In this document: positions 1 to 64,000 of the stretch, in pieces
How positions within the stretch are numbered: the stretch's first letter is position 1
How the letters are laid out: the number at the start of each line of letters is the position of its first letter
Assembly: GCA_903871465.1 (NCBI GenBank)
Contig: CAIQHB010000056.1
Coordinates: forward strand, 1 to 64,000
Length of the DNA stretch: 64,000 bases
Origin: an uncultured Methanosarcinales archaeon
GTDB lineage: Archaea; Halobacteriota; Methanosarcinia; Methanotrichales; Methanotrichaceae
Reading direction: 5' to 3'
Translations under genes and position numbers: made by a program
The notes under the pieces: generated by a model
Databases searched by the model: none
What the model saw: the letters and a program-made list of their open reading frames with translations, nothing else
Told to the model about the DNA's origin: nothing

Positions 1-83
1 GCAGCTGCAAAACGCCTTGCTTGAATTGGATCTGCACCAGATAGCGCTTTTAAGAATGGTTCGTAATCTACTTCGCCGTCCAT
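1..83 (-). CDS. 5' end of an unidentified gene running off the window
   Basis: An open frame starts with ATG at 83 and stays open to the window edge (27 codons). The peptide begins MDGEVDYEPFLKALSGAD and is not enough to name a family. Support comes from the TATA-like element about 25 nt upstream at 105-112, which would give an almost leaderless transcript, as is common in archaea. Confidence 0.45.
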   Translation of the reverse strand, partial: MDGEVDYEPFLKALSGADPIQARRFAA

Positions 84-104
84 AATATGTAGATGACGTT
101 CTAC

Positions 105-112
105 AATATAAA
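105..112 (-). promoter_or_regulatory. TATA box of the left-edge gene
   Basis: Read on the minus strand this is TTTATATT, a good match to the archaeal TATA box, 22-29 nt before the ATG at 83. The spacing predicts initiation close to the start codon. Confidence 0.5.
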
Positions 113-193
113 TGTGTTCATTTTATTTTGCGTCAATCCCTTAGCTGACTAGCTTTGCCATTAGCATTTTGAGGCAGTTTAAAGTATGTAATA

Positions 194-445
194 TTAAAGG
201 TTCATCTGGTAATCCAATTCTTCAGTCTCTTTGGAGAATCCAGTGGTCTTCCTTGAAATGCGATTGTTATCCTGCCGTAGAGTGAGATTTTGCCGTTCGT
301 AGCTGGTTGAGATCAACTTGGGATGGATATCATTTCCAAAAACAATTTTCTTGACAATTTTTTTAAGACTAGATCCAGATCTCTCCGTTACGATTTGCCC
401 ATATTTTAATAACGCGCTTGATATCAATTTTTGGCGATCTGGGTC
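194..445 (-). pseudogene. C-terminal remnant of an IS1-like transposase
   Basis: The minus-strand frame contains the stretch SYERQNLTLRQDNNRISRKT followed by GFSKE. This closely resembles the C-terminal signature of IS1-type transposases common in archaea (ERQNLTLRQDNRR...RKTLGFSK). Upstream residues (KYGQIVTERSGSSLKKIVKK) also fit the family. The frame stops soon after the signature and has no N-terminal half, so the element is dead. It abuts a second transposase remnant on the opposite strand. Confidence 0.55.
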
Positions 446-504
446 GCACCCTCTTTCCAAATAGAGTCTGGGGACACTGGATGAAGAATAAAGAGCAATT
501 GGCA

Positions 505-1257
505 CCAAGGAAATTTGGACGCCCCAAGACCAGCCTGAGCGAAGCAGATAAGCACCTAATTCTTGAAATCATGCTGATTAGCATCAGCAAGAGCTTCGAC
601 GCAGTCGAAGCATCCTCAAAGAGCAAAATTCTGGAGCAAGACACCTCGAAACAGCAATCGAGCACAAATACGGCAGGCATATACCCCACAATGCTATCCA
701 TCAGATATCAACGAGATCACAGCATGAGCCTTGTGCACCTCGAAGGGCACACCAGCAAAATCAACCGCAAAGAAGTCTGGGTCGTCCTCGACGATAGCTC
801 GCGATTTATTCTTGCAGGTGGGGAATTTGCTGTAGCGACTGCCGAGATAAACATCGGGTTAGTTAGAAAGGTGTTGAAGGATTATAGCAAGGTTCGAGGA
901 ATCAGAGAAGTTGTTACAGATCATGGTACGAAATTTTTCGCCAACAGGTTGGATAAAAACGGTGAATCTGCGAGCTCATTTGACGTTTTTCTGGCCAAAA
1001 ATGGAATCGCTCATATTTTGGCCGGCGTGAGACATCCTCAGACCAAATGGGAAAATCGAGAAATGATATCATACCTATTAGAAAAGCAGAAGATCATTTG
1101 ACGATTTTGACCAATTTTTGGATTGGTACAATTCGACTCGCTATCACGAAAGTCTCGATGAAAAACACTATCTACAGACTCAGGAAGATGCTTTTTGGTC
1201 AAGAACGCTCAAGAGTGCAATTTGAACCAGTTCCTTTTGAGAATCGAGAGAGAGCTT
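505..1257 (+). pseudogene. Degenerate IS481-type integrase/transposase
   Basis: The frame keeps an HTH-like N-terminal piece (RKFGRPKTSLSEAD) and an rve/DDE core with VVLDDSSRFILAGGEF, REVVTDHGTKF and HPQT. After about 1080 the reading frame shifts; the tail continues in another frame with DDFDQFLDWYNSTRYHESLD and ends near 1230-1257. The first catalytic aspartate, expected in a segment like LVHIDWH, reads LVHLEGH here, so the DDE triad is broken. A segment between the HTH part and the core is also scrambled. It is an inactive IS remnant, not a host gene. Confidence 0.75.
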
Positions 1258-1291
1258 AATGCGACCGAATAAACTTAAAGGAATGGCGGGG

Positions 1292-1299
1292 TATATAAA
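1292..1299 (+). promoter_or_regulatory. TATA box upstream of the marker-14 gene
   Basis: TATATAAA preceded by GGGG lies about 110 nt before the ATG at 1406. Initiation would fall near 1320 and leave an 85-nt leader. The box sits just beyond the end of the IS481 remnant. Confidence 0.45.
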
Positions 1300-1405
1300 T
1301 GCCAAACAGTAGGGACTATACAGACACGAAGAAACATTCAGAACTCTACACTTCCAACCCCGTTGACACAAAGCTTTAATGTCTCCCTGACCACTCCCCT
1401 AAGAT

Positions 1406-2926
1406 ATGAACCTCGGTCGCCTCTTCAAGTCCAAAACCACACCCCGTATTGCAGAAAGCCCGCCTGTCAACTACCTGGATCTCCGCTCCAAACCATACTA
1501 CATCGTGGCCTCTGTCGAGGTAGGCAATACTACTACTAAATGCATTCTCACCGCCACAGACTTGATTACAGGCAAGACCTACATCGTCGACAAGACTGTG
1601 AAGATGACCAGAGATGTGCGGCTTCCAAAGCCCGGCGAAGAGGTCTTCGCCCATACCATCAACGGCACACCCCTAACCAAAGAATCCATAGCGGAACTGG
1701 TGAAAAACACCCTTATCGAGAGCCACGATAAGGCCCGCCTGGATATCAAGACTGATCTGAACTTCGTGGTGCGCTCCACAGGCGTCGTGGCCGAGCTGGA
1801 TTCACCGGAACAGGTGGGGGCCTTTATTCAGGCCCTGGCAAAGGGCTGCCTTGATGCCGGAGTCCCTCCCAGGCTCATGACCCCGGCCATGAGCATCCAC
1901 AACATTCTCGATAAGTTCAAGCACTACACCATGATAGAGAAGGTGATCTTCATGGGCGCAGTAGCCTCATGCTTCCCACCGCAGGGATCTACCGGCGTCG
2001 AAGTCGTAGCCAATGAGATGGAAGGCGAGCTGGCCACGGCCGGCATAAAGGAAGGGAGCCGCTGGACGGATGTGGACTTTCGCAACCCCTGTCTCTCTAT
2101 GGACTTCGGCACCACTCTGGATGGCAGGGTGACGAGCGAGGAGCTGCCCTATGCCCACACCATTGGAAATCTTCTCGGCCTGGCCGGGGCCATCCCCGAT
2201 GCCGTGGTGCAGGGGACAGGGCTGGTAGACAAAAAAAATGGGGCAACACTGGACATATTTGATGCCAAAATTAAGCCCGAATACGGTATAGAGGCTCAAT
2301 CCTACGCGGATCAGATTGACGAACTGGTAATAATAGAGAAGGTCCCCCAGAGTCGCAATAAATACGGACTGGTGCCCGTCTGCCCGCAGGCTGCTGCCCT
2401 TAACAACGTCGTCCTCATAGGTTGCGATGTTGGAGTGAACGGCAGCGACCTGGAAAAGCTCTCCAAAATTGGTGCCGATATCCATGAATCCAGGAATTTG
2501 AAGACCCTTTTTGGCACTCTGGACCTGGTCATGGCCCGTGTGGCTCGGCGGCTGGTGAAGGTAGGAATTGATGAAGGCATAGTCACCGGAAATACGGCCA
2601 TAGGTGTCACAGGCCGGGCGGGAATCAGCGGCAGTAAGCCCCGACTGATCCTGGAAGAGATTGAGAAGCTCGGGCTCTATGACCTGCCGGAGAAGAATGT
2701 GGTCTTCGTGGACGATGGACTGGCCAGAGGTGCTGCAGTGATGGCACGCTGCATGAACTCCATGGGCACGCCCAAGAACCCCTTAGGCGGATTACGCAAA
2801 GGCCGGTGCATCCTCAAGAGCAGAATGGATTTCGAGACCCAGAAAGGAGGAGCCGCAGTGCCTCAACAAGCACATCCTGAGAAAGACACGCAGGCCTATT
2901 TTGTGGGAGGCCATAAGAGAGCGTAG
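1406..2926 (+). CDS. Methanogenesis marker protein 14
   Basis: This 506-residue protein matches what I know of methanogenesis marker protein 14, a family described as present only in methanogens. It has an ASKHA/actin-like ATPase character: a phosphate-1 type motif near residues 38-50 (VASVEVGNTTTKCILTATD) and glycine-rich segments such as ITGNTAIGVTGRAGISG and VFVDDGLARGAAVMAR in the C-terminal half. Relatives with this fold reactivate corrinoid or B12 proteins, but no substrate is established for this one. No strong ribosome-binding site precedes the ATG. The next gene starts on the base after the stop codon, implying translational coupling. The family call is confident; the biochemical role is unknown. 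Confidence 0.85.
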   Translation: MNLGRLFKSKTTPRIAESPPVNYLDLRSKPYYIVASVEVGNTTTKCILTATDLITGKTYIVDKTVKMTRDVRLPKPGEEVFAHTINGTPLTKESIAELVKNTLIESHDKARLDIKTDLNFVVRSTGVVAELDSPEQVGAFIQALAKGCLDAGVPPRLMTPAMSIHNILDKFKHYTMIEKVIFMGAVASCFPPQGSTGVEVVANEMEGELATAGIKEGSRWTDVDFRNPCLSMDFGTTLDGRVTSEELPYAHTIGNLLGLAGAIPDAVVQGTGLVDKKNGATLDIFDAKIKPEYGIEAQSYADQIDELVIIEKVPQSRNKYGLVPVCPQAAALNNVVLIGCDVGVNGSDLEKLSKIGADIHESRNLKTLFGTLDLVMARVARRLVKVGIDEGIVTGNTAIGVTGRAGISGSKPRLILEEIEKLGLYDLPEKNVVFVDDGLARGAAVMARCMNSMGTPKNPLGGLRKGRCILKSRMDFETQKGGAAVPQQAHPEKDTQAYFVGGHKRA

Positions 2927-3634
2927 ATGCCCACCAGAGATTGTCGCCTGTTGCCGCACGTTGGAGTGGAGATTCCTATATCACTCCTGGAGATCAAGCA
3001 GCGAGAAGAGAGGCTGTGGATCGCAATAGGTCCGATCAAACCCTCTGCCTTTCCGCCCTGCATCAAAAACATGATCCAAAAAGTTGCAGCCGATAAGGGC
3101 AGACACAGGATAGCCGCGATCCTGGCCTCATTCCTGGGCCAATCGGGCTGGGATAACGCCGAGGCAAAGTCGCTGTGGTCGGATGCCGTCGTCGTAGAAG
3201 AACGGATCTTTGCAGAATGGTTTGGGAAGATGCATTGCCCCAAATGTGAAACCATGCAGCGGCAGAGCAGAGGCTACCCGGACCTCGGCATTGCAGACCT
3301 GGGGCTCTGCCAGCCTGATGAAAAGTGCCGGGAATTTGTCGGCCCCGTGGAGCACGCCGCAGATCTGGTAGCGGAAAAGGATTGGTCCAGAGGCTGTCAT
3401 AAGCACATCCGAACAATCTATCAGGCGCAAGTCTTTGACTGGGCGACGGGAAAATTCGGCGAGATCGAGCTGTATCTCGCCGAAAAGGATGAGCTGGAGG
3501 GCCTGCAAAAGGAGAAGAAAGAGAATGAGACACTGGTTTACACCCGCACAAAAATAAGGGGAAGGCTCCGTCCCAAGTTCCTCCTCAAAGAGATGGAGGG
3601 GCCGAGAAGGCGGTTGCTCTCCGAGTTCCTATAG
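2927..3634 (+). CDS. PriL-like iron-sulfur domain protein
   Basis: The 235-residue product resembles the C-terminal Fe-S domain of the archaeal/eukaryotic primase large subunit. It has FPPCIKNM at about residue 44, a following GRHRIAAILASFLGQ helix, then HCPKCETM and GLCQPDEKC. These place four or more cysteines as in the 4Fe-4S cluster of PriL. It lacks the PriL N-terminal domain and carries a charged C-terminal extension of about 90 residues. It starts immediately after the marker-14 stop codon, so the two are probably co-translated. Whether it acts in DNA priming or in methanogen cofactor biology cannot be told from sequence. Confidence 0.65.
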   Translation: MPTRDCRLLPHVGVEIPISLLEIKQREERLWIAIGPIKPSAFPPCIKNMIQKVAADKGRHRIAAILASFLGQSGWDNAEAKSLWSDAVVVEERIFAEWFGKMHCPKCETMQRQSRGYPDLGIADLGLCQPDEKCREFVGPVEHAADLVAEKDWSRGCHKHIRTIYQAQVFDWATGKFGEIELYLAEKDELEGLQKEKKENETLVYTRTKIRGRLRPKFLLKEMEGPRRRLLSEFL

Positions 3635-3642
3635 ATCGTATT

Positions 3643-4344
3643 TCATCCCAGGTTCTTGACAGCAGGAGCGTTGGTGGATGCACTCCCGGATGCTACGACA
3701 TTTATTCTCAAGACGTCATTGAAGTTTCCTGATCCTTGCAGGGACGAGGCAAATATATTTGCATTATAGACGCCTGCCGGGACCCGGGCGTTCCAGGATC
3801 CGGAATACTCATTCCCGGAGGATTTAACCAGATTCACCGTTCCAACATCGTTGCCTGCCGAGTTTTTAATGACAGCACCTGCTGTCAGCAAGGTCTCGCC
3901 TACTGGAGTTGTTGAGGCGTTATTTGCAATCCCTGTTTGGTTCTCCGACTGTGTCGAGCTGCTCACGGAAAAGATGGCAGTGATCTTAACAGGACTTCCT
4001 GAGTTCACAGAATCCGGGCTGGCATTGACGCTCATAAGATTGATGGCAGCCTCCGGAACACTTGCGGCCGCAGCAGGAGTGACAGCTACATTCGCATCAT
4101 TGCCGGTGGCCCCAGGGGTTGCCTTGGACGTTTTTTCGAACTGTGAAGTGGTCTCGCGCACTGCCCTTGGTCCAAATGCCTGGGGCACTTCGCTTATGGG
4201 CTTGCCTTCAAGAAAACTGCTTGCACTATAATTCCAATCCCCTTCTTGCATGCAGCTTGAACACAAGGCGGATGCGCTAAAAGCCAATGCCGTCATCGCC
4301 ATCAAGAAGGCGATGCAGACCAGAATTAATGTTGATTTTTTCAT
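3643..4344 (-). CDS. Secreted protein of unknown function
   Basis: The 233-residue protein begins with a clear signal peptide (MKKSTLILVCIAFLMAMTAL, then a small-residue cleavage region near residue 26). The mature part has a CSSC pair and is rich in Ala, Ser, Thr and Asn. From about residue 100 to the end it resembles a single beta-sandwich module (NASPDSVNSGSPVKITAIFS ... GVYNANIFASSLQGSGNF), of the kind seen in archaeal surface proteins. I do not recognise a family. It is convergent with the PriL-like gene, whose end is 8 nt away. Confidence 0.7.
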   Translation of the reverse strand: MKKSTLILVCIAFLMAMTALAFSASALCSSCMQEGDWNYSASSFLEGKPISEVPQAFGPRAVRETTSQFEKTSKATPGATGNDANVAVTPAAAASVPEAAINLMSVNASPDSVNSGSPVKITAIFSVSSSTQSENQTGIANNASTTPVGETLLTAGAVIKNSAGNDVGTVNLVKSSGNEYSGSWNARVPAGVYNANIFASSLQGSGNFNDVLRINVVASGSASTNAPAVKNLG

Positions 4345-4547
4345 ACCTTATCCTCATTGACAACTTACTGAACCGAGTGATTGCGAATTAACTATTTCAA
4401 GAGGCCGTTCGTGCTCTATTTATTTGATCCTGACGCTTGAGATGTAGGAGTTTTGCTGGCCTGATCCGACTATTTCTAGACGCCATGTAACGATAACAAC
4501 TAAAATGCAGTCCAATTTATAGTAGGAAAGGAGAAAATGGTAAAATC

Positions 4548-5216
4548 ATGAAATCTTTGCGAATTCTGGGTCTTGCCGATCTGCATGACCATATCGAGAG
4601 TCTTGACGGGCTGAAGGATCTTAATGCCGATCTCATCGTCTTTTGCGGCGATCTCCATAACGGCAGCCACAAAAAGGAGGCGATGCCAGTCGCCTCTGCC
4701 CTGGCTCGCCTCGGGCCACCCGTGCTGATAGTTCCCGGAAACATGGACCATAAAGATGTCGTACCCGACCTATGGACTGAAGCGGGTTTCATAATGCTGC
4801 ATCAAACCATCTTTCGGCATGAAGACTATGGCTTCCTGGGGCTGGGCGGAATGGTGGCGAGAGATCCTCGGCGACTGGGAGACCCCGCCAGGTATTACCA
4901 TCGTGATGAAGAGGTCTATCGGATCCTGGCTGCTGCATATCCGAAGATATCAGGGACAAAGTACAAGATAATCGTCGTGCATCAACCGCCCCTGGGAGCG
5001 CAGGACAGGCTCTACAACGGCGAAAGCTCAGGATCAGTCTGCCTGCGTCGCTTCATAGAAGAGTACCAGCCCAATCTCTTACTGTGCGGGCATATTCATG
5101 AGGATCGAGGAGAGTGCAGCATCGGTTCCACCAAGGTCGTAAATGTGGGAGAACTGCGAAGAGGATTTGCGGCCCTCATCGATCTCGGAGAGGATATAAG
5201 AGTCCATTGGATTTGA
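4548..5216 (+). CDS. Metallophosphoesterase
   Basis: This 222-residue protein has the calcineurin-like phosphoesterase motifs in order: LADLHDH (about 9-15), CGDLHNG (34-40), PGNMDH (63-68), VVHQPP (about 144) and CGHIHED (about 180). These supply the Asp/His/Asn ligands of a two-metal site. The substrate is unknown; cyclic nucleotides or other phosphodiesters are possible. The only strong Shine-Dalgarno (AAAGGAG) lies closer to an ATG at 4537 that opens a four-codon frame ending in TGA overlapping the real ATG (ATGA). A TATA-like TTTATAGT is at 4516-4523. Confidence 0.85.
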   Translation: MKSLRILGLADLHDHIESLDGLKDLNADLIVFCGDLHNGSHKKEAMPVASALARLGPPVLIVPGNMDHKDVVPDLWTEAGFIMLHQTIFRHEDYGFLGLGGMVARDPRRLGDPARYYHRDEEVYRILAAAYPKISGTKYKIIVVHQPPLGAQDRLYNGESSGSVCLRRFIEEYQPNLLLCGHIHEDRGECSIGSTKVVNVGELRRGFAALIDLGEDIRVHWI

Positions 5217-5261
5217 TGGATTTGTCCGAGATCTTCTGGAAGGCCGTCATACTTCTTGATA

Positions 5262-6047
5262 TTATTCAGCATCATTTTTCTGGGCCACAATGATGATGGA
5301 GTAGGAGCCATCGACGTCTTCGACACTGGGATAAGCAGCAACGTAAGAGAGCCACCGAATCATCTCAGCCGAATGCATTCCCGGCTCATCGGAAAGCTTC
5401 CGCTGGATGCGCTTGGCGTTTGTTAGCTGCTGCTCTCTTCGAAAGAGCGTTTTAGACCAGGACTGGCCCAGTCTATAGATCACCTGCATACCATTCCCCT
5501 GCACCAGCCGGGTGAGGGATGCAAAATTGAACCACTGCTTATGGGATTTGTTCCTGGGAAGGCCGGCGCTATCACCCGACTCAGAAAGGACGTTCGGAAC
5601 CGAGCATATGAAAAAGCCGCCCGGCCGCAGAAGTCTCTGAAACTGGTCTACAGCTCGATTGGGGTCAACAAGATGCTCAAGGGTCTCAAAGCTGACCACA
5701 GCATCGACCGATCCCTCGCTTATATGCAAAGACAAATTCCCTTCTTCCAGGTCGTTATGGAGAAATTGGATGTTGGGTCGATTGCACTTCTGTTTGGCCA
5801 GCTCCATCAGATCCGTGCTGCCATCAACTCCGAAAACCGTCCCGGCAACATTGCATAGCTCCAGCGCACCGTATCCCATGCCGCAGGAGATATCGGCTAC
5901 AACCTCCGGATTTTGTGTCCGGAGAAAGTCTGCCGCAAAGAGGTAGCGACCCAGGTACTCAGCCTTTCGCCAGAGGTTGGTGTCGTTGATGTCAAAGGGG
6001 TCGATCTGATCCAGACCGGTGCCGCTGTATGCAGAATATGATGACAA
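5262..6047 (-). CDS. Class I SAM-dependent methyltransferase
   Basis: The 261-residue protein has the class I methyltransferase fold. Motif I reads VADISCGMGYGALEL near residues 49-63, the acidic end of beta-2 is VFGVDGS, motif IV is VVSFETLEHL and the following element is LLRPGGFFICSVPN. The Gly-rich loop is altered (CGMGYG instead of GxGxG), within the range for functional enzymes. The N-terminus (DPFDINDTNLWRKAEYLGRY) is typical of small-molecule or sugar/lipid methyltransferases acting on surface glycans. The neighbours give no clue to the substrate. Confidence 0.75.
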   Translation of the reverse strand: MSSYSAYSGTGLDQIDPFDINDTNLWRKAEYLGRYLFAADFLRTQNPEVVADISCGMGYGALELCNVAGTVFGVDGSTDLMELAKQKCNRPNIQFLHNDLEEGNLSLHISEGSVDAVVSFETLEHLVDPNRAVDQFQRLLRPGGFFICSVPNVLSESGDSAGLPRNKSHKQWFNFASLTRLVQGNGMQVIYRLGQSWSKTLFRREQQLTNAKRIQRKLSDEPGMHSAEMIRWLSYVAAYPSVEDVDGSYSIIIVAQKNDAE

Positions 6048-6139
6048 TTTTCAGGCCTTCCGACAATCTCTTTTCCTTGGTGATGCTTTAAGCAATTAGA
6101 TGTGCGTTGAATCTTTCTTGGCAATAATGCATTTTAATC

Positions 6140-6460
6140 AAACTCCCGGACAATAAAACTTATCGTCTGGAATAATCCGGGAGAATGAATCGGAAGGGTA
6201 AGCAGCTCTTCGGCTTTGGCCACGAACTCCTTTCAGGACCTGCTGATCCTTCAGCTCTTTGGCAATCTGCCTGGCAACTTTCGCCTCGGCCTTGGTGGGG
6301 TGTTCTCCTCCATGAGCTGCTTGACAACGGCTTGGCCGCCGGATCCATCTTGGCGATAGCCTCTTTGGAGAGCGCATGGGCAGGATCGGCTTCTTCTAGA
6401 CTCTCGCCTCCATCCAGGACTCAACAGGCGAGGCATCAACTACCCCCCAGTCATGCCGAT
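6140..6460 (-). pseudogene. Frameshifted remnant of a small unknown gene
   Basis: Three minus-strand frames join into one plausible protein if single-base indels are allowed: EEADPAHALSKEAIAKMD, then VVKQLMEENTP, then KAEAKVARQIAKELKDQQVL, then EFVAKAEELLTLP. The joins fall near 6335, 6297 and 6240. The restored product is a helical, charged protein that I do not recognise. The pattern is that of a decaying gene beside the toxin-antitoxin pair. Confidence 0.45.
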
Positions 6461-6574
6461 TGAGGAAAGCAAATCTTGAGGCTTTAGAGGTGCTAGCTAT
6501 CAAGGCTATTAAATTGTGCAGGGATCTGATCTCTGCACATCGCTTCTCTCGAAGACGAATAAACCAATGCAAAG

Positions 6575-6583
6575 TTATACATA
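6575..6583 (+). promoter_or_regulatory. TATA-like box of the toxin-antitoxin pair
   Basis: TTATACATA lies 25-33 nt before the antitoxin ATG at 6608, and no Shine-Dalgarno is visible. A leaderless transcript is likely. Confidence 0.4.
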
Positions 6584-6607
6584 ACTCTCCCCCTGACATT
6601 ATAGCAT

Positions 6608-6859
6608 ATGAGTGAGATTGTCTTGCAAGTGCCGGATGATGCTCTGCTTGCCCTCAAGATGTCCCCTGACGAATTGGGAAAGGAGCTGAGGTTAGCTGCG
6701 GCAGTGAAGCTCTTTGAATTGGGCAGATTGTCATCTGGAGCGGCAGCTAGGCTGGCAGGGATGCCGAGAACGCTTTTCCTTACCAAGCTGGCTAACTATG
6801 GTGTTGATACTTTTCGCCTGACAGAGGAGGACCTCAAGGCGGAGGCGCATCTTGCCTGA
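6608..6859 (+). CDS. UPF0175-family antitoxin
   Basis: The 83-residue protein matches the UPF0175 family of small helix-turn-helix antitoxins. It opens with a strand (EIVLQVPDDALLALKMSPDE) followed by the helical KELRLAAAVKLFELGRLSSG and AAARLAGMPRTLFLTKLANY, the HTH core. It overlaps the next gene by 8 nt. Members pair with DUF3368 PIN-like toxins, exactly as here, and probably bind both the toxin and their own promoter. Confidence 0.85.
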   Translation: MSEIVLQVPDDALLALKMSPDELGKELRLAAAVKLFELGRLSSGAAARLAGMPRTLFLTKLANYGVDTFRLTEEDLKAEAHLA

Positions 6860-7337
6860 AGTCATCTGCAATACATCACCTTTGCAGTATCTGCATCAGA
6901 TAGGTCAATTGAGCATTATTCCCAATCTTGTCGGCTCTGTTATCGTTCCGCCAGCCGTTTTGGCCGAATTAGATGCTGGAACTGCAAAAGGATTGGACCT
7001 GCCACAACCAAGGAGTCTCAAATGGGTTCGGGTACAAGCACCTATCAGCGCCAAGGCCGCTTCCTTGATAACAGATCTTGGTCCTGGCGAGTCCCAGGTG
7101 CTGATGCTGGCCCTTGAAATGCCTGGAAGCATCGCCCTTCTGGATGATGCTCTGGCACGCCGTCTGGCCATCTCCAATGGAATACCTGTTAAGGGCACGC
7201 TGGGATTGCTTCTGGATGCAAAACGCTCGGGCCACCTTGCTACAGTGAGGCCGTCTCTTGATAGGCTCCAGGAGCTGGGCTTCCGCCTAGCTCAACAGAC
7301 GCGAGATGCCGTGCTGAAGCTGGCTGGAGAATTGTAG
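6852..7337 (+). CDS. DUF3368 PIN-like toxin
   Basis: The 161-residue protein belongs to the DUF3368 PIN-domain family. It begins PEVICNTSPLQYLHQIGQL with the first acidic/Asn metal site, continues with VPPAVLAELDAG, and has DLGPGESQVLMLAL with the central acidic residues and ALLDDALARRLA with the late aspartates. The start codon is TTG inside the antitoxin's last codons, so translation is coupled. A PIN fold implies an RNase, probably of tRNA or mRNA, neutralised by the UPF0175 partner. GTKG-type elements after the last acidic motif (VKGTLGLLLDAKRSG) fit the family. Confidence 0.85.
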   Translation: MPEVICNTSPLQYLHQIGQLSIIPNLVGSVIVPPAVLAELDAGTAKGLDLPQPRSLKWVRVQAPISAKAASLITDLGPGESQVLMLALEMPGSIALLDDALARRLAISNGIPVKGTLGLLLDAKRSGHLATVRPSLDRLQELGFRLAQQTRDAVLKLAGEL

Positions 7338-7680
7338 AATGCTCAGTTCCTGCCAAATCGAACTCATGGGACACGCACACCTCGCCCTGAGCATCAACGG
7401 TGTCTGGTTCTGCGATCATGAAAAGCCAAACGCATTCATGTACACCTGGGTTCGACAATATCGCCGGATTTCTGGCCTGCGGCATGCTCAACTGGGATAT
7501 GTCCTGCAGAGAGTCGGCATCCATCAGGATCTTTACGGTGCATGAAATCTGCCGCCTGCTGGGCAGCAATAAGAAGATCTGGATGTGAGATCCGTTAGCC
7601 CAGACCGTCTCCCGGCGCGACCTCCATCATACAATCAGTATGCGATCAGTATTTATCGATAAAGCCCGAGAATACAACCC
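7338..7680. other. Intergenic stretch without a confident gene
   Basis: I see no convincing gene here. A minus-strand frame reaching from 7569 into the toxin gene contains protein-like text (AEPDTVDAQGEVCVSHEF) but has no family match I know and overlaps the real toxin. It may be the remnant of a lost gene. The last 60 nt presumably hold the promoter of the flavoprotein gene at 7681. Confidence 0.4.
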
Positions 7681-8379
7681 ATGAAAGTTCTCGCCATAAA
7701 CGGTAGCCCTCATATGGGTGAGGGAAATACGGCCATGATCCTGAACCCCTTTCTGGAAGGCATGAAGGAAGCAAGGGCTGATGTGGATCTCTTTTACACG
7801 AGAAAGTTGAAGATAGGGCCCTGCAACGGAGATATGAGCTGCTGGTTTGTAAATCCGGGAACCTGCGGCCAGAAGGATGATATGCAGATGCTTCTTCCCA
7901 AGTTCAAAGAGGCGGATGTCATCGTCTGGGCAAGTCCTGTCTATTATTCAGGCGTGACGGGCCCACTCAAGAACCTGATGGATAGGCAGTTGCCGCTGCA
8001 TATGCAAGGAGAGATGGGGCCCAAGAGGCAAAAGATCGTTCTCGTCTCCACATGCGGCGCCTGGGAGCTATCCATGTTCGATCCGCTCCTGCTTCAAATG
8101 AATGCTCTTTACAGCAGGCCGGAGGGAAGCAGCGATTTTGCTGGAGCACTGCTCCGCCCCATGGCAGATGGCATGAAAGAGATGATAAAGGCAGGGGAGA
8201 CGAGGTTAGTGGAAGGCGTCTTCCGGGCGGCAAAAGAAGCCGGCCGCCAGCTCGCGAAAGAGGGCAAGATCTCCGAGGAACTCCAAAAGGAGGTAAGCCG
8301 AGAGCTGATGCCCAGAGATGCCTATTATAAAGCTGCTCAGATGATGATGGAGCAGGCGCAAAAGGCGACGAAGAAATAG
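7681..8379 (+). CDS. NADPH-dependent FMN reductase / flavodoxin-like protein
   Basis: The 232-residue protein starts with the flavodoxin-like FMN-binding motif MKVLAINGSPHMGEGNTAMI. It has the VIVWASPVYYSGVTGPLKNL segment that cradles the flavin ring. The family's cysteine cluster (C-x2-C-x2-C-x5-C in iron-sulfur flavoproteins) is reduced here to CNGDMSC and a later PGTCGQKDDM, so an Fe-S cluster is doubtful. The C-terminal 60 residues form an added helical tail. A role as a flavin/quinone or electron-transfer reductase is the family inference. Confidence 0.8.
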   Translation: MKVLAINGSPHMGEGNTAMILNPFLEGMKEARADVDLFYTRKLKIGPCNGDMSCWFVNPGTCGQKDDMQMLLPKFKEADVIVWASPVYYSGVTGPLKNLMDRQLPLHMQGEMGPKRQKIVLVSTCGAWELSMFDPLLLQMNALYSRPEGSSDFAGALLRPMADGMKEMIKAGETRLVEGVFRAAKEAGRQLAKEGKISEELQKEVSRELMPRDAYYKAAQMMMEQAQKATKK

Positions 8380-8462
8380 GCGATAAGGGAATTGGACGAT
8401 CAAGAACAGGATAATTATGAACGTCCTGCCCGCACCTCAAAAAAAAGCGGAAGACGATTTGG

Positions 8463-10877
8463 TCATCTGCCAATCGTCTTCTCCGTCTCCAGCACCTTCA
8501 AAGTGATCTTCATCACCGTGTCCGGATTGATGGATATGGAATCTATTCCTTCTTCCACCAGGAATTGGGCAAATTCCGGATAGTCGCTTGGCGCCTGGCC
8601 GCATAGGCCGCTATGCTTTTTATTCCTCCTGTTTCCCAGGATGGCGAGCGCGACCATTATTTTGACAGCAGGATCTCTTTCATCGAAATCCTTGGCCAGG
8701 ATCTCCGAGTCCCGGTCAATTCCAAGAGTAAGCTGAGTCAGATCATTGGAGCCTATTGACATGCCGTCCACGAGCTGGCAGAATTCGTCCACCAAAATCA
8801 CATTGCTCGGCACCTCGCACATGAGATAGACTTGCAGTCCGCCTTCTCCTCGCTTCAGGCCGTTTTTCTCCATCTCGGCCAGTACCCTTCGAGCTTCGTC
8901 CACCCGGCGGCAGAAGGGTATCATCACTATTACATTATTGAGACCCATGACCTCCCTGACTCTCTTGAGGGCGGCACACTCCAGGGCAAAGCCCTCTCTA
9001 TACCGATCACTGTAGTATCGAGATGCTCCCCGGAACCCCAGCATGGGATTATTCTCCTCCAGCTCGAAGAATTTCCCGCCGATGAGGTTGGCGTATTCGT
9101 TGGACTTGAAATCGCTCAGCCGAACTACAACCGGTCGAGGGTAAAAGGCGGCAGCTATTGTCCCGACTCCCATGGCGAGCTTCTCTACGAAGTACTCTTT
9201 ATAGTCACCAAAGCCGTAGGTCAGGTCTTCAATCTGCTTTCTTGCCTTCTCGTCCGTGACCATCTCAGGATGGATCAGGGCCATGGGATGAATCTTAATG
9301 TAGCTGGTTATTATGAACTCCAGACGGGCCAGGCCCACACCGTCATTGGGGATCATGGATGTGGAGAAAGCCTCCTCCGGGTTGCCCAGGTTTATCATGA
9401 TCTCAGTCTTGGGCCGGGACAGGTTCTTCAGGCCCATCTTCTCGACACTAAAAGGCAGTATTCCTTCGTAGACCACGCCCGCATCGCCCTCTGCGCAGCT
9501 GACTGTTACCTCCTGGCCGGTCTTGATCTTCTCCATGGCTCCGGTTGCACCCACCACGGCAGGAATCCCGAACTCCCGGCTGACTATGGCGGCATGGCTG
9601 GTTCTCCCCCCCAGGTTGGTCACGACGGCAGCCGCCTTCTTCATGACCGGCTCCCAGTCAGGGGTTGTAGTATTGGAGATCAGCACCTCTCCTGCCTGGA
9701 AGGAGGAAAGTTCAGTCGGGTCGTGCAAGATTCTCGCCTTACCGCTGGCGATCTTCTCCCCAATACTCCGGCCGGTGACAATTATCGGCCCCTTCTTCTC
9801 CAGGCGATAGGTCTCCAGAACGTCCATGGACCTCTGGGACTGCACAGTCTCCGGCCTGGCCTGAACTATGAAGAGCTCTCCCGTCTTGCCGTCTTTGGCC
9901 CACTCTATATCCATGGGCCGTTCCTTTCCGGCCTTCTTGGAGTAGTAATCCTCAATTACTATTGCATATTTGGCCAGCGTCAGGACTTCCTCGTCGGATA
10001 TGCAGAACGTCCTGGATTCCTTTTCGGGCACATCAACATTGTAGGTCAGAGCCTTCTCCTCACCCGTGCCGTAGATCATCTTGATCTTTTTGTCACCCAG
10101 GGTCTTCCTGACGAGAGGCTTGAAACCTTTTTTAAGTGTGGTCTTGAAGACATAAAACTCATCGGGGTTCACAGCACCCTGCACAATGTTCTCACCCAGA
10201 CCATAGGCCCCTGTGATGAAGACTACATCCCTGAAGCCGGATTCGGTGTCCAGGGTGAAGATGACGCCGCTGGAGGCCAGGTCCGACCTCACCATCTTCA
10301 TGATGCCGATGGAGAGAGCGACCTTGAAGTGGTCGAATCCGTTGTCTATGCGGTAGGAGATGGCCCGGTCGGTAAATAGAGATGCGTAGCACTTGATGCA
10401 GGCACCCATAAGCTCCTCGCGTCCACGCACATTGAGAAAGGTCTCCTGCTGCCCTGCGAAGGAGGCCGTGGGCAGGTCCTCTGCAGTGGCACTGCTGCGT
10501 ACGGCCACGTCTGTATCTTTTCCATACTGCTCGCTCAATCTGTCATAAGCGGCCTCTATCTGGCTCCAGAGGTCTTCCGGAATACGGGCTTCGAGTATCA
10601 GCTCTCGAGCCTTCTTGCCCTTCTCGGCCAGTTCTTTTACCGGGCTCTTCTTATCGAGCCCTGCCAGAGTATCTCTGAGCGGCTCCAAAATTCCTGCAGA
10701 CGCCAATAGGTGCCAGTAGGCTTCTGAGGTGGTGGCAAAACCGTTGGGTATCTTTACTCCGCCTGCTGTAAGCTCCTGATACATCTCACCCAGAGACGCA
10801 TTCTTGCCGCCTACCAGGGGTATATCTTCTATTCGGATCTGGTCAAACCAGAGGATGAATTTGCTTTCTTCGGCCAT
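8463..10877 (-). CDS. ppsA: Phosphoenolpyruvate synthase
   Basis: This 804-residue enzyme converts pyruvate, ATP and water to PEP, AMP and phosphate, the entry to gluconeogenesis in an acetate- or CO2-fixing methanogen. The N-terminal ATP-binding domain runs to about residue 340 (GGKNASLGEMYQEL, DVAVRSSATAEDLP, FIVQARPETVQS). The phosphohistidine swivel domain has GGRTSHAAIVSREFG near residue 425. The TIM-barrel PEP domain has SIGSNDLTQLTLG and the catalytic-cysteine region GLCGQAPSDYPE. Length and domain order are normal. It stands alone with its own promoter region upstream of 10877. Confidence 0.95.
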   Translation of the reverse strand: MAEESKFILWFDQIRIEDIPLVGGKNASLGEMYQELTAGGVKIPNGFATTSEAYWHLLASAGILEPLRDTLAGLDKKSPVKELAEKGKKARELILEARIPEDLWSQIEAAYDRLSEQYGKDTDVAVRSSATAEDLPTASFAGQQETFLNVRGREELMGACIKCYASLFTDRAISYRIDNGFDHFKVALSIGIMKMVRSDLASSGVIFTLDTESGFRDVVFITGAYGLGENIVQGAVNPDEFYVFKTTLKKGFKPLVRKTLGDKKIKMIYGTGEEKALTYNVDVPEKESRTFCISDEEVLTLAKYAIVIEDYYSKKAGKERPMDIEWAKDGKTGELFIVQARPETVQSQRSMDVLETYRLEKKGPIIVTGRSIGEKIASGKARILHDPTELSSFQAGEVLISNTTTPDWEPVMKKAAAVVTNLGGRTSHAAIVSREFGIPAVVGATGAMEKIKTGQEVTVSCAEGDAGVVYEGILPFSVEKMGLKNLSRPKTEIMINLGNPEEAFSTSMIPNDGVGLARLEFIITSYIKIHPMALIHPEMVTDEKARKQIEDLTYGFGDYKEYFVEKLAMGVGTIAAAFYPRPVVVRLSDFKSNEYANLIGGKFFELEENNPMLGFRGASRYYSDRYREGFALECAALKRVREVMGLNNVIVMIPFCRRVDEARRVLAEMEKNGLKRGEGGLQVYLMCEVPSNVILVDEFCQLVDGMSIGSNDLTQLTLGIDRDSEILAKDFDERDPAVKIMVALAILGNRRNKKHSGLCGQAPSDYPEFAQFLVEEGIDSISINPDTVMKITLKVLETEKTIGR

Positions 10878-11144
10878 TGATCAATCACACCATAATTTAT
10901 TTCTTGATGAATTCTGCATCGATCTGCAATTTTCCGCTCCGGAACAACTTTCAAAACTCCGATGCAGATGGATATTCGATATGATATTGGACAGACGTTC
11001 TCTTGAGATTCATTTTACCCAAATTATTGTTTGTCTATTTTCTTAGGATAGATCCGCCAATAATCCGTCATCCTATGATAATAGACCTTGCATAGTACAA
11101 GAAATTTGCGATTTCTATACCCTGCTTTGAACGGGATAATGAAC
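10878..11144. other. Intergenic region between ppsA and repeat copy A
   Basis: AT-rich DNA with no credible gene. The part next to 10877 should hold the ppsA promoter (minus strand, AT-rich AAATAAATTATG followed by GGTGTGATTG near the start). Nothing else recognisable was seen. Confidence 0.4.
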
Positions 11145-11842
11145 AAGGAGGGAGGCAAAAGTCATCAGCATGCGGGAGGGAAAATAGGCTATCGACTTTT
11201 GCCTATGTACTATAAGTCTATTGCCGATATTTAAGGCTTTCGACGTTGGAAATCGAAACAAAAATCCTTATTTGAAGGAATAAACAGAAAACAGCAAAAT
11301 CGAAATCCCCGGGCAGGCCAGCGCCGAAATTCACAGCGCCCGTGTAGGAGGAGCCAGTCACCTGAGCGACAGCCTGGCCCTGCCCGAAGCTCGACAATCG
11401 ATCTGGGCTCGAAGGCGGCACAGCGCTGGAATAGAACACAGCGTCCTTTTTACGGGAACCCGTTATCATGGGGCCTTAAGCCCGCCTTCAGCCAATGGTT
11501 AGCTGCCGCGCCTGCATCCCGACCGTGTATTAGCGCGAGAGGACCTCAGCCGTTTGCTACGTCAATTAAGACATGCAACTTTCCGCAGCCGAGATTTTTT
11601 AGCCTCACAGGCTCGTAGCCGAATGCATTGCCGCGAAGGCATACATCTCCTGGAACAAGGGATACGATTTTCGCCCTAGGAGCGACCGCATGCTGCCCCT
11701 CGGTAGGGGCAAGCCACTAAGATTTCCTTGCCAAACAGAGCATTATCGGATACGTTAAGCCCACGGCACGCCCACCAACCCGTTTCATTGGCGCGACAAA
11801 TTAACTATATAATCGTTATAGATATTTGTAGTTTGCGGTTGA
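11145..11842 (-). ncRNA. Structured non-coding repeat element, copy A (candidate large RNA)
   Basis: This 698-bp tract is homologous along its whole length to 17656-18355. The two share a 24-bp identical block at the left end and a 36-bp identical block at the right end, plus many internal blocks (for example CTTGCCAAACAGAGCATTAT, AGGAGGAGCCAGTCACCTGA, ACGGGAACCCG). No reading frame is kept between the copies. Potential helices occur at matching places: 11312-11321 with 11374-11384 enclosing about 55 nt, a 7-bp hairpin at 11694-11711, and a hairpin at 11555-11577. I place the transcript on the minus strand because the identical right-end block reads there as an A/T-rich TATA-like region with the conserved body about 25 nt downstream, and the far end becomes pyrimidine- and T-rich. 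Strand is inference. Confidence 0.5.
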
Positions 11843-11999
11843 GATGCAGGTCGGTTCTGATGGATGAGGGTAAGCGAACAAACTTTAGGCATTTATGCGA
11901 GGCAACGCTGAGGCAAGCGACGCGAGCTTTGGTTGTCCCAAAGGCATCCCTGGCGCAAGCTTAAATCCCTTCTATGGATGATAAACTGCCAGGGTTATC

Positions 12000-13070
12000 T
12001 TGACTATGGATTCCAACGCCAAAGCCATTATCGAAGCCGCCCTTTTCGCTGCGGGCAGGACGCTCACCCCCAAAGAACTGGCCGATCTCTCCGACCTCAC
12101 TGAGGAACGGGCGCGCGCCGCCGCAGATGACCTGGCCAGCGAGTATGCCAATCGTGGATCCGGCATTGAAATCAAGAGCATCGGCGAGGGTTATTCCATG
12201 CAGGTTCGCTTCGGTCTGGCCGGCCGGGTTCTATCCTTCGCCCCCAAAGAGATTGAAGCTCCACTCATCAGGACTCTGGCCATCATCGCCTACAAGCAGC
12301 CTATCAAGCAGAGCGATCTGGTCGAGATCAGGGGCAACAAGAGCTACGACCACGTGAAAGAACTGGAGAGCAGGGGCCTCATAAATGCCGTCCGGCAGAG
12401 CCGTACCAAGCTCCTCACCACCACCCGCGGCTTTGCCGATTACTTCGGCATCACCTCCTGCAATCCGGAGGCAGTCAGGCGAGCCCTCCTCCGGGAAAAG
12501 AAGCTGGTGGGCGTCTCGCCAATGTTTGAGAGCCTTGCCTTACGTTTAGGCCTGGACTTCATAGTAGTAAATCCTTACAAACCCGAGGCAGAAGACCAGG
12601 GCCGGCTGAAAGAGATCGATCTACTGGTGCTCGCTCCAGGCTATGCCGGCCGGGTTAAGGAAAACTATTCGGGAGAGATGCTGGAGGCTGGCGTTCGCAC
12701 TCTTTCTCAACTTAAAGAGAGTGCAGAGATGATCGTCCAGGCTGCCGGATGCGGGGATGTCGAGCCCCTGGCGGCAGAGGTGGACTCCTTGCTGAAGAAG
12801 TTCCGGAAAAGGGCAAAGACGGCCAGGGCAATCAAGCCGCTGACTCCCATGATCGAGGAGATCGCCCGCGACCTTCGACTGGCTGTGAAGGAAGACGGCC
12901 TCACCGCCGCACCGGATTCGGCGCAAATGGAGGCGGAGATCCAGGTGCCGGTCCACCAGCCGTATGATATGGACATCGTGGAGAGGATTGTGCAGCGCTA
13001 CGAAAAGATCCTGGAGGTTGTTGGCGTTGGAAAGGCACAACAAAAAAATGAAAAGAAAGACGGATCATAA
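12000..13070 (+). CDS. scpB: Segregation and condensation protein B homologue, extended
   Basis: The N-terminal half matches ScpB, the winged-helix kleisin partner of the SMC-ScpAB condensin that compacts and segregates chromosomes. Motifs are IIEAALFAAGRTLTPKELAD, IRTLAIIAYKQPIKQSDLVE with IRG, and LITTTRGFADYFGI near residues 130-145. The family is usually about 200 residues; this protein has 356, with a roughly 190-residue C-terminal extension containing charged helices that I cannot assign. I used the TTG start; an ATG six bases later is equally possible. ScpA and SMC are not nearby. The gene lies between the two structured repeats. Confidence 0.8.
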   Translation: MTMDSNAKAIIEAALFAAGRTLTPKELADLSDLTEERARAAADDLASEYANRGSGIEIKSIGEGYSMQVRFGLAGRVLSFAPKEIEAPLIRTLAIIAYKQPIKQSDLVEIRGNKSYDHVKELESRGLINAVRQSRTKLLTTTRGFADYFGITSCNPEAVRRALLREKKLVGVSPMFESLALRLGLDFIVVNPYKPEAEDQGRLKEIDLLVLAPGYAGRVKENYSGEMLEAGVRTLSQLKESAEMIVQAAGCGDVEPLAAEVDSLLKKFRKRAKTARAIKPLTPMIEEIARDLRLAVKEDGLTAAPDSAQMEAEIQVPVHQPYDMDIVERIVQRYEKILEVVGVGKAQQKNEKKDGS

Positions 13071-13104
13071 GACAAAATTAGAAAAATTGTCACGATCAAT
13101 CGGC

Positions 13105-14328
13105 TTATATCCATCTCTTCCGCCGAAAATATGCCAACATGACGACCATCACTAGCAGCATCAGCGCCAGGATCGCAGGGTAGCCCCACGCAGACTCCAG
13201 CTCCGGCATATACTTGAAGTTCATTCCGTATAGCCCCGCGAGAAATGTGAGGGGAATGAATATGGTGGAGATGATGGTCAGAAGCTTGATAACCTCGTTG
13301 AGCTTGTTGCTCAGGCTGGAGAGATAGGTCTCCAGCAATGAGGAAGACATATCCCGGAAGGTCTCAATGTTCTCGATCACCTGGATGGTATGGTCGTAGA
13401 CATCTCTCAGGTAGATCTTTGTGGTCTCTGTGACCAGAGGTGAGTCGGTTCTTTGCAGCCGGCTTATAGCTTCACGCAGCGGCCAGACCGATTTTCGCAG
13501 GAACAGCATATCTCTTTTCAAATTATAGATGGTGGGAAGAATTCCAGGCTCGGGATTTGTCACCACAGCATCCTCCAGCTCCTCGAACCTGTCACCCAGC
13601 CTCTCCATGATCACGAAATAGTGGTCCACTATTGCGTCCATCATGGAGTAAGCGAGATAGTCGGCACCCTGCTTTCTGATCTTGCCTTTAGCAGTCCGGA
13701 GCCTTTCCCGGAGGGGATTGAATACATCAACCTCCTTCTCCTTGAAGGATATTATGAAATTCTTGCCGAGAATTATACTGACCTGGTCCATGTCAAGCGA
13801 GGCCTCCCCAGGAACCACATCTCCTTCTTCATCGTAGTAAAGCATCTTGAGCACTATGAAAATATAGTCATCATAGTCCTCGATCTTGGGACGCTGATCG
13901 GTCAGTATGTCTTCCAGTACCAGAGGATGAAATCCATAACATGCTCCAAGCTTTTCTAGAATATCCATCTGCCCGAGACAGTCGATGTTTATCCAGGTTA
14001 CATAGGGCCTGCCTTTAAATAAGAAGCATTCTTCGACCGATTTCACCTCGGTCTCTTGAAAATGGCCCTCATCATAGTCAATGACTGTAATCCTGGGCTT
14101 CAAAGACGGCATTCGAGTTCCCGGAGGGAGGCCTGGGGCCTGCAAGATAGTGCCTGGATGGTCAGATGCAAGATGATGATCAGTACTAGGATGGTCGGAA
14201 ATATGACAATCAGATGCAGGATGATCTTTCCCAGGATTATCAGATGCGTTCTGATCAGCGGCAGTATTATCTGTGCCATCTGTGCCAGGATGATCGGATG
14301 CGCTGGCCTCTTTGCCGGATCGCTGCAA
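13105..14328 (-). CDS. corA: CorA-family magnesium/cobalt transporter with His/Asp-rich N-terminus
   Basis: The C-terminus has two transmembrane helices with the GMN signature (AGLYGMNFKYMPE) that defines the CorA pore. The cytoplasmic funnel domain precedes it from about residue 73 (KPRITVIDYDEGHF onward). The TTG at 14328 is preceded by GGGAGG six bases upstream, whereas the internal Met at residue 73 has no such site, so I accept the long form. The extra 70 residues are low-complexity repeats built on SDHP/TDHH/ASDNPG and could bind metal. The gene is last in the leftward lrp-mgtE-like-NRAMP-corA run, 51 nt after the transporter. Mg2+ is the likeliest substrate. Confidence 0.9.
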   Translation of the reverse strand: MQRSGKEASASDHPGTDGTDNTAADQNASDNPGKDHPASDCHISDHPSTDHHLASDHPGTILQAPGLPPGTRMPSLKPRITVIDYDEGHFQETEVKSVEECFLFKGRPYVTWINIDCLGQMDILEKLGACYGFHPLVLEDILTDQRPKIEDYDDYIFIVLKMLYYDEEGDVVPGEASLDMDQVSIILGKNFIISFKEKEVDVFNPLRERLRTAKGKIRKQGADYLAYSMMDAIVDHYFVIMERLGDRFEELEDAVVTNPEPGILPTIYNLKRDMLFLRKSVWPLREAISRLQRTDSPLVTETTKIYLRDVYDHTIQVIENIETFRDMSSSLLETYLSSLSNKLNEVIKLLTIISTIFIPLTFLAGLYGMNFKYMPELESAWGYPAILALMLLVMVVMLAYFRRKRWI

Positions 14329-14379
14329 ACTTTGCCTCCCTATTTTCGAATTTATGGATGTCTATTCAAGTCTATGCCG

Positions 14380-15666
14380 TCATTTTCCTAGTCCCGGAAA
14401 CAGGGCCGTTATCACCAGCAACACCGTGAGGATGCTCATGATGATAGTGGTAGACCAGGCGATGACGTTAAAGAATTTGCTGTTGGTATACTTTCCCATC
14501 AGCTTCTTGTTATTGATGAGAATGAGCATAAATAGCAGCACCACTGGCAGCAGAGATCCGTTTATCACCTGAGAGAGTACCATTATCGTAAGCAGTGGCG
14601 CATCCGGTATCAGTATGAAGATAGCTGCAACGAATATTAGCAGAGTGTACAGGAGGTAGAACTGTGGTGCATCCCAGAACCTCTTATTCAAGCCGGAATC
14701 CCATCCCATTCCCTCGCAAAGGAAATATGCGGTTGATAAGGGCAGTATAGAGGCGGCAAAGAGGGAGGCATTGAGAAGGCCGAAGGCGAAGAGCCAGGCC
14801 GAGTAGCTGCCCGCCAGGGGAAAGAGCGCAAGAGCCGCGTCCTTCGCAGTCTCAATCCTTATGCCGTGGGCAAAGATGGTGGCGGCACAGGCGAATATTA
14901 TAAAATATGAGACCACATCCGTGATCATGCATCCGACATAGACATCCCATTTGGTATATTTATATTCAGATATCTTCACGCCCTTCTCTACAATGGTGGA
15001 CTGCAGATAGAACTGCATCCAGGGAGTGATAGTCGTTCCCACAACTCCGATCACCATATAAAGATATCCGGATTCAAGGCTCACACTGGGAGTTACCGTC
15101 TGAGTGAAAAGAACCTTCCAGTCAGGGTGCAGCATTACTCCTGAGATGATATAGGTAATATAAACGGAACTGGCGAGAAGAAATATCTTCTCCAGGGAGC
15201 GGCGGTTGCCTTTGACGACGATCAACCAGACCAAGGCAGCGGCTACGGGAACCGAGATGTATTTGCTCACGCCGAAGATCTCCATGCTTGCGGCCACTCC
15301 GGCAAACTCCGCCGCCGTTGTACAGAGATTGGCGATGATGATTCCCAGGAGCAGTACCACTGTGGGCTTGACCCCGAAGTACTCCCGGATGAGATCCGCC
15401 AGACCCTTGCCCGTGACCACACCCATGCGCGCGCACATCTCCTGGACCACAAAGAGGGCTATGGTGATGGGTATGAGGGTCCATAAAAGAGAGTATCCGA
15501 AATGAGCCCCGGCGATGCTGTAGGTTGTAATGCCGCCTGCATCGTTATCCACGTTGGCGGTGATTATCCCGGGCCCAAGAACTCCCAGGAATATCGCCAG
15601 TTCCGCCAGTGTGATCCTGGGAATTCGGCCCCTCAAATTAAGTCTCGGCAGGGGATGGAAATCCAT
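14380..15666 (-). CDS. NRAMP-family divalent metal transporter, NRMT-like (probable Mg2+)
   Basis: This 428-residue, roughly 11-helix protein has the NRAMP fold. Helix 1 reads GIITANVDNDAGGITTYS and helix 6 GVVGTTITPWMQFYLQS. In classical Mn2+/Fe2+ NRAMPs these are DPGN and a Met-containing MPH motif; both are changed. Loss of the soft-metal methionine is what is reported for the NRAMP-related magnesium transporters (NRMT). Together with flanking MgtE-type and CorA genes this favours Mg2+ over Mn2+. The start codon overlaps the MgtE-like stop by one base. Fold assignment is confident; substrate is inference. Confidence 0.8.
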   Translation of the reverse strand: MDFHPLPRLNLRGRIPRITLAELAIFLGVLGPGIITANVDNDAGGITTYSIAGAHFGYSLLWTLIPITIALFVVQEMCARMGVVTGKGLADLIREYFGVKPTVVLLLGIIIANLCTTAAEFAGVAASMEIFGVSKYISVPVAAALVWLIVVKGNRRSLEKIFLLASSVYITYIISGVMLHPDWKVLFTQTVTPSVSLESGYLYMVIGVVGTTITPWMQFYLQSTIVEKGVKISEYKYTKWDVYVGCMITDVVSYFIIFACAATIFAHGIRIETAKDAALALFPLAGSYSAWLFAFGLLNASLFAASILPLSTAYFLCEGMGWDSGLNKRFWDAPQFYLLYTLLIFVAAIFILIPDAPLLTIMVLSQVINGSLLPVVLLFMLILINNKKLMGKYTNSKFFNVIAWSTTIIMSILTVLLVITALFPGLGK

Positions 15667-17024
15667 CAGGCCATCCCTCTAACCCGGCGCAGCTTATGAT
15701 AATTCCAGGGCATGCGCTTGCGAAGATCCTCCGGAATTATGTCGTCCAGAGCATCGTCGAAGGTCACGATCCCCAGGACCTTGCCGTCTCGATCTACCAC
15801 CGGCACGCAGAGGAAGTCATACTTGGACAGAAGGTTTGTGACCTCTTCTATGGTCGCGGTAGGAAGGACGCTCAAGACCTCCTTCTTCATGACGTCGCAT
15901 GCCGTCTGGGCGGGATCGGCCAGAAGTAGGTCCCGCAGAGACATAACTCCCAGGAGCAGACCCTGGTCGTTTTGGACATAGATGTAGTAGATCATGTCCA
16001 CCTCCTGCCCGGACCTTCGCAGCAGGGAAAAGATGTTCGATACGCTGCACCCGGAAGGAACGGATATGTATTCCGTGGTCATGAGGCTTCCCGCAGAACG
16101 ATCGCTGTACCGCATCAGCTCCATGACCTCCTCGGCCTCCTCCTCATCCATGAGATCGAGTACCTCCGAGGCTTTCTTTTCGGGCATCATTCCCAGCAAG
16201 TCTGCGGCATCATCCGGGTTCATATTCTCCAGGATATCGGCCACGTCATCGTTTTCCATCTGCTTTACCATGGTGGCCTGCACCTCAGGCTCAATCTCTT
16301 CCATCGTCTCGGCTGCAGTCTCGTCGCCCAGAGAGTCGAGGATGAGCAGACGATCTTTATTGTTCAGGTCTTCGAGGATATCGGCAATATCGGCAGGATG
16401 CAGATCCTTGATGGTCTTTCTTGAGATCTTGAGATGAAGGCTTCTGAGATTGGGATCGAGCGGGTCGATGTACGACCAGGGTATGATGTGATTGGGCAGC
16501 CTATCCAGCAGACGTTTGGAGAGTCCGGAGAAACCAAGCCTTCTCAGTATCCCCTTGAAGCCGACGTCCACGGCCACGAGGCTTAAAGACCTCTTTACCT
16601 GTCCCAGAAGAACGTCATTAACCCGCACGACTTTCAGACCATCTATGTCCACGATCTGCCGGTCTAGAATTGTTTCAGTTATCAAGAGATCCTGGTCGGA
16701 GAGCTTTCCCGGCGGTATCTCATCCCTGGCCACATCCAGCCGGATGTCGCCATTGATGGAGCTGACGCTGGACATGGGCAAGATGACTTTCTCACCCAGG
16801 ATGTTGGAGGTATAGACTATGCGAGAGATCTCCAGCAGCGTCTCGCCGGGCCGCAAGGAAAGGTCTGTGAGCTTGCCCACTGAATTGCCTTCCCTGTCAA
16901 CGATCTTCTTGCCCTGCAACTGGCTGAAAAAGCTAACTCTATTAGTGCCGTTTGCGGCATTATCTTTGACCCATAACGGGCCCGACGCTGTGATCTTCTC
17001 AGTGATGCTCTTGAATGTGCGCAT
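15666..17024 (-). CDS. Soluble MgtE N-domain/CBS protein with PRC barrel
   Basis: The 452-residue protein has PRC-barrel-like strands first (FFSQLQGKKIVDREGNSVGK, then a second similar unit at about 125-200). The MgtE intracellular N domain follows with its helical repeats (HPADIADILEDLNNKDRLLI, NMNPDDAADLLGMMPEKKAS). It ends with two CBS domains (MTTEYISVPSGCSVSNIFSL; VLPTATIEEVTNLLSKYDFL). The MgtE transmembrane domain is absent, so it is a cytosolic Mg2+/nucleotide sensor rather than a channel. It sits 9 nt after lrp and overlaps the NRAMP-type gene, which it probably gates. Confidence 0.85.
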   Translation of the reverse strand: MRTFKSITEKITASGPLWVKDNAANGTNRVSFFSQLQGKKIVDREGNSVGKLTDLSLRPGETLLEISRIVYTSNILGEKVILPMSSVSSINGDIRLDVARDEIPPGKLSDQDLLITETILDRQIVDIDGLKVVRVNDVLLGQVKRSLSLVAVDVGFKGILRRLGFSGLSKRLLDRLPNHIIPWSYIDPLDPNLRSLHLKISRKTIKDLHPADIADILEDLNNKDRLLILDSLGDETAAETMEEIEPEVQATMVKQMENDDVADILENMNPDDAADLLGMMPEKKASEVLDLMDEEEAEEVMELMRYSDRSAGSLMTTEYISVPSGCSVSNIFSLLRRSGQEVDMIYYIYVQNDQGLLLGVMSLRDLLLADPAQTACDVMKKEVLSVLPTATIEEVTNLLSKYDFLCVPVVDRDGKVLGIVTFDDALDDIIPEDLRKRMPWNYHKLRRVRGMA

Positions 17025-17033
17025 CTATAACCT

Positions 17034-17492
17034 CTAAACAGGTGGGGTTTCTTCCTTTACTCGCTCCACGACTACGATCTCGAGGAGATCCTCGATGCCG
17101 TCTATTGACCGAATGCGATCGTTGATGATGGTGTTTAGCTCTTCCAGGCTTCTAGACCAGACCTTGAGGAAGAGATCGTACTCGCCCAGCACCCCATAGA
17201 CCTCCGTTATCTCAGGGATCTTTGCCAGAGACATGACTGCGTTATCGTGCCTCTCTGCGTCCGTCTGCACGAGCATGATGGCGGTCACTGTGTAGCCTGT
17301 CGCCGCCGGATTGGCGGTAATGGTAAATTGCTCAATGACCCCATTGGCCTTCATGCGCTTCAGCCTGAATTGAAGCGTTGCGTCGGAGATGCCGGATATT
17401 CGCGACATCTCTTGCAGGCTCATGCGCGCGTTCTGCCGCAGGCTGCGAAGGATGGTGCGATCCATTTCGTCGAGGTCCAAGCTGTTGCCCAT
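17034..17492 (-). CDS. Lrp/AsnC-family transcriptional regulator
   Basis: A 152-residue protein with the usual layout: an N-terminal HTH (LDEMDRTILRSLRQNARMSL, QEMSRISGISDATLQFRLKR) and a C-terminal RAM/AsnC ligand domain (YTVTAIMLVQTDAE, EITEVYGVLGEYDLFLKVWS). It heads the four-gene leftward run that includes three magnesium-type transport genes. The promoter carries a perfect 8-bp inverted repeat between TATA box and start, a likely autoregulatory site. A GAGGAG element lies 14 nt before the ATG. The effector (amino acid or metal-linked) is unknown. Confidence 0.9.
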   Translation of the reverse strand: MGNSLDLDEMDRTILRSLRQNARMSLQEMSRISGISDATLQFRLKRMKANGVIEQFTITANPAATGYTVTAIMLVQTDAERHDNAVMSLAKIPEITEVYGVLGEYDLFLKVWSRSLEELNTIINDRIRSIDGIEDLLEIVVVERVKEETPPV

Positions 17493-17525
17493 ATTTATCT
17501 TGTATTCTCCTCAATATTTTCTCAT

Positions 17526-17548
17526 AATATTGGTAAATTGCCAATATT
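17526..17548 (-). promoter_or_regulatory. Palindromic operator of the lrp operon
   Basis: AATATTGG and CCAATATT are separated by seven bases, a perfect inverted repeat. It lies directly downstream of the TATA box, across the predicted transcription start, where a bound dimer would block RNA polymerase. The regulator it precedes is the natural candidate. Confidence 0.65.
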
Positions 17549-17550
17549 GT

Positions 17551-17558
17551 CATATAAA
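17551..17558 (-). promoter_or_regulatory. TATA box of the lrp operon
   Basis: On the minus strand this reads TTTATATG, preceded by AAGC. It predicts a start near 17528, inside the palindrome. Confidence 0.6.
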
Positions 17559-17655
17559 GCTTATCCTTCCACCAAACAGTATCATAAATAATTATATATT
17601 AATTTATTTTTAATAGTTATGTCGAGCAGCAAAATAGCTGAATTGAAGAAATAAG

Positions 17656-18355
17656 AAGGAGGGAGGCAAAAGTCATCAGGAGTGTAGGAGGGAGAAAATA
17701 TGCCATCGACTTTCGCCGATGTACTATACGTCAATTGCTATATTTAAGGATTCCGATCCGGACAGATCGCGAGCATGGACCGCCATCGAAGGGAAGAAAC
17801 AAAAAGAACAGCATAATCGATTCCCAGGCAGGCCAGCGCCGAAATCCACAGCGCCCTTTTAGGAGGAGCCAGTCACCTGAGCGACCGCCTGACCCTGCCC
17901 GAAGCTCGACTAAAATTAAGCCTGCTCAAGGCGGCATTTGCACTGGAATTCGACACAGCGTCCTTTTACGGGAACCCGAACTCACTGGGCCTCATGCTCG
18001 CCTCTCGCCTCTGGCTTTGTGCCGCAACATGTCCCGGTCGTGTATTAGCGCGAGATCCTTTCGACAGATTACTGCACCAGTTACAGTGCGCAACTTTTTT
18101 TGCTGCCGAAATTCAAACCTCACAGGCGCCCAAGCCCGAATGCAGTGCCACGACGGCCTAGCATCTCCTGGAACAAGGAAAGCGATCTGATACATAAGCG
18201 ACCGCAAGCTGCCCCACGGAGGGACAGCGATTGAATCATCCTTGCCAAACAGAGCATTATCGGAATCGGTTTTGCCCACGACACACCCGCCACCCTTTGC
18301 ATGAAGCGGCAAACTACTCATATAATCGTTATAGATATTTGTAGTTTGCGGTTGA
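17656..18355 (-). ncRNA. Structured non-coding repeat element, copy B (candidate large RNA)
   Basis: This is the 700-bp partner of 11145-11842, in the same orientation. Possible helices fall at the same positions: 17827-17836 with 17889-17899, hairpin 18210-18226 and hairpin 18074-18089. The last uses GCAC/GTGC where copy A uses GTC/GAC, so the pairing is kept with different bases. The 36 bp at 18320-18355 are identical to copy A and lie at the putative promoter end (minus strand). No protein frame is shared with copy A. It lies between lrp and the nucleotidyltransferase region. Transcript direction is inferred. Confidence 0.5.
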
Positions 18356-18535
18356 AGTCTGGGCTCCGGCGGAAGTCATTGCTTCAGATCGACGTTCTGC
18401 AGGCGAGCAGACGGCAGCAGATGCGCCCTGTGGGAGATGCCCGGCAGCGTGGAATGGGCTGATGAGCGATAGAAGATTCTGCCAGATCTTGCCGCAGACG
18501 GATGTGATGTTGCCACGATCGCCAACTTCGCGGAT

Positions 18536-18721
18536 CTATCGATTACGAGCTCCTGACTTTTCCTGCAGCAATTCTTGAGCATCCATATGCATGCCGGCGA
18601 GCTTCTTTGTGATCGGATGAATTGGACCGTATTCCTGCTCCGCCAGACCCTTGATTCGCCAGATCTCGGACAGAAGCTTGCCGATTTCCTTGGTTACATA
18701 CTTGCGATTTTGCTCAGTCAT
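18536..18721 (-). CDS. Small conserved-looking hypothetical protein
   Basis: A 61-residue, highly charged helical protein (KYVTKEIGKLLSEIWRIKGL, QEYGPIHPITKKLAGMHMDA). It follows the first nucleotidyltransferase gene by 38 nt on the same strand and could be a third member of that transcript. Composition fits a real small protein, but no family is recognised and no equivalent follows the second module. Confidence 0.45.
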   Translation of the reverse strand: MTEQNRKYVTKEIGKLLSEIWRIKGLAEQEYGPIHPITKKLAGMHMDAQELLQEKSGARNR

Positions 18722-18759
18722 GGGTCTTGCAGCTCCGCCATGTCTTTCAGTGCCATCCC

Positions 18760-19443
18760 CTAAAATCGCCCTCGCATTTTACCTTTTTCGTGATACTCAA
18801 ACGCCAAAAGGGATATTTTGTCGCCTATGGGAATGGTCAAATCGTTATCCTGCAGCCGAGCTATGCCTTCCTCAATGTAGTTGATCCAGATCTTCTCTTT
18901 CGCCTCGCCAGCCTTGCGGTACTGCGCCTCTATCTCCCGGTAGACCGCATCAAAGTCCAGGCCTGCAATGACCAGATTGGAGCAGTCCGGAGCGTCTCCC
19001 GGCCGGTTGGCGATCAGCTTCATGATGAAGATGTCCTCCATGGAGGCATCTCTGACCACCAGGCTGCCGAAGGACCTGACTCTTTTAGCCCTCTGCCACA
19101 TAGCCTCGGAGAGGTCAAAGTCGTAGGAGATCCGCCCGGCAAAGATGTCCAGATTGCGCCCGCCCTTCACAGCCAGCCGCGAAACTCCGAGCCGCTCATG
19201 CCTCTTTTCCGGGCCGACGATCTCAAAGCCCAGGGCCTTGGCGGCTGCAAGCAGCCTATCTTTGTCCTCCTCGTTCCTGCAGACCACATCGATATCCTTG
19301 GTGGCGTCCTTGAGCCCCAGCTCCAGCATCACGGCACCGCCTATGAGCAGGGCCTCTACCCTCTGTTCCAGAACCTGGCCGAGCTGCTCGAACAGCTCGT
19401 TAATCTCCTCTTTCCGGGAGATCTTGTCAGAGTTTGATATCAT
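18760..19443 (-). CDS. AbiEii-like nucleotidyltransferase, module 1
   Basis: The 227-residue protein has the minimal nucleotidyltransferase core: LIGGAVMLELGLKDATKDID holds the glycine signature and the DxD metal pair, and LDIFAGRISYDF the third acidic strand. SMEDIFIMKLIANRPGDAPD is the usual helix after the core. This resembles AbiEii-type/DUF6036 nucleotidyltransferases, several of which are toxins that modify tRNA ends or proteins. It overlaps the upstream winged-helix gene by 17 nt. A close paralogue is at 21659-22348. Toxin function is inference from gene layout. Confidence 0.7.
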   Translation of the reverse strand: MISNSDKISRKEEINELFEQLGQVLEQRVEALLIGGAVMLELGLKDATKDIDVVCRNEEDKDRLLAAAKALGFEIVGPEKRHERLGVSRLAVKGGRNLDIFAGRISYDFDLSEAMWQRAKRVRSFGSLVVRDASMEDIFIMKLIANRPGDAPDCSNLVIAGLDFDAVYREIEAQYRKAGEAKEKIWINYIEEGIARLQDNDLTIPIGDKISLLAFEYHEKGKMRGRF

Positions 19444-20305
19444 AGAGATCCGTCCTGTCCTCGATATCGTCCAGGGTTGGATAGCCTTTGATCCTCTCGC
19501 CCTGCAGCACGGCTTTCAGATCTTTCATCATGGGATGATCGATTGCCTCCAATTTATCCCTGTTCTTCAGATAGAACAACACGCAAAAAAGCTTCTGGGA
19601 GAACTCCCATGCCGAGTCCAGGGAGTGTATGAAGACCTCCTGGATGGACATCTCTCTCTTGGGAAGTGTGTAGTAGTAATCCCTCAGCCCCAGCTCGATC
19701 CCGTAATCCTCGTAGGCGGAAAAGGAGGTGAAGGTGGCGTCCTGCGGCCTCAGGCTCTTGAAGAGCACGCTGGTCCCGTAGCTCTTGATGAGCAGGGCTT
19801 CACGGGGCACGAGGCGCAGAACCTGGTATTCCAGGAGCGAAGTCACGAAATCCTTCAGCTCCGGCCAGATGATGTAGTTGAAGGAGAAATGATAGGCTTT
19901 GCCTTGCTTGGAGCGGCTGACGATGCCCACCCAGAGGAAGCCCTTCAGATAGCCGTACAGGGTATCACTGGGGATGCCGGTCTCCACGGCCAGTTCTTCC
20001 AGGCTCCTGGGGGTCCGGTCCAGTCTGGCGAGCAGCTCCACTCGCCGCAGGGAGAGGATCTTATGCAGAGGTGAAGCCCGGTGACTGAAGTAGAGCTTCT
20101 TGAAGGCCTCTGCCGGAGGCGTGCCGGCCAGGACGACTTCGCGCCCACTCCGTTCTGCCAGCCCCATTTCCACCAGGTGAGTTATGAGCCGGGAGACGGT
20201 CTCTCTCCGGAGCCCCAGCTCCGCCTGGAGGGTGGAGGGGTTCACCGGCTCTTTGGATCCGATGATGAGGACAAGCGCCCGGACGTCGTTCTGGCTAAAG
20301 GACAT
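19427..20305 (-). CDS. Winged-helix regulator/antitoxin, module 1
   Basis: This 292-residue protein has two DNA-binding winged-helix segments. The first covers about residues 5-60 (DVRALVLIIGSKEPVNPSTL, GLRRETVSRLITHLVEMGLA). The second covers about 85-140 (RVELLARLDRTPRSLEELAV, GIPSDTLYGYLKGFLWVGIV). The C-terminal half is a conserved domain (LLIKSYGTSVLFKSLRPQDA, SAYEDYGIELGLRDYYYTLP) shared with the paralogue at 22323-23210. The gene precedes and overlaps the nucleotidyltransferase, as AbiEi precedes AbiEii. It is probably repressor and antitoxin in one. The promoter gives a leaderless start. Confidence 0.7.
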   Translation of the reverse strand: MSFSQNDVRALVLIIGSKEPVNPSTLQAELGLRRETVSRLITHLVEMGLAERSGREVVLAGTPPAEAFKKLYFSHRASPLHKILSLRRVELLARLDRTPRSLEELAVETGIPSDTLYGYLKGFLWVGIVSRSKQGKAYHFSFNYIIWPELKDFVTSLLEYQVLRLVPREALLIKSYGTSVLFKSLRPQDATFTSFSAYEDYGIELGLRDYYYTLPKREMSIQEVFIHSLDSAWEFSQKLFCVLFYLKNRDKLEAIDHPMMKDLKAVLQGERIKGYPTLDDIEDRTDLYDIKL

Positions 20306-20328
20306 TCTCTTTGAATTAGATCAAATGC

Positions 20329-20337
20329 ATATATAAA
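20329..20337 (-). promoter_or_regulatory. TATA box of module 1
   Basis: The minus strand reads TTTATATAT, 24-32 nt before the ATG at 20305, without a Shine-Dalgarno. A leaderless mRNA is likely. Confidence 0.55.
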
Positions 20338-20399
20338 TGTGATCCTGATTCAAGATAATATGTCGTAATGCAGCTCAAGGGAAGGGAGCAGGAAGCCGA

Positions 20400-20590
20400 G
20401 GCGAGGACGGCGTTCCCCCAGGCCATTCAGTATCTCCTCGACCTCTTCAGCTCGATATCATTGATTCCATAAGCTCCGCCTGCTCTACAATATCTTCTCT
20501 CGTGGGATAGCCCTTGATATTCTCTCCCCTCGGGGCCGCCCGGATGCTCTAGTTGTCTCGCAGGCCCAGCTTGATTCCGAATTCTGCTGG
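20400..20590 (-). pseudogene. Remnant of a third winged-helix/nucleotidyltransferase module
   Basis: The DNA at 20425-20560 closely matches the junction of module 2 (22294-22437), covering the nucleotidyltransferase start and the C-terminal end of the winged-helix gene. It then jumps, after CGGATGCTCT, to sequence matching 22581 onward. Roughly 140 bp have therefore been deleted, and the rest of both genes is missing. Confidence 0.7.
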
Positions 20591-20690
20591 CGGGGAGTGG
20601 AGCCGGGCGGACATCCGGATAAGCGAAGGACCGGAGCGCCATATGCCTTATGAAAAAATTTATAATCGATGCATGGACTGACAAATATCT

Positions 20691-21524
20691 ATGAAACAAA
20701 TGGGATTCTTATTAATCCTCATGATCATATTGGGGACGACCTGCACAGCATATGCATCGGAGGGGGCTAACTTTGGGCCGCAGACGACAAGCGGAGAGCC
20801 TTTATGGAGGCTGCTCTCTGCCTCTGATGCTGTGAACTCCAATCTCTCCAAAATCGAAACTGATCTTGCCGATACCAGCCTCGTCCTATCAGAAACAGGC
20901 ATCGATGGGCCTGCTGCCCGGGGAGTTCTGTCAAACCTCACGATGGCGGATACTGCTGTAATCGATTGCATCACGATTGACGCCAACGGCACCGTGAGTG
21001 AGGTCGAGCCCATGTCGTTTGAAAGTGTGAAGGGAACAAACTTGAAACGACAGAAGCATGTGAATGACACAATCAATACCAGGCTGTATTCGGGTTTCCA
21101 TCTCATAAAGGCAGTCGAAGGATTGTATGCAATCGATTCAGAGATGCCCATCTTCGACAAGAATGGAACATTTGTGGGAACAGTAAGCCTGATGTTTAAT
21201 AACAGCCAGTTTTTCGGAAGGGTCCTGGCTCCGTTCCAGCCTTCCTCGGGAAACTCCAAGATATGGGTGAGCAAGGCGGATGATGGTACGATCCTGTACG
21301 ATACAGATCCTACCCAGGTATTGCTCAATAAAAGCTCTTCCATGTATCTGGATTATCCCGAACTTTTGAAACTATTTAATAGGATGAGCATTGAGAGAAC
21401 AGGTTACGGAACTTATGAGTTCTTAGACCAATCTCACGGGGAGACGATAAAGAAAGGCTGCTATTGGACAACGATTCCCAATGAAGGCACTGAGATGAGG
21501 CTTGCACTCACACTGGAGCTTTGA
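20691..21524 (+). CDS. Secreted PDC/dCache-like sensor domain protein
   Basis: The 277-residue protein has a signal peptide (MGFLLILMIILGTTCTAYAS, cleavage about residue 24). The rest looks like one extracellular double-PDC (dCache-type) ligand-binding domain: an N-terminal long helix (SDAVNSNLSKIETDLADTSL), then VIDCITIDANGTVSEVEP, SEMPIFDKNGTFVGTVSLMF and KADDGTILYDTDP, the repeated strand-turn elements of PDC folds. Such domains normally sit on histidine kinases or chemoreceptors, but this one stops without a transmembrane or signalling part. It may be a free or anchored ligand-binding protein, or the surviving half of a receptor. Confidence 0.65.
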   Translation: MKQMGFLLILMIILGTTCTAYASEGANFGPQTTSGEPLWRLLSASDAVNSNLSKIETDLADTSLVLSETGIDGPAARGVLSNLTMADTAVIDCITIDANGTVSEVEPMSFESVKGTNLKRQKHVNDTINTRLYSGFHLIKAVEGLYAIDSEMPIFDKNGTFVGTVSLMFNNSQFFGRVLAPFQPSSGNSKIWVSKADDGTILYDTDPTQVLLNKSSSMYLDYPELLKLFNRMSIERTGYGTYEFLDQSHGETIKKGCYWTTIPNEGTEMRLALTLEL

Positions 21525-21658
21525 TAGAACCAGATGGGCCTAGTGGCTCTGGAGCGCAGGCAGAGAGAAGAAGGACAGCGATCCTGGTATAACGCCTACT
21601 GGAAGACCGAGCTGGGCCAATGGGCAGTACGGATAATGAAGGGTACCCGAAGCTCCAT

Positions 21659-22348
21659 TCAACCAGGTCGAGATGGGCTCAATTTCTGATAAAGCCTCTC
21701 TCTGTACTCATTCGCCAGCTCCGAGATCCTGTCCGCAATGGTCACTTGTAGCTGGTAGTCCTCCTCCAGCTTCCCGATGCCCTCTTCCAGGTAGGTGATC
21801 CAGATCTTTTCCTCGACAGTTCCGGCCTTGAAATATTGAGCCAGAATCTCAGAGTAGATCGCTTCAAAATCCATTTTCGTTGACGCCAGAGAGACGCAAT
21901 CCTCGAGATCCCTTGGCCGGTTGGCGATCAGCTTGAGACTGAAAATGTCCTCCACTGCCGCATACCTCATCTCCGCCTTACCGAGGAGACGGGTCTTCTT
22001 GCCCCTTTGCCACATGCCCTCGGAAAGCCCGAAGTCGTAGGAGATCCGGCCGGCAAAGATGTCCAGGGTGTGTTCACCTTTGATGGCCACCCGGTCCAGG
22101 CCCAGGCGAGCATGCCTCTTCTCCGGCCCAAACACCTCGAAGCCCAGGCTTTTGGCCGCTTCAAGCAGCCTGGCCTTGCCTGTAGCATCCCTGCAAACCA
22201 AGTCGATATCCTTGGTTGCGTCCTTCAGGCCGTATTCCAGCATGGCCGCCCCGCCTATGACCAGAAATGCAACGGGCTCTTTCAATTGCTCGCCCAGACC
22301 CTTCAGTATCTCCTCGACCTCTTCACGGCTCGATATTTGTGATTCCAT
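21659..22348 (-). CDS. AbiEii-like nucleotidyltransferase, module 2
   Basis: The 229-residue product is a close paralogue of the protein at 18760-19443. It has LVIGGAAMLEYGLKDATKDI followed by DLVC (glycine motif and DxD), HTLDIFAGRISYDFGLSEGM and AVEDIFSLKLIANRPRD. I chose the ATG at 22348 because the residues after it align with the start of the first copy; an upstream in-frame ATG at 22369 exists. Its start overlaps the winged-helix gene by 26 nt. The catalytic residues are intact, so both copies could be active. Confidence 0.7.
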   Translation of the reverse strand: MESQISSREEVEEILKGLGEQLKEPVAFLVIGGAAMLEYGLKDATKDIDLVCRDATGKARLLEAAKSLGFEVFGPEKRHARLGLDRVAIKGEHTLDIFAGRISYDFGLSEGMWQRGKKTRLLGKAEMRYAAVEDIFSLKLIANRPRDLEDCVSLASTKMDFEAIYSEILAQYFKAGTVEEKIWITYLEEGIGKLEEDYQLQVTIADRISELANEYRERLYQKLSPSRPG

Positions 22349-23210
22349 AAAGTTCCGCCTGCTCTTCAATATCGTCTTTAGTGGGATAGCCCTTGATATG
22401 CTCTCCCCTCAGGACCTCCCGGATGCTCTTAATCATGGGATGCCGGGCATCTTTCAATTCATCTCTGTTCTTCAGGTAAAACAATATGCAAAAGAGCCTC
22501 TGGCGGTAGTCTTCCGCGGAGTCGAGGGAGTGGATGAAGACCTCTTGGATGGATAGCTCCCTTTTGGGCAGGGTATAGTAGTTGTCCCGCAGGCCCAGCT
22601 TGATCCCGTACTCGTTGTAGGCGCTGAAGGATGTAAGCGTGGCGTCCTGCTGCTTCAGGCTCTTGAAGAGTACGCTATCTTCATAGCTCTTGATGAGCAG
22701 CGCATCCCTGGGGACGAGGCGCACCACCTGGAATTCCTGCAGAGCGGTTACGAAATCCTTCAGCTCCGGCCAGATGACGTAGTTGAAGGAGTAGAGGTAG
22801 GCTTTGCCCTGCATGGAGCGGCTGACAATTCCCAGGGGACGAAGGCCCTGCAGATAGTAGTAGACGGTGTCGCTGGAGATGCCCGTCTCCTCGGCCAGAG
22901 TTTCCAGGCTCTTAGGCTGGCTGTCCAGCCGGGAGAGGAGCTCCACTCTCCGGCCGGACAGGATCTCCGATAAGGGAGAGGCACGGTGAGAGTAGTAGAG
23001 GCGCTTGAAGGCCTCAGCTGGAGGCGTTCCGGCCAGCAGGATCTCGCCTCCCGCCCGCTCCACCAGGCCAATATCTTGCAGGCTGGTAATGATGCGTGAG
23101 ATGGAGCCTTTCAAGAGGCCCATCTCCTTCTGGAGGCCGCTGGGATGCACTGGCTCCTGGGAGCGGGTGATGAGGATCAGGGCGTGGACTTCGTTCTCGC
23201 TGATATGCAT
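22323..23210 (-). CDS. Winged-helix regulator/antitoxin, module 2
   Basis: This 295-residue paralogue of the 19427-20305 product has the same plan. The first winged helix is at about 6-60 (EVHALILITRSQEPVHPSGL, KGSISRIITSLQDIGLVERA), the second at about 85-140 (RVELLSRLDSQPKSLETLAE, GISSDTVYYYLQGLRPLGIV). The conserved C-terminal domain has LLIKSYEDSVLFKSLKQQDA and KRELSIQEVFIHSLDSAEDY. Divergence is greatest in the first recognition helix, which suggests that each copy reads a different operator. TATA-like sequence stands about 30 nt upstream. Confidence 0.7.
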   Translation of the reverse strand: MHISENEVHALILITRSQEPVHPSGLQKEMGLLKGSISRIITSLQDIGLVERAGGEILLAGTPPAEAFKRLYYSHRASPLSEILSGRRVELLSRLDSQPKSLETLAEETGISSDTVYYYLQGLRPLGIVSRSMQGKAYLYSFNYVIWPELKDFVTALQEFQVVRLVPRDALLIKSYEDSVLFKSLKQQDATLTSFSAYNEYGIKLGLRDNYYTLPKRELSIQEVFIHSLDSAEDYRQRLFCILFYLKNRDELKDARHPMIKSIREVLRGEHIKGYPTKDDIEEQAELYGITNIEP

Positions 23211-23234
23211 TTGTCTTAATAAAAGGTGAAATAA

Positions 23235-23242
23235 GTATATAG
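23235..23242 (-). promoter_or_regulatory. TATA-like box of module 2
   Basis: CTATATAC on the minus strand, 25-32 nt before the ATG at 23210; again no Shine-Dalgarno. Confidence 0.45.
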
Positions 23243-23329
23243 CATTATCTCTGCATTAAGACATTAGCCTTCACCAAATACACCCCACCGGCAAGTGCAT
23301 CCGGTTGTGGAAGCCGAGCGCGGGCGGAG

Positions 23330-23693
23330 CACGGTAGAGATCCGGGCGGGCTGGGATTGGAGGAGCAGACCTTCTCGCAAAGATGCAGAATGGATCGATC
23401 TCAAAGGACTGGCGCCGATAGTAGAGCGCCTTTAGGCTGTCCCCCTCCTTGCCGAGGATGGCGCCCAGGTTCTTGAGGGCCACGGGATTGCCGGGATCGG
23501 CGGCAAGAGCCTGCATGGTGTACTCCTTGGCCCGCAGCAGGTCGCCCGCTCGCTGGTAACCGAGCGCCAGGGCCACGCAGGCGTGCGAGTGGCCGGGAGC
23601 GAGCTGGATGCAGCGGTGCAGGAGTTCTCGCCCTTTATCGAGCTGGCCATTTGCAGACTGAGGTAGCGAAAGATTTTCATAATCAATAATCTA
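23330..23693 (-). pseudogene. TPR-repeat protein fragment
   Basis: A minus-strand frame open from about 23693 encodes good TPR text: HRCIQLAPGHSHACVALALG, then YQRAGDLLRAKEYTMQALAA, DPGNPVALKNLGAILGKEGD and SLKALYYRRQSFEIDP. It lacks an ATG start and degenerates into unrelated sequence after about 23390. It is a two-to-three repeat piece of a larger tetratricopeptide protein; a GTG at 23579 is the only nearby conventional start. Confidence 0.6.
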
Positions 23694-23709
23694 TTAACCC
23701 GTGATTTTA

Positions 23710-24597
23710 ATGGAGAAAAAAGCAGCACTTAGAGGACTAAAGCAGATTAAGCAACTTCTAGAAGACGAATCGTCAACAGTGTCATTGATGGAAAGCTGCC
23801 AAAAGGATGCGATGGAGATCGTAAGAGATCTGTTCGGAACCGAAAATGGTCATTATGAGACTATTGGCAATGCCACCAAATATTCGGCGGTTCAACGAGA
23901 AATATTACTTGAAGAAATTGATTCGGTAATAATAGAATTGGATGATGAAAACTCAAAAGAGACGAGTAAGGAAATAGTAACAGGTAATCATATGTCCTCG
24001 CAAGAAGATAATGTTTTTGTCGTCCACGGGAGAGACACCAATCTTAAGGAGAATGTGGTTAATTTTCTCAGAGAACTAGGTGTCCATCCTATTATTCTGC
24101 ATGAAGAACCCAACAAAAGCCGCACCATAATCGAGAAATTTGAAGATCATTCATCAAGCGTCAAGTATGCAGTTGTTCTGCTCACACCCGACGATCTAGG
24201 TGGACTGAGATCTAAGCCAAATGAGCTGTCTCCACGCGCCCGTCAGAATGTTGTTTTTGAAATGGGCTACTTCTTTGGAAGTCTTAGGAGAGGGAGAGTA
24301 TGCGCACTGCTATCTCCTGAAGTTGAACGACCCTCTGACATTGATGGTATAATGTACATACCGCTGGACCAAAAAGAGGAATGGAAAGCAAGTTTATTTC
24401 GAGAACTAAAAGCCGCACAATTGAAATTAATAGACGGGATCGATCTATCAGTCGAAATGGTGGCTAGGGATTTGCACAAAGATGCATTTCATTTAAGTCT
24501 TGGCCGGATAGAGGATGTACCATGGACCGCATTAAATGATATCGAAAAAGAGCAATATAGAGAGCAGGCGAGGAAGATGTTAAAGAGTAATGGATAA
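23710..24597 (+). CDS. TIR-domain protein of the CAP12/PCTIR type
   Basis: The 295-residue protein has a helical N-terminal third and then, from about residue 100, a TIR-like nucleotide-binding domain. Landmarks are VFVVHGRDTNLKENVVNFLR, ILHEEPNKSRTIIEKFE, AVVLLTPDDLGG, and ARQNVVFEMGYFFGSLRRGR with the conserved glutamate expected for NAD+ cleavage. SDIDGIMYIPLDQ closes the domain as in the family PF10137 (CAP12/Pycsar TIR). The C-terminal tail (VARDLHKDAFH, PWTALNDIEKEQYREQARKM) faintly resembles RyR-like helical motifs. I used the ATG; an in-frame GTG is nine bases earlier. No cyclase gene adjoins it. A defence NADase is plausible, not shown. Confidence 0.75.
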   Translation: MEKKAALRGLKQIKQLLEDESSTVSLMESCQKDAMEIVRDLFGTENGHYETIGNATKYSAVQREILLEEIDSVIIELDDENSKETSKEIVTGNHMSSQEDNVFVVHGRDTNLKENVVNFLRELGVHPIILHEEPNKSRTIIEKFEDHSSSVKYAVVLLTPDDLGGLRSKPNELSPRARQNVVFEMGYFFGSLRRGRVCALLSPEVERPSDIDGIMYIPLDQKEEWKASLFRELKAAQLKLIDGIDLSVEMVARDLHKDAFHLSLGRIEDVPWTALNDIEKEQYREQARKMLKSNG

Positions 24598-24812
24598 AAC
24601 CTAATAATTGGAGCGCGTTCTCGTCATCGTCTGTCTTTGTATTTCAGAGGGCTTGCATCAGAATGTACGACCAAAAATGGGCGTCGTCAGATGATCCAAA
24701 GATTGATCGATGATATCAACCACATTCCTAAAGCGAATACCATAGCCCCCGTTCAGGTTCGCTCCGCCCTTTTGCCTTGCCCTCATATCCCCGCAGCCAC
24801 CCTTCTCATATC

Positions 24813-25217
24813 ATGGATATCGAACTCCTCCCCACCGTATCCCTGCTCCCCGAGACCTTCAACGTCCTGATCGCCCCCGTGGAGATGCTTACCGGCGCCC
24901 TCAACAACCACCTGGAATTGCAGCGCTACAAGATCCTCTTTATCAGCGGCAACTACTCCCGCATCCTCAGCCGATTGAACCGAAACATCACGGAACTGGA
25001 AGTACGCCGCGCCTTTACCGTCTTTCTGCTCATGACCATCCTGGAGGAGAAACTCTACAGCATCCTGATCGTGGAGAATGAGCCCGTGCTCTACGAGGAT
25101 GCCGTAACATGCGTAGAGTTACGTGACCCAAGCCCTGAAGTAGACCTCAAAACAACGTTGATCTCTTGGATCTCCAATAGTCTTGGGGAGAGGAAAGCCT
25201 CAATCTCCTCGCATTAA
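24813..25217 (+). CDS. Truncated unknown protein, copy 1
   Basis: The 134-residue frame begins MDIELLPTVSLLPETFNVL and runs through LQRYKILFISGNYSRILSRL and ELEVRRAFTVFLLMTILEEK to SILIVENEPVLYEDA. The latter looks like an ATPase-type hydrophobic strand ending in acidic residues. After that point the sequence loses resemblance to its second copy at 26893-27118, which also ends there, so both look like N-terminal pieces of a longer gene. I do not recognise the family. Confidence 0.45.
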   Translation: MDIELLPTVSLLPETFNVLIAPVEMLTGALNNHLELQRYKILFISGNYSRILSRLNRNITELEVRRAFTVFLLMTILEEKLYSILIVENEPVLYEDAVTCVELRDPSPEVDLKTTLISWISNSLGERKASISSH

Positions 25218-25226
25218 CAGTTAGAA

Positions 25227-26666
25227 TTAGGCGGAATTCATTCCTCTGAATACGGATACCAGGGCACCTATTATGCATAATATCCCCGCCAACATCATCA
25301 CACGGCCTATGGTCGCGGAGAGTAGCTCTGGCCCGGCCTCAACAAGAGTCCCATAGTATCCCGCCTGGGCGAGCTGTAGCGACACGAGAATCCCTGAAAA
25401 GGATATACCTAACGCCATTCCCAGGTTTCTAATAGTGGCTGTGAAGCTGGAGGCGATGTTTATCTTTGCCCTGGGCAGGGCCCTCATTATCTCGGTATTA
25501 TTGGGGCCCTGGAAAAAAACGGCGCCTATGCCTGTAGACACAAAGGTGAGTAGCAACAGCCGGGGATCATGACCTAAGCTCCCAGCCAGGTAACCCAAGA
25601 GCATCATGGAAATTGCCATAATCATCATTCCTAGGGCAGCTAAGTACCTGAACTGATGTTTATCATAGATCCAGCCTGTTACAGGCGAACCAATAACCAT
25701 TATGGCCGGGACGATAAGGTAGATTAAACCTACTTGTGATGCCGTATAACCCATTACACCCTCAAAATAGAACGGCCCCAGAATTGATATCATCAGGTTG
25801 GCTACAAAGAATAGTATCATACTGATACAAGGAAGCACAAACATCCTGTAGCGGAAGATAGAGGGGTCCAGTAGTGGGGCCTTATGCCTGGACTCATTGA
25901 TCACGAAAGCTGTCAGGGAGACCAAAAAGATCAGGGCTAAGGCAAGAATGGCAGGCTGAAATGCGAAGCTAATGGCAAGTTGGCCTAATAAGGACATCAT
26001 AGAGACTATGAAGGTTATCAGGGTTATTGCCCCAACCCAATCTACCTTTAAGGTACTGGATCTTTTATCCTCGATTCTCATGTACCTGGAAGATAGCAAC
26101 AGCTGGATGATGCCTATTGGCACGTTTATCAGAAAAATATACTTCCAGCCCAATAGGTCCACTATAAAGCCGCCCAATGTGGGCCCTAATATACTACCGA
26201 TAGCTACTGTGGCGCCGATGTAACCCATGGCCCTGCCTTGCTCACCCCGAGGGAATGCCTGGAAGATTATGGCAGAACTTATGGAAAACATCATGGCCGC
26301 TCCTGTAGCCTGGATTATCCTGCAAAGCACAAGGATGTTCAAGCTTGTGGACATGCCACAGGCTAAAGAACTGAGAGAAAAGAGGGCAATTCCGAGAAAG
26401 AAGAGCTTGGCCTTGCCGACGTATTCTGCGACCTTTCCGAAGATCATAAGCAAGCTGGTGAGTGTGACAAGATAAGAGGTCATGATCATTTGTGATTGAG
26501 CTATGCTGACATTAAAATATTTTGTAATAGTTGGAAGGGCAATGCTGACTACAGATCCATCAACCACTGCCATCAAGACACCAGTGAGAACAAGCAGCAA
26601 AACTATATAGCGATTCTTGCTACCCGATTCCAGTTCCAAATTCAGATCTTCAACGTGATTTTCCAT
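25227..26666 (-). CDS. MFS drug-efflux transporter (DHA2, 14-helix type)
   Basis: I place the start at the ATG at 26666, which has a strong GGAGG site six bases upstream; the frame extends 70 codons further without such a site. The 479-residue protein has the MFS signature of the EmrB/QacA group: VLTGVLMAVVDGSVVSIALP in helix 1 with the motif-D1 aspartate, LCRIIQATGAAMMFSISSAI, and the motif-C GSILGPTLGGFIVDLLGWKY. About 14 helices are visible. It should export hydrophobic compounds by proton antiport. It is flanked by two truncated homologous fragments, which suggests insertion or local rearrangement. Confidence 0.85.
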   Translation of the reverse strand: MENHVEDLNLELESGSKNRYIVLLLVLTGVLMAVVDGSVVSIALPTITKYFNVSIAQSQMIMTSYLVTLTSLLMIFGKVAEYVGKAKLFFLGIALFSLSSLACGMSTSLNILVLCRIIQATGAAMMFSISSAIIFQAFPRGEQGRAMGYIGATVAIGSILGPTLGGFIVDLLGWKYIFLINVPIGIIQLLLSSRYMRIEDKRSSTLKVDWVGAITLITFIVSMMSLLGQLAISFAFQPAILALALIFLVSLTAFVINESRHKAPLLDPSIFRYRMFVLPCISMILFFVANLMISILGPFYFEGVMGYTASQVGLIYLIVPAIMVIGSPVTGWIYDKHQFRYLAALGMMIMAISMMLLGYLAGSLGHDPRLLLLTFVSTGIGAVFFQGPNNTEIMRALPRAKINIASSFTATIRNLGMALGISFSGILVSLQLAQAGYYGTLVEAGPELLSATIGRVMMLAGILCIIGALVSVFRGMNSA

Positions 26667-26892
26667 TGAACCTCCTTTCCTCTCCCAAGTGTTTAATCCA
26701 TCTTTCCGTATCAAAGTTAGACATCTTGCAGCTAACCATGCGTAACTGGTTTGACACATAATTAAATTCAGGCAAAGAACGAAAAAAGAATCGTATCCCT
26801 TCAAGGTTGTCTCTATCAAAACCCGGATATCTCGACTTATTGATCGCCCAAGTGGAGACGCGACCAATACCCTCAACAGTCACCAGAGCCTT

Positions 26893-27118
26893 CAGCGCCA
26901 AAAGATCCTCTTCATCTGCGGCAACTACTCTCGCATCCTCAGCCGGCTAGAACCGCAACTTCACGGAGCTGGAAGTGCGCCGCGCCTTCACAGTCTTCTA
27001 GCTAATAACCATCCTGGAGGAGAACCACCACAGCTACCTGATCGTGGAACACGACCCCATGCTCTACTCGCCAGGCGATAGAATCCTCACCTGCAGAAGA
27101 AGAAGGAGCGGAACGTTA
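26893..27118 (+). pseudogene. Truncated unknown protein, copy 2 (broken)
   Basis: This stretch is homologous to 24915-25100. It encodes QRQKILFICGNYSRILSRL, shifts frame, continues ELEVRRAFTVF, meets a TAG, and resumes TILEENHHSYLIVEHDPMLY before diverging. With one frameshift and one stop it cannot be functional. It lies just beyond the MFS gene, opposite copy 1. Confidence 0.65.
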
Positions 27119-27278
27119 TGATAATGTCACAGAACTATCTTGAGCCTCAGTTTCCGGTATCCGCCCGTAAAACAAAATTTTGGAGACTGAAATCTAAACA
27201 TTCACAGCTCGACATTTCCGAATAGATGTGTCTGATGATATGGATGATTTTGGACTTCCGAGTCAACGCTATTTCGTA

Positions 27279-27491
27279 TTAATTATCACCATCGAAGATC
27301 TTTACTTTGTAGCCTTCAGATGCTTGATCCTGAGTTTCTTCCAGGATTTCATACTCATCGAGTTCGATGATCTGCGTCTTAGACCCATCACCACCCCTCA
27401 TTGAGTTCGTGGACGGCCAGATGCCTCCCTTCAGCACCTTATTCAGCAGAGCAACACCAGCGACAGCCAACGCGATTCCAACTATTACCAT
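27279..27491 (-). CDS. Small single-pass membrane protein
   Basis: A 70-residue protein with one N-terminal membrane helix (MVIVGIALAVAGVALLNKVL) and an acidic soluble tail (TQIIELDEYEILEETQDQAS). The helix and the sharply acidic tail argue for a real gene. No family or partner is recognised. Confidence 0.5.
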   Translation of the reverse strand: MVIVGIALAVAGVALLNKVLKGGIWPSTNSMRGGDGSKTQIIELDEYEILEETQDQASEGYKVKIFDGDN

Positions 27492-27630
27492 TCAAGATCT
27501 CATATGTACAGAGGTCGATATATAGGTAACCGATTCTTTGTCGTGTTTTGAGTCTCATTTCGACAACCTGATATCTTCAGACCGTCTAAATATCTCCGGC
27601 ATTTGCAGGATGATAAGAATGGTGTTCCAA

Positions 27631-28257
27631 ATGAAGCCAATTTTAATAATTTTGTTTCTGGGAATTATGGTCCTATTTTGCGGGTGTATCCAGCCGCAAG
27701 CGGGACCTCAAGTGAAGACGACCGCGGCGTCGGAAGAATGGAAGCCGGATGGCATTGTAGGAGCAAACGAATATGCCAGAACCATGACCTTGCAGGCACC
27801 CGCCAGCAACGGCTACTCCGGCGGAACCATGACGCTCTCCTGGAAGAACGATGCCGAGTACCTCTACCTGGCACTCAACGGCACGACCCGGGGCTGGGTT
27901 TCCTTAGGCTTTGAGCCGACAGTCTGGATGAAGGATGCCGATATCATCATTGGCTCAGTTGAGAATGGAAGAGTGACCGTTCTCGATGAGAACTGCACCG
28001 GCAACTACGGCCCGCATGAGAACGACACTCTCCTGGGTGGAACTTACGATATCCTGGAGTCCGGCGGAAGCGAAAAAGGCGGCAATACAGTGATCGAGCT
28101 CAAGAGGAAGATGAATACCGGCGATAAATTCGATAAGGCCTTCGTTCCCGGCCAGCAGGTACCCATAATCTGGGCCATGGCCGACACCACCGACAACAGC
28201 GCCAAGCACAACATGGCCGAAGGAGAGGGAGTTATGGCGATGGAGGGCGGGGTCTAG
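27631..28257 (+). CDS. DOMON-domain lipoprotein
   Basis: From the ATG at 27631 the protein (208 residues) has a lipoprotein-type signal, MKPILIILFLGIMVLFCGC, with the cysteine of the lipobox at about residue 19. The rest is a DOMON-type beta sandwich: DGIVGANEYARTMTL, MTLSWKNDAEYLYLALNGTT, RGWVSLGFEPTVWMKDADII and IWAMADTTDNSAKHNMAEGE. DOMON domains bind haem or sugars; residues resembling the haem-ligand Met of cytochrome-type members are present but not decisive. The protein should be anchored on the outer face of the membrane. In-frame upstream starts exist but would bury the signal. Confidence 0.75.
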   Translation: MKPILIILFLGIMVLFCGCIQPQAGPQVKTTAASEEWKPDGIVGANEYARTMTLQAPASNGYSGGTMTLSWKNDAEYLYLALNGTTRGWVSLGFEPTVWMKDADIIIGSVENGRVTVLDENCTGNYGPHENDTLLGGTYDILESGGSEKGGNTVIELKRKMNTGDKFDKAFVPGQQVPIIWAMADTTDNSAKHNMAEGEGVMAMEGGV

Positions 28258-28397
28258 AAGTCCGGAAGTCCGGGCGCCTTGCCCAATGGAGCATGACGAG
28301 GCTGTCATGCTCCAGTAATCCAGTATTTTTCCGGAAATAACATATCCTGAAGAAGCAGAAGAGAAGCAGAAGCAATCGAAAAAGAGAGGAGTCAATT

Positions 28398-28883
28398 ATG
28401 GTTGAAGTTGGAGATGCGGCACCGGTGTTCTGCCTGCCCGGTGCGAGCAATCAGGAGATCTGCCTGGAAAGCTATCAGGGCAAATGGCTGGTGCTCTACT
28501 TTTATCCCAAGGACAACACCAGCGGCTGCACCAGGGAGGCGGTGGACTTCACTGCCGCCCTGCCTGAGCTGCATGAATTGGGAGCAGAAGTGGTGGGAAT
28601 CAGCCGCGACTCGCCTGCCAGCCACGGGAAGTTTGCCGAAAAGCACGGTCTGAAGGTATTGCTGCTCAGCGACCAGGACCACAAGGTCACAGAAGCTTAT
28701 GGTGCCTGGGCCCTGAAGAAGATGTACGGCAAAGAGAGCTTTGGCGTTGTCAGGTCCACATTTCTCATCGATCCGAAAGGGCGGATTGCCCGCATCTGGA
28801 GGAAGGTCAAGGTCGAAGGGCACGCGCAGGGCGTGATAGAGGCCTTGCAGGAGCTCCAACGAATTGGTGACGAGAAAAAATAG
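28398..28883 (+). CDS. bcp: Peroxiredoxin, Bcp/PrxQ type
   Basis: The 161-residue protein reduces peroxides with a thiol donor such as thioredoxin. The peroxidatic site is YPKDNTSGCTREAVDF, where the catalytic Cys is at about residue 47. The usual resolving Cys five residues before it in many PrxQ proteins is not present (DNTSGC only), so a 1-Cys or other resolving arrangement is likely. RSTFLIDPKGRIARIWRKVK is the conserved C-terminal strand region. A good GAGGAG site precedes the ATG. Confidence 0.9.
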   Translation: MVEVGDAAPVFCLPGASNQEICLESYQGKWLVLYFYPKDNTSGCTREAVDFTAALPELHELGAEVVGISRDSPASHGKFAEKHGLKVLLLSDQDHKVTEAYGAWALKKMYGKESFGVVRSTFLIDPKGRIARIWRKVKVEGHAQGVIEALQELQRIGDEKK

Positions 28884-29289
28884 TGAATTGATGCCAAAAT
28901 TTTGCATCGAATCATAGGGGTGCCTGTTTTGCTCTCGCCCCTTTTATATTGAAGTGTTCAGTCCATACAGACTCTTATCTCAGTCTGCATGATCAAGAAG
29001 GACCGGATCACCGCTCTCGATCCTGCCCGGAATCTCGCGGGCTTCAATTACAGGAAGATGCGACACTTTCAGAAATACGATTCCCCAGAAAGGCGGCATA
29101 ATTTGGTTGAGAGTCTTAATCCTAATTTGTGGACAACATCCATAGATAAACGGAAGATAGGGATCTATTGACCATCGACGGCCGCCAACCCGGGCCGCAT
29201 GATTAGCAATAACTATAAGCAATGACTATATATTCCTTCTATCAACCCTAACCACAAACCCTAACCACACACACCGGGAGGAACTCTGG
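28884..29289. other. Intergenic region upstream of pgk
   Basis: Short frames on both strands here (60-80 codons) lack recognisable protein character. The right end holds the pgk promoter (TATA-like CTATATAT at 29226-29233). Between promoter and start lie two copies of CCCTAACCACA in tandem. Confidence 0.4.
29226..29233 (+). promoter_or_regulatory. TATA box of pgk
   Basis: CTATATAT about 60 nt before the start codon predicts a leader of roughly 35 nt that includes the GGGAGG ribosome-binding site. Confidence 0.5.
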
Positions 29290-30510
29290 TTGAAGGATTA
29301 TCTCACAATGGATGATGTCATACTTGATAATAAACGGGTCCTGGTAAGAGTGGACTTCAACTCTCCCATGGACCCCAGCGGAAATATCCTGGATGATAAG
29401 CGCATCAAGAGCCATTTAGATACTTTGCGCGCTCTGGAGGACTGCCGGGTGGTCCTCATGGCGCATCAAAGCCGGGCCGGAAAGAAGGACTACACCACAT
29501 TAGAGGCTCATGCCCGCCAGGCGACGCGACTCTTGCGCCGCGATGTCGTCTATATTGATGACATATTCGGATCTCATGCCCGAGAGGCCATAAAGTCCCT
29601 GATACCGGGAGAGGTCATTCTTCTGGAGAACACCCGCTTTTATGCAGAAGAGAATATGAACCGCACACCCGCTGATCACGCCAAGAGCCATATGGTGAAG
29701 AAGCTGGCGCCATTATTCGATCTCTTCATAAACGATGCCTTTGCCGTTTCACATCGCTCCCACTGTTCCGTAGTCGGCTTCACAGAGGTGCTACCAAGCT
29801 TTGCCGGAATTCTCATGGATAAGGAGATCACGGCGCTGGATAAGGGTATGAAGGGGAATGAGCATCCAACGGTCTTCTCTTTAGGCGGCACGAAGGCGGA
29901 CGATTCCATCAAAGTCACTAAAAACGTTCTTGGTCGCGGCGGAGCCGATAAGATTCTAACCTCCGGTGTCGTTGCGACAGTCTTCATGATGGCGGCAGGC
30001 ATTGATGTAGGGGACGCCAACCGCAAGTTTGTAGAGGATCAGGAGTACCTGGAGCAGATTCCAATCGCTGCAAAGCTGCTCAAAGACTATCCCGGAAAGA
30101 TCGCCATGCCTGTCGATGTAGCTCTAAACAAGAATGGAGAGCGTGTCGAGGTCGCAGTGGATACGCTTCCCACCGATCTGCCTATAGCCGACATTGGTCT
30201 CGAGACCATCGTCAATTATTCCAAGGACTTGAAGGACGCCAGGGTCACCGTCACGAACGGGCCAACTGGCATATTCGAGCAGGAAAAGTTCCGGCTGGGC
30301 ACAGCAGAGCTCTTGAAAGCGGCAACGCAATCAGGCTACTCCATTGTCGGAGGAGGGCACAGCATAGCTGCCATCGACCAGCTCGGCCTCGAGTCTAAAT
30401 TCTCCCACGTAAGCATGGGCGGAGGCGCGAGCATCACCTATCTCTCAGGCGAGCCGTTGCCTGGCATCGAAGCTCTGAAGAAGGCGGCACTGCGAATGCG
30501 CAAGGCTTGA
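29290..30510 (+). CDS. pgk: Phosphoglycerate kinase
   Basis: This 406-residue enzyme interconverts 1,3-bisphosphoglycerate/ADP and 3-phosphoglycerate/ATP; in a methanogen it works mainly in gluconeogenesis. The signature RVLVRVDFNSPMDPSGNILD is at about residues 17-36, LLENTRFYAEE and FINDAFAVSHRSHCSVVGF follow, and the C-terminal ATP lobe has FSLGGTKADDSIKV, NGPTGIFEQEKFR and VGGGHSIAAI. The start is TTG, set by GGGAGG 8 nt upstream. Archaeal-type sequence and normal length. Confidence 0.95.
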   Translation: MKDYLTMDDVILDNKRVLVRVDFNSPMDPSGNILDDKRIKSHLDTLRALEDCRVVLMAHQSRAGKKDYTTLEAHARQATRLLRRDVVYIDDIFGSHAREAIKSLIPGEVILLENTRFYAEENMNRTPADHAKSHMVKKLAPLFDLFINDAFAVSHRSHCSVVGFTEVLPSFAGILMDKEITALDKGMKGNEHPTVFSLGGTKADDSIKVTKNVLGRGGADKILTSGVVATVFMMAAGIDVGDANRKFVEDQEYLEQIPIAAKLLKDYPGKIAMPVDVALNKNGERVEVAVDTLPTDLPIADIGLETIVNYSKDLKDARVTVTNGPTGIFEQEKFRLGTAELLKAATQSGYSIVGGGHSIAAIDQLGLESKFSHVSMGGGASITYLSGEPLPGIEALKKAALRMRKA

Positions 30511-30552
30511 AAAGGCTCGAATACACGAATACCGGCTTGAGAGAGGCTGGCT

Positions 30553-31491
30553 TCAGGGCAGCCTTTCTGCCACTTTTTTTCTGCACTCCAGCAAGAGGGT
30601 CTGCGGCTCGCCTCTGGCCTCCAGGGCGGCTGCAGCCTTATGGCCGCCACCATCGCCGTTATGGGCCCGGCCGACCTCTCCCATAAGTTCGTTAAGGTTC
30701 AACCCCATTCTGACTGCGGCTCGACTGGACCTGGCGCTGATGCGAATCCGGTCACCGTGCCTGCCGGCGGCAAAGGCCACGTCTGCACCGATGTCCACCA
30801 ACGCCATAGCCGCGGAGCCCTCGAAGGAGTTAATCTCAGTGCTGGCGACCAGCCATTCTCCCTGGCGTTCGATCTTGGAACGGGAGGTGGCTTTGAGGAC
30901 GGCTATCCTCTGGGAGATGTCCTGGGGAACGGATAGGACTTGCAGCGCCTCATCATAATCAAATCCGCCAGCTTCCAGCAGCTCGGCAGCCGTCCGGAAT
31001 GACTCAGGCGCTGCCCTCTTGAAACGGCCTGTGTCGGAGATCATGCCCACCAGAAGGCCCAGCGCCATCTCTCGGCTTATGGTCTTCCCGTTCTCTTTTA
31101 AAATCGTCCAGACAATCTCAGCCGTGGATTTGGAGGGCTTCTGAATGTAGAACTCCGCTCCGTCCAGCAATCCCGGATCCAGGTGGTGGTCGACCAAGGC
31201 ATAGTTCTCCGGCAGGATTTCACCCAGCTGCTGCCGCACTGATGTATCCACCACAACAGCGAGGTCGTAGGCATCCGCGCTCGGACTTATCAGAACCTCG
31301 ACTCCGATAATCTTGGCGGCAGCTCCTCCCGTGCGGCTCAGGTCGTCCACGGCAGCTACTGTTCCGCCGAAAGCCCGGGAAAGAGCAAAAGCACTGCCTA
31401 TGGCGTCGGGATCGGCGTTGCGGTGGCAGAGGTAGAGGACGTTGTTATATTTGCCGATATAGGCGCCAAACTCGGACTCGCTAATGCGCAT
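30553..31491 (-). CDS. DHH-family phosphoesterase
   Basis: From the Met at 31491 the protein has 312 residues. It shows the DHH motifs I-IV: YLCHRNADPDAIGSAFAL, the strand around YDLAVVVDTS, YALVDHHLDPG (the DHH itself) and AEIVWTILKENG followed by GMISDTGRFKRAAPE. The DHHA1 domain at the C-terminus ends with RAHNGDGGGHKAAAALEARG. This layout matches archaeal RecJ-like/NrnA-type phosphoesterases that cleave short RNAs, pAp or cyclic dinucleotides. Which one cannot be told. It converges with pgk. An in-frame upstream extension of 30 codons lacks homology-like text. Confidence 0.85.
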   Translation of the reverse strand: MRISESEFGAYIGKYNNVLYLCHRNADPDAIGSAFALSRAFGGTVAAVDDLSRTGGAAAKIIGVEVLISPSADAYDLAVVVDTSVRQQLGEILPENYALVDHHLDPGLLDGAEFYIQKPSKSTAEIVWTILKENGKTISREMALGLLVGMISDTGRFKRAAPESFRTAAELLEAGGFDYDEALQVLSVPQDISQRIAVLKATSRSKIERQGEWLVASTEINSFEGSAAMALVDIGADVAFAAGRHGDRIRISARSSRAAVRMGLNLNELMGEVGRAHNGDGGGHKAAAALEARGEPQTLLLECRKKVAERLP

Positions 31492-31599
31492 GAAACAGTT
31501 GGGGTTTTGAGAATTGATATAGGTTGTCCAAAAAGAGAACCAAAAATTTGGCTCTTCGCTATATCGAGTGGGTAAAGGCATGCTGGGCTCCTCTATGCG

Positions 31600-31725
31600 T
31601 TTCTCTGCGAGCTCCGTGGGCTATGTGGTTAATACTTGGGCGTGATAATTAAACCCCGGGTTTACGGAATAAAACCGCAGAGGCGCAGAGCGCACAGAGG
31701 ACGAACGAACGGAGACGACTATTTA
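31600..31725 (+). repeat. CGCAGAG dispersed repeat, unit 1
   Basis: Unit of about 100 nt whose halves are inverted copies of CTCTGCG/CGCAGAG with a central loop ending TTTACGGAATAAAACC. The 25 nt after it (31701-31725) also recur, inverted, at 35891-35915. The same kind of sequence (ACCGCAGAGGCGCAGAG) is a known widespread intergenic repeat in many genomes. Confidence 0.75.
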
Positions 31726-31778
31726 ATCAAGAAAAAAACGCTTTTCGTTTCAAGTGCTCGTAATAATGTAAATACACG

Positions 31779-31876
31779 TCTCTGCGAACTCTGCGTCTCT
31801 GCGGTTAATATTCGTCGCTGAATAATCAAACATGAGGATACGGAATAAAAACACAGAGTCACAGAACGCACAGAGG
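31779..31876 (+). repeat. CGCAGAG dispersed repeat, unit 2
   Basis: A second, direct copy of unit 1, with arms CTCTGCGAACTCTGCG and ACAGAACGCACAGAGG around a loop of about 50 nt (TTAATATTCGT...GGAATAAAA). Confidence 0.75.
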
Positions 31877-31973
31877 ATCACGAAAAGATGTCGAATTCCT
31901 GAGACCGGCGCACGGACCCATGCAAAACAGCAAGGAACCAAAAATTTATGCCCTCAGCCGCCATAATACAGCT

Positions 31974-32600
31974 ATGCGCTTTAAGGATCGAGCCGAAGCC
32001 GGAAGACTGCTCGCAGAAGCCCTTGGAAAGTATGAGTCTGAGGATGTGGTTGTTTTCGCTCTGCCCAGGGGCGGCGTGGTTTTGGGAAACGTTGTCGCCA
32101 ATTATCTCCATGCTCCTTTGGATCTACTTATTACCAGAAAGATCGGCTACCCAGGAAACGAGGAGTGTGCCGTCTGCGCTGTTGCCGAGGAAGGCGATAT
32201 GATATGCGACAGCAGCGCTTCTCGCCTGGATCAGGAGTGGCTCAGGGCTCAGGCGGAAAAGGAGATGCTGGAGGCCAAAAGGAGGAGGCAGGTCTATCTG
32301 GCGGGGCGAGGCTCCGCCCCTGTAGAAAATAAGGTGGCCATAATTGTTGACGACGGCGTGGCTACGGGCCTTACCATCCTGCTGGCCATTATGGTACTGA
32401 AGAACCGCCACCCCAAGAAGATAGTTGTAGCGGTTCCCGTCTCCTCTCCAGACGCTGCCGCGAGGATTCGAACTGAGGCCGACGAGTTAGTCGCTCTGGA
32501 TGTGCCGCAATACTTCATGGCAGTGGGAGAGCACTACGAGCAGTTTCCTCAACTCAGCGATGAAGATGTCATACGGTATATGAATCAGCAGAGGACTTGA
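31974..32600 (+). CDS. Phosphoribosyltransferase family protein
   Basis: I choose the Met at 31974 because MRFKDRAEAGRLLAEAL is the usual family start and a TATA-like AAAATTTATG lies about 27 nt upstream; an ATG 54 nt earlier is in frame. The 208-residue product has the type I phosphoribosyltransferase fold: VVVFALPRGGVVLGNVVANY near the start and the PRPP loop VAIIVDDGVATGLTILLAI. Members of this group are often annotated only as phosphoribosyltransferases, and their substrate is unknown. It lies inside the inverted-repeat-bounded segment. Confidence 0.75.
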   Translation: MRFKDRAEAGRLLAEALGKYESEDVVVFALPRGGVVLGNVVANYLHAPLDLLITRKIGYPGNEECAVCAVAEEGDMICDSSASRLDQEWLRAQAEKEMLEAKRRRQVYLAGRGSAPVENKVAIIVDDGVATGLTILLAIMVLKNRHPKKIVVAVPVSSPDAAARIRTEADELVALDVPQYFMAVGEHYEQFPQLSDEDVIRYMNQQRT

Positions 32601-32620
32601 GTTCGTGAGGGGATGTTTTC

Positions 32621-32911
32621 TCAGAATCGACCGTATATCTTATGCGCCTGCTCGATGGTTGCGATCTCCAGGATCAAAACCCTCTTCTTGTCCCTATTTA
32701 TCTTATAAAAGGCGGTATAAGATCTTGAAATGTGCAAACGATAAATGTCTTCGTGGTTCTTTCGCTGGATTATCTCTTTGTCGCCCTTCCCAGGAAATGG
32801 ATCGATTGCCAGTGTTTTACATTTTTCGACGACCAGCCTCTGACTTTTGGGAGGCAACTCGCGGACGAACTCCAAAGCTTTCTTCTTGATAACCAATTGG
32901 TATGCTACCAC
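32621..32911 (-). CDS. RelE/ParE-family toxin
   Basis: The 96-residue protein has the RelE fold signature: VIKKKALEFVRELPPKSQRL, IDPFPGKGDKEIIQRKNHED, then IYRLHISRSYTAFYKINRDK and VLILEIATIEQAHKIYGRF. The basic/aromatic residues of the last strands form the usual ribosome-dependent mRNA cleavage site. Its start overlaps the antitoxin stop by 7 nt, the standard arrangement. Confidence 0.85.
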   Translation of the reverse strand: MVAYQLVIKKKALEFVRELPPKSQRLVVEKCKTLAIDPFPGKGDKEIIQRKNHEDIYRLHISRSYTAFYKINRDKKRVLILEIATIEQAHKIYGRF

Positions 32912-33090
32912 GGAAACTCCACAAACTCGCCTTCTTTCTCGATCCGTTCCATATCCCGGAAGAATCGGGCCTTTTTCCGGTCTTCGATCATCTCTTCCAG
33001 GAGCTGGGAATAGGTCTGTCCTGCCGCTTTGAGGTCTGATAGTTCAACCCATACGGCCTCAGTCACTGGAATGCGTTTGGTAGCAAGCAT
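32905..33090 (-). CDS. Antitoxin partner of the RelE-family toxin
   Basis: A 61-residue protein (MLATKRIPVTEAVWVELSDL ... SQLLEEMIEDRKKARFFRDM) with a short strand followed by helices, like archaeal ribbon-helix-helix-type antitoxins. The conserved-looking acidic/aromatic tail (EKEGEFVEFPW) would wrap the toxin. It lies directly upstream of, and overlaps, the RelE gene. Confidence 0.75.
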   Translation of the reverse strand: MLATKRIPVTEAVWVELSDLKAAGQTYSQLLEEMIEDRKKARFFRDMERIEKEGEFVEFPW

Positions 33091-33190
33091 GGTAGTATTG
33101 TAAGGATTGGAAGTAGATAGATCTTTTCCTTCAAAAAATTTATGAATTATATCGTGGAAAGATCAAAAACGCCAGATGAATACTGAAGAA

Positions 33191-33478
33191 TCAAGCACGA
33201 GGCCAGCGCCTCGGAAGGTCTACACACTGGTGAGTCAGAAATCGCATCCAAAGGGCCTCAGCCTTGATAGGAACAAAGGATGCATCTTGAAGGGTCTTGG
33301 AGGCAAAGAGAAGGCAGGCATAGATGTCATCCTTTGCCAGACCAGGATACTCCTCCACGATCTCCTCCATTGTGGTGCCGTGAGCCAGGAGTCCCAGGAT
33401 GTATTCCACAGTAAGTCTTGTGCCCTGGGTGACGGGTTTGCCTACCATTACTTTTGGATTGATGGTGATCCGTTCCAG
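33191..33478 (-). pseudogene. DUF433 antitoxin fused to a truncated DUF5615 toxin start
   Basis: The frame carries typical DUF433 text: ERITINPKVMVGKPVTQGTR, LTVEYILGLLAHGTTMEEI and EEYPGLAKDDIYACLLFAS. Homologues start just before ERITINP, where this copy has CTG (33478) rather than ATG; the first ATG (33448) would cut off the conserved N-terminus. At its C-terminus it runs into MRFLTHQCVDLP, which resembles the start of DUF5615 PIN-like toxins, and then stops. The usual two-gene pair is therefore collapsed, and the toxin is gone. Confidence 0.65.
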
Positions 33479-33561
33479 TAGGTTTTTCCATCAATTAGCC
33501 TGGAATGATTCTCTTCATATAGACCACTATAACTCGTTCATCTCATACTCGACCATGACCA

Positions 33562-34644
33562 TCATTTTGGAGAAAATAGAGATAGGAAATAGTTTACTAA
33601 TTCTGACGCTAGTGTCATTCTAATCAATATCGCAACCACAGAGGAAAAAAATGGAATAATTAATCCTGATAAATTTTTAAAACTGAATAGTTGTATTTTT
33701 ATATCATTTAATTTCTCTATCTGGATATTAGTCACATTCATTATTATAGATATCAATAACAACTCATCTTTTCGAGTGCTAAATTCATCAGGCGACATTT
33801 TCACAAATTTTTCATAGTATGGCTTATCGATGTTTAATAATTTATCTTTCTCGTCCTGGAGCCGATCTGTAAATATCTTTCCTAAATACCTTCTACCGAT
33901 CAGGAAAAGAAGCAATCCTAAGAAAATTAGTGCCATGTAAATTACTGATTGTATTGTAAATATGCCAAAAGGCCCCATATATGTAATTATAGCCAAACTC
34001 AAACTTAGAAAATACACTGCGGATGATACAGATAGTAATTTAGCAATTTTAACGTTTTTTGTCTCTAAATCGTCCAAATTGATATAATTTTTATAACCTC
34101 CAATATCTAGGCCCCTGATTAAATAAACAATGCTCAAATTAACAAATAATTGAATAGATAAGAAATAATTGATTAAGTATGACAAAAAATAATTATATAA
34201 ATCTAAAGATAGACTCCCAATCGTGCCCATCCATGTAAAAAATAGTGGCAAATCTCCTTTGCTAAACTGAAGAATATCTATAATAAAGAATGGAATAATG
34301 ACAAGAAGGTTTACTGGAATTATCCATTTCATCTTATAAATACTGATAAAATTATAATAAGAATTGCACAGGAAATATTTATCAGTTACAAAATCAAGAT
34401 TACGAATAGTATCCCTACAACACTTCAAAATATAGATGATAGCAATTTGCTGTAATGCAATGAGTGAGCACATTGTGACAATTACTAAATCGTACCAAAA
34501 TTCTGACTTTAACATCGGAACTATAAAATAGAAAATAATAAAAATAAGTAGCAATATAATTGAAACTATTACCGAAACAAAATAATATGGCAAGGAAAAC
34601 TTATCATATATATTCTCAATCCAGATCAAATTTCGTTTGATCAT
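33562..34644 (-). CDS. Multi-pass membrane protein of unknown function (AT-rich)
   Basis: The 360-residue protein has at least seven hydrophobic segments, the first LPYYFVSVIVSIILLLIFIIFYF, then WYDLVIVTMCSLIALQQIAI and later pairs around 110-240. A soluble acidic stretch lies at about 265-310 (RLQDEKDKLLNIDKPYYEKF). I do not recognise a family. Codon use is strikingly A/T-rich compared with the GC-richer neighbours. It follows the PEGA gene by 10 nt, so the two form an operon. Confidence 0.7.
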   Translation of the reverse strand: MIKRNLIWIENIYDKFSLPYYFVSVIVSIILLLIFIIFYFIVPMLKSEFWYDLVIVTMCSLIALQQIAIIYILKCCRDTIRNLDFVTDKYFLCNSYYNFISIYKMKWIIPVNLLVIIPFFIIDILQFSKGDLPLFFTWMGTIGSLSLDLYNYFLSYLINYFLSIQLFVNLSIVYLIRGLDIGGYKNYINLDDLETKNVKIAKLLSVSSAVYFLSLSLAIITYMGPFGIFTIQSVIYMALIFLGLLLFLIGRRYLGKIFTDRLQDEKDKLLNIDKPYYEKFVKMSPDEFSTRKDELLLISIIMNVTNIQIEKLNDIKIQLFSFKNLSGLIIPFFSSVVAILIRMTLASELVNYFLSLFSPK

Positions 34645-34654
34645 ATTGGCATCC

Positions 34655-35590
34655 CTACATCCTTTCTAAATCAAAAGATAGATAACCTGTATTATATCTA
34701 ATCTCACAATTCTTCTCGCAAGGTCTATAGCCTTTCTTTATTAGCGATATTGTGTAAATTCCTGGTTTTGGTATCTCTAAATTTGCTGGAGTGGTTTCCG
34801 ATTCATTAATTCCATTTAGATATATCCAGGCACCATCTGGTTCCGAGTCTACAGTCACATCAGAATGGACAGGGATACCCATATGTCCAGAAGATTCATC
34901 AACGTTAATAGATTCGGAGACAACATTTAACGTAGTTTGAATAGGTGTTCCGGGATAAGCGCCATAGGTTTCGCTATCCTGGTCGCCCTCGGCTAGAACA
35001 GGTCCCGTCACATTTTTAATAGTTGCATTTTCAGTAGCATTAATAGTTACATTTTCAGTGGCATTCTGCAATATTATTATTGATATTTGATCCCGATCAA
35101 TATTCGTATTCCCCGTTATATCTAATCCCATAACTATCGCCGTGTTATTCATACGGTTTGATAGATACCATCCAGAAATCTTGTAGGTCTTTCTGATGAC
35201 CATCGATTCCCTTGGCATTAAAAAATTTTTTGCTAAATTTATATTTCCAAAGAGATCATCTACGAGGTGTATGTCCCTTATTATCGAAACATCTCTGTTT
35301 ATAATTGTATAGATATATGTTATGTTTTCTCCATTGAATGCAGCATGTTTATCTGTTTCTTGCTTTATATCTATAACCGACGTTGTATTCTTTAGACTGA
35401 ATTGCTGATTGATTATATCATTATTTTTGTGATTCATGGTTGATCCTATTTCGTAAGTATTGCTTGCAGGATTAAACTTATATGTGGCACTACTTTGTAT
35501 TGAAAATGCTAATTCCGTTTGTAAGAAATAAAATATTATAAAAACCAAAATTAGTCTTGAGAATAGATTCCGGTTTGCCTTTTCTCCCAT
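34655..35590 (-). CDS. Secreted/anchored protein with C-terminal PEGA domain (AT-rich)
   Basis: The 311-residue protein has an N-terminal signal/anchor (LFSRLILVFIIFYFLQTELA). A middle region resembles a DUF11-like surface beta domain (ENITYIYTIINRDVSIIRDI, NNTAIVMGLDITGNTNIDRD), and a Thr/Asn-rich linker follows. It ends in a PEGA domain: DVTVDSEPDGAWIYLNG, TPANLEIPKPGIYTISLIKK, GYRPCEKNCEIRY. PEGA domains occur on archaeal and bacterial surface proteins. It is the first gene of a two-gene AT-rich cassette with the membrane protein downstream. Confidence 0.75.
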   Translation of the reverse strand: MGEKANRNLFSRLILVFIIFYFLQTELAFSIQSSATYKFNPASNTYEIGSTMNHKNNDIINQQFSLKNTTSVIDIKQETDKHAAFNGENITYIYTIINRDVSIIRDIHLVDDLFGNINLAKNFLMPRESMVIRKTYKISGWYLSNRMNNTAIVMGLDITGNTNIDRDQISIIILQNATENVTINATENATIKNVTGPVLAEGDQDSETYGAYPGTPIQTTLNVVSESINVDESSGHMGIPVHSDVTVDSEPDGAWIYLNGINESETTPANLEIPKPGIYTISLIKKGYRPCEKNCEIRYNTGYLSFDLERM

Positions 35591-35890
35591 GAAAGACTAA
35601 GTCGTTAACAAATCCATTTATAATTTTCGCTACTTGGCTGTTCGATTGAATCCATTAAGTACTTTGAAAATATCATGGGACAAAAGTGACCTTAAACGAA
35701 TAGGTCAGGACTTATACCTTGGAAAGAGAAGATTCCCGCCCACGCTGAAAATCTTATTTGAATAAAATTGCTTTCAACATCATTTTGATCCCCTTGCCAG
35801 GCGAAGTTGTAAATCATCATACGGACTGTGACTTTGCACTCGTATTCTTTTTGATGAGCACTTGAAAAGAATCGCATATTTTCTTCTGAG
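35591..35890. other. Intergenic region upstream of the PEGA gene
   Basis: About 300 nt of AT-rich DNA between the PEGA gene and repeat unit 3. A 61-codon minus-strand frame lies in it but has no protein-like features I trust. It should include the promoter of the AT-rich cassette. Confidence 0.35.
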
Positions 35891-36014
35891 CAAATAGTCG
35901 TCTCAGTTCGTTCGTCCTCTGTGCGCTCTGCGACTCTGTGGTTTTATTCCGTAAACCCAGGTTTGATTATTAAGCTACGAATATTAACCGCAGAGGCGCA
36001 GAGTTCGCAGAGAA
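35891..36014 (-). repeat. CGCAGAG dispersed repeat, unit 3 (inverted)
   Basis: Reverse-complement copy of unit 1, including the 25-nt flank at 35891-35915. Arms are CCTCTGTGCGCTCTGCG and CGCAGAGTTCGCAGAG, with loop TTTTATTCCGTAAACCCAG near the centre. Units 1 and 3 thus bracket 31.7-35.9 kb as an inverted pair. Confidence 0.75.
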
Positions 36015-36111
36015 ACATAATGTGGAGCCACGCATCCCTTTACCCGCTCGATACAGCGAAAAACCTAAAAAAATTAAAACCCTTTGAAGCCAGAAATTGA
36101 AGACAGAGGTC

Positions 36112-38850
36112 TTACGCCCCCGCCCTCATAGCCTCTCTTCCCGCCTGCAGGGCTTCGTCCAGCTTCTCCACGTTCGGCCCTCCGCCCTGGGCCAGGTCCG
36201 GCTTGCCTCCGCCCCCTCCGCCCAAGGCTTTGGCAGCGGCCTTGATTATGCTCCCGGCCTTGACGCCCTTGTCCAAACCTGACCGCCCCACAGCAGCCAC
36301 GAGCGAGCCTGTTTCCGAGCCCAACAGGGCCACATAATCCTGTTCTGCCAGCAACGCCGCGGCTTTCAGCAGCGCCTCGATGTCGGCACTGCCCATCTTC
36401 TGCACCACGATCTTGAGACCGTTGATGGTCTCGGCATCCGCGGTCATCGTCTTGAGCCGTGCCTCTGCCAGGTCCTCCTTCAGCCTCTCGATCTCCTTTT
36501 GCTGGCTCTTCCACTCCTCGAAGAAACGCGTCGCAGTCCTGGGGAGCTGTTCGTTCGGCACACGCAAAACATCTGCAGCCCCAGAAAGCAGATCATCGCG
36601 CTCCTGGCTGGCTCGCACCGCCGCCTCGCCTGCGGCAAACTCTATTCTCTCCACGCCATCCTGAATGCGTTCCGCCCGCAGGATCTTGATGGACCCGATC
36701 ATGCCGGTGTTGGTGACATGCGTTCCTGCACAGGCCTCGATATCGCTGCCCACCTTGACCACCCGAATCTGCGTGCCTGGCGGCACACCTCCCTGATACA
36801 GCTCAAAGCCGAAGAGCTTCTCGGCCTCAGTGCGGGGCAGGAACTGGGTCTCGATGGGCGCGACCTCCATAACCCGCCGGTTGGCCTCCATCTCAATGGC
36901 CTTCAGCTCCAGATCCGTGATCCGCTTGTAATGGGATATGTCCAGACGCGCCCGGTCCTCGCTCTTTTGCGCTCCGGCCTGCCAGATGTGCTTGCCCAAA
37001 ACGCGTTTCGCTGAGTCGTGGACGAGATGCGTTGCTGTGTGGTGACGCGCATGCGCCAGGCGGCGGTGCATGTCCACCCTTCCCGTGACGCGGTCTCCTT
37101 TCTCCAGGCCGCCCGGCTTCTCCAGCTTATGCAATACAACATCTCCCGACTTCTGCACGTCGACTACCCGGAAGACCGTTCCCGCTTTCTCCAGAGTGCC
37201 GTGATCGGCAGGCTGGCCGCCTCCCTCGGGATAGAGGAGCGTCCTGTCCAGGATGATCGAGCCCTCCACCACATCCAAGACCCGTGCCTCAAAGACCTCC
37301 TCGAAAGGATGCTCGTAGAACATCAGCTCCGTCTTGCCGGGGATAGTGAGTTTGATGACATCCTCTTTCTCAGCCCGAATATGCTTCTTGGCTACCAGCG
37401 AGTAGAAGTTATCAGGCAGCTCCACCCTTGCCCCCACCGCCTCTGCCGACTCGCGGGCGATCTCAGGAGGAATGCCGTGCGTGTCGTAAAGGGAGATCAT
37501 CTCCAAGAGCGGTATGGGCTGCTTCTTCCTGGCATAGCCCTCCGCCATCTTCTTCACCATACGCTTGCCCTTCTCCAGGGTCTCGGCGTATTTTTGCTCC
37601 TCCTGGTCCAGGATCTCTTTGATGGTGACAAAACGTTCTCTCCAATCCTGGTAATCCAGCCGCGCGATCTGCATCTCGACCAGTTCTGCCAGCGGCAGAG
37701 ACAGTCCCAGCTCCTTCATCAGCCTCAGAGTGCGGCGGATAACCAGGCGGGCCAGGTAGCCGGCCTTGACATTGGAGGGAATTATTCCGTCGCCCAGCAT
37801 GTAGGCGAGGCACCGGGTGTGATCGACAACGGCATAGATCCTTTCCATGGGCTCGATGGTCTTCTCCAGCTTCTCAGGAGATATGCCGATGCTGCCTGCA
37901 ATTTTCGCTCGCAGATCCTTCATGGAGTACTCATCCAGATCTACCATGCCCGCCAGCCTGGCATTCTGGGCGAAGATCTCCGCGTACTCCGGGTCCCTGA
38001 GATTGTGCTCGACACCTGCCAGGTCTGCCACCTTCCTGACCAGATCCGGGAAGATGGCATCGTAGATCGTGGGCGACCCCTTGGAGGCCCAGACGAATCT
38101 CTCCAGGCCGTAGCCGGTGTCCACGATATAGTTATCCATCTTTTTATAGAACTCATCCTTGATCTTGATGTCCCCTATGCGCCCTCCTGACACGACCTTC
38201 AGATCCATGAAGACAAGTGTTGCCAGCTCCAGGCCTCCGATCATGACCTCCACGCTGGGGCCGGCATTGCCTCCACCAGCCCATGGATTCTCCTTATAGG
38301 TCACGGCCAGGGGATCCATTCCCAGGCCTACCAGTAGCTCATCGCATAACTGTACAGTCCGGTCCTTCCAGTAATGCTCTTTTTCCCGTGTGTTGAATAC
38401 ATGGTGAGCCATCATCTCAAAGGTCGTGAGATGGCGTCCGCTGCGCCCTACGGAATCGAGGTCGTCCAGGCGAATACAGGGCTGGCTGATGGTCAGGGGG
38501 TTCGCTGGCGGCGGCACCTGCCCGGAGGTCACAAAGGGCTGAAAGTCGGCGATGGAGGCGATTGTCAGATATATGTCGTCACGCCAGCGGGCCACCACAG
38601 GATACCTCTTGATGCGCGTGTGGCCTCTTCCTTCGAAGAAACTGAGGTAGTGCTCGCGCATCTCCTCCAGACTGTGCTCGCGCTTGAATATGGGCGAGCC
38701 GATAAATGTGTAGGGATCGCAGGGCGGGTCCCCGCAGGTCTTTCTAGCAATGTCCCTGGTCCAGAAGAATTTGCCGCATTTCTCGCACTTCTTGCGCAGG
38801 AATCCCTCATCCACGAAGAAGTCCAATCGATATTCGTCCTCGGAGAACAT
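36112..38850 (-). CDS. alaS: Alanyl-tRNA synthetase, archaeal type
   Basis: The 912-residue enzyme (start at Met 38850, MFSEDEYRLDFFVDEGF) charges tRNA-Ala. The archaeal N-terminal zinc site is CEKCGKFFWTRD...CGDPPC, followed by the class II catalytic domain (FTSGQVPPPANPLTISQPCI, ETVEVMIGG-like GPSVEVMIGG). The editing domain has HARHHTATHLVHDSAK and CAGTHVTNTGMIG, which hold the metal-binding HxxxH and CxxxH. The C-terminal DHHA1 domain ends with glycine-rich ALGGGGGGKPDLAQGG. An in-frame extension of 33 codons upstream lacks family text and is not used. Confidence 0.95.
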   Translation of the reverse strand: MFSEDEYRLDFFVDEGFLRKKCEKCGKFFWTRDIARKTCGDPPCDPYTFIGSPIFKREHSLEEMREHYLSFFEGRGHTRIKRYPVVARWRDDIYLTIASIADFQPFVTSGQVPPPANPLTISQPCIRLDDLDSVGRSGRHLTTFEMMAHHVFNTREKEHYWKDRTVQLCDELLVGLGMDPLAVTYKENPWAGGGNAGPSVEVMIGGLELATLVFMDLKVVSGGRIGDIKIKDEFYKKMDNYIVDTGYGLERFVWASKGSPTIYDAIFPDLVRKVADLAGVEHNLRDPEYAEIFAQNARLAGMVDLDEYSMKDLRAKIAGSIGISPEKLEKTIEPMERIYAVVDHTRCLAYMLGDGIIPSNVKAGYLARLVIRRTLRLMKELGLSLPLAELVEMQIARLDYQDWRERFVTIKEILDQEEQKYAETLEKGKRMVKKMAEGYARKKQPIPLLEMISLYDTHGIPPEIARESAEAVGARVELPDNFYSLVAKKHIRAEKEDVIKLTIPGKTELMFYEHPFEEVFEARVLDVVEGSIILDRTLLYPEGGGQPADHGTLEKAGTVFRVVDVQKSGDVVLHKLEKPGGLEKGDRVTGRVDMHRRLAHARHHTATHLVHDSAKRVLGKHIWQAGAQKSEDRARLDISHYKRITDLELKAIEMEANRRVMEVAPIETQFLPRTEAEKLFGFELYQGGVPPGTQIRVVKVGSDIEACAGTHVTNTGMIGSIKILRAERIQDGVERIEFAAGEAAVRASQERDDLLSGAADVLRVPNEQLPRTATRFFEEWKSQQKEIERLKEDLAEARLKTMTADAETINGLKIVVQKMGSADIEALLKAAALLAEQDYVALLGSETGSLVAAVGRSGLDKGVKAGSIIKAAAKALGGGGGGKPDLAQGGGPNVEKLDEALQAGREAMRAGA

Positions 38851-39007
38851 GTGAATCAGCTTGTGAGCGGAAGATGATACAGGAATACTAAAAGGCTTTC
38901 TAAAGGCCAAACGCTTTGCGGCCCTATTGGGATGGATAATAGAAAGCAAACATTAAAAAATAGGTGCGAATGGCCGCCAGCTTCGGCCATGCACACAGTT
39001 TCGGTTT

Positions 39008-39622
39008 CTAGTTTACCCTCATAACCTTCATGAGCGAGACCAACGGCACACCTGCGATCTCATCCGCGCCCTTCTTATCAATTAGGACGGCGATGGCGTT
39101 GATCTTGGCGCCGCGCTCGTCCAGATACTCGACCGTCTCTTCCAAAGTCTGGCCGGATGTCACTACGTCATCGATGATGATGCATTCCTTGTCCTTGACA
39201 TCCGAGAAGTTAGAGCTCAGGTTCCCGCGAGCTTTCTTGCTCTCCATCTTTAGCATCTGCTTGCTGGGAGTATAAACCGCCAGATCTGCACCCATATCAG
39301 TGGCCACTATGCTCGCCAATGGCAAGCCGCTCAGAGCGATGCCCACCACTACATCCACACCGCAATCGTTGGAGTCCAGTGTTTCATAAATGGCATCGGA
39401 TAGGGCTTCAGAGATATGGTTCAGCCGAAAGGCGCTCTTGCCGATCATAGACCAGTTCACGGAAATATCCTTGGGCCCCGGGGTGCTGCTCGTCTCAGCA
39501 TGTGTAAGAAGCCAGGTCACGGTCTCGCTTGAGACATTCAGCTCTTCTGAGATCTGGCCTTCTACCAGTCCTTCCGCCTTCAGTTCCGTTGCTTTCTTCA
39601 TCAAAGTCTCAATATTCTTCAT
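39008..39622 (-). CDS. gfcR: GfcR-type orotate phosphoribosyltransferase-like regulator
   Basis: From the Met at 39622 (GAGGTG just upstream) the protein has 204 residues. It has an N-terminal helix-turn-helix (LKAEGLVEGQISEELNVSSE) joined to a PyrE-like phosphoribosyltransferase domain (VVVGIALSGLPLASIVATDM; PRPP loop CIIIDDVVTSGQTLEETVEY). This fusion is the PyrE-like family that includes GfcR, the haloarchaeal activator of sugar-catabolism genes. In methanogens its regulon is not known. Its ATG overlaps the Nob1 stop codon (ATGA). Confidence 0.85.
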   Translation of the reverse strand: MKNIETLMKKATELKAEGLVEGQISEELNVSSETVTWLLTHAETSSTPGPKDISVNWSMIGKSAFRLNHISEALSDAIYETLDSNDCGVDVVVGIALSGLPLASIVATDMGADLAVYTPSKQMLKMESKKARGNLSSNFSDVKDKECIIIDDVVTSGQTLEETVEYLDERGAKINAIAVLIDKKGADEIAGVPLVSLMKVMRVN

Positions 39623-40074
39623 CTTATGCACCTCTTTTTTTTTCGGGCAGGAGTTCCGCAATCAGGACATGCTTCTCCCTCGAAGCTATGACCGCAGCCC
39701 TGGCACCTCTGTACATGTTTTAGCTTTCTTTTTATCCTGGGCTGTCCTACTGGCTCGATCTTCAAGCCGAGGTGAAGGGCGACGTTTTGCAGAGCGTAAT
39801 CGTCGGTAGCAAGAACGGCTCTATACTCCAGGGCCTTGGCCAGGACCTCCAAATCGGCATGGGACAGAACTCTGAGGTCGCCCGTCTCTGCTGCTGCACT
39901 CCGCGCTGCCTTCAGCGCCTGGGATGTAGGGCTCTCCACCCGTGCCTCGAAGATGAAAAGCCTGGATTTTGCCCTTATATCCTTTAGCTCCGCCTCAACT
40001 GCAGGGACTGTGATCAGCTCCCCCTCAGGCCTTTTGCCCCAGATGAATACCGAAGCATCCGCTACGACATACAC
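39619..40074 (-). CDS. nob1: Endoribonuclease Nob1 (rRNA maturation)
   Basis: The 151-residue protein has a PIN domain followed by a zinc ribbon, the archaeal Nob1 plan. Nob1 trims the 3' end of pre-16S rRNA. PIN motifs are VVADASVFIWG (first Asp), VPAVEAELKD, SHADLEVLAKALEYRA and VLATDDYALQNVALHLG. The ribbon is CQGCGHSFEGEACPDCG. The length is typical. It is translated just ahead of gfcR with a 4-nt overlap and is divergent from the EMC6-like gene. Confidence 0.9.
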   Translation of the reverse strand: MYVVADASVFIWGKRPEGELITVPAVEAELKDIRAKSRLFIFEARVESPTSQALKAARSAAAETGDLRVLSHADLEVLAKALEYRAVLATDDYALQNVALHLGLKIEPVGQPRIKRKLKHVQRCQGCGHSFEGEACPDCGTPARKKKRCIR

Positions 40075-40156
40075 ATGATTGGCTCTTGCAAGTTATAGTA
40101 CTTGGACTTTTCCCGGACCAAAACGCTATTATCATATAATGCAATGCAAAGATTCG

Positions 40157-40582
40157 ATGGCCAAGAAAGAAAAGAAGGCTGGTAACAAGGAAGTCCAGGG
40201 GGTTGAGGCAGGACCCCAGGAAAATCAGAATGAACGTATCGCCAAAGCGCCGCCAAAGGCCAAGCCCAAGAGTGCAGCCGACCGCAGAAAAGACCGCATA
40301 GACGGAATAACGAAGACCGTATACGCCGCCGCCCTGGGGGTTATTGCGGGATTTGCCAGTTATTATCTAGCAGGTGCACTCGGCACCAACAACTGGCAAA
40401 TAGGCGTGCTACCCTGGCACTTTGTAATGATGTCGGTAATCCTTATCACTTCCATCATCCAGAGGTTCACCTATTCTTACCTGAAGATAGACGCGGCGAG
40501 CTTTCAAACCAAAGACTGGCTCTATGTAGAGTTCATTGTCGTAGACCTCTGGTTGGTTACATGGACGCTCCTTCTCAACTGA
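40157..40582 (+). CDS. EMC6-like archaeal membrane protein
   Basis: From the Met at 40157 the product has 141 residues: a charged, proline/lysine-rich cytosolic N-terminus (about 45 residues) and three hydrophobic segments (TVYAAALGVIAGFASYYLAG, LPWHFVMMSVILITSIIQRF, LYVEFIVVDLWLVTWTLLLN). This matches the archaeal EMC6-like family, related to a subunit of the eukaryotic ER membrane-protein insertase. A role in membrane protein insertion is inference from that relation. It is 7 nt upstream of the ABCE1 gene and probably co-transcribed with it. Confidence 0.75.
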   Translation: MAKKEKKAGNKEVQGVEAGPQENQNERIAKAPPKAKPKSAADRRKDRIDGITKTVYAAALGVIAGFASYYLAGALGTNNWQIGVLPWHFVMMSVILITSIIQRFTYSYLKIDAASFQTKDWLYVEFIVVDLWLVTWTLLLN

Positions 40583-40589
40583 GGTGAAC

Positions 40590-42350
40590 ATGAGGATAGC
40601 CATCATCAATCGCGATCGTTGCCAGCCCAGAAAGTGCTCGAAGGAATGCGAGTACTTCTGTCCGCCTGTTCGTACGGGCGACGAGACCATAGTTTTTGAG
40701 GACAGCAAGCCCCTTATAACCGAAAATCTCTGTGTCGGCTGTGGTATTTGTGTGCGCAAATGTCCCTTCGGGGCTATCACTATTACCAACCTGCCCGAAG
40801 AGATGGAGGATCCGGTCCATAGATATGGGCAGAACGGCTTCGCACTGTATGGTTTGCCGGTGCCGGTGAACGGCAGGGTCACAGGGATCTTAGGCCCCAA
40901 CGGCATAGGAAAGAGCACGGCTATATCCATACTCTCCGGCATTCTCAGGCCAAACCTGGGAAAAGATGCCTCCTGGGATGATATATTGCAGCGTTTCGCC
41001 GGCTCTATCCTGGGAGATTACCTGAAACGAGTAGCGGATAAGGGCGTCAAGACCTCCTACAAGCCTCAGTATGTGGATCGTATCCCTAAAAGCTATTCCG
41101 GAATGGTTTCCGGTCTCCTGGAAAAAACCGATGAGCGGGGTGCCTTATCGGATCTGACTTCAAGGCTTGGCATATCTAAGTTGATGGACCGAGAGATATC
41201 AAGCCTCAGCGGCGGCGAGCTGCAGAGAGTCGCCATAGCGGCCACAGCCGCGCGGGACGCGGATTTCTATTTCTTTGATGAGATCAGCCCGTATCTTGAT
41301 ATTTATCAGCGCATCAACTCTGCTCGTATCCTGCAGAGCCTGGCCAAAGAAAAGGCGGTCATGGTGGTGGAGCACGACCTGGCTCTGCTTGATCTTCTGG
41401 CGGATAATGTCCACCTCATTTACGGGGTGCCCGGTGCCTACGGTGTCATAACCAGGCCCAAAGGAGTTCGGGTGGGCATCAACCAGTACCTGCGCGGCAA
41501 CCTTCCGGAAGAGAATGTGCGGTTCCGTGATACCGCCATCGGCTTCGAGGTGCATGCTCCACGAATCGAAAAGGAGATCCCAACGCTAATTGCCTACAAC
41601 GCATTTGCCATGCAGTACTCATCCTTCCGGCTGGAGGCAGAGCCCGGCATCATCCGGCGAGGAGAAGTCGTCGGCATATTGGGACCAAACGGTATCGGAA
41701 AGAGTACCTATATCAAGATCCTGGCAGGCGTGGAGAAGCCGACTTCGGGAAGTTTTGAGAGCCAGCTCAAGATATCCTACAAGCCTCAGTATCTCAAGGC
41801 AGATTCCGATATGACAGTTCGCAGTCTTCTTCGCAGCGTGGCCAGCAACTTTGACAGCAGCTACTATCAGACAGAGATCCTGAATCCCATGGGCCTGGAG
41901 CCCTTTATGGATCAGATTCTGACAGAGCTCTCCGGAGGCGAGCTGCAGCGTGTGGCCATAACCGCATGCCTAAGCCGCGAGGCAGACCTCTATCTGCTGG
42001 ATGAGCCGTCCGCCCATCTGGATGTGGAGCAGAGGATGCTGTCCGCCAAGGTCATGAGACGCTTCGCCGAGTCCACTGAGAAGACGGTTCTTGTCGTAGA
42101 CCATGACATCTATCTAATCGACCTTCTCAGTGAGCGTTTGATGGTCTTTGACGGCGTTCCAGGTAGCTTGGGAATAGCCCACACCCCACTGGAGATGCGG
42201 GAGGGCATGAATGCCTTCCTCAAGGGGATCGGCATAACCTTCCGGAGAGATGAGGAGACCCGCAGGCCCAGGGTGAATAAACCGGAGTCGAGGCTGGACA
42301 GAATGCAAAAAGATCAGGGCGAATACTATTATCCTTTTGAGGAAGCCTAG
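40590..42350 (+). CDS. ABCE1/Rli1 ribosome-recycling ATPase
   Basis: The 586-residue protein (ATG at 40590 with GAGGTG upstream) has two N-terminal 4Fe-4S clusters (CQPRKCSKECEYFCPP and CVGCGICVRKCPF). Two ABC ATPase domains follow, with Walker A motifs GPNGIGKSTAISILSG and GPNGIGKSTYIKILAG. The signature loops are LSGGELQRVAIAA and LSGGELQRVAITA, and the Walker B regions FYFFDEISPYLDIYQ and LYLLDEPSAHLDVEQ. It splits ribosomes after termination. All catalytic elements look intact and the length is normal for the family. Confidence 0.97.
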   Translation: MRIAIINRDRCQPRKCSKECEYFCPPVRTGDETIVFEDSKPLITENLCVGCGICVRKCPFGAITITNLPEEMEDPVHRYGQNGFALYGLPVPVNGRVTGILGPNGIGKSTAISILSGILRPNLGKDASWDDILQRFAGSILGDYLKRVADKGVKTSYKPQYVDRIPKSYSGMVSGLLEKTDERGALSDLTSRLGISKLMDREISSLSGGELQRVAIAATAARDADFYFFDEISPYLDIYQRINSARILQSLAKEKAVMVVEHDLALLDLLADNVHLIYGVPGAYGVITRPKGVRVGINQYLRGNLPEENVRFRDTAIGFEVHAPRIEKEIPTLIAYNAFAMQYSSFRLEAEPGIIRRGEVVGILGPNGIGKSTYIKILAGVEKPTSGSFESQLKISYKPQYLKADSDMTVRSLLRSVASNFDSSYYQTEILNPMGLEPFMDQILTELSGGELQRVAITACLSREADLYLLDEPSAHLDVEQRMLSAKVMRRFAESTEKTVLVVDHDIYLIDLLSERLMVFDGVPGSLGIAHTPLEMREGMNAFLKGIGITFRRDEETRRPRVNKPESRLDRMQKDQGEYYYPFEEA

Positions 42351-42607
42351 AGGCCGATCCACAGATATCGGATTTGGCTGCGTGAATCATTGGATTCTTT
42401 TATTTAAATCTTTAATTTATTTTTATTAGGATTTTTTATATCATAGTATCTTTCCAGATGGTTTGCAGACAGCAAGCTCTTCGATCAAGCTATGGATCCT
42501 AAAATTATGAAAGATCTTCTGGCGAAAAAGGCTAGAAAAGGAGGACCTATCGCATTCCTCCCGCTGCCCGAAGATGGCCCCCGTTTTGATTGGCGTGAAT
42601 AATGGGA
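42351..42607. other. Terminator-like AT-rich tract and short frame after rli1
   Basis: T-rich runs at 42395-42440 (TTTATTTTTATTAGGATTTT) probably end rli1 transcription. A plus-strand frame at 42492-42602 encodes 36 residues (MDPKIMKDLLAKKARKGGPI then AFLPLPEDGPRFDWRE) and is open a little upstream without an ATG. It reads like the tail of a real small protein, but has no start signal I trust. Confidence 0.35.
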
Positions 42608-44785
42608 CTACTTGGTTGAGAACATAGTGGCCAACCGGCTCTGATTCATTTCCATGGAACAGAATGAGGGTTCCTTGCTGAATCCGCAGCATAGCAGTTC
42701 CTTCACGGCTTCTGGGCTACGTGAAGCGGTCGTGTTGGTGGCAAAGTCGGATTCCTTGACTATCTTGTCGTTCATGAGCATGGTGGGCGAGCCTGTTATC
42801 TTGGATTTGTTGGCCAATTCAAAGTCCTTTTGGGCATAGACCAGGCCCCGGGCAGAGTCGTTGGTGCAAGAGTTCATCTTATCCACGTCCAAAGAGACTG
42901 ATTTCTGGCAATCGGCCGATTTGCCTTCCCTCATATAGCAGCGCACATAATCCCAGTATTTATCAGGCTGCTCCTCCCGGATGCAGATCTGGCGCAGGTT
43001 CTCCTGGGCTTCCAATTCGCCGTGCATGGATTTTATAGTGTTATTGACCGGGTCCAAGGATCCGATGTACCTTACCCTCAGGTACTTTTCCGTATCTCGG
43101 GATTCACTGATCATATCGGCCATGATCCTTTGCATCTGCAAGCCGAATGGGCATTTGGATACAACGAAGGCCTGCAGGAGAGGCTGATCGGATTTGGTCA
43201 TGTTGACGCAGACCTGTTCCGGTGTCAGCTTGGGTTTAGCCGGAGCTTTTTTTGTTGAGGCAGCCTTCACGGTCTTCACTTTGCTGGTATTCAGCTTGGG
43301 CTCGATCCCCTTCAGTTTTGCCACGACATTTGATTTGTCTGTGTCGCCAATTATCTTGTCGGCCAGCTTGCCGTCCTTGAAGATAAGAGCGGTTGGTACG
43401 CCAGTGATATTGTATTTGGCTTTGGTGTCATTGTTCTTGTGCGTGTTTATCATCCCGAAGAATATCTGGCCCTGAAGCTCTCGGGCCAGCTCGGAGATTG
43501 TGACATTGAACAATCTGCAATAGCCACATGAATCCGTAAACCCTACCAAAACCAGCAAAGGACGGTACTCTGAGATGGCTGAATCTATGGTAGCGTCAGT
43601 GATCAGCATAGCCTGAGCGGGATTCTTCAGGCCCGGCTGGATCAGGGATATGATCTTTCCCGCATTCTGCTCTGCTGCGGCTGTTGTGGTCGTGATCGGC
43701 GCATTGACCTGAAACATGGTTATGGCCTGGGTCTCATTGAGTTGCACGTAGCAGAAAGATGGTTTTTCATTGAAACCGCAGCACAATAGCTCTTTCAGGG
43801 CCTCAGGGCTGCGGCCGTTGATTGTGTTCGTGGCGAAGTCGAATTCGCTGGCTATCTTGCTGTTCAGAGTTAGCGTGGGAGAGCCTGATATATTGAATTT
43901 ATTGGCCAGATCGAAGTCTTTCTGGGCATAAGCCAGGCCGCGGCTGCGATCGTTTACGCAGGCGCTGAGACTTCCCTCATCAATGGATGAGGATTTCAGG
44001 CATTCGGCTGATTTGCCCTCTTTCATATAGCAGCTCACATAATCCCAGTATTTGCTGTCTTGCTCTTCCCTGATGCACATCTGGCGTAGGTTCTCCCGGG
44101 CTTCTTCGTCGCCATGCATGGAGGTTATGGTGTTATTGGCGACGGAGCCCAGGTATCGGACTTTAAGATAATCCTTAGCTTGGGGTAGCTTGCTGATCGT
44201 TTCAGCCATGATCCTTTGCATCTGCAAGCCATAGGGACATCGGGATACAATGAAAGCCTCCAGGAGAGGTTTGCCGGATTTGGTCATGTTCATGCAGGCT
44301 TGCAACGCTTTTGGTGACGCGGCTTCCTGAACGATCTTCACTTTGCTTACATCCAGGCCTGGCTTGAGATCCTTGATCGCTGCCAGAAGATCGGATTTGC
44401 TAACGCCGCCTTTTATCCTGTTGACCAGAATCCCCTCATCGAAAAGGAGAAGCGTAGGATATGCAGAAATCTTGTATTTCTTGACCGTTTGGCTGTTCTC
44501 CTTATCCCGGACATTTATCCTGCCAAATCTCGCCTGGCCCTTGAGCTCACTTGCCAGCTCTGAGGTGGTATTGTTCATGACCTTGCAGGGACCGCATCCA
44601 GGATAGTAGAAGTCAAGAATAAAGAGAGAGCTGTTGTCTAAGACTGATGCGACGCTGTTGTCAGTCAATTCCAGAGGGCTATTGAGCTGATTTGGATCCG
44701 ATGCAGATCTTAAAAAGGTTGCAGATCCAATCAGGATAACAGTGAAGATTATTGCTGCGACTTGCGCCTTCATCGGTAGATGCAT
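42608..44785 (-). CDS. Exported protein with four thioredoxin-fold modules
   Basis: The start is the ATG at 44785 with AGGAG upstream (725 residues). A signal/anchor segment (AAIIFTVILIGSATFLRS) is followed by two tandem copies of a two-module unit. Each unit is a thioredoxin domain, with CGPC at about residues 64-67 and CGYC at about 420-423, then a DsbA/GILT-like domain with RCPYGLQMQRIM (about 183) and KCPFGLQMQRIM (about 545). The second modules share further cysteines (CIREEQ, YMKEGKSAEC, ELLCCGF). It should act outside the membrane in disulfide exchange. The CPxG sites have a single cysteine, so the two module types may act differently. Confidence 0.8.
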   Translation of the reverse strand: MHLPMKAQVAAIIFTVILIGSATFLRSASDPNQLNSPLELTDNSVASVLDNSSLFILDFYYPGCGPCKVMNNTTSELASELKGQARFGRINVRDKENSQTVKKYKISAYPTLLLFDEGILVNRIKGGVSKSDLLAAIKDLKPGLDVSKVKIVQEAASPKALQACMNMTKSGKPLLEAFIVSRCPYGLQMQRIMAETISKLPQAKDYLKVRYLGSVANNTITSMHGDEEARENLRQMCIREEQDSKYWDYVSCYMKEGKSAECLKSSSIDEGSLSACVNDRSRGLAYAQKDFDLANKFNISGSPTLTLNSKIASEFDFATNTINGRSPEALKELLCCGFNEKPSFCYVQLNETQAITMFQVNAPITTTTAAAEQNAGKIISLIQPGLKNPAQAMLITDATIDSAISEYRPLLVLVGFTDSCGYCRLFNVTISELARELQGQIFFGMINTHKNNDTKAKYNITGVPTALIFKDGKLADKIIGDTDKSNVVAKLKGIEPKLNTSKVKTVKAASTKKAPAKPKLTPEQVCVNMTKSDQPLLQAFVVSKCPFGLQMQRIMADMISESRDTEKYLRVRYIGSLDPVNNTIKSMHGELEAQENLRQICIREEQPDKYWDYVRCYMREGKSADCQKSVSLDVDKMNSCTNDSARGLVYAQKDFELANKSKITGSPTMLMNDKIVKESDFATNTTASRSPEAVKELLCCGFSKEPSFCSMEMNQSRLATMFSTK

Positions 44786-45059
44786 TTGGACAGAACTCCT
44801 GTTATTAGACAAATAGTTGGCAGCAAGTATTTAAAACAATACGAATTCAATCTCATTACGAACTGATCCTGTAGGCTTGTAGCCGGTTATCGACTGCAAC
44901 TTTTTCTTGCAGTAGTCGTTCTCAATAGGGTGCCGTACGTTTTTTAGGGCAATTATATTTTAGGACCACTCGAGGGAGTGGCACTCCAATTATTATTACA
45001 CTCACTAATCAATAGTCGACCCTTATATTCTGATATCTTATAACAATCTATATTATCCA
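44786..45059. other. Intergenic region with inverted repeats
   Basis: No gene is seen. It contains a perfect CCACTC/GAGTGG inverted repeat near 44977-44992 and a CTGCAA/TTGCAG hairpin around 44900. It is AT-rich elsewhere, with promoter-like TATA sequences for both flanking genes. Confidence 0.4.
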
Positions 45060-45089
45060 CTCCCAAGGATATCCTTCATGTCTTGGGAG
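45060..45089 (+). promoter_or_regulatory. Hairpin in the leader of the membrane-protein gene
   Basis: CTCCCAAG and CTTGGGAG form a perfect 8-bp stem around a 14-nt loop, 50 nt before the ATG at 45139. TATA-like sequence lies just upstream (around 45040-45055), so the hairpin could be transcribed as part of the leader, or act as an operator. Confidence 0.4.
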
Positions 45090-45138
45090 ATAATAGAAGT
45101 ATGCGTAGAGATTGGAATATAACACTTGGAGATCTTTG

Positions 45139-46191
45139 ATGAAGCACTTCAACCGCTACTTCGTTCGCAGCCTGGAAGGAAGAAGTCTGCTGGAGATCTT
45201 CTTCGTCACAGCCGTAGCTTCCGTTTTGGGCATACGTTTCTTCCTGGCCTTAACCGGTTACCCCAGCCTATCCCCCGGCAACCTGCATATCGCCCATGTG
45301 CTTTTAGGAGGGGTGCTCATGATGATAGCTCTCGTCATCAATCTGAGCTACATCAACAAGTCGGCCTATTATCTGGCCGCAACCCTGGGGGGCCTCGGCT
45401 TTGGAGCGTTCATAGACGAACTGGGCAAGTTCATTACCGGCGATAACAACTACTTCTACCGGCCCACAGTGGCCCTGATCTACATAATATTCGTCTTGCT
45501 GTATCTCGGGATTGAGGCTCTGGTCCTTAAGCCCAGGTTTTCGGAGCAGGAGAGACTGATAAATGTCCTGGAGCTGGCCAAAGAGGTGGTTTTGGAGGAT
45601 CTGGATCACCGGGAGAGAAGAAGGGCGCTGGACCTGCTTAAAGAGTGCTCTCCCACCAATCCCGTGGCAAGGGCTCTCCGTGAGCTGCTTTATGCCGAGG
45701 ACGCTGTGTCTGTTCCCAAAGCTGATGTCTTTACCGCCACCAAAGATCGCTTCCAAAGGTTTTATCGGAAGCTGATGAAAAAGGATTGGTTCGTGAAGGC
45801 GGTGATATCCTTCTTCATCCTGCAGTGCGCCTTTGCCCTGGGGCTGGACTTCTTTTTGCTCTATGCCAGGCTGCGCTGGAGAGTGGATCTGCATACCATC
45901 TTTCCCACGCTCTCATTCTTCGATCTGGCGGGCCTGGCGTCGGCCACATTGGCAGCGGCATTTGTGATCTATGCCGTCATAAAGATGCGAGGCCATAGGC
46001 TAGAAGCATACCGACTCTTCAAGAATGCGGTTCTGGTGCAGATATTCATGGTGCAGGTCTTCCTCTTCTACAAAGCTCAGTTTCTGGCCCTTCTGGGATT
46101 AGCAGGGAACATTTGCGTCCTCTTGCTATTGAACTACATGATCCGGCAGGAAGTGAACGAGGAGAGGGCCATGGAGAAGACGGGCACCTAG
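45139..46191 (+). CDS. Polytopic membrane protein of unknown function
   Basis: From the ATG at 45139 (GGAG nearby) the protein has 350 residues. Four hydrophobic helices come first (LLEIFFVTAVASVLGIRFFL, AHVLLGGVLMMIALVINLSY, YLAATLGGLGFGAFIDELGK, VALIYIIFVLLYLGIEALVL). A cytosolic charged region of about 90 residues follows (RLINVLELAKEVVLEDLDHR), then three or four more helices. FGAFIDELGKFIT includes buried charges that may be functional. I do not recognise a family. Confidence 0.7.
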   Translation: MKHFNRYFVRSLEGRSLLEIFFVTAVASVLGIRFFLALTGYPSLSPGNLHIAHVLLGGVLMMIALVINLSYINKSAYYLAATLGGLGFGAFIDELGKFITGDNNYFYRPTVALIYIIFVLLYLGIEALVLKPRFSEQERLINVLELAKEVVLEDLDHRERRRALDLLKECSPTNPVARALRELLYAEDAVSVPKADVFTATKDRFQRFYRKLMKKDWFVKAVISFFILQCAFALGLDFFLLYARLRWRVDLHTIFPTLSFFDLAGLASATLAAAFVIYAVIKMRGHRLEAYRLFKNAVLVQIFMVQVFLFYKAQFLALLGLAGNICVLLLLNYMIRQEVNEERAMEKTGT

Positions 46192-46574
46192 AGTTCAATC
46201 TCGTCGAAGAGTCTATTTAATTAGTAAAAAAAAGTTTGCGTAGATTGCATTAACGCATGAATATGCTGGGCTCTCAATCTTGCGGTAGCATTCCAGTTTT
46301 GGGTCGCGGGTGGAGATTACTGAAAATTCTCGCTAAAATAGGATATAAGGGGTTCATTTTGACCTCAAGTGCCCATTACATCACTCGTTTGCGCTTTTCA
46401 GTATATCACGTACGCGACCCAGTTTTGATGGACCACAAGGGCTTGAGCTGAGAAGAGCCATTATAATAATATCTTGTAGGTTAAAGCGTATCAAAAAAAA
46501 GAAAGATTTGATTAAAGGTTATACGCACCTATAGATGTGGATCAACCAGTATCTCCCAGTTTCTTTACTTTACG
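46192..46574. other. Intergenic region with a spaced inverted repeat
   Basis: No credible gene. GGGTCGCG at 46301-46308 and CGCGACCC at 46413-46420 are inverted copies, each next to CAGTTTTG-like sequence. They could be ends of a small defective element. The right part is AT-rich and should hold the terminator of the convergent secreted-protein gene. Confidence 0.35.
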
Positions 46575-48059
46575 CTACTTCTTCGGATCGAACTTTATTG
46601 CCCTATCGTATATGATCTCTGAGAAGGATGGCCCGGTTTTTGTCGCCTTCTCATGGTAAAGCCTCCATCCAATGAAGAGCGTCTGATTCAATCCGATGCC
46701 GTAGCCTCCCGGACCTGTGGGAACCTCAAAGCAGTGTGTATCGCCATTGGCGTGCCTAGCTATCTTATAGACATAGAGGTATTTTGCATTAGGATTATCG
46801 GGAAGGTATTCATCAGCAGTTCCATTGAGATCAGGATCATTGACCGATCCAACACCATTCCACCCATCTGCTCCATAGAGTGCGAAGTTCGAGTATGTTG
46901 CCTTTCCCGTGGCTACATGGTTAACACCATAGACGATTATGAACTCATTGGTATCGTTACCCAGAGTAATTGCTGGATGTCTCACGAAAGGATAGTACAA
47001 CGAGATATTAGGGAAAGGAGGTGTCGGCGAATTGACCGTTTGGTTTGCTGTCCATAGATAAATTGCATCGTTATTAGGACCTAATGAATTGATACCTTTC
47101 TGTAGGCCATCAATACCATCCAGTATCCACAAACTAGTCGGCAGTTCACTGGGATTAGAATTGCTATATTTTTTGAGAATCGCCTCTTGTAGCTCGGCAA
47201 GATCATCCATAAGGTCAAATTCTGTTTTGCCCGTCCCTCGGACTCTTCGCTCTGGCACATTGTACGGATCTAGTTTCTTTGATTCATTGGGAGTAACTCT
47301 GAGAATGGTCGCGGGGGTATTGTTGAGGTAATCGTTGCCAGCTTGCTTATCTTCAAATAAAGCCGGGCGAATATACATGCTAAATGTATCAGAGTTATTC
47401 TGCAAGCCCATATGCAACATGGATGAAGGAAGCACTATTGTATTAATTATGCCGTCCGAATATCCCGATGATTGTGCAGCAGCGCGTATCCGCTGATCAA
47501 TGCCTTTATCGGCGGTAGTGACTATCATTGTAGTTTGATTGAATGGACTTCCTGTGGATCCATTTGACGTTCCTGCTGTCTTGATAACATCCAAGTTCAG
47601 TGGATCGCCTATGTTGGAAAAGATCCACCGGGTCTCATTACCATACGTCCTAAACATTAAGTCCGCATCGAAATTGAAGAATCTACACTCAGGCGGTGTT
47701 CTTCCTACGAAGATAACTGCTTCATCAGGACGGAGAGCGTAGTATGCAGTCGCGTTCCCGCTCTTCCCTAGCAATTTCGCAATTTTATGCCCTAATTCAT
47801 TTACCTTACGACCAGGTGCTGGCGGCACAAAATATGCCAGGTATCGGGTAGTGGGATTGTTTGCATACGCGGATGGTAAAATTCCCAAATTATATAATTT
47901 AATTAAATCAAAAACCCCCACCTCGCCTTGTTGTACAGTAAATCCATCCTTTTCTAAGGCTTGTTTAAAAGCCGTTACATTGCTTATGTTCACATTCTGT
48001 GCAAGGGCAGTTCCCATCAACATGGTTAGCAAAACTGCAATTATTATATATGTTTTCAT
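46575..48059 (-). CDS. Large secreted protein of unknown function
   Basis: The 494-residue protein has a signal peptide (MKTYIIIAVLLTMLMGTALA, cleavage about residue 21). The mature part is rich in Asn, Thr and Pro with many potential N-glycosylation sites, as in archaeal surface proteins. Segments such as ATAYYALRPDEAVIFVGRTP, RHPAITLGNDTNEFIIVYGV and CFEVPTGPGGYGIGLNQTLF suggest beta-rich folds. I know no family for it. It is the first of several exported proteins up to 54.6 kb. Confidence 0.7.
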   Translation of the reverse strand: MKTYIIIAVLLTMLMGTALAQNVNISNVTAFKQALEKDGFTVQQGEVGVFDLIKLYNLGILPSAYANNPTTRYLAYFVPPAPGRKVNELGHKIAKLLGKSGNATAYYALRPDEAVIFVGRTPPECRFFNFDADLMFRTYGNETRWIFSNIGDPLNLDVIKTAGTSNGSTGSPFNQTTMIVTTADKGIDQRIRAAAQSSGYSDGIINTIVLPSSMLHMGLQNNSDTFSMYIRPALFEDKQAGNDYLNNTPATILRVTPNESKKLDPYNVPERRVRGTGKTEFDLMDDLAELQEAILKKYSNSNPSELPTSLWILDGIDGLQKGINSLGPNNDAIYLWTANQTVNSPTPPFPNISLYYPFVRHPAITLGNDTNEFIIVYGVNHVATGKATYSNFALYGADGWNGVGSVNDPDLNGTADEYLPDNPNAKYLYVYKIARHANGDTHCFEVPTGPGGYGIGLNQTLFIGWRLYHEKATKTGPSFSEIIYDRAIKFDPKK

Positions 48060-48326
48060 ATGCGCCTCCTCAACGTTAGTTTAATCATCAATCGTTAAAA
48101 TCCTTTGCGGTATGTGGAACTGTTCTCCTGGCAATGCATTGGAGAGACCATAACCAAATTTCGGGGTGAGGATCTTGCTTCAACTTTTCGTATTAACCAA
48201 AAGAAGAAATTGCCATCAGATTGAGGGGGCTCATAAGAAAACCTCCGTAAAAATTATAAGCATTAAGATGCCAATGTGATATAAAACCAAATGAAAATAT
48301 AAAACAAAGAGCTAGAGGGTTCATAA

Positions 48327-50699
48327 ATGAATATTAGATTTTTCTGGATGGGCATTATCTTTTTGGTGGTTGGCATTGAAATATGTTCGAGCTTTGTGGG
48401 CACTGGAGCTGAACTCATCAATTCATCGTCAGACAATGCCGATTATGCCAGAGCGGAACAATTCATACCTGTAAATGCAGTTGCATCCATGTTCAATGTC
48501 AGCGTTGATCCCCACTGGATACCGGGCACGCAATCTTTCTGGTATCTGAAGATGGGCAGAAATGGCGAGGAGTTCATGCTTGTTGATGTCCAGAATAGGA
48601 CCAAGATGCCTGCATTCAATCATACATTGCTTGCAAGATCGCTATCTTCTGCAGTAGACAAGCAAATCGATCCCGCTCATCTTCCATTCTCTGAGATCAT
48701 AGTTCATCAAGGAAGAGATGGGATCGGATTTAGTTCATTTAACCGAACAATGCAGTTCGACCTCAGTAGTGGCCTAATAAATGAAGTGCCTGCAGGTCTT
48801 GAGGCAGGACCTGGTGAGTCTCTTTCTCCCAATGGCAGGTTCGCGGCATTTGTCCGGGACCACAACCTTTGGATCAGAGAAACGAAGACCGGAAAGAAGT
48901 ACCCGCTGACTACCAATGGATCAAGGGACTATGCCTATGCTGAACGCTCAGAGACAGTATCTCACCCGGTAAGCCAAGCCCGTCTCAATGGGACTCCAAA
49001 ACCCTATGCGGTCTGGTCTCCCGATTCTAGTAGGATTGCAACCTTCAGGGTGGACCAGAGGAATGTTACAGAGCTGCATCTTCTCCAATACGTGCCTGAC
49101 AACAATTCCAGGCCAAATCTCTGGACGTATAGGTTCGCCATGCCCAATGATGAGTACGTGCCGATGTATGAACCAATCTTGCTGGACGTTCTTCTGAAGA
49201 AGGTCATTCCTGTATCTTCCAGAGCCCAACCCGAGGTATCCCTGATGGACACAGAAGACGATGTCCTGCAATGGTGGCGGGATGATGGCCAGGTGCTCTA
49301 CATGCTATATGCGGAACGAGGGGAGAAGGGTCTGCAACTCCTGAAGACCAATCCAGACAACGGCCGAACCGAGGAAATCCTTGCGGAGAGAGGCAGCACT
49401 TACGTCGAGGCCAACCTGGATTATGCCAGCCTCCCTAACGCCAAGATCTTGAAGAACGGAGACGTGGTCTGGTTCTCCGAGAAGGATGGATATGGTCACC
49501 TGTATCTTTACGACAAGGATGGAACGCAGAAGAATGCCATAACCTCCGGCAAATGGGTTGTTAGGAAACTCTTGTATGTGGATGAAATCAACTCACAGGT
49601 CTACTTCACTGCCGGAGGCAAAGAGCCGGGTCGTGATCCATACTATCGCCATTTATACAAAGTGAATTTGAACGGCAGCGATTTACGACTCCTCACGCCT
49701 GAAGATGCAGACCACAATATTCAGGTTGATCCCAATGGGACAGCCTTCATAGACACCTACTCAAGAGTGGATGAGCCTCCTGCAACTGTGGTTAGAGATA
49801 TGAATGGCAACATAACCCTGAATTTAGAAAATGGAGACATAAAAAACATCACATATATGAGCTGGAAACCACCCGAGAGGTTCATCGTTAGGGCATTGGA
49901 TGGCAAGACCGATCTATGTGGCCTGCTGATAAAACCAACCAACTTCAATGCCTCCCAAAAGTATCCTGTAGTGGAGACCGTTTATCCGGGACCTTGGATT
50001 ATAGTCACAGCTAAATCCTTCCCCGCAGACCTGGCTTGGGTCAACAAGATATTCTGGAGGGCACAGGCAGTCGCTGAGCTAGGATTCATAGTTGTCACCC
50101 TGGACGGGCCAGGAACTCCCTTCCGATCTAAGGATTTCCATGATGCTTCCTATGGCCATTTGGGTGATGCCGGAGGACTGCCGGATCACATCAATGTCTT
50201 GAAGCTGTTGGCGAAAGACCGGCCTTACATGGACTTGAATCGAGTGGGAATGTTCGGCCACTCTGCAGGCGGATTTATGACCGCCCAGGCTCTGCTCACC
50301 TATCCTGAATTCTTTAAGGTGGGTGTAGCCTCATCAGGAGACTATGATAGCAGGTTTTACGGGGCATTCTGGGGCGAGAAGTATGAAGGGCTGAATTCTT
50401 CTGACTATAAGGAGCAAATAACTTCCCTGAAAGCAGAAAACCTTACAGGCAAGTTGCTGCTTATTGCTGGAGATGTAGATGATAATGTCAATCCCTGCAT
50501 GACCATGCAGCTTGTCGATGCTTTCATAAACGCTGACAGGCCCTTTGATCTGCTGATCATGAGCAACAGGAACCATGATCTAAGCTACGATACTTACTAT
50601 CTGCACCGCCTCTTCGGCTATTTTGAAGAGAACCTGAAACACGAGCAGCCAGGCGGAGCTGCTTTTCCTTCTATTTTATCCGGCCTTGCCGTGGCATAA
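48327..50699 (+). CDS. Exported S9-family (DPP IV-like) serine peptidase
   Basis: The 790-residue protein has an N-terminal membrane/signal segment, then a beta-propeller region of about 450 residues and an alpha/beta-hydrolase domain. The catalytic serine sits in FGHSAGGFMTAQALL (about residue 647), the aspartate in GDVDDNVNP (about 716) and the histidine in SNRNHDLSYD (about 749). VWSPDSSRIATFRVDQRNVT is the usual DPP IV-type propeller motif. It should remove dipeptides or cleave short peptides outside the cell. The active-site triad is complete. Confidence 0.88.
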   Translation: MNIRFFWMGIIFLVVGIEICSSFVGTGAELINSSSDNADYARAEQFIPVNAVASMFNVSVDPHWIPGTQSFWYLKMGRNGEEFMLVDVQNRTKMPAFNHTLLARSLSSAVDKQIDPAHLPFSEIIVHQGRDGIGFSSFNRTMQFDLSSGLINEVPAGLEAGPGESLSPNGRFAAFVRDHNLWIRETKTGKKYPLTTNGSRDYAYAERSETVSHPVSQARLNGTPKPYAVWSPDSSRIATFRVDQRNVTELHLLQYVPDNNSRPNLWTYRFAMPNDEYVPMYEPILLDVLLKKVIPVSSRAQPEVSLMDTEDDVLQWWRDDGQVLYMLYAERGEKGLQLLKTNPDNGRTEEILAERGSTYVEANLDYASLPNAKILKNGDVVWFSEKDGYGHLYLYDKDGTQKNAITSGKWVVRKLLYVDEINSQVYFTAGGKEPGRDPYYRHLYKVNLNGSDLRLLTPEDADHNIQVDPNGTAFIDTYSRVDEPPATVVRDMNGNITLNLENGDIKNITYMSWKPPERFIVRALDGKTDLCGLLIKPTNFNASQKYPVVETVYPGPWIIVTAKSFPADLAWVNKIFWRAQAVAELGFIVVTLDGPGTPFRSKDFHDASYGHLGDAGGLPDHINVLKLLAKDRPYMDLNRVGMFGHSAGGFMTAQALLTYPEFFKVGVASSGDYDSRFYGAFWGEKYEGLNSSDYKEQITSLKAENLTGKLLLIAGDVDDNVNPCMTMQLVDAFINADRPFDLLIMSNRNHDLSYDTYYLHRLFGYFEENLKHEQPGGAAFPSILSGLAVA

Positions 50700-50754
50700 G
50701 TTCACCAGTGTTAGGAAAAGCTCATTTTTGGGAGGCAAAAAAAGGATGCGTCTA

Positions 50755-52350
50755 TTAGTTAACTGGAACTCGCATCAGCGTTTCAGTCAACAGGTCGTAC
50801 ACCTTGGATACGGTCGACACCTCTAAGCGCTCATCCGGTGAGTGGACATGTTGCAATGTGGGGCCCAAAGAGATCATATCCATTCCAGGGTACTTTTCTC
50901 CAACCACGCTAGTCTCCAGCCCGGCGTGAATGGCTACGACCTTCGGCTCTTGGCCGAATTTATCCTGATAGATCTGCTTCATCAAGCCCAGTATCGGAGA
51001 CTCTGGATTAGGTGCCCAGCCAGAATAACTATCCGGGAATGATACTTTTGCACCAGCCAGCTCGAAGACACTTCGAATCATGTTGCCTACGTCGTCTCTA
51101 GCCGAATCAAGGGAGCTGCGGACATAGAATCCCGCCCAAAACTCACCCTTTTCCGCCTTCAGGATGCCCATGCTGGTAGAGGTTTCTACTAGCCCAGGAA
51201 CCGCATCGCTCATCCTCAAGACGCCGTTTGGACAGCTATATACGGCGCTTATCAGGTCGACAGCGGATTGTGCCACCATTAGCTTAGCTGGAAGGTCAGC
51301 ATTCTCTGCCGTTATAACCAAGCTTGGTTCTGTGGTTGAAAGCTCCTTTTGGATGGCGTCTTCGAACTCCTGGACGTACTTGGCAAAGGAGTCGGCCTTT
51401 GACTTTGGCACTACTATAATTGCATCTGCTTCTCTGGGTATGGCGTTGTAACTATCTCCTCCATTGACGGAGGCAATCCTCAGGCCGAAGGATCTCTGGG
51501 AAGTCCACAGCAGACGGGATAGGATCTTTGCTGCATTTCCTCTGCCCAGGTTTATATCCACTCCGGAGTGGCCTCCCTTTAGCCCTTTGATGGCGATTTT
51601 ATATCCAACCATCTGGGCAGGTGTTCCTTCCTCGGAATAATTCTTCTTAGCGTCAACGTACAGACCGCCAGCGCTGCCGATAGTAAACTCTCCTTCCGTC
51701 TCCGAGTCCACGTTTATGTAAATGTCACCCTTAAGAAGATCTGGCTTAAGCCCATTAATACCTGTAAAACCATCTTCCTCGTTGACGGTGAAGAGTGCCT
51801 CCAGAGGGCCGTGGACTAGTTTTTTATCTTCCAAAATGGCCATGATGATCGCAACCCCTATACCGTCATCAGCACCTAGGGTTGTACCATTGGCCTTTAC
51901 CCATCGATCCTCTATATAAGCCTGAATGGGATCCGTCTGAAAGTCAAAGTCCTTGTCCGCGTCTTTCTGAGCTACCATGTCCATGTGAGCCTGAAGAATC
52001 AACCCTTTTCTGTTCTCCATTCCTGGAGTGGCAGGCTTGCGAATAAGGACGTTGCCGACTTCATCGACAGTAGTCTCTAGAGCCAATTCTTTGCCAAAAT
52101 TTGCCAGATAGGCGCTTATCTGCTCTTCTCCGTGGGAAGGACGCGGAACTTTAGTCAAATTATAAAAATTTTCCCAGATAGCTTTTGGCATAAGAAAATC
52201 TTTCGCATCTCCCAAGGAAACTTTGGACGAATCATTATTATCCTTGGTCGAATTTATGCCGGAGTCTATATTTGAAGCAAAGCACGAATTCGTTATAAAT
52301 ATCAGGATAACCACCATCATTAGCGATCTAAAACGCCAGTCTTGTTTCAT
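50755..52350 (-). CDS. Exported M20-family aminoacyl-histidine dipeptidase (PepD-like)
   Basis: The 531-residue protein resembles PepD/aminoacyl-histidine dipeptidases, two-metal M20 enzymes that cut dipeptides such as carnosine-type substrates. Metal-site motifs are LILQAHMDMVAQKD, TTLGADDGIGVAIIMAILED and FTVNEEDGFTGINGLK. VAIHAGLETSVVGEKYPGMD is the C-terminal ligand region. An N-terminal hydrophobic segment (LMMVVILIFITNSCFASNID) implies export, unlike the cytosolic bacterial enzymes. Beside the S9 peptidase, it suggests extracellular peptide breakdown. Confidence 0.88.
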   Translation of the reverse strand: MKQDWRFRSLMMVVILIFITNSCFASNIDSGINSTKDNNDSSKVSLGDAKDFLMPKAIWENFYNLTKVPRPSHGEEQISAYLANFGKELALETTVDEVGNVLIRKPATPGMENRKGLILQAHMDMVAQKDADKDFDFQTDPIQAYIEDRWVKANGTTLGADDGIGVAIIMAILEDKKLVHGPLEALFTVNEEDGFTGINGLKPDLLKGDIYINVDSETEGEFTIGSAGGLYVDAKKNYSEEGTPAQMVGYKIAIKGLKGGHSGVDINLGRGNAAKILSRLLWTSQRSFGLRIASVNGGDSYNAIPREADAIIVVPKSKADSFAKYVQEFEDAIQKELSTTEPSLVITAENADLPAKLMVAQSAVDLISAVYSCPNGVLRMSDAVPGLVETSTSMGILKAEKGEFWAGFYVRSSLDSARDDVGNMIRSVFELAGAKVSFPDSYSGWAPNPESPILGLMKQIYQDKFGQEPKVVAIHAGLETSVVGEKYPGMDMISLGPTLQHVHSPDERLEVSTVSKVYDLLTETLMRVPVN

Positions 52351-52636
52351 GATAGGTCAACTCTTTAAACAGTTGGCATTATTTGGAAGTATCTGCCATC
52401 TGGCAGTAATGAATGCTTGCAAGAGATTAAAGGATTGCTGTACAGAAAAAATAGGGCCGTGGGCCTTTGCTCGGCCTTCACGGAACAATTCGTGACTCTG
52501 TCGCCCTCGTGCCATTGTCACTACATCTATCTTGGAAATATCCTCCCGCGTTTAGCGACAATAACTGTCGTTATGTGCTTTCTCGGCTTTTGTTATCCTC
52601 CTGAATTCTCTTACAACTTCATCGCAAAAAAGAGGG

Positions 52637-54631
52637 TTAGGGAAGGACAATATTAAACCCAGAATTGAACACATCAAGCATCCCGATAAACCGCTTAAAT
52701 ACGGAGGCATCTTCTCCTGTTATAGTCACGTTTGCCGGAGGAACCGATGGGTCAAGTGCCAGTTGTTCAAGAGTCTTATGGGGCATATAGACGGTAACAT
52801 TTGCGTCTGTCGAGGATTCATTCAACCAGAACTCAAGCACACTATTCTTTACCTGAATCAGTGCTCTGTCAGCGGTATCGTTAATTACCAGGTCCATCTT
52901 GAAATTTTCTCCATCCGCTTTCGTGCCATTGAGCCTGACTGCGAGATAATCAAGGAGTTCGCTTAAAGACATCGCAGACATTACATCTGCAGATATCATC
53001 GTGTTTCCCTGTACCGGCTTGGTACTGCGAAGTTCCTGGGCTCCAACCAGGTAGGCATTCCGTGCCGGACCTGATTCTGCCTGATATCCAAGCTGTTCAA
53101 GAGATGCCGCTTCCATCTTCCTTGCCTTCATATTGGCAGGATCTGCAAAGACGAGATAATGGGCGATGGATGCTACCAGTTCATAATGTCCGGCACCATA
53201 ATCAATGGCCAGTTTCTGCATGACAGCATCTGCTCCTCCCATGTACTCGGTCATGTTCCGGGCAAACTCCTCCGGAGGAAGACGCTTAAGGTTAATGGGA
53301 TCTGCATCGTAAAATCCAAGATATTTCTGGTATGTTGCTTTCACAGCCATGTAGATCTGGCCGTAAAACCCATGAGTATACCAGTATTTCTGTAAGGACT
53401 TGGGGAGAACGATCATATTCGAGATCTCATCCATTGTATAGCCCTTATTCATGAAATTTAGCGTCTGGTCATTGATATACTTGTACATGTCTCGCTGGTT
53501 TTCGAGCAGTTCTATAACCTTATCATTTCCGAACCTGGGCCAGTTATGGGCGGTAAACACAACGTCGGCTTTATCGCCGTACAATCTTCGGGCTTCGTCA
53601 AGGAATTTAGCCCAGGAAAGCGGGTCTCTGACCTGCGCTCCGCGAAGGGTCAGGATATTATGGAGCGTTCCCACGCAGTTTTCAGCCATAAAAAGTGCCT
53701 TAAAATCCGGGAACCAGATGTTAATCTCAACCGGGGCTTCTGTATTGGTGTTATACTGGAACTCCATTTTGACTCCGTCAATAGTAAGTATCTGACCGGT
53801 CCTGTTAACATCAATCGTGGGTGCAATGAGAGATGCCCGTCCAATTGCTGGATACTTGCCAAGACCGTTATCGACGAGACCTTTTTCATCACGGGGAAGG
53901 GGTAATCCGTACATGTATTTAGCCCGCCGTTGCATTGCAGTTCCGGCATATACATTCTCGCTGACTGCATGCTCCATGAAGCCCTCAGGCGCGATGATCT
54001 CAACATTGCCGGCGGCAACTTCCTCATCAGTAACTACTCCTTTCACTCCCTGATAATGGTCTACATGAGGGTGCGAATAAATGACTGCCTTTACTGGATA
54101 ATACCCCAATGTCCTGTTTACCAGGCTCATTGCAGCTCGTGCGGTCTCAACTGAATTCATGGGATCAATTACTATCCAGCCAGTATCACCTTTTATGAGG
54201 CTCATTGCTGTTATATCATATCCTCTGACCTGGTAAATTCCCGGGACGACTTCGAATAACCCGTTAATGTTATTCAATCGCGCATGCCTGTATAGAAGGG
54301 GATTTATCGTGTCAGGGCAGGTCCCATTATCCAGGAATGAAAATGCTTCCATATTCCAGGAGGTATAATTCGGGTAATCAGAGGGAATAATCAGCGGATC
54401 ATCGGTTGCGATAAATCCCTGATCGGCAAAACGGAAGTCTTCAATATTATTACTCCATGCGGGAGTATTGTTTGCCCTCAGGTTGGCAGCAATGGTGTAA
54501 TTGGTTGCATCGTTCCTGATAGAGTTACTGGATGCCACACCTGCGACTGAAATTTCGGTACCATATACTCCCGGTGTTACTGCTATCAATATGATGGCAG
54601 CGATAAGGAGTTCCTTTAAGCATATTTTCAT
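52637..54631 (-). CDS. Exported alkylsulfatase-like metallo-beta-lactamase protein
   Basis: The 664-residue protein has a signal peptide (about residues 1-24) and a metallo-beta-lactamase domain with VIYSHPHVDHYQGVKGVV at about residue 185, the HxHxDH zinc site. VTDEEVAAGNVEIIAPEGFM, NVYAGTAMQRRAKYMYGLPL and TAHNWPRFGNDKVIELLENQ are hallmarks of the SdsA1/Bds1 alkylsulfatase group. The dimerisation domain and SCP2-like C-terminal domain also follow. Such enzymes hydrolyse sulfate esters like dodecyl sulfate. GGAG precedes the ATG. Confidence 0.88.
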   Translation of the reverse strand: MKICLKELLIAAIILIAVTPGVYGTEISVAGVASSNSIRNDATNYTIAANLRANNTPAWSNNIEDFRFADQGFIATDDPLIIPSDYPNYTSWNMEAFSFLDNGTCPDTINPLLYRHARLNNINGLFEVVPGIYQVRGYDITAMSLIKGDTGWIVIDPMNSVETARAAMSLVNRTLGYYPVKAVIYSHPHVDHYQGVKGVVTDEEVAAGNVEIIAPEGFMEHAVSENVYAGTAMQRRAKYMYGLPLPRDEKGLVDNGLGKYPAIGRASLIAPTIDVNRTGQILTIDGVKMEFQYNTNTEAPVEINIWFPDFKALFMAENCVGTLHNILTLRGAQVRDPLSWAKFLDEARRLYGDKADVVFTAHNWPRFGNDKVIELLENQRDMYKYINDQTLNFMNKGYTMDEISNMIVLPKSLQKYWYTHGFYGQIYMAVKATYQKYLGFYDADPINLKRLPPEEFARNMTEYMGGADAVMQKLAIDYGAGHYELVASIAHYLVFADPANMKARKMEAASLEQLGYQAESGPARNAYLVGAQELRSTKPVQGNTMISADVMSAMSLSELLDYLAVRLNGTKADGENFKMDLVINDTADRALIQVKNSVLEFWLNESSTDANVTVYMPHKTLEQLALDPSVPPANVTITGEDASVFKRFIGMLDVFNSGFNIVLP

Positions 54632-54999
54632 CTTTTTCCACTCCTTTTTTTTCTGCTTTGGACTCTAAAAATTCTCTGATTTATATGTAATAATTTTCAA
54701 CCATGTTTTACTGGTAGGAAAAATGACTTACATTTTGCTCGTTTCTTTGACAAAACCCTCCTTAAAATATGTCTGTAACATTTCACTATATAAGTCTGAT
54801 TTTTTAATCTTAGGTCGTTTGATGAATGACAATGGCAAATTCAGCGCTGACAATAAGAGGATTTAATGGGTCGTTTGCCACTAATTTGTATTCGGTGTAT
54901 GGAATTGAGCTTACCCTTTGATCTCTCTCCCTTTCCGCTTCTCTCTCGAAAGGATCAAATGCTTGTACATCTTTAAGCGTCGGAGAAGAAGGAATGCTC
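54632..54999. other. Divergent promoter region between the alkylsulfatase-like gene and serA
   Basis: AT-rich, with TATA-like TTTATATG around 54681 and CTATATAAG around 54785. No gene is convincing; a long minus-strand frame reaching in from serA is an antisense artefact. Confidence 0.4.
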
Positions 55000-56577
55000 A
55001 TGAAGGTTCTTGTCAGTGATTCTTTAGCAGAAGAGGGAGTAAAGAGGCTGGAGTCGGGTGCCGACGTTGATGTTATCACCAACCTCTCTCCTGAAGAGCT
55101 AATCCAGAAGATTGGAGAATACGATGCCCTGGTCATTCGCAGCGGGACTAAGGTAACCGCCGACGTCATCAAAGCCGCGGACCGGCTCAAAGTCATAGGC
55201 AGAGCAGGTGTCGGCATCGACAATGTGGACGTGGAGGCCGCCACCAAGAAAGGCATCATCGTGCTCAATACACCCGGCGGAAACACCATCTCTGCTGCCG
55301 AGCACACCATCGCCATGATGCTGGCCCTGGCCAGGAACATCCCCCAGGCCAATGCCGCGCTGCATAAGGGCGAATGGAACCGCAAGAAGTACACCGGAGT
55401 CGAGTTCTTCAACAAGACTCTGGGCATCGTGGGCCTGGGCCGCGTTGGGGCCGAGGTTGCTACCCGCATGAAGTCCTTCGGCATGCAGATCATCGCTTTC
55501 GATCCCTTTGTTTCCGAAGAGCGTGCCCAGCAGATGGGCCTGACCCTCGCGCCGCTGGAGACTGTTCTGCGGGAAGGCGACTTCATCACAGTGCACACTC
55601 CCCTGACCAACGAGACCCGCAACCTGATCGATGAAGACGAGTTCAAGATCATGAAGAAGGGCTGCCGCATTGTGAACTGCGCCCGGGGCGGTATAATAAA
55701 TGAAGCCGCTCTGGCCAAAGCCGTAGCAGACGGAACAATTGCCGGAGCTGCGGTAGACGTCTTCACCAAAGAGCCGCCCACCGGAAACCCCCTGCTGGAG
55801 CAGGATAAGATAATAACCACGCCGCACCTGGGTGCCTCCACTGCAGAGGCGCAGGTCAATGTGGCTCTGGCTGTGGCTGACCAGATCCTCACCATCGCCA
55901 AAGGGGGCCTCCCCACCAATGCCATCAACATGCCGGCCATTTCTCCGGAAACTCTGGCAGTCATGGAGCCCTACATGATATTGGCCGAAAGGATGGGCGC
56001 TCTCCTGGGCCAGCTCGTGGGCACCGGTTTCGAGAGCATGGAGCTCATTTACAGCGGAAGTGTGGCTGAGAAGGATATAAGACCCGTGACCATATCCGCC
56101 ATCAAGGGACTACTGGGAAGCCTCATGGGTGTTGGCAGCGTGAACTTCGTCAATGCCCAAAGAACGCTCAAAGAGATGGGCGTCAAGCTTCTTGAGGGCA
56201 AAACAGAGTCCGCCAACGGATACAGCAACGTCATCACTATGAAGCTGACTAAAAATGGGGCGACGTCTATGCTGCAGGGCACGGTATCCGGAAATAAAGA
56301 GACGCGCATTGTGCAGCTCGACGACTACAAGACTCACATCCCCACCGAGGGAGATATGGTGATCGCCGTCATCGAGGATAAGCCCAATATAATCGGCCCG
56401 TGCTGCGTGGTCCTTGGCGAGGGCGAGATCAACATCGGCTCGATGCACGTAGGCCGCATAGATGCAGGCAAGCCGCAGCTCATGGTGCTGAGCGTGGACC
56501 ATATGGTATCGGATGACATCATGAAAAAGCTCCTGGAAGTGCCGGGAGTGACCAGCGCCAAGATGGTAGAGCTCTGA
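55000..56577 (+). CDS. serA: D-3-phosphoglycerate dehydrogenase
   Basis: The 525-residue enzyme oxidises 3-phosphoglycerate to phosphohydroxypyruvate, the first step of serine synthesis. The substrate domain begins MKVLVSDSLAEEGVKRL. The NAD-binding domain has KTLGIVGLGRVGAEVATRMK (GxGxxG), the catalytic Arg/Glu/His region around NCARGGIINEAALAKAVADG, and the HLGAST motif. An intervening ASB domain and a C-terminal ACT domain (VIAVIEDKPNIIGPCCVVLG) follow, so serine feedback is likely. A second ATG six bases upstream is in frame. A hairpin terminator follows the gene. Confidence 0.95.
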   Translation: MKVLVSDSLAEEGVKRLESGADVDVITNLSPEELIQKIGEYDALVIRSGTKVTADVIKAADRLKVIGRAGVGIDNVDVEAATKKGIIVLNTPGGNTISAAEHTIAMMLALARNIPQANAALHKGEWNRKKYTGVEFFNKTLGIVGLGRVGAEVATRMKSFGMQIIAFDPFVSEERAQQMGLTLAPLETVLREGDFITVHTPLTNETRNLIDEDEFKIMKKGCRIVNCARGGIINEAALAKAVADGTIAGAAVDVFTKEPPTGNPLLEQDKIITTPHLGASTAEAQVNVALAVADQILTIAKGGLPTNAINMPAISPETLAVMEPYMILAERMGALLGQLVGTGFESMELIYSGSVAEKDIRPVTISAIKGLLGSLMGVGSVNFVNAQRTLKEMGVKLLEGKTESANGYSNVITMKLTKNGATSMLQGTVSGNKETRIVQLDDYKTHIPTEGDMVIAVIEDKPNIIGPCCVVLGEGEINIGSMHVGRIDAGKPQLMVLSVDHMVSDDIMKKLLEVPGVTSAKMVEL

Positions 56578-56613
56578 AGCCCTGAGAATTGGATTATTGA
56601 ATTCGATTTGCCG

Positions 56614-56650
56614 GAGCGGGCAGGCGTAATCCCGCTCGCCAATTTTTTTT
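56614..56650 (+). terminator. Hairpin/poly-T terminator after serA
   Basis: GAGCGGG and CCCGCTC form a 7-bp stem with a 10-nt loop, followed within six bases by a run of eight T. It closes serA before the convergent gene ending at 56682. Confidence 0.7.
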
Positions 56651-56681
56651 GTATTCAGTTCTATGCTATTCTATGTTTGTT

Positions 56682-58136
56682 CTACTTTGTACCGGCATCG
56701 TTCCTGACGCACTTTCCCGATACCACCACCGCCGATACACCGGACGCCGCCAACTCCTCTTTGAGCAGCTTCTCCAACTCCTTCTCAGAACACGGACACT
56801 CCAGAATGGTTGTCGGCACCAGCGCCTCCAGAAGAGCCGTGAGATCGGGCGCTTCCTGGCCACCGGTCATGGCAGCCACATCATTCTTTAGGATGACAAC
56901 CAGAACATCCCGCTTCTGCCAGACGGCATTGATCAAGGCCTGCATACCCGAATGCGCCAGAGCATAGTCGCCTATAACCGCAACCCCCTTCGTCCGGAAA
57001 CCCGAGGCCACGCCCACTGATGAGCCCAGGCCATAGACCACGTCCACCGATTCGTAGGGCTCGCGGGCAGCGCGAATGGCACATCCCGCATCTCCGGCCA
57101 CGGGCACATCCAACTTTCCCAGCGCTCGGAAGAGGGGGATGAATGGACATTCCGGGCAAACCCCGGCGTAGCCTCGCCCCGCCACGGTCTCATAAACCTC
57201 GGGAACTCTTTTCTGCTCCTTATCGAGAGTCTTCAGAGCCCGCATGATATCCGCCTTCTCCAGAAGTCCTCTGGGCAGGTGGCCGGAGAGCTTGCCCAAC
57301 ACTCTGGCGTCCATGCCAAGCTGCGACTCGATGTAAGGCTCCGGCTCCTCCGCAACCAGGATCAAGCGATGCGCATCGATGAAGCGGCTGAGAAGCTTTC
57401 TTGGAAGCGGATTGGCGTAGGCTACCGAGAATAGTGAGACTCCCAGATCCTCAGCCAACGAGGCAGGAAAGCCACTGGCGATGATCCCTGCTTCGCCGTC
57501 TCCGCAGACCTGTAGCCGGTTCAGGTTAGTGGACTGGGAAGCCAATTCTGCGAGTGCTAAAACCAGGTGGTGATGCCTCTGGTGGCGGCCCCGCATGGTC
57601 AGATCCGGGGCAGTCCTCTCGAACTCCTGACCCGTTTCCGGGAACGTCCGGCGCGAGATTGCAAAGCTCGGTGCCGCAAGAAGGCGTGCCGTCACTCGAA
57701 CGATTGCCGGGATTCTGAGCTTCTCAGAGAGGGTGTAAGCCTCCAATATGCAGGAATAAAGGTGTTCCGGGCTCCTGGGATCGAGCACTGGTAATTCAGA
57801 GAGCGGTCCATAGAATCTGCTATCCATCTCTATCTGGGAGAGCCTGGGCCCCAGATCATCGCCGGCAATTATCACCAGACCCGAGCCAATGGTCTGCGTG
57901 GCCGAGATCACCAGCGGATCGGCCAGAATGTTCATGCCCACCTGCTTGACCAGAACCAGGGAACGCAGGCCCGTAGCCGAGGCTCCCAGAGCAATCTCCA
58001 GGGCCACCTTCTCATTTACTGAATTCTGTGCTTTAAGCGCGGCGGCAAGGTCGGTTATGGGATAGCCGGGAACATATATTCGGACCTTCGCCCCGGCATC
58101 GTCTACTGCTATTTGTGCTGCATCCCGGCCATTCAT
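56682..58136 (-). CDS. IorA-like thiamine-pyrophosphate protein lacking Fe-S domain
   Basis: The 484-residue protein matches the alpha subunit of indolepyruvate:ferredoxin oxidoreductase. N-terminal pyrimidine-domain text is EIALGASATGLRSLVLVKQV, GMNILADPLV and IIAGDDLGPRLSQIEMDSRF. The C-terminal TPP site is VIGDYALAHSGMQALINAVW followed by KNDVAAMTGGQ, and the CPxCP segment is VCPECPFIPLFRAL. IorA normally ends with two ferredoxin clusters; this one stops before them and no IorB gene is nearby. Its ATG overlaps the marker-11 stop, so it may serve a methanogen-specific pathway. Confidence 0.75.
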   Translation of the reverse strand: MNGRDAAQIAVDDAGAKVRIYVPGYPITDLAAALKAQNSVNEKVALEIALGASATGLRSLVLVKQVGMNILADPLVISATQTIGSGLVIIAGDDLGPRLSQIEMDSRFYGPLSELPVLDPRSPEHLYSCILEAYTLSEKLRIPAIVRVTARLLAAPSFAISRRTFPETGQEFERTAPDLTMRGRHQRHHHLVLALAELASQSTNLNRLQVCGDGEAGIIASGFPASLAEDLGVSLFSVAYANPLPRKLLSRFIDAHRLILVAEEPEPYIESQLGMDARVLGKLSGHLPRGLLEKADIMRALKTLDKEQKRVPEVYETVAGRGYAGVCPECPFIPLFRALGKLDVPVAGDAGCAIRAAREPYESVDVVYGLGSSVGVASGFRTKGVAVIGDYALAHSGMQALINAVWQKRDVLVVILKNDVAAMTGGQEAPDLTALLEALVPTTILECPCSEKELEKLLKEELAASGVSAVVVSGKCVRNDAGTK

Positions 58137-59035
58137 TGTATCCCGGGCACAATGGACTCATCCGGCCGGGCACAGAAAGGCAATGCAGCCACGGCCCCGA
58201 TCAATCCCTGACCGTTCAAGAAAATCTGTACGCCAGCGTTTCCTGCGGCCTCCAGAGCATCCTCGTACTGAACCCTCTCCATCTTGCATCTCTGGCCAAA
58301 AGGCAATAGCTCGGACGGATCAAAATCTCGAAAAACGGCCATGCCAGTTTGCTCCGAGACCGTGTATTTGCGGAGCAACGCTTTGAAGTCGGAGAGCATG
58401 CCCTCCGCCTTTCCGGGTAGGCAGGCGAACTCCACAACCGTGGAGACGCAGTTTTGGGTCTTGGTGGGCACAGGAAAGAGCTGTACCAGAGAATGTGAGA
58501 TATAGCGCGCTTCGGGCCGGTCTACCTTGCTCGCGATATTATGAATCAAGGACCATGTTGCTCCCAGGGTCTTGGAGTCCGTATCATCCACTCCGATGAT
58601 CACTCTATCTCTTCTCGGCAGGACTATCGTACCTCGGGCGACGCGACCGCCACCGCATTCCGTAACGTTGTAGCGCAGGACATCATCCGCTTTTGCCCGG
58701 GAAAGCGTAGCTCCCACGCCGCCGCCGCCCAGGCCCGCATAAGTCACCTCTACTTCCTGTCCCTGCACCTGGACCGATTCAATGCCGGCAGATCTCTTGG
58801 AGGAGACCAGATCCAGGTCAGCCGAGCCCGGCGAGATCATGTAGCGGAACCATTCACCCAGATTGCGAGAGCTCAAAACCAGGGGTCCTCGAGAGTAATG
58901 GTATCTGGCCCAGGCCGAGCCGCCGTAGCATCTGGAGCGCTCCATGAGCTCAACCTGTTTCCCCTCCTGGTCAACCACGGCGTGGATCTGCTTGTAAATC
59001 ACCACATATGGATCTTCTAATTCTAGTTGCACCAT
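58133..59035 (-). CDS. Methanogenesis marker protein 11
   Basis: The 300-residue protein fits methanogenesis marker protein 11. It contains RVIIGVDDTDSKTLGATWSL, the DDTDS motif shared with the tRNA-Ile2 agmatidine synthase (TiaS) superfamily, followed by YISHSLVQLFPVPTKTQNCV. This suggests an ATP-dependent reaction, but none has been assigned. GAGAGG lies six bases before the ATG. It is the fourth gene of the leftward dnaG-pth2-truD run and overlaps the IorA-like gene by 4 nt. Confidence 0.8.
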   Translation of the reverse strand: MVQLELEDPYVVIYKQIHAVVDQEGKQVELMERSRCYGGSAWARYHYSRGPLVLSSRNLGEWFRYMISPGSADLDLVSSKRSAGIESVQVQGQEVEVTYAGLGGGGVGATLSRAKADDVLRYNVTECGGGRVARGTIVLPRRDRVIIGVDDTDSKTLGATWSLIHNIASKVDRPEARYISHSLVQLFPVPTKTQNCVSTVVEFACLPGKAEGMLSDFKALLRKYTVSEQTGMAVFRDFDPSELLPFGQRCKMERVQYEDALEAAGNAGVQIFLNGQGLIGAVAALPFCARPDESIVPGIQ

Positions 59036-59070
59036 TCATTCCTCTCTCAACCGACCTATCTATGATTTTA

Positions 59071-60354
59071 TTATGTACCGGCGGAGCCCTTCATATATTC
59101 TCTCAATACCACTGTGGCATAGCTGCCTTTGGGCAGTACGAACTCAAGCTCTGCGATATTTCCCTCAACCCTGATTTGAGGTTTGACCGGACAGAGAGCC
59201 GCCCGCCTTGTGCCTCGCGAGCCAAGCTCTGGATTTTCCTCCACCCTGAAGTTCCCCTGGGAGACATTCTCATCGTTTAGCACGGCTCTCTCGATTTCAC
59301 CCTGTATGCCTTCTGCCAGCTTCGTCTCAAAGCCGATAAGCGGCAGGGTTACAAATGCTCTGCCCCGTTCTGCCAGCCGTCTCACCGCTTCTATGTTCTC
59401 CATAGTCACCGCCTGTTGCTTATCCATATCCGGCAAGCCTTCTTTGGCAAAGCAGACCACATCGCCCTCAACGGCTCTGTCCAACGACAGTTTTGCATCC
59501 AGCCGGTGGCTCAGGATCTTGTTGAAGAGATACGACTGGTAAGCATGCACGAAGAGGCGCTTAAGATTGACGGAAAGAACATCAAAGGAATGAGCATAAT
59601 CGCCGGGGTGCTCCGCCAGATAGTTGAGCATGGCTAATTCATGATGCAGATACTCGGGAAAATCTTTCAGGGCCGATGGTATATCTCGACTCACCCACAG
59701 CCTTTCGCGAGCCTCTCTCGTCCTCTCCGGCTCACCGGAAAAGGGCAAGGCCAGATAGACATAGACCGCTTCCTCAATCTTGCCTCTCGCCAGGGACTCG
59801 CCCACTTTGTGAGTGACCGGCCTCGTCTCCCCAAACCTCTGCACGCCGAAATAATTGGGAACGCCCTTTTGCTGCATGGTCTCTTCTGTGATGCGAGCCA
59901 GAGTTGCGCCTGGCTCGGGACAGGCGAGGTCACGAATAGTGATGCGAAACCGATTGCCCAGCAGATCGCCCAGGCCCACGGAGCGGTTCGTCCTGCCCAG
60001 TACCTTTATTTTCAGTCCAGGCAAGGTGATTCGCTTCAACTCCAATTCGTCCAGGTTCATGATGCTGATCCTCTGAACCGTTACCGCCCGCTTGTCCTTG
60101 GTGCCGGCCCAACCGAATCTCTTCTGGCTGATGCGTAGCTTCCTTGCCATCTCCCTGATGAGGTGATGCGTATCCCAGTCGGTCTTCTCCACTTCCAGGA
60201 CCAGGTACCTACCACCTTCGTAGCTCAACTCCTCGAAGACTTCATCCACCAGGAAGTCATGAGGACTGCTTCTGATGACGCCACTGCAGCCAGGGCTGTC
60301 TGTTATGTAATAATCCATACCCAGGACTCTATCCTGATCTGTCGCCGATATCAT
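59071..60354 (-). CDS. truD: tRNA pseudouridine synthase TruD
   Basis: The 427-residue enzyme makes pseudouridine 13 in tRNA (and 35 in some archaeal tRNAs). The family signature RFGWAGTKDKRAVTVQRISI is at about residues 79-98, with the catalytic Asp in TKDKRA. VPNYFGVQRFGETRPVTHKV and the TRUD insertion domain follow. GAGG lies six bases before the ATG at 60354. The gene is 35 nt upstream of marker 11 and 28 nt downstream of pth2, in one transcription unit. Confidence 0.95.
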   Translation of the reverse strand: MISATDQDRVLGMDYYITDSPGCSGVIRSSPHDFLVDEVFEELSYEGGRYLVLEVEKTDWDTHHLIREMARKLRISQKRFGWAGTKDKRAVTVQRISIMNLDELELKRITLPGLKIKVLGRTNRSVGLGDLLGNRFRITIRDLACPEPGATLARITEETMQQKGVPNYFGVQRFGETRPVTHKVGESLARGKIEEAVYVYLALPFSGEPERTREARERLWVSRDIPSALKDFPEYLHHELAMLNYLAEHPGDYAHSFDVLSVNLKRLFVHAYQSYLFNKILSHRLDAKLSLDRAVEGDVVCFAKEGLPDMDKQQAVTMENIEAVRRLAERGRAFVTLPLIGFETKLAEGIQGEIERAVLNDENVSQGNFRVEENPELGSRGTRRAALCPVKPQIRVEGNIAELEFVLPKGSYATVVLREYMKGSAGT

Positions 60355-60382
60355 GCAGTCCTCGAATATCCAAAAGAGGCTT

Positions 60383-60736
60383 TCAGACGAGCTTGAGCTT
60401 GCCCGTCACTTTATCCATCAACTTGTTATGGGCGGGGCCCAAGCCCAAAGCGGTTACTGTGCCGGCAGGAATCTCAGTCAAGCCGGCATCAGCAACAATG
60501 GCGCAGGGAATACCGGCCCGTTCGGCCTCCTCTCGCAGCCGGAACAGGTCAGGGACCCCGGGCACTTTCAGGATCACTTTTTTTTGGCCCTCTGCCTTCC
60601 AGCCTGAGACAGCGGACTTATCCATTTTTTCCGCTCTTTCTACGCTCATGACAGCAGCATGAGCCACCTGCACAGCCAGCTTTCCTGCCGAGAGCTTCAG
60701 GTCCTCTCTAATCACTATGCATTGTTTGAACTCCAT
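60383..60736 (-). CDS. pth2: Peptidyl-tRNA hydrolase, archaeal Pth2 type
   Basis: From the Met at 60736 the protein has 117 residues, the normal Pth2 length. It frees tRNA from prematurely released peptidyl-tRNA. The signature is VIREDLKLSAGKLAVQVAHA near the N-terminus with the catalytic Lys, and DAGLTEIPAGTVTALGLGPA near the C-terminus. The 25 upstream in-frame codons have no family text and are excluded. Confidence 0.93.
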   Translation of the reverse strand: MEFKQCIVIREDLKLSAGKLAVQVAHAAVMSVERAEKMDKSAVSGWKAEGQKKVILKVPGVPDLFRLREEAERAGIPCAIVADAGLTEIPAGTVTALGLGPAHNKLMDKVTGKLKLV

Positions 60737-60780
60737 AAAATTGGCGACCTCGCTTGAATCAGAAAAAGAGGCGAGAGTGT

Positions 60781-62106
60781 TTACGCCTCTTTGGTCAGCA
60801 CCTTGACACAAGACGGCTTCTTGACTATATTGCCCATCTTCGCACCGATGAGGTACTCCAGGCCCTTATCGGCAGCGATGTCCAGGACGCGTTGCGTCAC
60901 CACGCCATCGAAGATCACGCCGTTGACGTCTCCATTCGAATCCTTGAGTTCTCTGGCCAGATCCCTTACTGCTACCTCTTTGATGACGTTCTCGTTCCTG
61001 TCCAAGAGCCTGGCGCAAAGTGTGCCATCCAGTTCATCCATATGCTTTCTGAACCATTCTCTCACCGGCTCTGGCTGGGGAACCGGCTCAGGAGGAGTGA
61101 CTACTATCTCTTCCACTACAGGAACAGGTGCTGCTTTCGGCACGACTTCGCGAGGCACGATCCGACGCGGTGCGATGGCTTCCGCCCTCTCGGCAGTGTT
61201 TCGCATGCATAACGGTTTCTCACGAATGAGGCTCTTCCTCTTGGTGGTAATCTCGCGCCTTCTCTTGGGTTGGTTCTTGATTTTGTACTGGTCAAGTACC
61301 TGCTCGACAGGGATCTTTTGGCGCAAAGCCCGAACAATCTCCTTCTGGGTCATGTCCTCTACGTTTTTGCCCTCCGGAGCCCTGGCCACATAATCTATGT
61401 CTGCGACCTGTAGAAGCTCTTTTACGATCAGCTCTCCACCCCGATCGCCATCTGTGAAAGCGGTAACTACTTTCTTGGCACAGAGATCCGCGATCGTCGG
61501 AGGGACGTTGGTTCCACCTACAGCCACCGCGTTCTTGATGCCATACTTGAGCAGATTGAGCACATCCGCCCGGCCCTCAACCACCAGGATGGCGTCTGAG
61601 TCCAGCACATTTGGTCCTGCAGGCAGGTTGTCCTTGCCCAGATGCGTTATCTCCTCCACGCGCACGGACTGTTTTATCTCTTCTGTTATCTCTTCCGTCT
61701 CCAGGATGTTCTCGTCGAACATCTCCACCAGTATGCGCTTGGCCCGTTCGATGACATACTTCCTCTTGGCGGCACGCACATCTTCGATGCGGTTGACGGC
61801 GATGCGAGCTATGCAAGGCCCTACGCGATCTATGGTCTCCAGAGCTGCGGCCAAAATGGCAGTCTCTACCTTATCGAAGCTGGATGGAATGGAGATGGTG
61901 CCGCTGGACTTTCCGCCGCTGGATGCAATCTGGACATCGATCCTGCCTAACCTCCCAGTTTTTTGAAGGTCTCTTAAATCGAGGTCACTTCCCAGAAGGC
62001 CTTCGGTCTGGCCGAAGATGGCGCCGACCACATCCGGCCGCTCCACTATCCCCTCCGCTGTTATATCCGCATAAATAACATATTTAGTTGTATCAACATT
62101 TTGCAT
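60781..62106 (-). CDS. dnaG: Archaeal DnaG-like primase / exosome subunit
   Basis: From the Met at 62106 (GAGGTG upstream) the protein has 441 residues. Its TOPRIM domain includes [20 protein letters not shown] and [20 protein letters not shown], the conserved Glu and DxD. The archaeal N-terminal region ([20 protein letters not shown]) precedes it. In archaea DnaG is mainly an RNA-exosome subunit that binds poly(A)-rich RNA, with weak primase activity. It starts a five-gene leftward run through the IorA-like gene. A proline-rich linker ([15 protein letters not shown]) sits near residue 340. Confidence 0.93.
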
Positions 62107-62197
62107 GTATGACACCTCTTCTATTAAAATAGTTAGATAAAAGTCAAACCCACACTCAAAAGCCAAAGCTATCCCTTAGATCAACAGGAGCTTATTC

Positions 62198-62212
62198 GCG
62201 ACATATTGTCGC
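62198..62212. promoter_or_regulatory. Palindrome upstream of dnaG
   Basis: GCGACA-TAT-TGTCGC is a perfect inverted repeat about 90 nt upstream of the dnaG start. It could be an operator; no regulator is identified. Confidence 0.35.
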
Positions 62213-62372
62213 TATTTCGACCATGCCTCTTTAAGGCAGGCAGTGAGCAGTGAATGATGGTGAATATGAGTTTTATCCAACTATTTCAGTGTCCATTTGC
62301 CAATATCATGGATTATCTGATAGAAATGCCTACACATGAGCGTTCTTTTCTCCATTTTGCTGGCATTTCATC

Positions 62373-62393
62373 GCCCCAAGTTTTACTCGGGGC
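62373..62393 (-). terminator. Hairpin downstream of nmd3
   Basis: GCCCC and GGGGC form a 5-bp stem around an 11-nt loop. It lies 125 nt past the nmd3 stop and may mark the end of that transcript, although the adjoining sequence is only moderately T-rich. Confidence 0.35.
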
Positions 62394-62516
62394 TTAATTA
62401 TTATGTGATTCGAAGCTCAAATGCATACTTCTACCAGTTAAAATTGCACGAAACTAGTTTAAGAACTTTGTGGTGGGGATTGGAACCACAAGCTTATTCC
62501 TGATGCATAAAAGTTC

Positions 62517-63557
62517 CTACAATACTATAAATCCGTTTGCTGTTCTTACTACGTCCACTTCTTCACCGGGCTCGACTTGCAGATCCCTGGGTCGAGACGC
62601 GAGAGCGGACTTGAAAGTCTCCGGGTCCATAATCTCCAGGACATCATTATCTGTGGTGATGACCATCGCTTTTAGGGCATCTGCTCTATTTCCCAGGATC
62701 TCCACGATCTCTGAGTTTTCTTCGCTCATGCTGGACCTGCGCCCCTCTTGAAGTGAGGTTATTTGCGTTGTCTTTCCATCGAATCCTGACACAAAGGAGA
62801 GCGACCCACGGAAGGATACAATATCTCCTCGCTTCAACCTCGGGAACCTGACCAGCAAGGTCGAACGGAAAACGTCGCGGCCGTCCTTCTTCCCCACGAG
62901 TTTGCATGTTTCCAGGAGTCTGCCGCCGAAGCGCTCCTGGAAGGCTCTGGCCATACGTCTCCCCAGCTGCGTCGAGCCCAGTATGATGTCCAATCCGCCT
63001 TTGACTTCCTTCATCTCCTGGATAAAGGACAACTGGTCGCCTCCATGGTAGCCTGAATCGGCCATGGAATGGGCGACTTTTTTACACTCTTCGATTTCCT
63101 TCAAGGACATTGAGCGGATATTGTTTCCCCGCAGTTGAACAGTAGACTGGAAATATTTGCCGGCCATGCGGCTGCAGCGGTCGCAGGCTACGAGCTTGAT
63201 CCAGACCGGAATTTCATGCTGCTCGCTTATGCTCTGGCCTTTGAAACTGCCTTTGATATCCATTTTGGCCAAATACCTGGTAGCTCCGACTTTTCGGAGG
63301 CTAATCCCGATCTCGGGTCCGGCAAATTCCTTATGAAAACAGAGTGCATCGACGGCTGCAGAAGACGCCAGTTCCTCGATAGGGCGACTTTCCGGTAAAT
63401 GCCACTTTCCTTTTGACTGTCGAGAGCCGCAGACTGAGCAGATGACCACCTCGACCATATCGGGAGTGGTGATGAGCGTTGTCGAATCCAGGGTGCATTG
63501 CCGGCACAGCCCTTCTTCAACGGGCATGCCGCATTTGGGGCAAGAGGCTTGCATCAC
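62517..63557 (-). CDS. nmd3: NMD3-family 60S/50S export or assembly protein
   Basis: The 346-residue protein is an archaeal Nmd3 homologue, an adaptor for large-subunit maturation in eukaryotes with a probable assembly role in archaea. Two zinc-type cysteine pairs start it (CPKCGMPVEEGLCRQC and VICSVCGSRQSKGKW), then KLVACDRCSRMAGKYFQSTV. The middle holds GGLDIILGSTQLGRRMARAF and LVGKKDGRDVFRSTLLVRFP, and the C-terminal region is OB/beta-like. The start ATG overlaps the DUF424 stop (ATGA), so translation is coupled. Confidence 0.92.
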   Translation of the reverse strand: MMQASCPKCGMPVEEGLCRQCTLDSTTLITTPDMVEVVICSVCGSRQSKGKWHLPESRPIEELASSAAVDALCFHKEFAGPEIGISLRKVGATRYLAKMDIKGSFKGQSISEQHEIPVWIKLVACDRCSRMAGKYFQSTVQLRGNNIRSMSLKEIEECKKVAHSMADSGYHGGDQLSFIQEMKEVKGGLDIILGSTQLGRRMARAFQERFGGRLLETCKLVGKKDGRDVFRSTLLVRFPRLKRGDIVSFRGSLSFVSGFDGKTTQITSLQEGRRSSMSEENSEIVEILGNRADALKAMVITTDNDVLEIMDPETFKSALASRPRDLQVEPGEEVDVVRTANGFIVL

Positions 63558-63844
63558 ATTCGCACCATCTGGGCATATAGAATCCCATCAATGGAGAGGA
63601 CATTCTCTCTTTCCACGTAGCCCAATCGGATGGCATGCTCAACGGTTTTGCAGCCGACAAAATTGGCCATGGTTGCCCCTTTAAGGGCCGTCTCGACCTC
63701 CGAACAGGTGGCCAAATCATCTCCAAAGAAGTCCTGGCTGACTTCTATGCACAGATGACCTTCTTTGAATTTCTCTCCCAGAATATCGCTGTCGCAGACG
63801 GCTATCAGGGTATTTCTTCCTTGCTGGTGAGTTCTAAGACACAT
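63554..63844 (-). CDS. DUF424-family protein
   Basis: I start at the Met at 63844 because family members begin like MCLRTHQQGRNTLIAVCDSD and a GAAAGGA element precedes it; an in-frame ATG lies 36 nt upstream. The 96-residue product has GEKFKEGHLCIEVSQDFFGD and CKTVEHAIRLGYVERENVLS, which fits the small archaeal DUF424 family. Members often neighbour translation genes, and its coupling with nmd3 agrees. Function is unknown. Confidence 0.8.
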   Translation of the reverse strand: MCLRTHQQGRNTLIAVCDSDILGEKFKEGHLCIEVSQDFFGDDLATCSEVETALKGATMANFVGCKTVEHAIRLGYVERENVLSIDGILYAQMVRM

Positions 63845-64000
63845 CTCTTTCCTTTCGATCTCTTCTGACATCTCGGACATGGTAATCGCGTTAAATCATT
63901 TCTCTTGCTGTTTCTGTCAGGCTTTTACAACGAAGACCCGCCCCTAAATTAGGTCATCCTGGTATTTAAGGGAGCTTCAGCATTCCCGGCCGCGGCTCGA

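Follow-up and report, generated by a model that had tools for sequence, protein, structure and literature searches.

A predicted multi-copy structured noncoding RNA of Methanotrichaceae and a candidate small RNA gene downstream of it

Large ornate noncoding RNAs, of which OLE, GOLLD and ROOL are examples, are known chiefly from bacteria and their phages. In GOLLD the 3' domain is conserved and the 5' domain variable, and ROOL is a large ornate RNA without a known protein partner (PMC12286853). OLE is a structured RNA of ~600 nt that forms a ribonucleoprotein in bacteria (PMC9723947). Among small archaeal RNAs, sRNA162 of Methanosarcina mazei acts in trans, base pairing with a ribosome binding site and so masking it (PMC3510493).

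The window examined here, the whole 64,000-nucleotide stretch of contig CAIQHB010000056.1 from an uncultured Methanosarcinales archaeon, a methanogen related to Methanothrix, contains a noncoding repeat of ~700 nt twice (copy A at about 11,138-11,858 and copy B at about 17,651-18,347), and two more full-length copies lie elsewhere in the same genome. On sequence comparison A and B are paralogues, each with a ~530-nt structured noncoding RNA inside the repeat. The ends of this large RNA were placed by the promoter spacing and the U-rich tract, and two covariance models, R1 for its domain D2 and R2 for a hairpin in its domain D1, both add more distant copies. The features of the large RNA are as follows.

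11274..11803, minus strand: copy A of the large structured RNA (~530 nt), supported by 18 aligned homologues and their consensus fold; predicted start near 11803, predicted end in the U-rich tract 11298-11274
17790..18316, minus strand: copy B of the large structured RNA (~527 nt), supported by the same alignment and fold; R1 match 17810-17930, R2 match 18032-18137
11808..11842, minus strand: predicted promoter of copy A, BRE-like ACCGCAAA and TATA-like CTACAAATATC, conserved up to the start
18321..18355, minus strand: predicted promoter of copy B, exact CTACAAATATCTATAACGATTATA at 18321-18344
11504..11798, minus strand: domain D1 of copy A, with P1 as its closing helix; R2 match 11517-11622
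11798-11791 with 11512-11504, minus strand: helix P1 of copy A, 14-bp, tabulated in 18 sequences
11299..11474, minus strand: domain D2 of copy A, with its hairpin module twice (~11474-11424 and ~11374-11321); R1 match 11293-11413

A protein-coding reading of the repeat was rejected, as the open reading frames of copy B (151 aa on the plus strand, 109 aa on the minus strand) have no counterpart of at least 100 aa in copy A, and it is also contradicted by the alignment, which contains single-base indels throughout.

The predicted archaeal promoter of the large RNA is private to it and very conserved. When up to three mismatches are allowed, CTACAAATATCTATAACGATTATA is found only at large-RNA copies in this genome (G000) and in G004 and G020; its four sites in this genome are the four full-length copies, and reversed-pattern controls returned 0. 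A promoter of the form ACCGCAAACTACAAATATCTATAACGATTATATAGATAG stands upstream of the stem TTTGCCGC, at a spacing that is constant in distant copies. In many copies the TATA-like element is flanked by GCAAACTA and TAGTTTGC (11790-11842 in copy A), which together make up an inverted repeat and may be an operator.

Downstream of this promoter the RNA is predicted to fold as two modules. Its 5' end would pair with a GCGGCA segment, TTTGCCGC(TTCATGCC) with (GGCATGAA)GCGGCA, to form helix P1 and close D1, and the same helix was predicted independently in divergent class II copies. The computed pairing probability of P1 is ~0.94 in copy A but 0.27 in copy B, against 0.66 for a competing local hairpin at the 5' end; the placing of some modelled helices, such as P1 in copy B, is uncertain. 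D2 carries one set of hairpins, CC-UAAAA-GG and then CGCUGUG...CAGCG, twice over, and the D2 model returns a second, weak match in copy A (11397-11516, E 0.001). The 3' end is a U-rich tract. By computation D1 and D2 appear as separable modules: D1-only copies (e.g. L019, L020, L065) stop right after P1 in a T-run, and L056 and L061 are D2-only.

The consensus fold of the 18 sequences comprises 129 pairs with 97.3% of cells paired, a value that falls to 40-43% when the partner is slid by 1-3 columns. Thirteen pairs are doubly changed compared with 4.7±1.6 in shuffles, none of 500 shuffles reaching 13, although this comparison, like the other shuffle tests, is inflated by the relatedness of the sequences. 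Double changes were also counted in larger alignments, fitted to the covariance models by a procedure that favours pairing: 80 homologues of the 3' domain D2 (R1) and 57 of the D1 hairpin (R2). Of 36 D2 pairs 30 are doubly changed, at 114 cells, where shuffles give 13.7 pairs and 32 cells; of 24 D1-hairpin pairs 20 are doubly changed, at 105 cells, where shuffles give 9.8 pairs and 18 cells. In class II the 5' half differs too much from that of A and B for a good alignment; these copies, aligned with no structure model, have a fold of their own (-68.2 versus -23.3±4.0 in shuffles), with double changes at 18 pairs and 170 G·U cells to 15 A·C. The helices are kept by compensatory changes beyond controls, as is the general mark of structured noncoding RNAs.

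The fold has a strand. For the 18 full-length copies RNAalifold gives -147.7 kcal/mol on the minus strand versus -81.2±7.1 in shuffles, and -86.2 kcal/mol versus -64.5±8.0 on the plus strand, the controls being column shuffles that preserve conservation and gaps. Among minus-strand consensus pairs G·U outnumbers A·C in the 18 full-length sequences (509:24 cells), the 80 D2 sequences (613:53) and the 57 D1 sequences (207:14). Standard pairing in the full-length, D2 and D1 alignments amounts to 97, 94 and 95% on the minus strand versus 76, 74 and 80% on the plus strand. Given the G·U asymmetry, the better pairing and the better fold energy, the selected fold is that of the minus-strand transcript.

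The element is probably a minus-strand gene for this ~530-nt RNA, with an archaeal promoter of its own and a separate gene for a small RNA behind it. The large RNA would most likely act in trans, as the scaffold for a stable particle of RNA or of RNA and protein in which D1 and D2 would be separable binding modules. A scaffold role is suggested because the modules repeat and occur separately, and action in trans because the flanking genes and their orientation vary. We would go further only tentatively, to a new large RNA machine of the acetate-using Methanotrichaceae: a two-module, multi-copy RNA or RNP particle, exchangeable between chromosome and mobile element, that may work with family-wide small RNAs resembling anti-Shine-Dalgarno sequences. 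This lineage is a major source of biological methane. A large-RNA family that covaries well and is comparable to the bacterial and phage examples has now been found in archaea, a single genome holding as many as about ten paralogues, and its natural D1-only and D2-only versions make the functions of the domains directly testable. Since Rfam 15 holds no model for the large RNA, annotation that relies on Rfam would leave these loci blank.

By the tests available, the large RNA is a new family. Rfam models gave no match in the window at the gathering score, only two sub-threshold matches to unrelated families in 10.9-18.8 kb up to E=5, and no match over the RNA in 11 divergent loci; no published description was found in the literature searched, whose coverage leaves out most subscription journals. 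Membership in GOLLD, ROOL or OLE was rejected, as the RNA does not match their covariance models. It is best read as an archaeal counterpart of these RNAs in kind, not by homology. It resembles GOLLD in joining a conserved 3' domain to a variable 5' domain (class II has another 5' domain), but it is archaeal, chromosomal, multi-copy, shorter and without an Rfam match. Like ROOL it is a large ornate RNA for which no protein partner is known; unlike ROOL it is absent from phage records and has separable domains D1 and D2, again with no Rfam match. Like OLE, which has about 600 nt, it is a large structured RNA; it is found in Methanotrichaceae only, in several paralogues, without a constant neighbour protein or an Rfam match.

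That the RNA goes beyond such likeness and is an RNA-only particle of the GOLLD and ROOL type, self-oligomerising and perhaps a viral RNA that the host has retained, is unlikely, even if it survives better than the other alternatives. Its large size and the GOLLD-like domain layout (PMC12286853) would fit, as would the presence of one copy near ParA and integrase genes on an IMG/VR contig. This contig (L149, 30.6 kb) carries the large RNA at 5894-6436, with a ParA gene on one side of it, a phage-type integrase on the other and a repeat protein also adjacent, and is the exception to a chromosomal, multi-copy distribution that lacks the phage or prophage location typical of GOLLD and ROOL. Against the particle stand this distribution, the want of any matching Rfam family, the lack of any match in GenBank phages or PLSDB plasmids, and the absence from the window of tRNA genes, near islands of which GOLLD and ROOL are often found.

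DNA matches to the repeat were found in 25 of 25 same-genus genomes searched and in several other Methanotrichaceae genera, some of them covering only the small-RNA part. The D2 model hit 28 of 61 relatives, with 1-10 matches per positive genome; in this genome it hit the internal repeat and eight separate loci. The D1 hairpin model hit 23 of the 61 and the small-RNA model 37. None of the three was found in 24 class-mates outside Methanotrichaceae, the D2 and small-RNA models had no match outside the family in phylum-wide scans of 295 genomes, and in a pattern scan of genome contigs all true matches were titled Methanothrix, Methanosaeta or Methanotrichaceae, the others being chance. The large RNA was found only in Methanotrichaceae and, once, on the IMG/VR contig L149.

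The L149 copy lies with ParA and integrase genes, and the large RNA can therefore probably travel. Copy A stands upstream of ScpB, where the RNA is absent from 25 of 25 other family ScpB loci within the stretch examined; no clean empty site was found, and the gene order of the relatives upstream of ScpB differs too. Synteny with G004, which has two copies at a similar ~6.6-kb spacing, was rejected since no protein-coding gene there is common with the window. The non-conserved position of copy A and the L149 contig could suggest a noncoding mobile element, such as a MITE or an IS remnant, whose hairpins act as DNA. Such an origin is improbable: DNA hairpins would not favour G·U over A·C as strongly as the full-length copies do, and the promoter at constant spacing and the missing empty site argue against it as well.

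The neighbouring genes speak against a cis-acting leader, a riboswitch or attenuator of the gene downstream. This reading draws on copies A and B, each of which has a co-directional gene (PPDK and Lrp/AsnC) within 160-265 nt downstream of the repeat. Among 31 copies, however, the longest downstream open reading frame, a rule applied here without a gene caller, runs the same way as the RNA in 11 and the opposite way in 20, the flanking genes differ between copies and are mutually unrelated, and the RNA has a U-rich 3' end, with a second promoter before the small RNA; we hold a leader to be quite improbable. Twelve loci (L005, L008, L011, L023, L032, L034, L035, L036, L045, L047, L048 and L067) do have a DUF1699 (PF08004) gene adjoining the large RNA, in two arrangements. 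This adjacency is suggestive; no partnership is claimed, the family being common in Methanosarcinia genomes without the RNA.

Two further sets of neighbours may be recorded. Near copy B lie two copies, both on the minus strand (18760-20305 and 21659-23210), of a gene pair for a nucleotidyltransferase of the DUF6036 type and a winged-helix partner, possibly a toxin-antitoxin-like system; the first pair was checked against Pfam. In G017 and G004 the RNA copies have beside them a protein that looks secreted and carries a ubiquitin-like domain (PF00240, checked on the protein at L013 2326-3345) and a related open reading frame at L281 15365-16162.

A ribozyme or intron-type catalytic RNA would account for a fold so ornate and strongly conserved, yet covariance models of group I and II introns, RNase P and SRP RNA have no match, nor does any other ribozyme model, and the element is intergenic with its own promoter instead of lying within a gene, which leaves catalysis of this kind very improbable. 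A plus-strand RNA, as the plus-strand notation of the first-pass annotation implied, can be dismissed with near certainty on the fold energies and pairing percentages given above, its stems being readable only because G-C and A-U pairs are strand-symmetric.

The same symmetry explains why that annotation could see stems that belong to the minus-strand transcript. It had described three helices shared by copies A and B, and all three are present where it placed them, within the following minus-strand helices.

11395-11375 with 11320-11299, and 17910-17890 with 17835-17816 in copy B, minus strand: helix 18
11709-11705 with 11699-11695, and 18225-18221 with 18215-18211 in copy B, minus strand: helix 6
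11579-11553, and 18094-18068 in copy B, minus strand: helix 12, with compensatory changes

Helix 18 contains the 10-bp helix that had been drawn between 11312-11321 and 11374-11384 (17827-17836 and 17889-17899 in copy B). On the plus strand this helix has one bulged C in copy A, to which copy B adds a C-A mismatch that becomes a G·U pair on the minus strand. The stem at 11694-11711 and 18210-18226 is helix 6, one pair of which is CG in 9, UA in 7 and UG in 2 of the 18 sequences. Helix 12 corresponds to the stem in which GTC and GAC of copy A (11555-11577) were set against GCAC and GTGC of copy B (18074-18089), and its compensatory changes (GC-to-AU, CG-to-UA) affect three pairs in the 18 sequences and 7 of 10 pairs in the 57. 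The argument drawn from these stems, that different bases with the same fold argue for selection at the RNA level, holds: joint folding puts the minus strand far beyond its shuffled controls, and compensatory changes are abundant among the 80 homologues of D2 and the 57 of the D1 hairpin. RNA-level selection on the fold is strongly supported, and the strand, the extent (an RNA of ~530 nt in a repeat of ~700 nt) and the homologues are new here.

The remainder of the repeat is occupied by the candidate small RNA, modelled as R3.

11141..11251, minus strand: small RNA after copy A, with BRE/TATA CGAAAGCCTTAAATATCGG, a hairpin with a CCCUCC loop and a CCUCCCUCCUU tail; match to R3
17652..17764, minus strand: small RNA after copy B; match to R3, 102.6 bits

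The U-rich tract of the large RNA is followed by BRE/TATA elements CGAAAGCC-TTATATATC and then by the hairpin GGCAAAAGTCG...CGACTTTTGCC, for which an alignment of 53 copies gives the loop UUUUCCCUCCUACA and the tail CCUCCCUCCUU. Its strand signal is weaker than that of the large RNA (G·U to A·C 38:26), and its predicted place on the minus strand rests mainly on its promoter. It is probably a separate new sRNA family. Its CCCUCC loops resemble an anti-Shine-Dalgarno sequence and would fit a regulator of such a type, which recalls the masking of ribosome binding sites by Methanosarcina mazei sRNA162 and similar archaeal sRNAs; RNAs of the sRNA162 type are, however, much shorter than the large RNA and have another fold, and their reported homologues are from Methanosarcina only. 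R3 finds 13 copies in this genome and matches in 37 of the 37 family genomes searched, with up to 14 per genome. The small RNA also occurs in genomes in which the large RNA was not detected, and it is sometimes arranged in tandem (G035:C24, about 28175-28705).

Follow-up and report, generated by a model that had tools for sequence, protein, structure and literature searches.

A putative stand-alone PDC-S35-type TIR protein with a short RyR-like tail in a Methanothrix-like archaeon

TIR domains of the Pfam family PF10137 have been placed in one clade, with which TirC of Dictyostelium branches, and TirC is described as an oligomerizing (self-assembling) and active NADase (PMC13142454, in the portion of the text available to us). 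In the same portion, the related TirB and TirD are inactive as NADases, which counts against reading the protein described below as an enzyme of this kind. BREX systems also enter the comparison: the accessible part of a 2026 survey (PMC12839542) describes BREX-related and type 3 BREX layouts and catalogues nuclease backup effectors, and the words TIR and Toll do not occur in its main text. The candidate family PDC-S35 is known from the PADLOC models PDLC05003-05007; a full-text literature search for this name found no paper, and searches with five descriptive names returned nothing relevant.

In this study, a TIR gene was analyzed in a stretch of 64,000 nucleotides (hereafter the window, meaning the whole stretch) of DNA of a Methanothrix-like archaeon. 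The best explanation, to which a probability of roughly 0.6 is given, is that it encodes a horizontally acquired, stand-alone PDC-S35-type TIR protein with predicted NADase activity in abortive defence. A stand-alone sensor-effector had been suggested in a sequence-only reading, and with the PDC-S35 match it becomes the likeliest of the readings considered here. As PDC-S35 is already catalogued by PADLOC, the novelty of the window protein is its RyR-like tail. The gene and its parts are as follows.

23710..24597, plus strand: TIR gene, 295 aa, PF10137 / PDC-S35 (open reading frame, Pfam and PADLOC matches)
23710..23994, plus strand: N-terminal helical bundle (helices 2-18, 24-42, 47-53 and 60-88), followed by the first part of a low-confidence linker (AlphaFold2, profile tests)
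24010..24429, plus strand: TIR core, residues 101-240 (Pfam for residues 101-220, PADLOC to residue 240)
24259..24261, plus strand: codon of the conserved glutamate E184 (invariance in 38 sequences, alignment with TIR-STING)
24424..24594, plus strand: C-terminal extension, residues 239-295, RyR-like (tail scores, each marginal)

The reading frame begins with ATG, with an alternative GTG start at 23701, and the gene, which is present as a single copy in its own genome, is intact, with an open frame and the invariant TIR residues retained. Residues 101-220 match PF10137 (CAP12-PCTIR_TIR) with 130.7 bits (E=3.4e-38) against a cut-off of 24.7 bits, a match that is, by its score, far beyond chance. 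All members of an alignment of 38 sequences retain E184, the glutamate of NVVFEMG, and this residue is aligned to the glutamate of NVVFEFG in the TIR-STING chains 9lmq and 7un8; the CAP12-like TIR with its expected glutamate, as recognized earlier from the letters of the sequence, is therefore borne out. Five PDC-S35 models match the protein (E=2.9e-41 to 9.3e-67), the best of them over residues 41-240, whereas the CBASS TIR effector models reach 9.8e-13 at best and PycTIR reaches 6e-9, so that on PADLOC scores both are far weaker than PDC-S35. Furthermore, the NCBIfam Cap12 equivalog cut-off is not attained by the protein (34.2 versus 450 bits). The PADLOC model of PDC-S15 matches the N-terminus weakly (E=0.003, residues 12-103, entry coordinates 23860-24590). 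An AlphaFold2 model of the whole protein, built with the 38-sequence alignment (mean pLDDT 84, pTM 0.56), places helices, a linker and a TIR fold in this order, and in a Foldseek search this model was matched best by TIR-STING chains (E=2.3e-6). The nearest TIR relative is found in a Methanothrix MAG, with 70% identity over residues 83-240.

The N-terminal region had been described in the sequence-only reading as helical and unknown. Structure prediction gave a confident helical bundle over residues 2-88, with pLDDT values of 85-95 across residues 1-80, and the first half of that description thus stands; the second half probably does not, as a domain that recurs in PDC-S35 is likely present here in diverged form. 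Many bacterial relatives have a helical N-terminal domain that is included in the model PDLC05005, which covers them to near full length (5-262 and 4-261 of 264 positions), whereas the window protein is matched only from model position 43 onwards and adds the RyR-like tail. A first profile of 14 members gave the window 4.9 bits, with 4 of 200 shuffled sequences scoring better and no clean separation. With six added members the score rose to 11.2 bits and none of 2000 shuffles was as good, but this 20-member test is biased in favour of a match since the additions were mostly top scorers of the first profile. A nine-member profile gave 11.3 bits (0 of 2000 as good) and a five-member profile 8.4 bits (2 of 2000), and pairwise z-scores between the window N-terminus and the 20 profile members ranged from -1.7 to 5.8. 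This evidence is moderate, and on it the N-terminus is a probable, diverged helical N-terminal domain of one PDC-S35 (PDLC05005) branch.

Around the TIR core, the N-terminal parts differ among relatives. In the nearest relative, L083, the TIR is 75% identical in protein and the N-terminus has no homology to that of the window; at the DNA level, the two are 80.5% identical and are aligned only over 24086-24424, inside the TIR. Other relatives have other N-termini, for example of a 'YYHV' type. In L061 and L062 the N-terminus looks SLOG-like by eye, and one of these two belongs to the genus of the window. These comparisons suggest that N-terminal parts are swapped around a single TIR core, even within Methanothrix. 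A query with the N-terminus gave a match at E<=1 in 71 of 392 genomes of the phylum, nearly all of them marginal, and one match (E=0.1) among plasmids. The best match besides that of the window, in G060 (E=2.4e-4), was taken as chance; that G060 protein has no TIR match.

The family is widely distributed. Plasmid records that match a PF10137/PDC-S35-like TIR number 1138 (tblastn), and a genome scan gave at least 592 stretches, 572 of which were confirmed as relatives; no TIR relatives were found in a scan of viral contigs. For closer analysis, 97 TIR loci were used (10 archaeal, 7 from plasmids or phages and 80 from genomes), among which L054 and L083 are one and the same locus, the gene of L066 is split by an IS element and that of L062 contains internal stops. 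In a FastTree tree of 95 sequences, calculated with L054 and L066 left out, the window TIR pairs with the other Methanothrix TIR as its sister (support 0.998) and lies outside both the methylase group and the BREX group, the supports of which are weak (0.60 and 0.21). A Pfam scan of operon-adjacent open reading frames covered 79 of 93 (69 plus 10, with 14 left out), and its 69-frame part is represented by the best 25 of 68 families listed.

For five archaeal relatives, homologues of both PglX and BrxC are encoded in the TIR locus, joined by a PglZ homologue in L055, L057 and L060. Searches with family models verified BrxC in L055 and L056, PglZ in L057 and PglX in L056. The TIR gene of L055, L056 and L057 (about 9559-10577, minus strand) lies 3-24 bp from PglX. 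A PDC-S35-type TIR in archaeal BREX loci is a possible NADase layer inside BREX. In addition, seven bacterial relatives with a helical N-terminus lie within 65 bp of a large methylase or overlap it. The methylase was confirmed as N6_N4_Mtase in all six loci tested, and a helicase homologue follows downstream in six of the seven (in L085 there is a short piece only), with ResIII confirmed in 4/4 tested. The TIRs that follow or overlap a methylase, of about 830-1000 aa, are those of L085, L087, L089, L093, L097, L116 and L155. In our reading, the methylase-TIR-helicase loci resemble the layouts of BREX-related and type 3 BREX systems, as far as these are set out in the accessible text of PMC12839542. 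From such neighbours, the window TIR could be regarded as an accessory or backup effector that has been displaced from a BREX or BREX-related locus and needs the methylase and helicase as its trigger. The seven relatives beside an N6_N4-type methylase and the five in PglX-BrxC loci favour this explanation; however, neither context was seen in 85 of the 97 loci by the queries used, the window TIR falls in neither of the two weakly supported tree groups, and the methylase of L097 is unmatched in the genome of the window (in a search without a positive control). It is rather unlikely.

A different association is seen in L070 (1875-3723), where a reverse transcriptase of the retron type VI kind (E=8.8e-79) overlaps the start, as called, of a PDC-S35 TIR gene; the contig was deposited as Salmonella phage (unverified), and transposase-like reading frames are present on it. 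This retron-like locus has the TIR family in common with the window, whereas its N-terminus is of the PDLC05007 type and no reverse transcriptase is present among the scanned neighbours of the window TIR. L066 (3164-6636) is a locus of an Escherichia coli F-type plasmid near pifC and repE, in which the TIR gene of the family is interrupted by IS66.

At the other end of the protein, the sequence-only reading had seen a family ending, and here it was mistaken: about 55 residues follow the TIR in the window protein, and none of the 97 relatives has 25 or more residues at this place. L135 seemed to extend as far as query residue 283, but this was rejected because the alignment overran the L135 stop codon. 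In the full-length AlphaFold2 model, the tail forms two helices of lower confidence (246-263 and 277-294). Pfam gives two weak matches for it, HMG_box_2 (E=0.044) and RyR (PF02026; E=0.047), the latter at 14.4 bits and below the cut-off of 27.4 bits; the two PDB sequences that the tail matches are both ryanodine receptors (E=0.042 and 0.043). Among five single-sequence models of the tail, the best reached a pLDDT of 72 and the others 47-55, and a Foldseek search with the former returned ryanodine receptor chains, many of them redundant, as the top 35 of 48 matches (best E=0.46). With a profile built from 20 RyR-type sequences of archaea, the tail scores 13.6 bits, and none of 5000 shuffles was as good (the best shown had 13.0). 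The scores are marginal singly yet concordant, and the tail looks like a short RyR-type domain. A query with the tail gave a match at E<=0.1 in nine of 196 genomes, including that of the window itself (best other, 0.027), and no match among plasmids and phages.

A phage protein, RyDEP, is reported to have a RyR domain with the ligand residues H, W, H and D, and some phage proteins use a RyR domain to bind related signal molecules (PMC13232231, in the part available to us). A RyR-type fold is suggested for the window tail as well; unlike RyDEP as presented in that part, the tail is fused to a TIR, is shorter and lacks three of the four named residues, with only H256 retained in an alignment with the 20 archaeal RyR-type sequences. 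With one of four ligand residues kept, nucleotide binding by the tail appears doubtful, and since its ligand pocket looks degenerate, the most likely role of the tail is to modulate assembly or activity. A self-regulating protein, in which the tail would be a nucleotide-sensing module that binds, in cis, the ADP-ribose or cyclic isomers produced by the TIR, and in which a single protein would make, read and limit an immune signal, is quite unlikely. If it were true, an archaeal TIR-RyR fusion would link a defence enzyme with this domain. To our knowledge, the RyR-type domain has so far been reported as a phage counter-defence module.

The surroundings of the gene were compared with those in related genomes. 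Two features define its immediate position.

23391..23675, minus strand: TPR gene remnant without the first 39 codons of the open reading frame of a relative (tblastn with the L175 and L176 TPR proteins)
23676..24748, strand not applicable: approximate inserted or replaced block containing the TIR gene (flank synteny in G001, G017 and G010)

The flanks (23392-23648 and 24749-25148) are syntenic in three relatives, G001, G017 and G010, at a spacing of 654-922 bp; the DNA in between is different and holds no TIR, and these genomes have no TIR match. The TIR gene therefore occupies a variable slot, which is a possible cargo site (23676-24748). Between the TPR gene and a conserved reading frame (24777-25217), the contents of the slot differ among Methanothrix genomes (G001:C75, G017:C20 and G010:C251). 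No repeats flank the insert, the only direct pair, of 14 nt, being inside the reading frame. The GC content is 0.41 in the TIR reading frame, 0.575 in the left flank and 0.50 in the right flank, and GC3 is 0.37 compared with 0.70-0.78 in the modules described below. However, GC falls to 0.41 elsewhere in the window too (17400-17799 and 26400-26799), so that a low value alone is no proof of transfer. The gene was probably acquired. Its presence in only four of 26 genomes of the genus (G000, G007, G013 and G020) and its position against the TPR remnant would also suit a decaying or inactive gene in a junk slot, but the open frame, the invariant residues and the 75% protein identity to the L083 sister TIR at 80.5% DNA identity make this very unlikely.

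The TIR had been noted as lacking its cyclase, and this is confirmed for the locus: a Pfam scan found no cyclase among the seven neighbouring proteins (18760-25217), and SMODS (PF18144) was not found in the assembly, which is listed as 99.6% complete (three of 14 control genomes gave matches). The seven scanned neighbours include no defence genes; neither the pyrimidine cyclase expected beside PycTIR nor the ThsA-type (SLOG) partner expected in Thoeris is among them, and STING and SAVED domains have no match in them or in the TIR protein. In the genomes of 50 out of the 80 genome loci, SMODS was matched in 14 and lay within 20 kb of the TIR in none (coordinates compared by hand); the absence of a cyclase is thus usual for relatives of this TIR and, given its membership of PDC-S35, normal for the window TIR. 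In L095, for which contig numbers are ambiguous, no SMODS-type reading frame is present at the given coordinates. The window protein has a TIR fold and the NVVFE glutamate in common with Cap12 / TIR-STING of CBASS, but is without a STING domain and a SMODS cyclase. That it is a CBASS or Pycsar effector with a cyclase located elsewhere or lost is highly improbable: the Pfam family is identical (PF10137), but the CBASS and Pycsar models score well below PDC-S35, and SMODS in the assembly, STING and SAVED in the locus, and a pyrimidine cyclase among the seven neighbours all gave no match.

The seven neighbours include duplicated modules.

18760-20305 and 21659-23210, minus strand: duplicated HTH and nucleotidyltransferase modules (Pfam, copy-to-copy comparison)

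As had been recognized from the sequence, two copies with AbiEii-like nucleotidyltransferases stand next to the TIR; they are 69% identical in the HTH protein and 59% in the nucleotidyltransferase. Both nucleotidyltransferases match DUF6036, and that of copy 2 also matches AbiEii (23.1 bits against a cut-off of 22.5). In each module, an HVO_A0261-like winged-helix regulator comes first and a DUF6036/AbiEii-type nucleotidyltransferase second. The module recurs in the genus, where several copies are broken by stops or fragmentary, and it resembles a family of the toxin-antitoxin type in the course of duplication and decay. Among 149 related genomes, the TIR query matched in 13 (including two doubtful ones, G060, with a match confined to sequence outside the TIR core, and G116, with a weak match), the HTH in 43 and the nucleotidyltransferase in 40. 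The TIR overlaps with the HTH in six genomes and with the nucleotidyltransferase in five (Fisher p=0.20 and 0.34; p=0.32 and 0.52 with the window's own genome left out), and in none of the 12 other genomes is a module adjacent to the TIR-query match, the window being the sole adjacent case. In G116 a TIR match and a module share a contig, about 1 Mb apart, and across the 97 TIR loci outside the window there is one weak nucleotidyltransferase match, in L095, 3.5 kb from the TIR. The earlier suggestion that the adjacent enzymes may supply a signal is not sustained by these figures; because adjacency is absent in relatives and co-occurrence is non-significant, the modules look like chance, independent neighbours. 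A new two-part system, in which the TIR would be switched on by a nucleotide signal that these nucleotidyltransferases produce or transfer, is scarcely credible: the start of module 2 is about 500 bp away from that of the TIR, with divergent transcription, but the co-occurrence (p=0.20-0.52), the 0/12 adjacency, the single weak match in the 97 loci and the TPR remnant and GC break between modules and TIR all oppose it.

Upon infection, the N-terminal bundle would sense a viral cue or partner and would then let the TIR domains assemble, releasing a latent NADase, an activity that we infer from the relation to TirC as reported in the available portion of PMC13142454. The assembled TIR would split NAD+ into nicotinamide and either ADP-ribose or a cyclic isomer of it, which would stop the cell and abort the infection, while the RyR-like tail would modulate assembly or activity and the HTH-nucleotidyltransferase modules would play no part. 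In this methane-producing archaeon, the protein probably halts virus infection by destroying NAD+.

PDC-S35 is a widespread candidate defence family. The survey suggests that its TIR core occurs in BREX loci, behind methylases of the BREX-related type, beside a retron reverse transcriptase or alone. Because the main text of the BREX survey (PMC12839542) is without TIR or Toll, the idea that NAD+ depletion adds another layer to BREX-type loci is testable. Furthermore, if the RyR-like tail binds ADPR-type ligands, a TIR and a nucleotide-reading domain would be joined in one protein.
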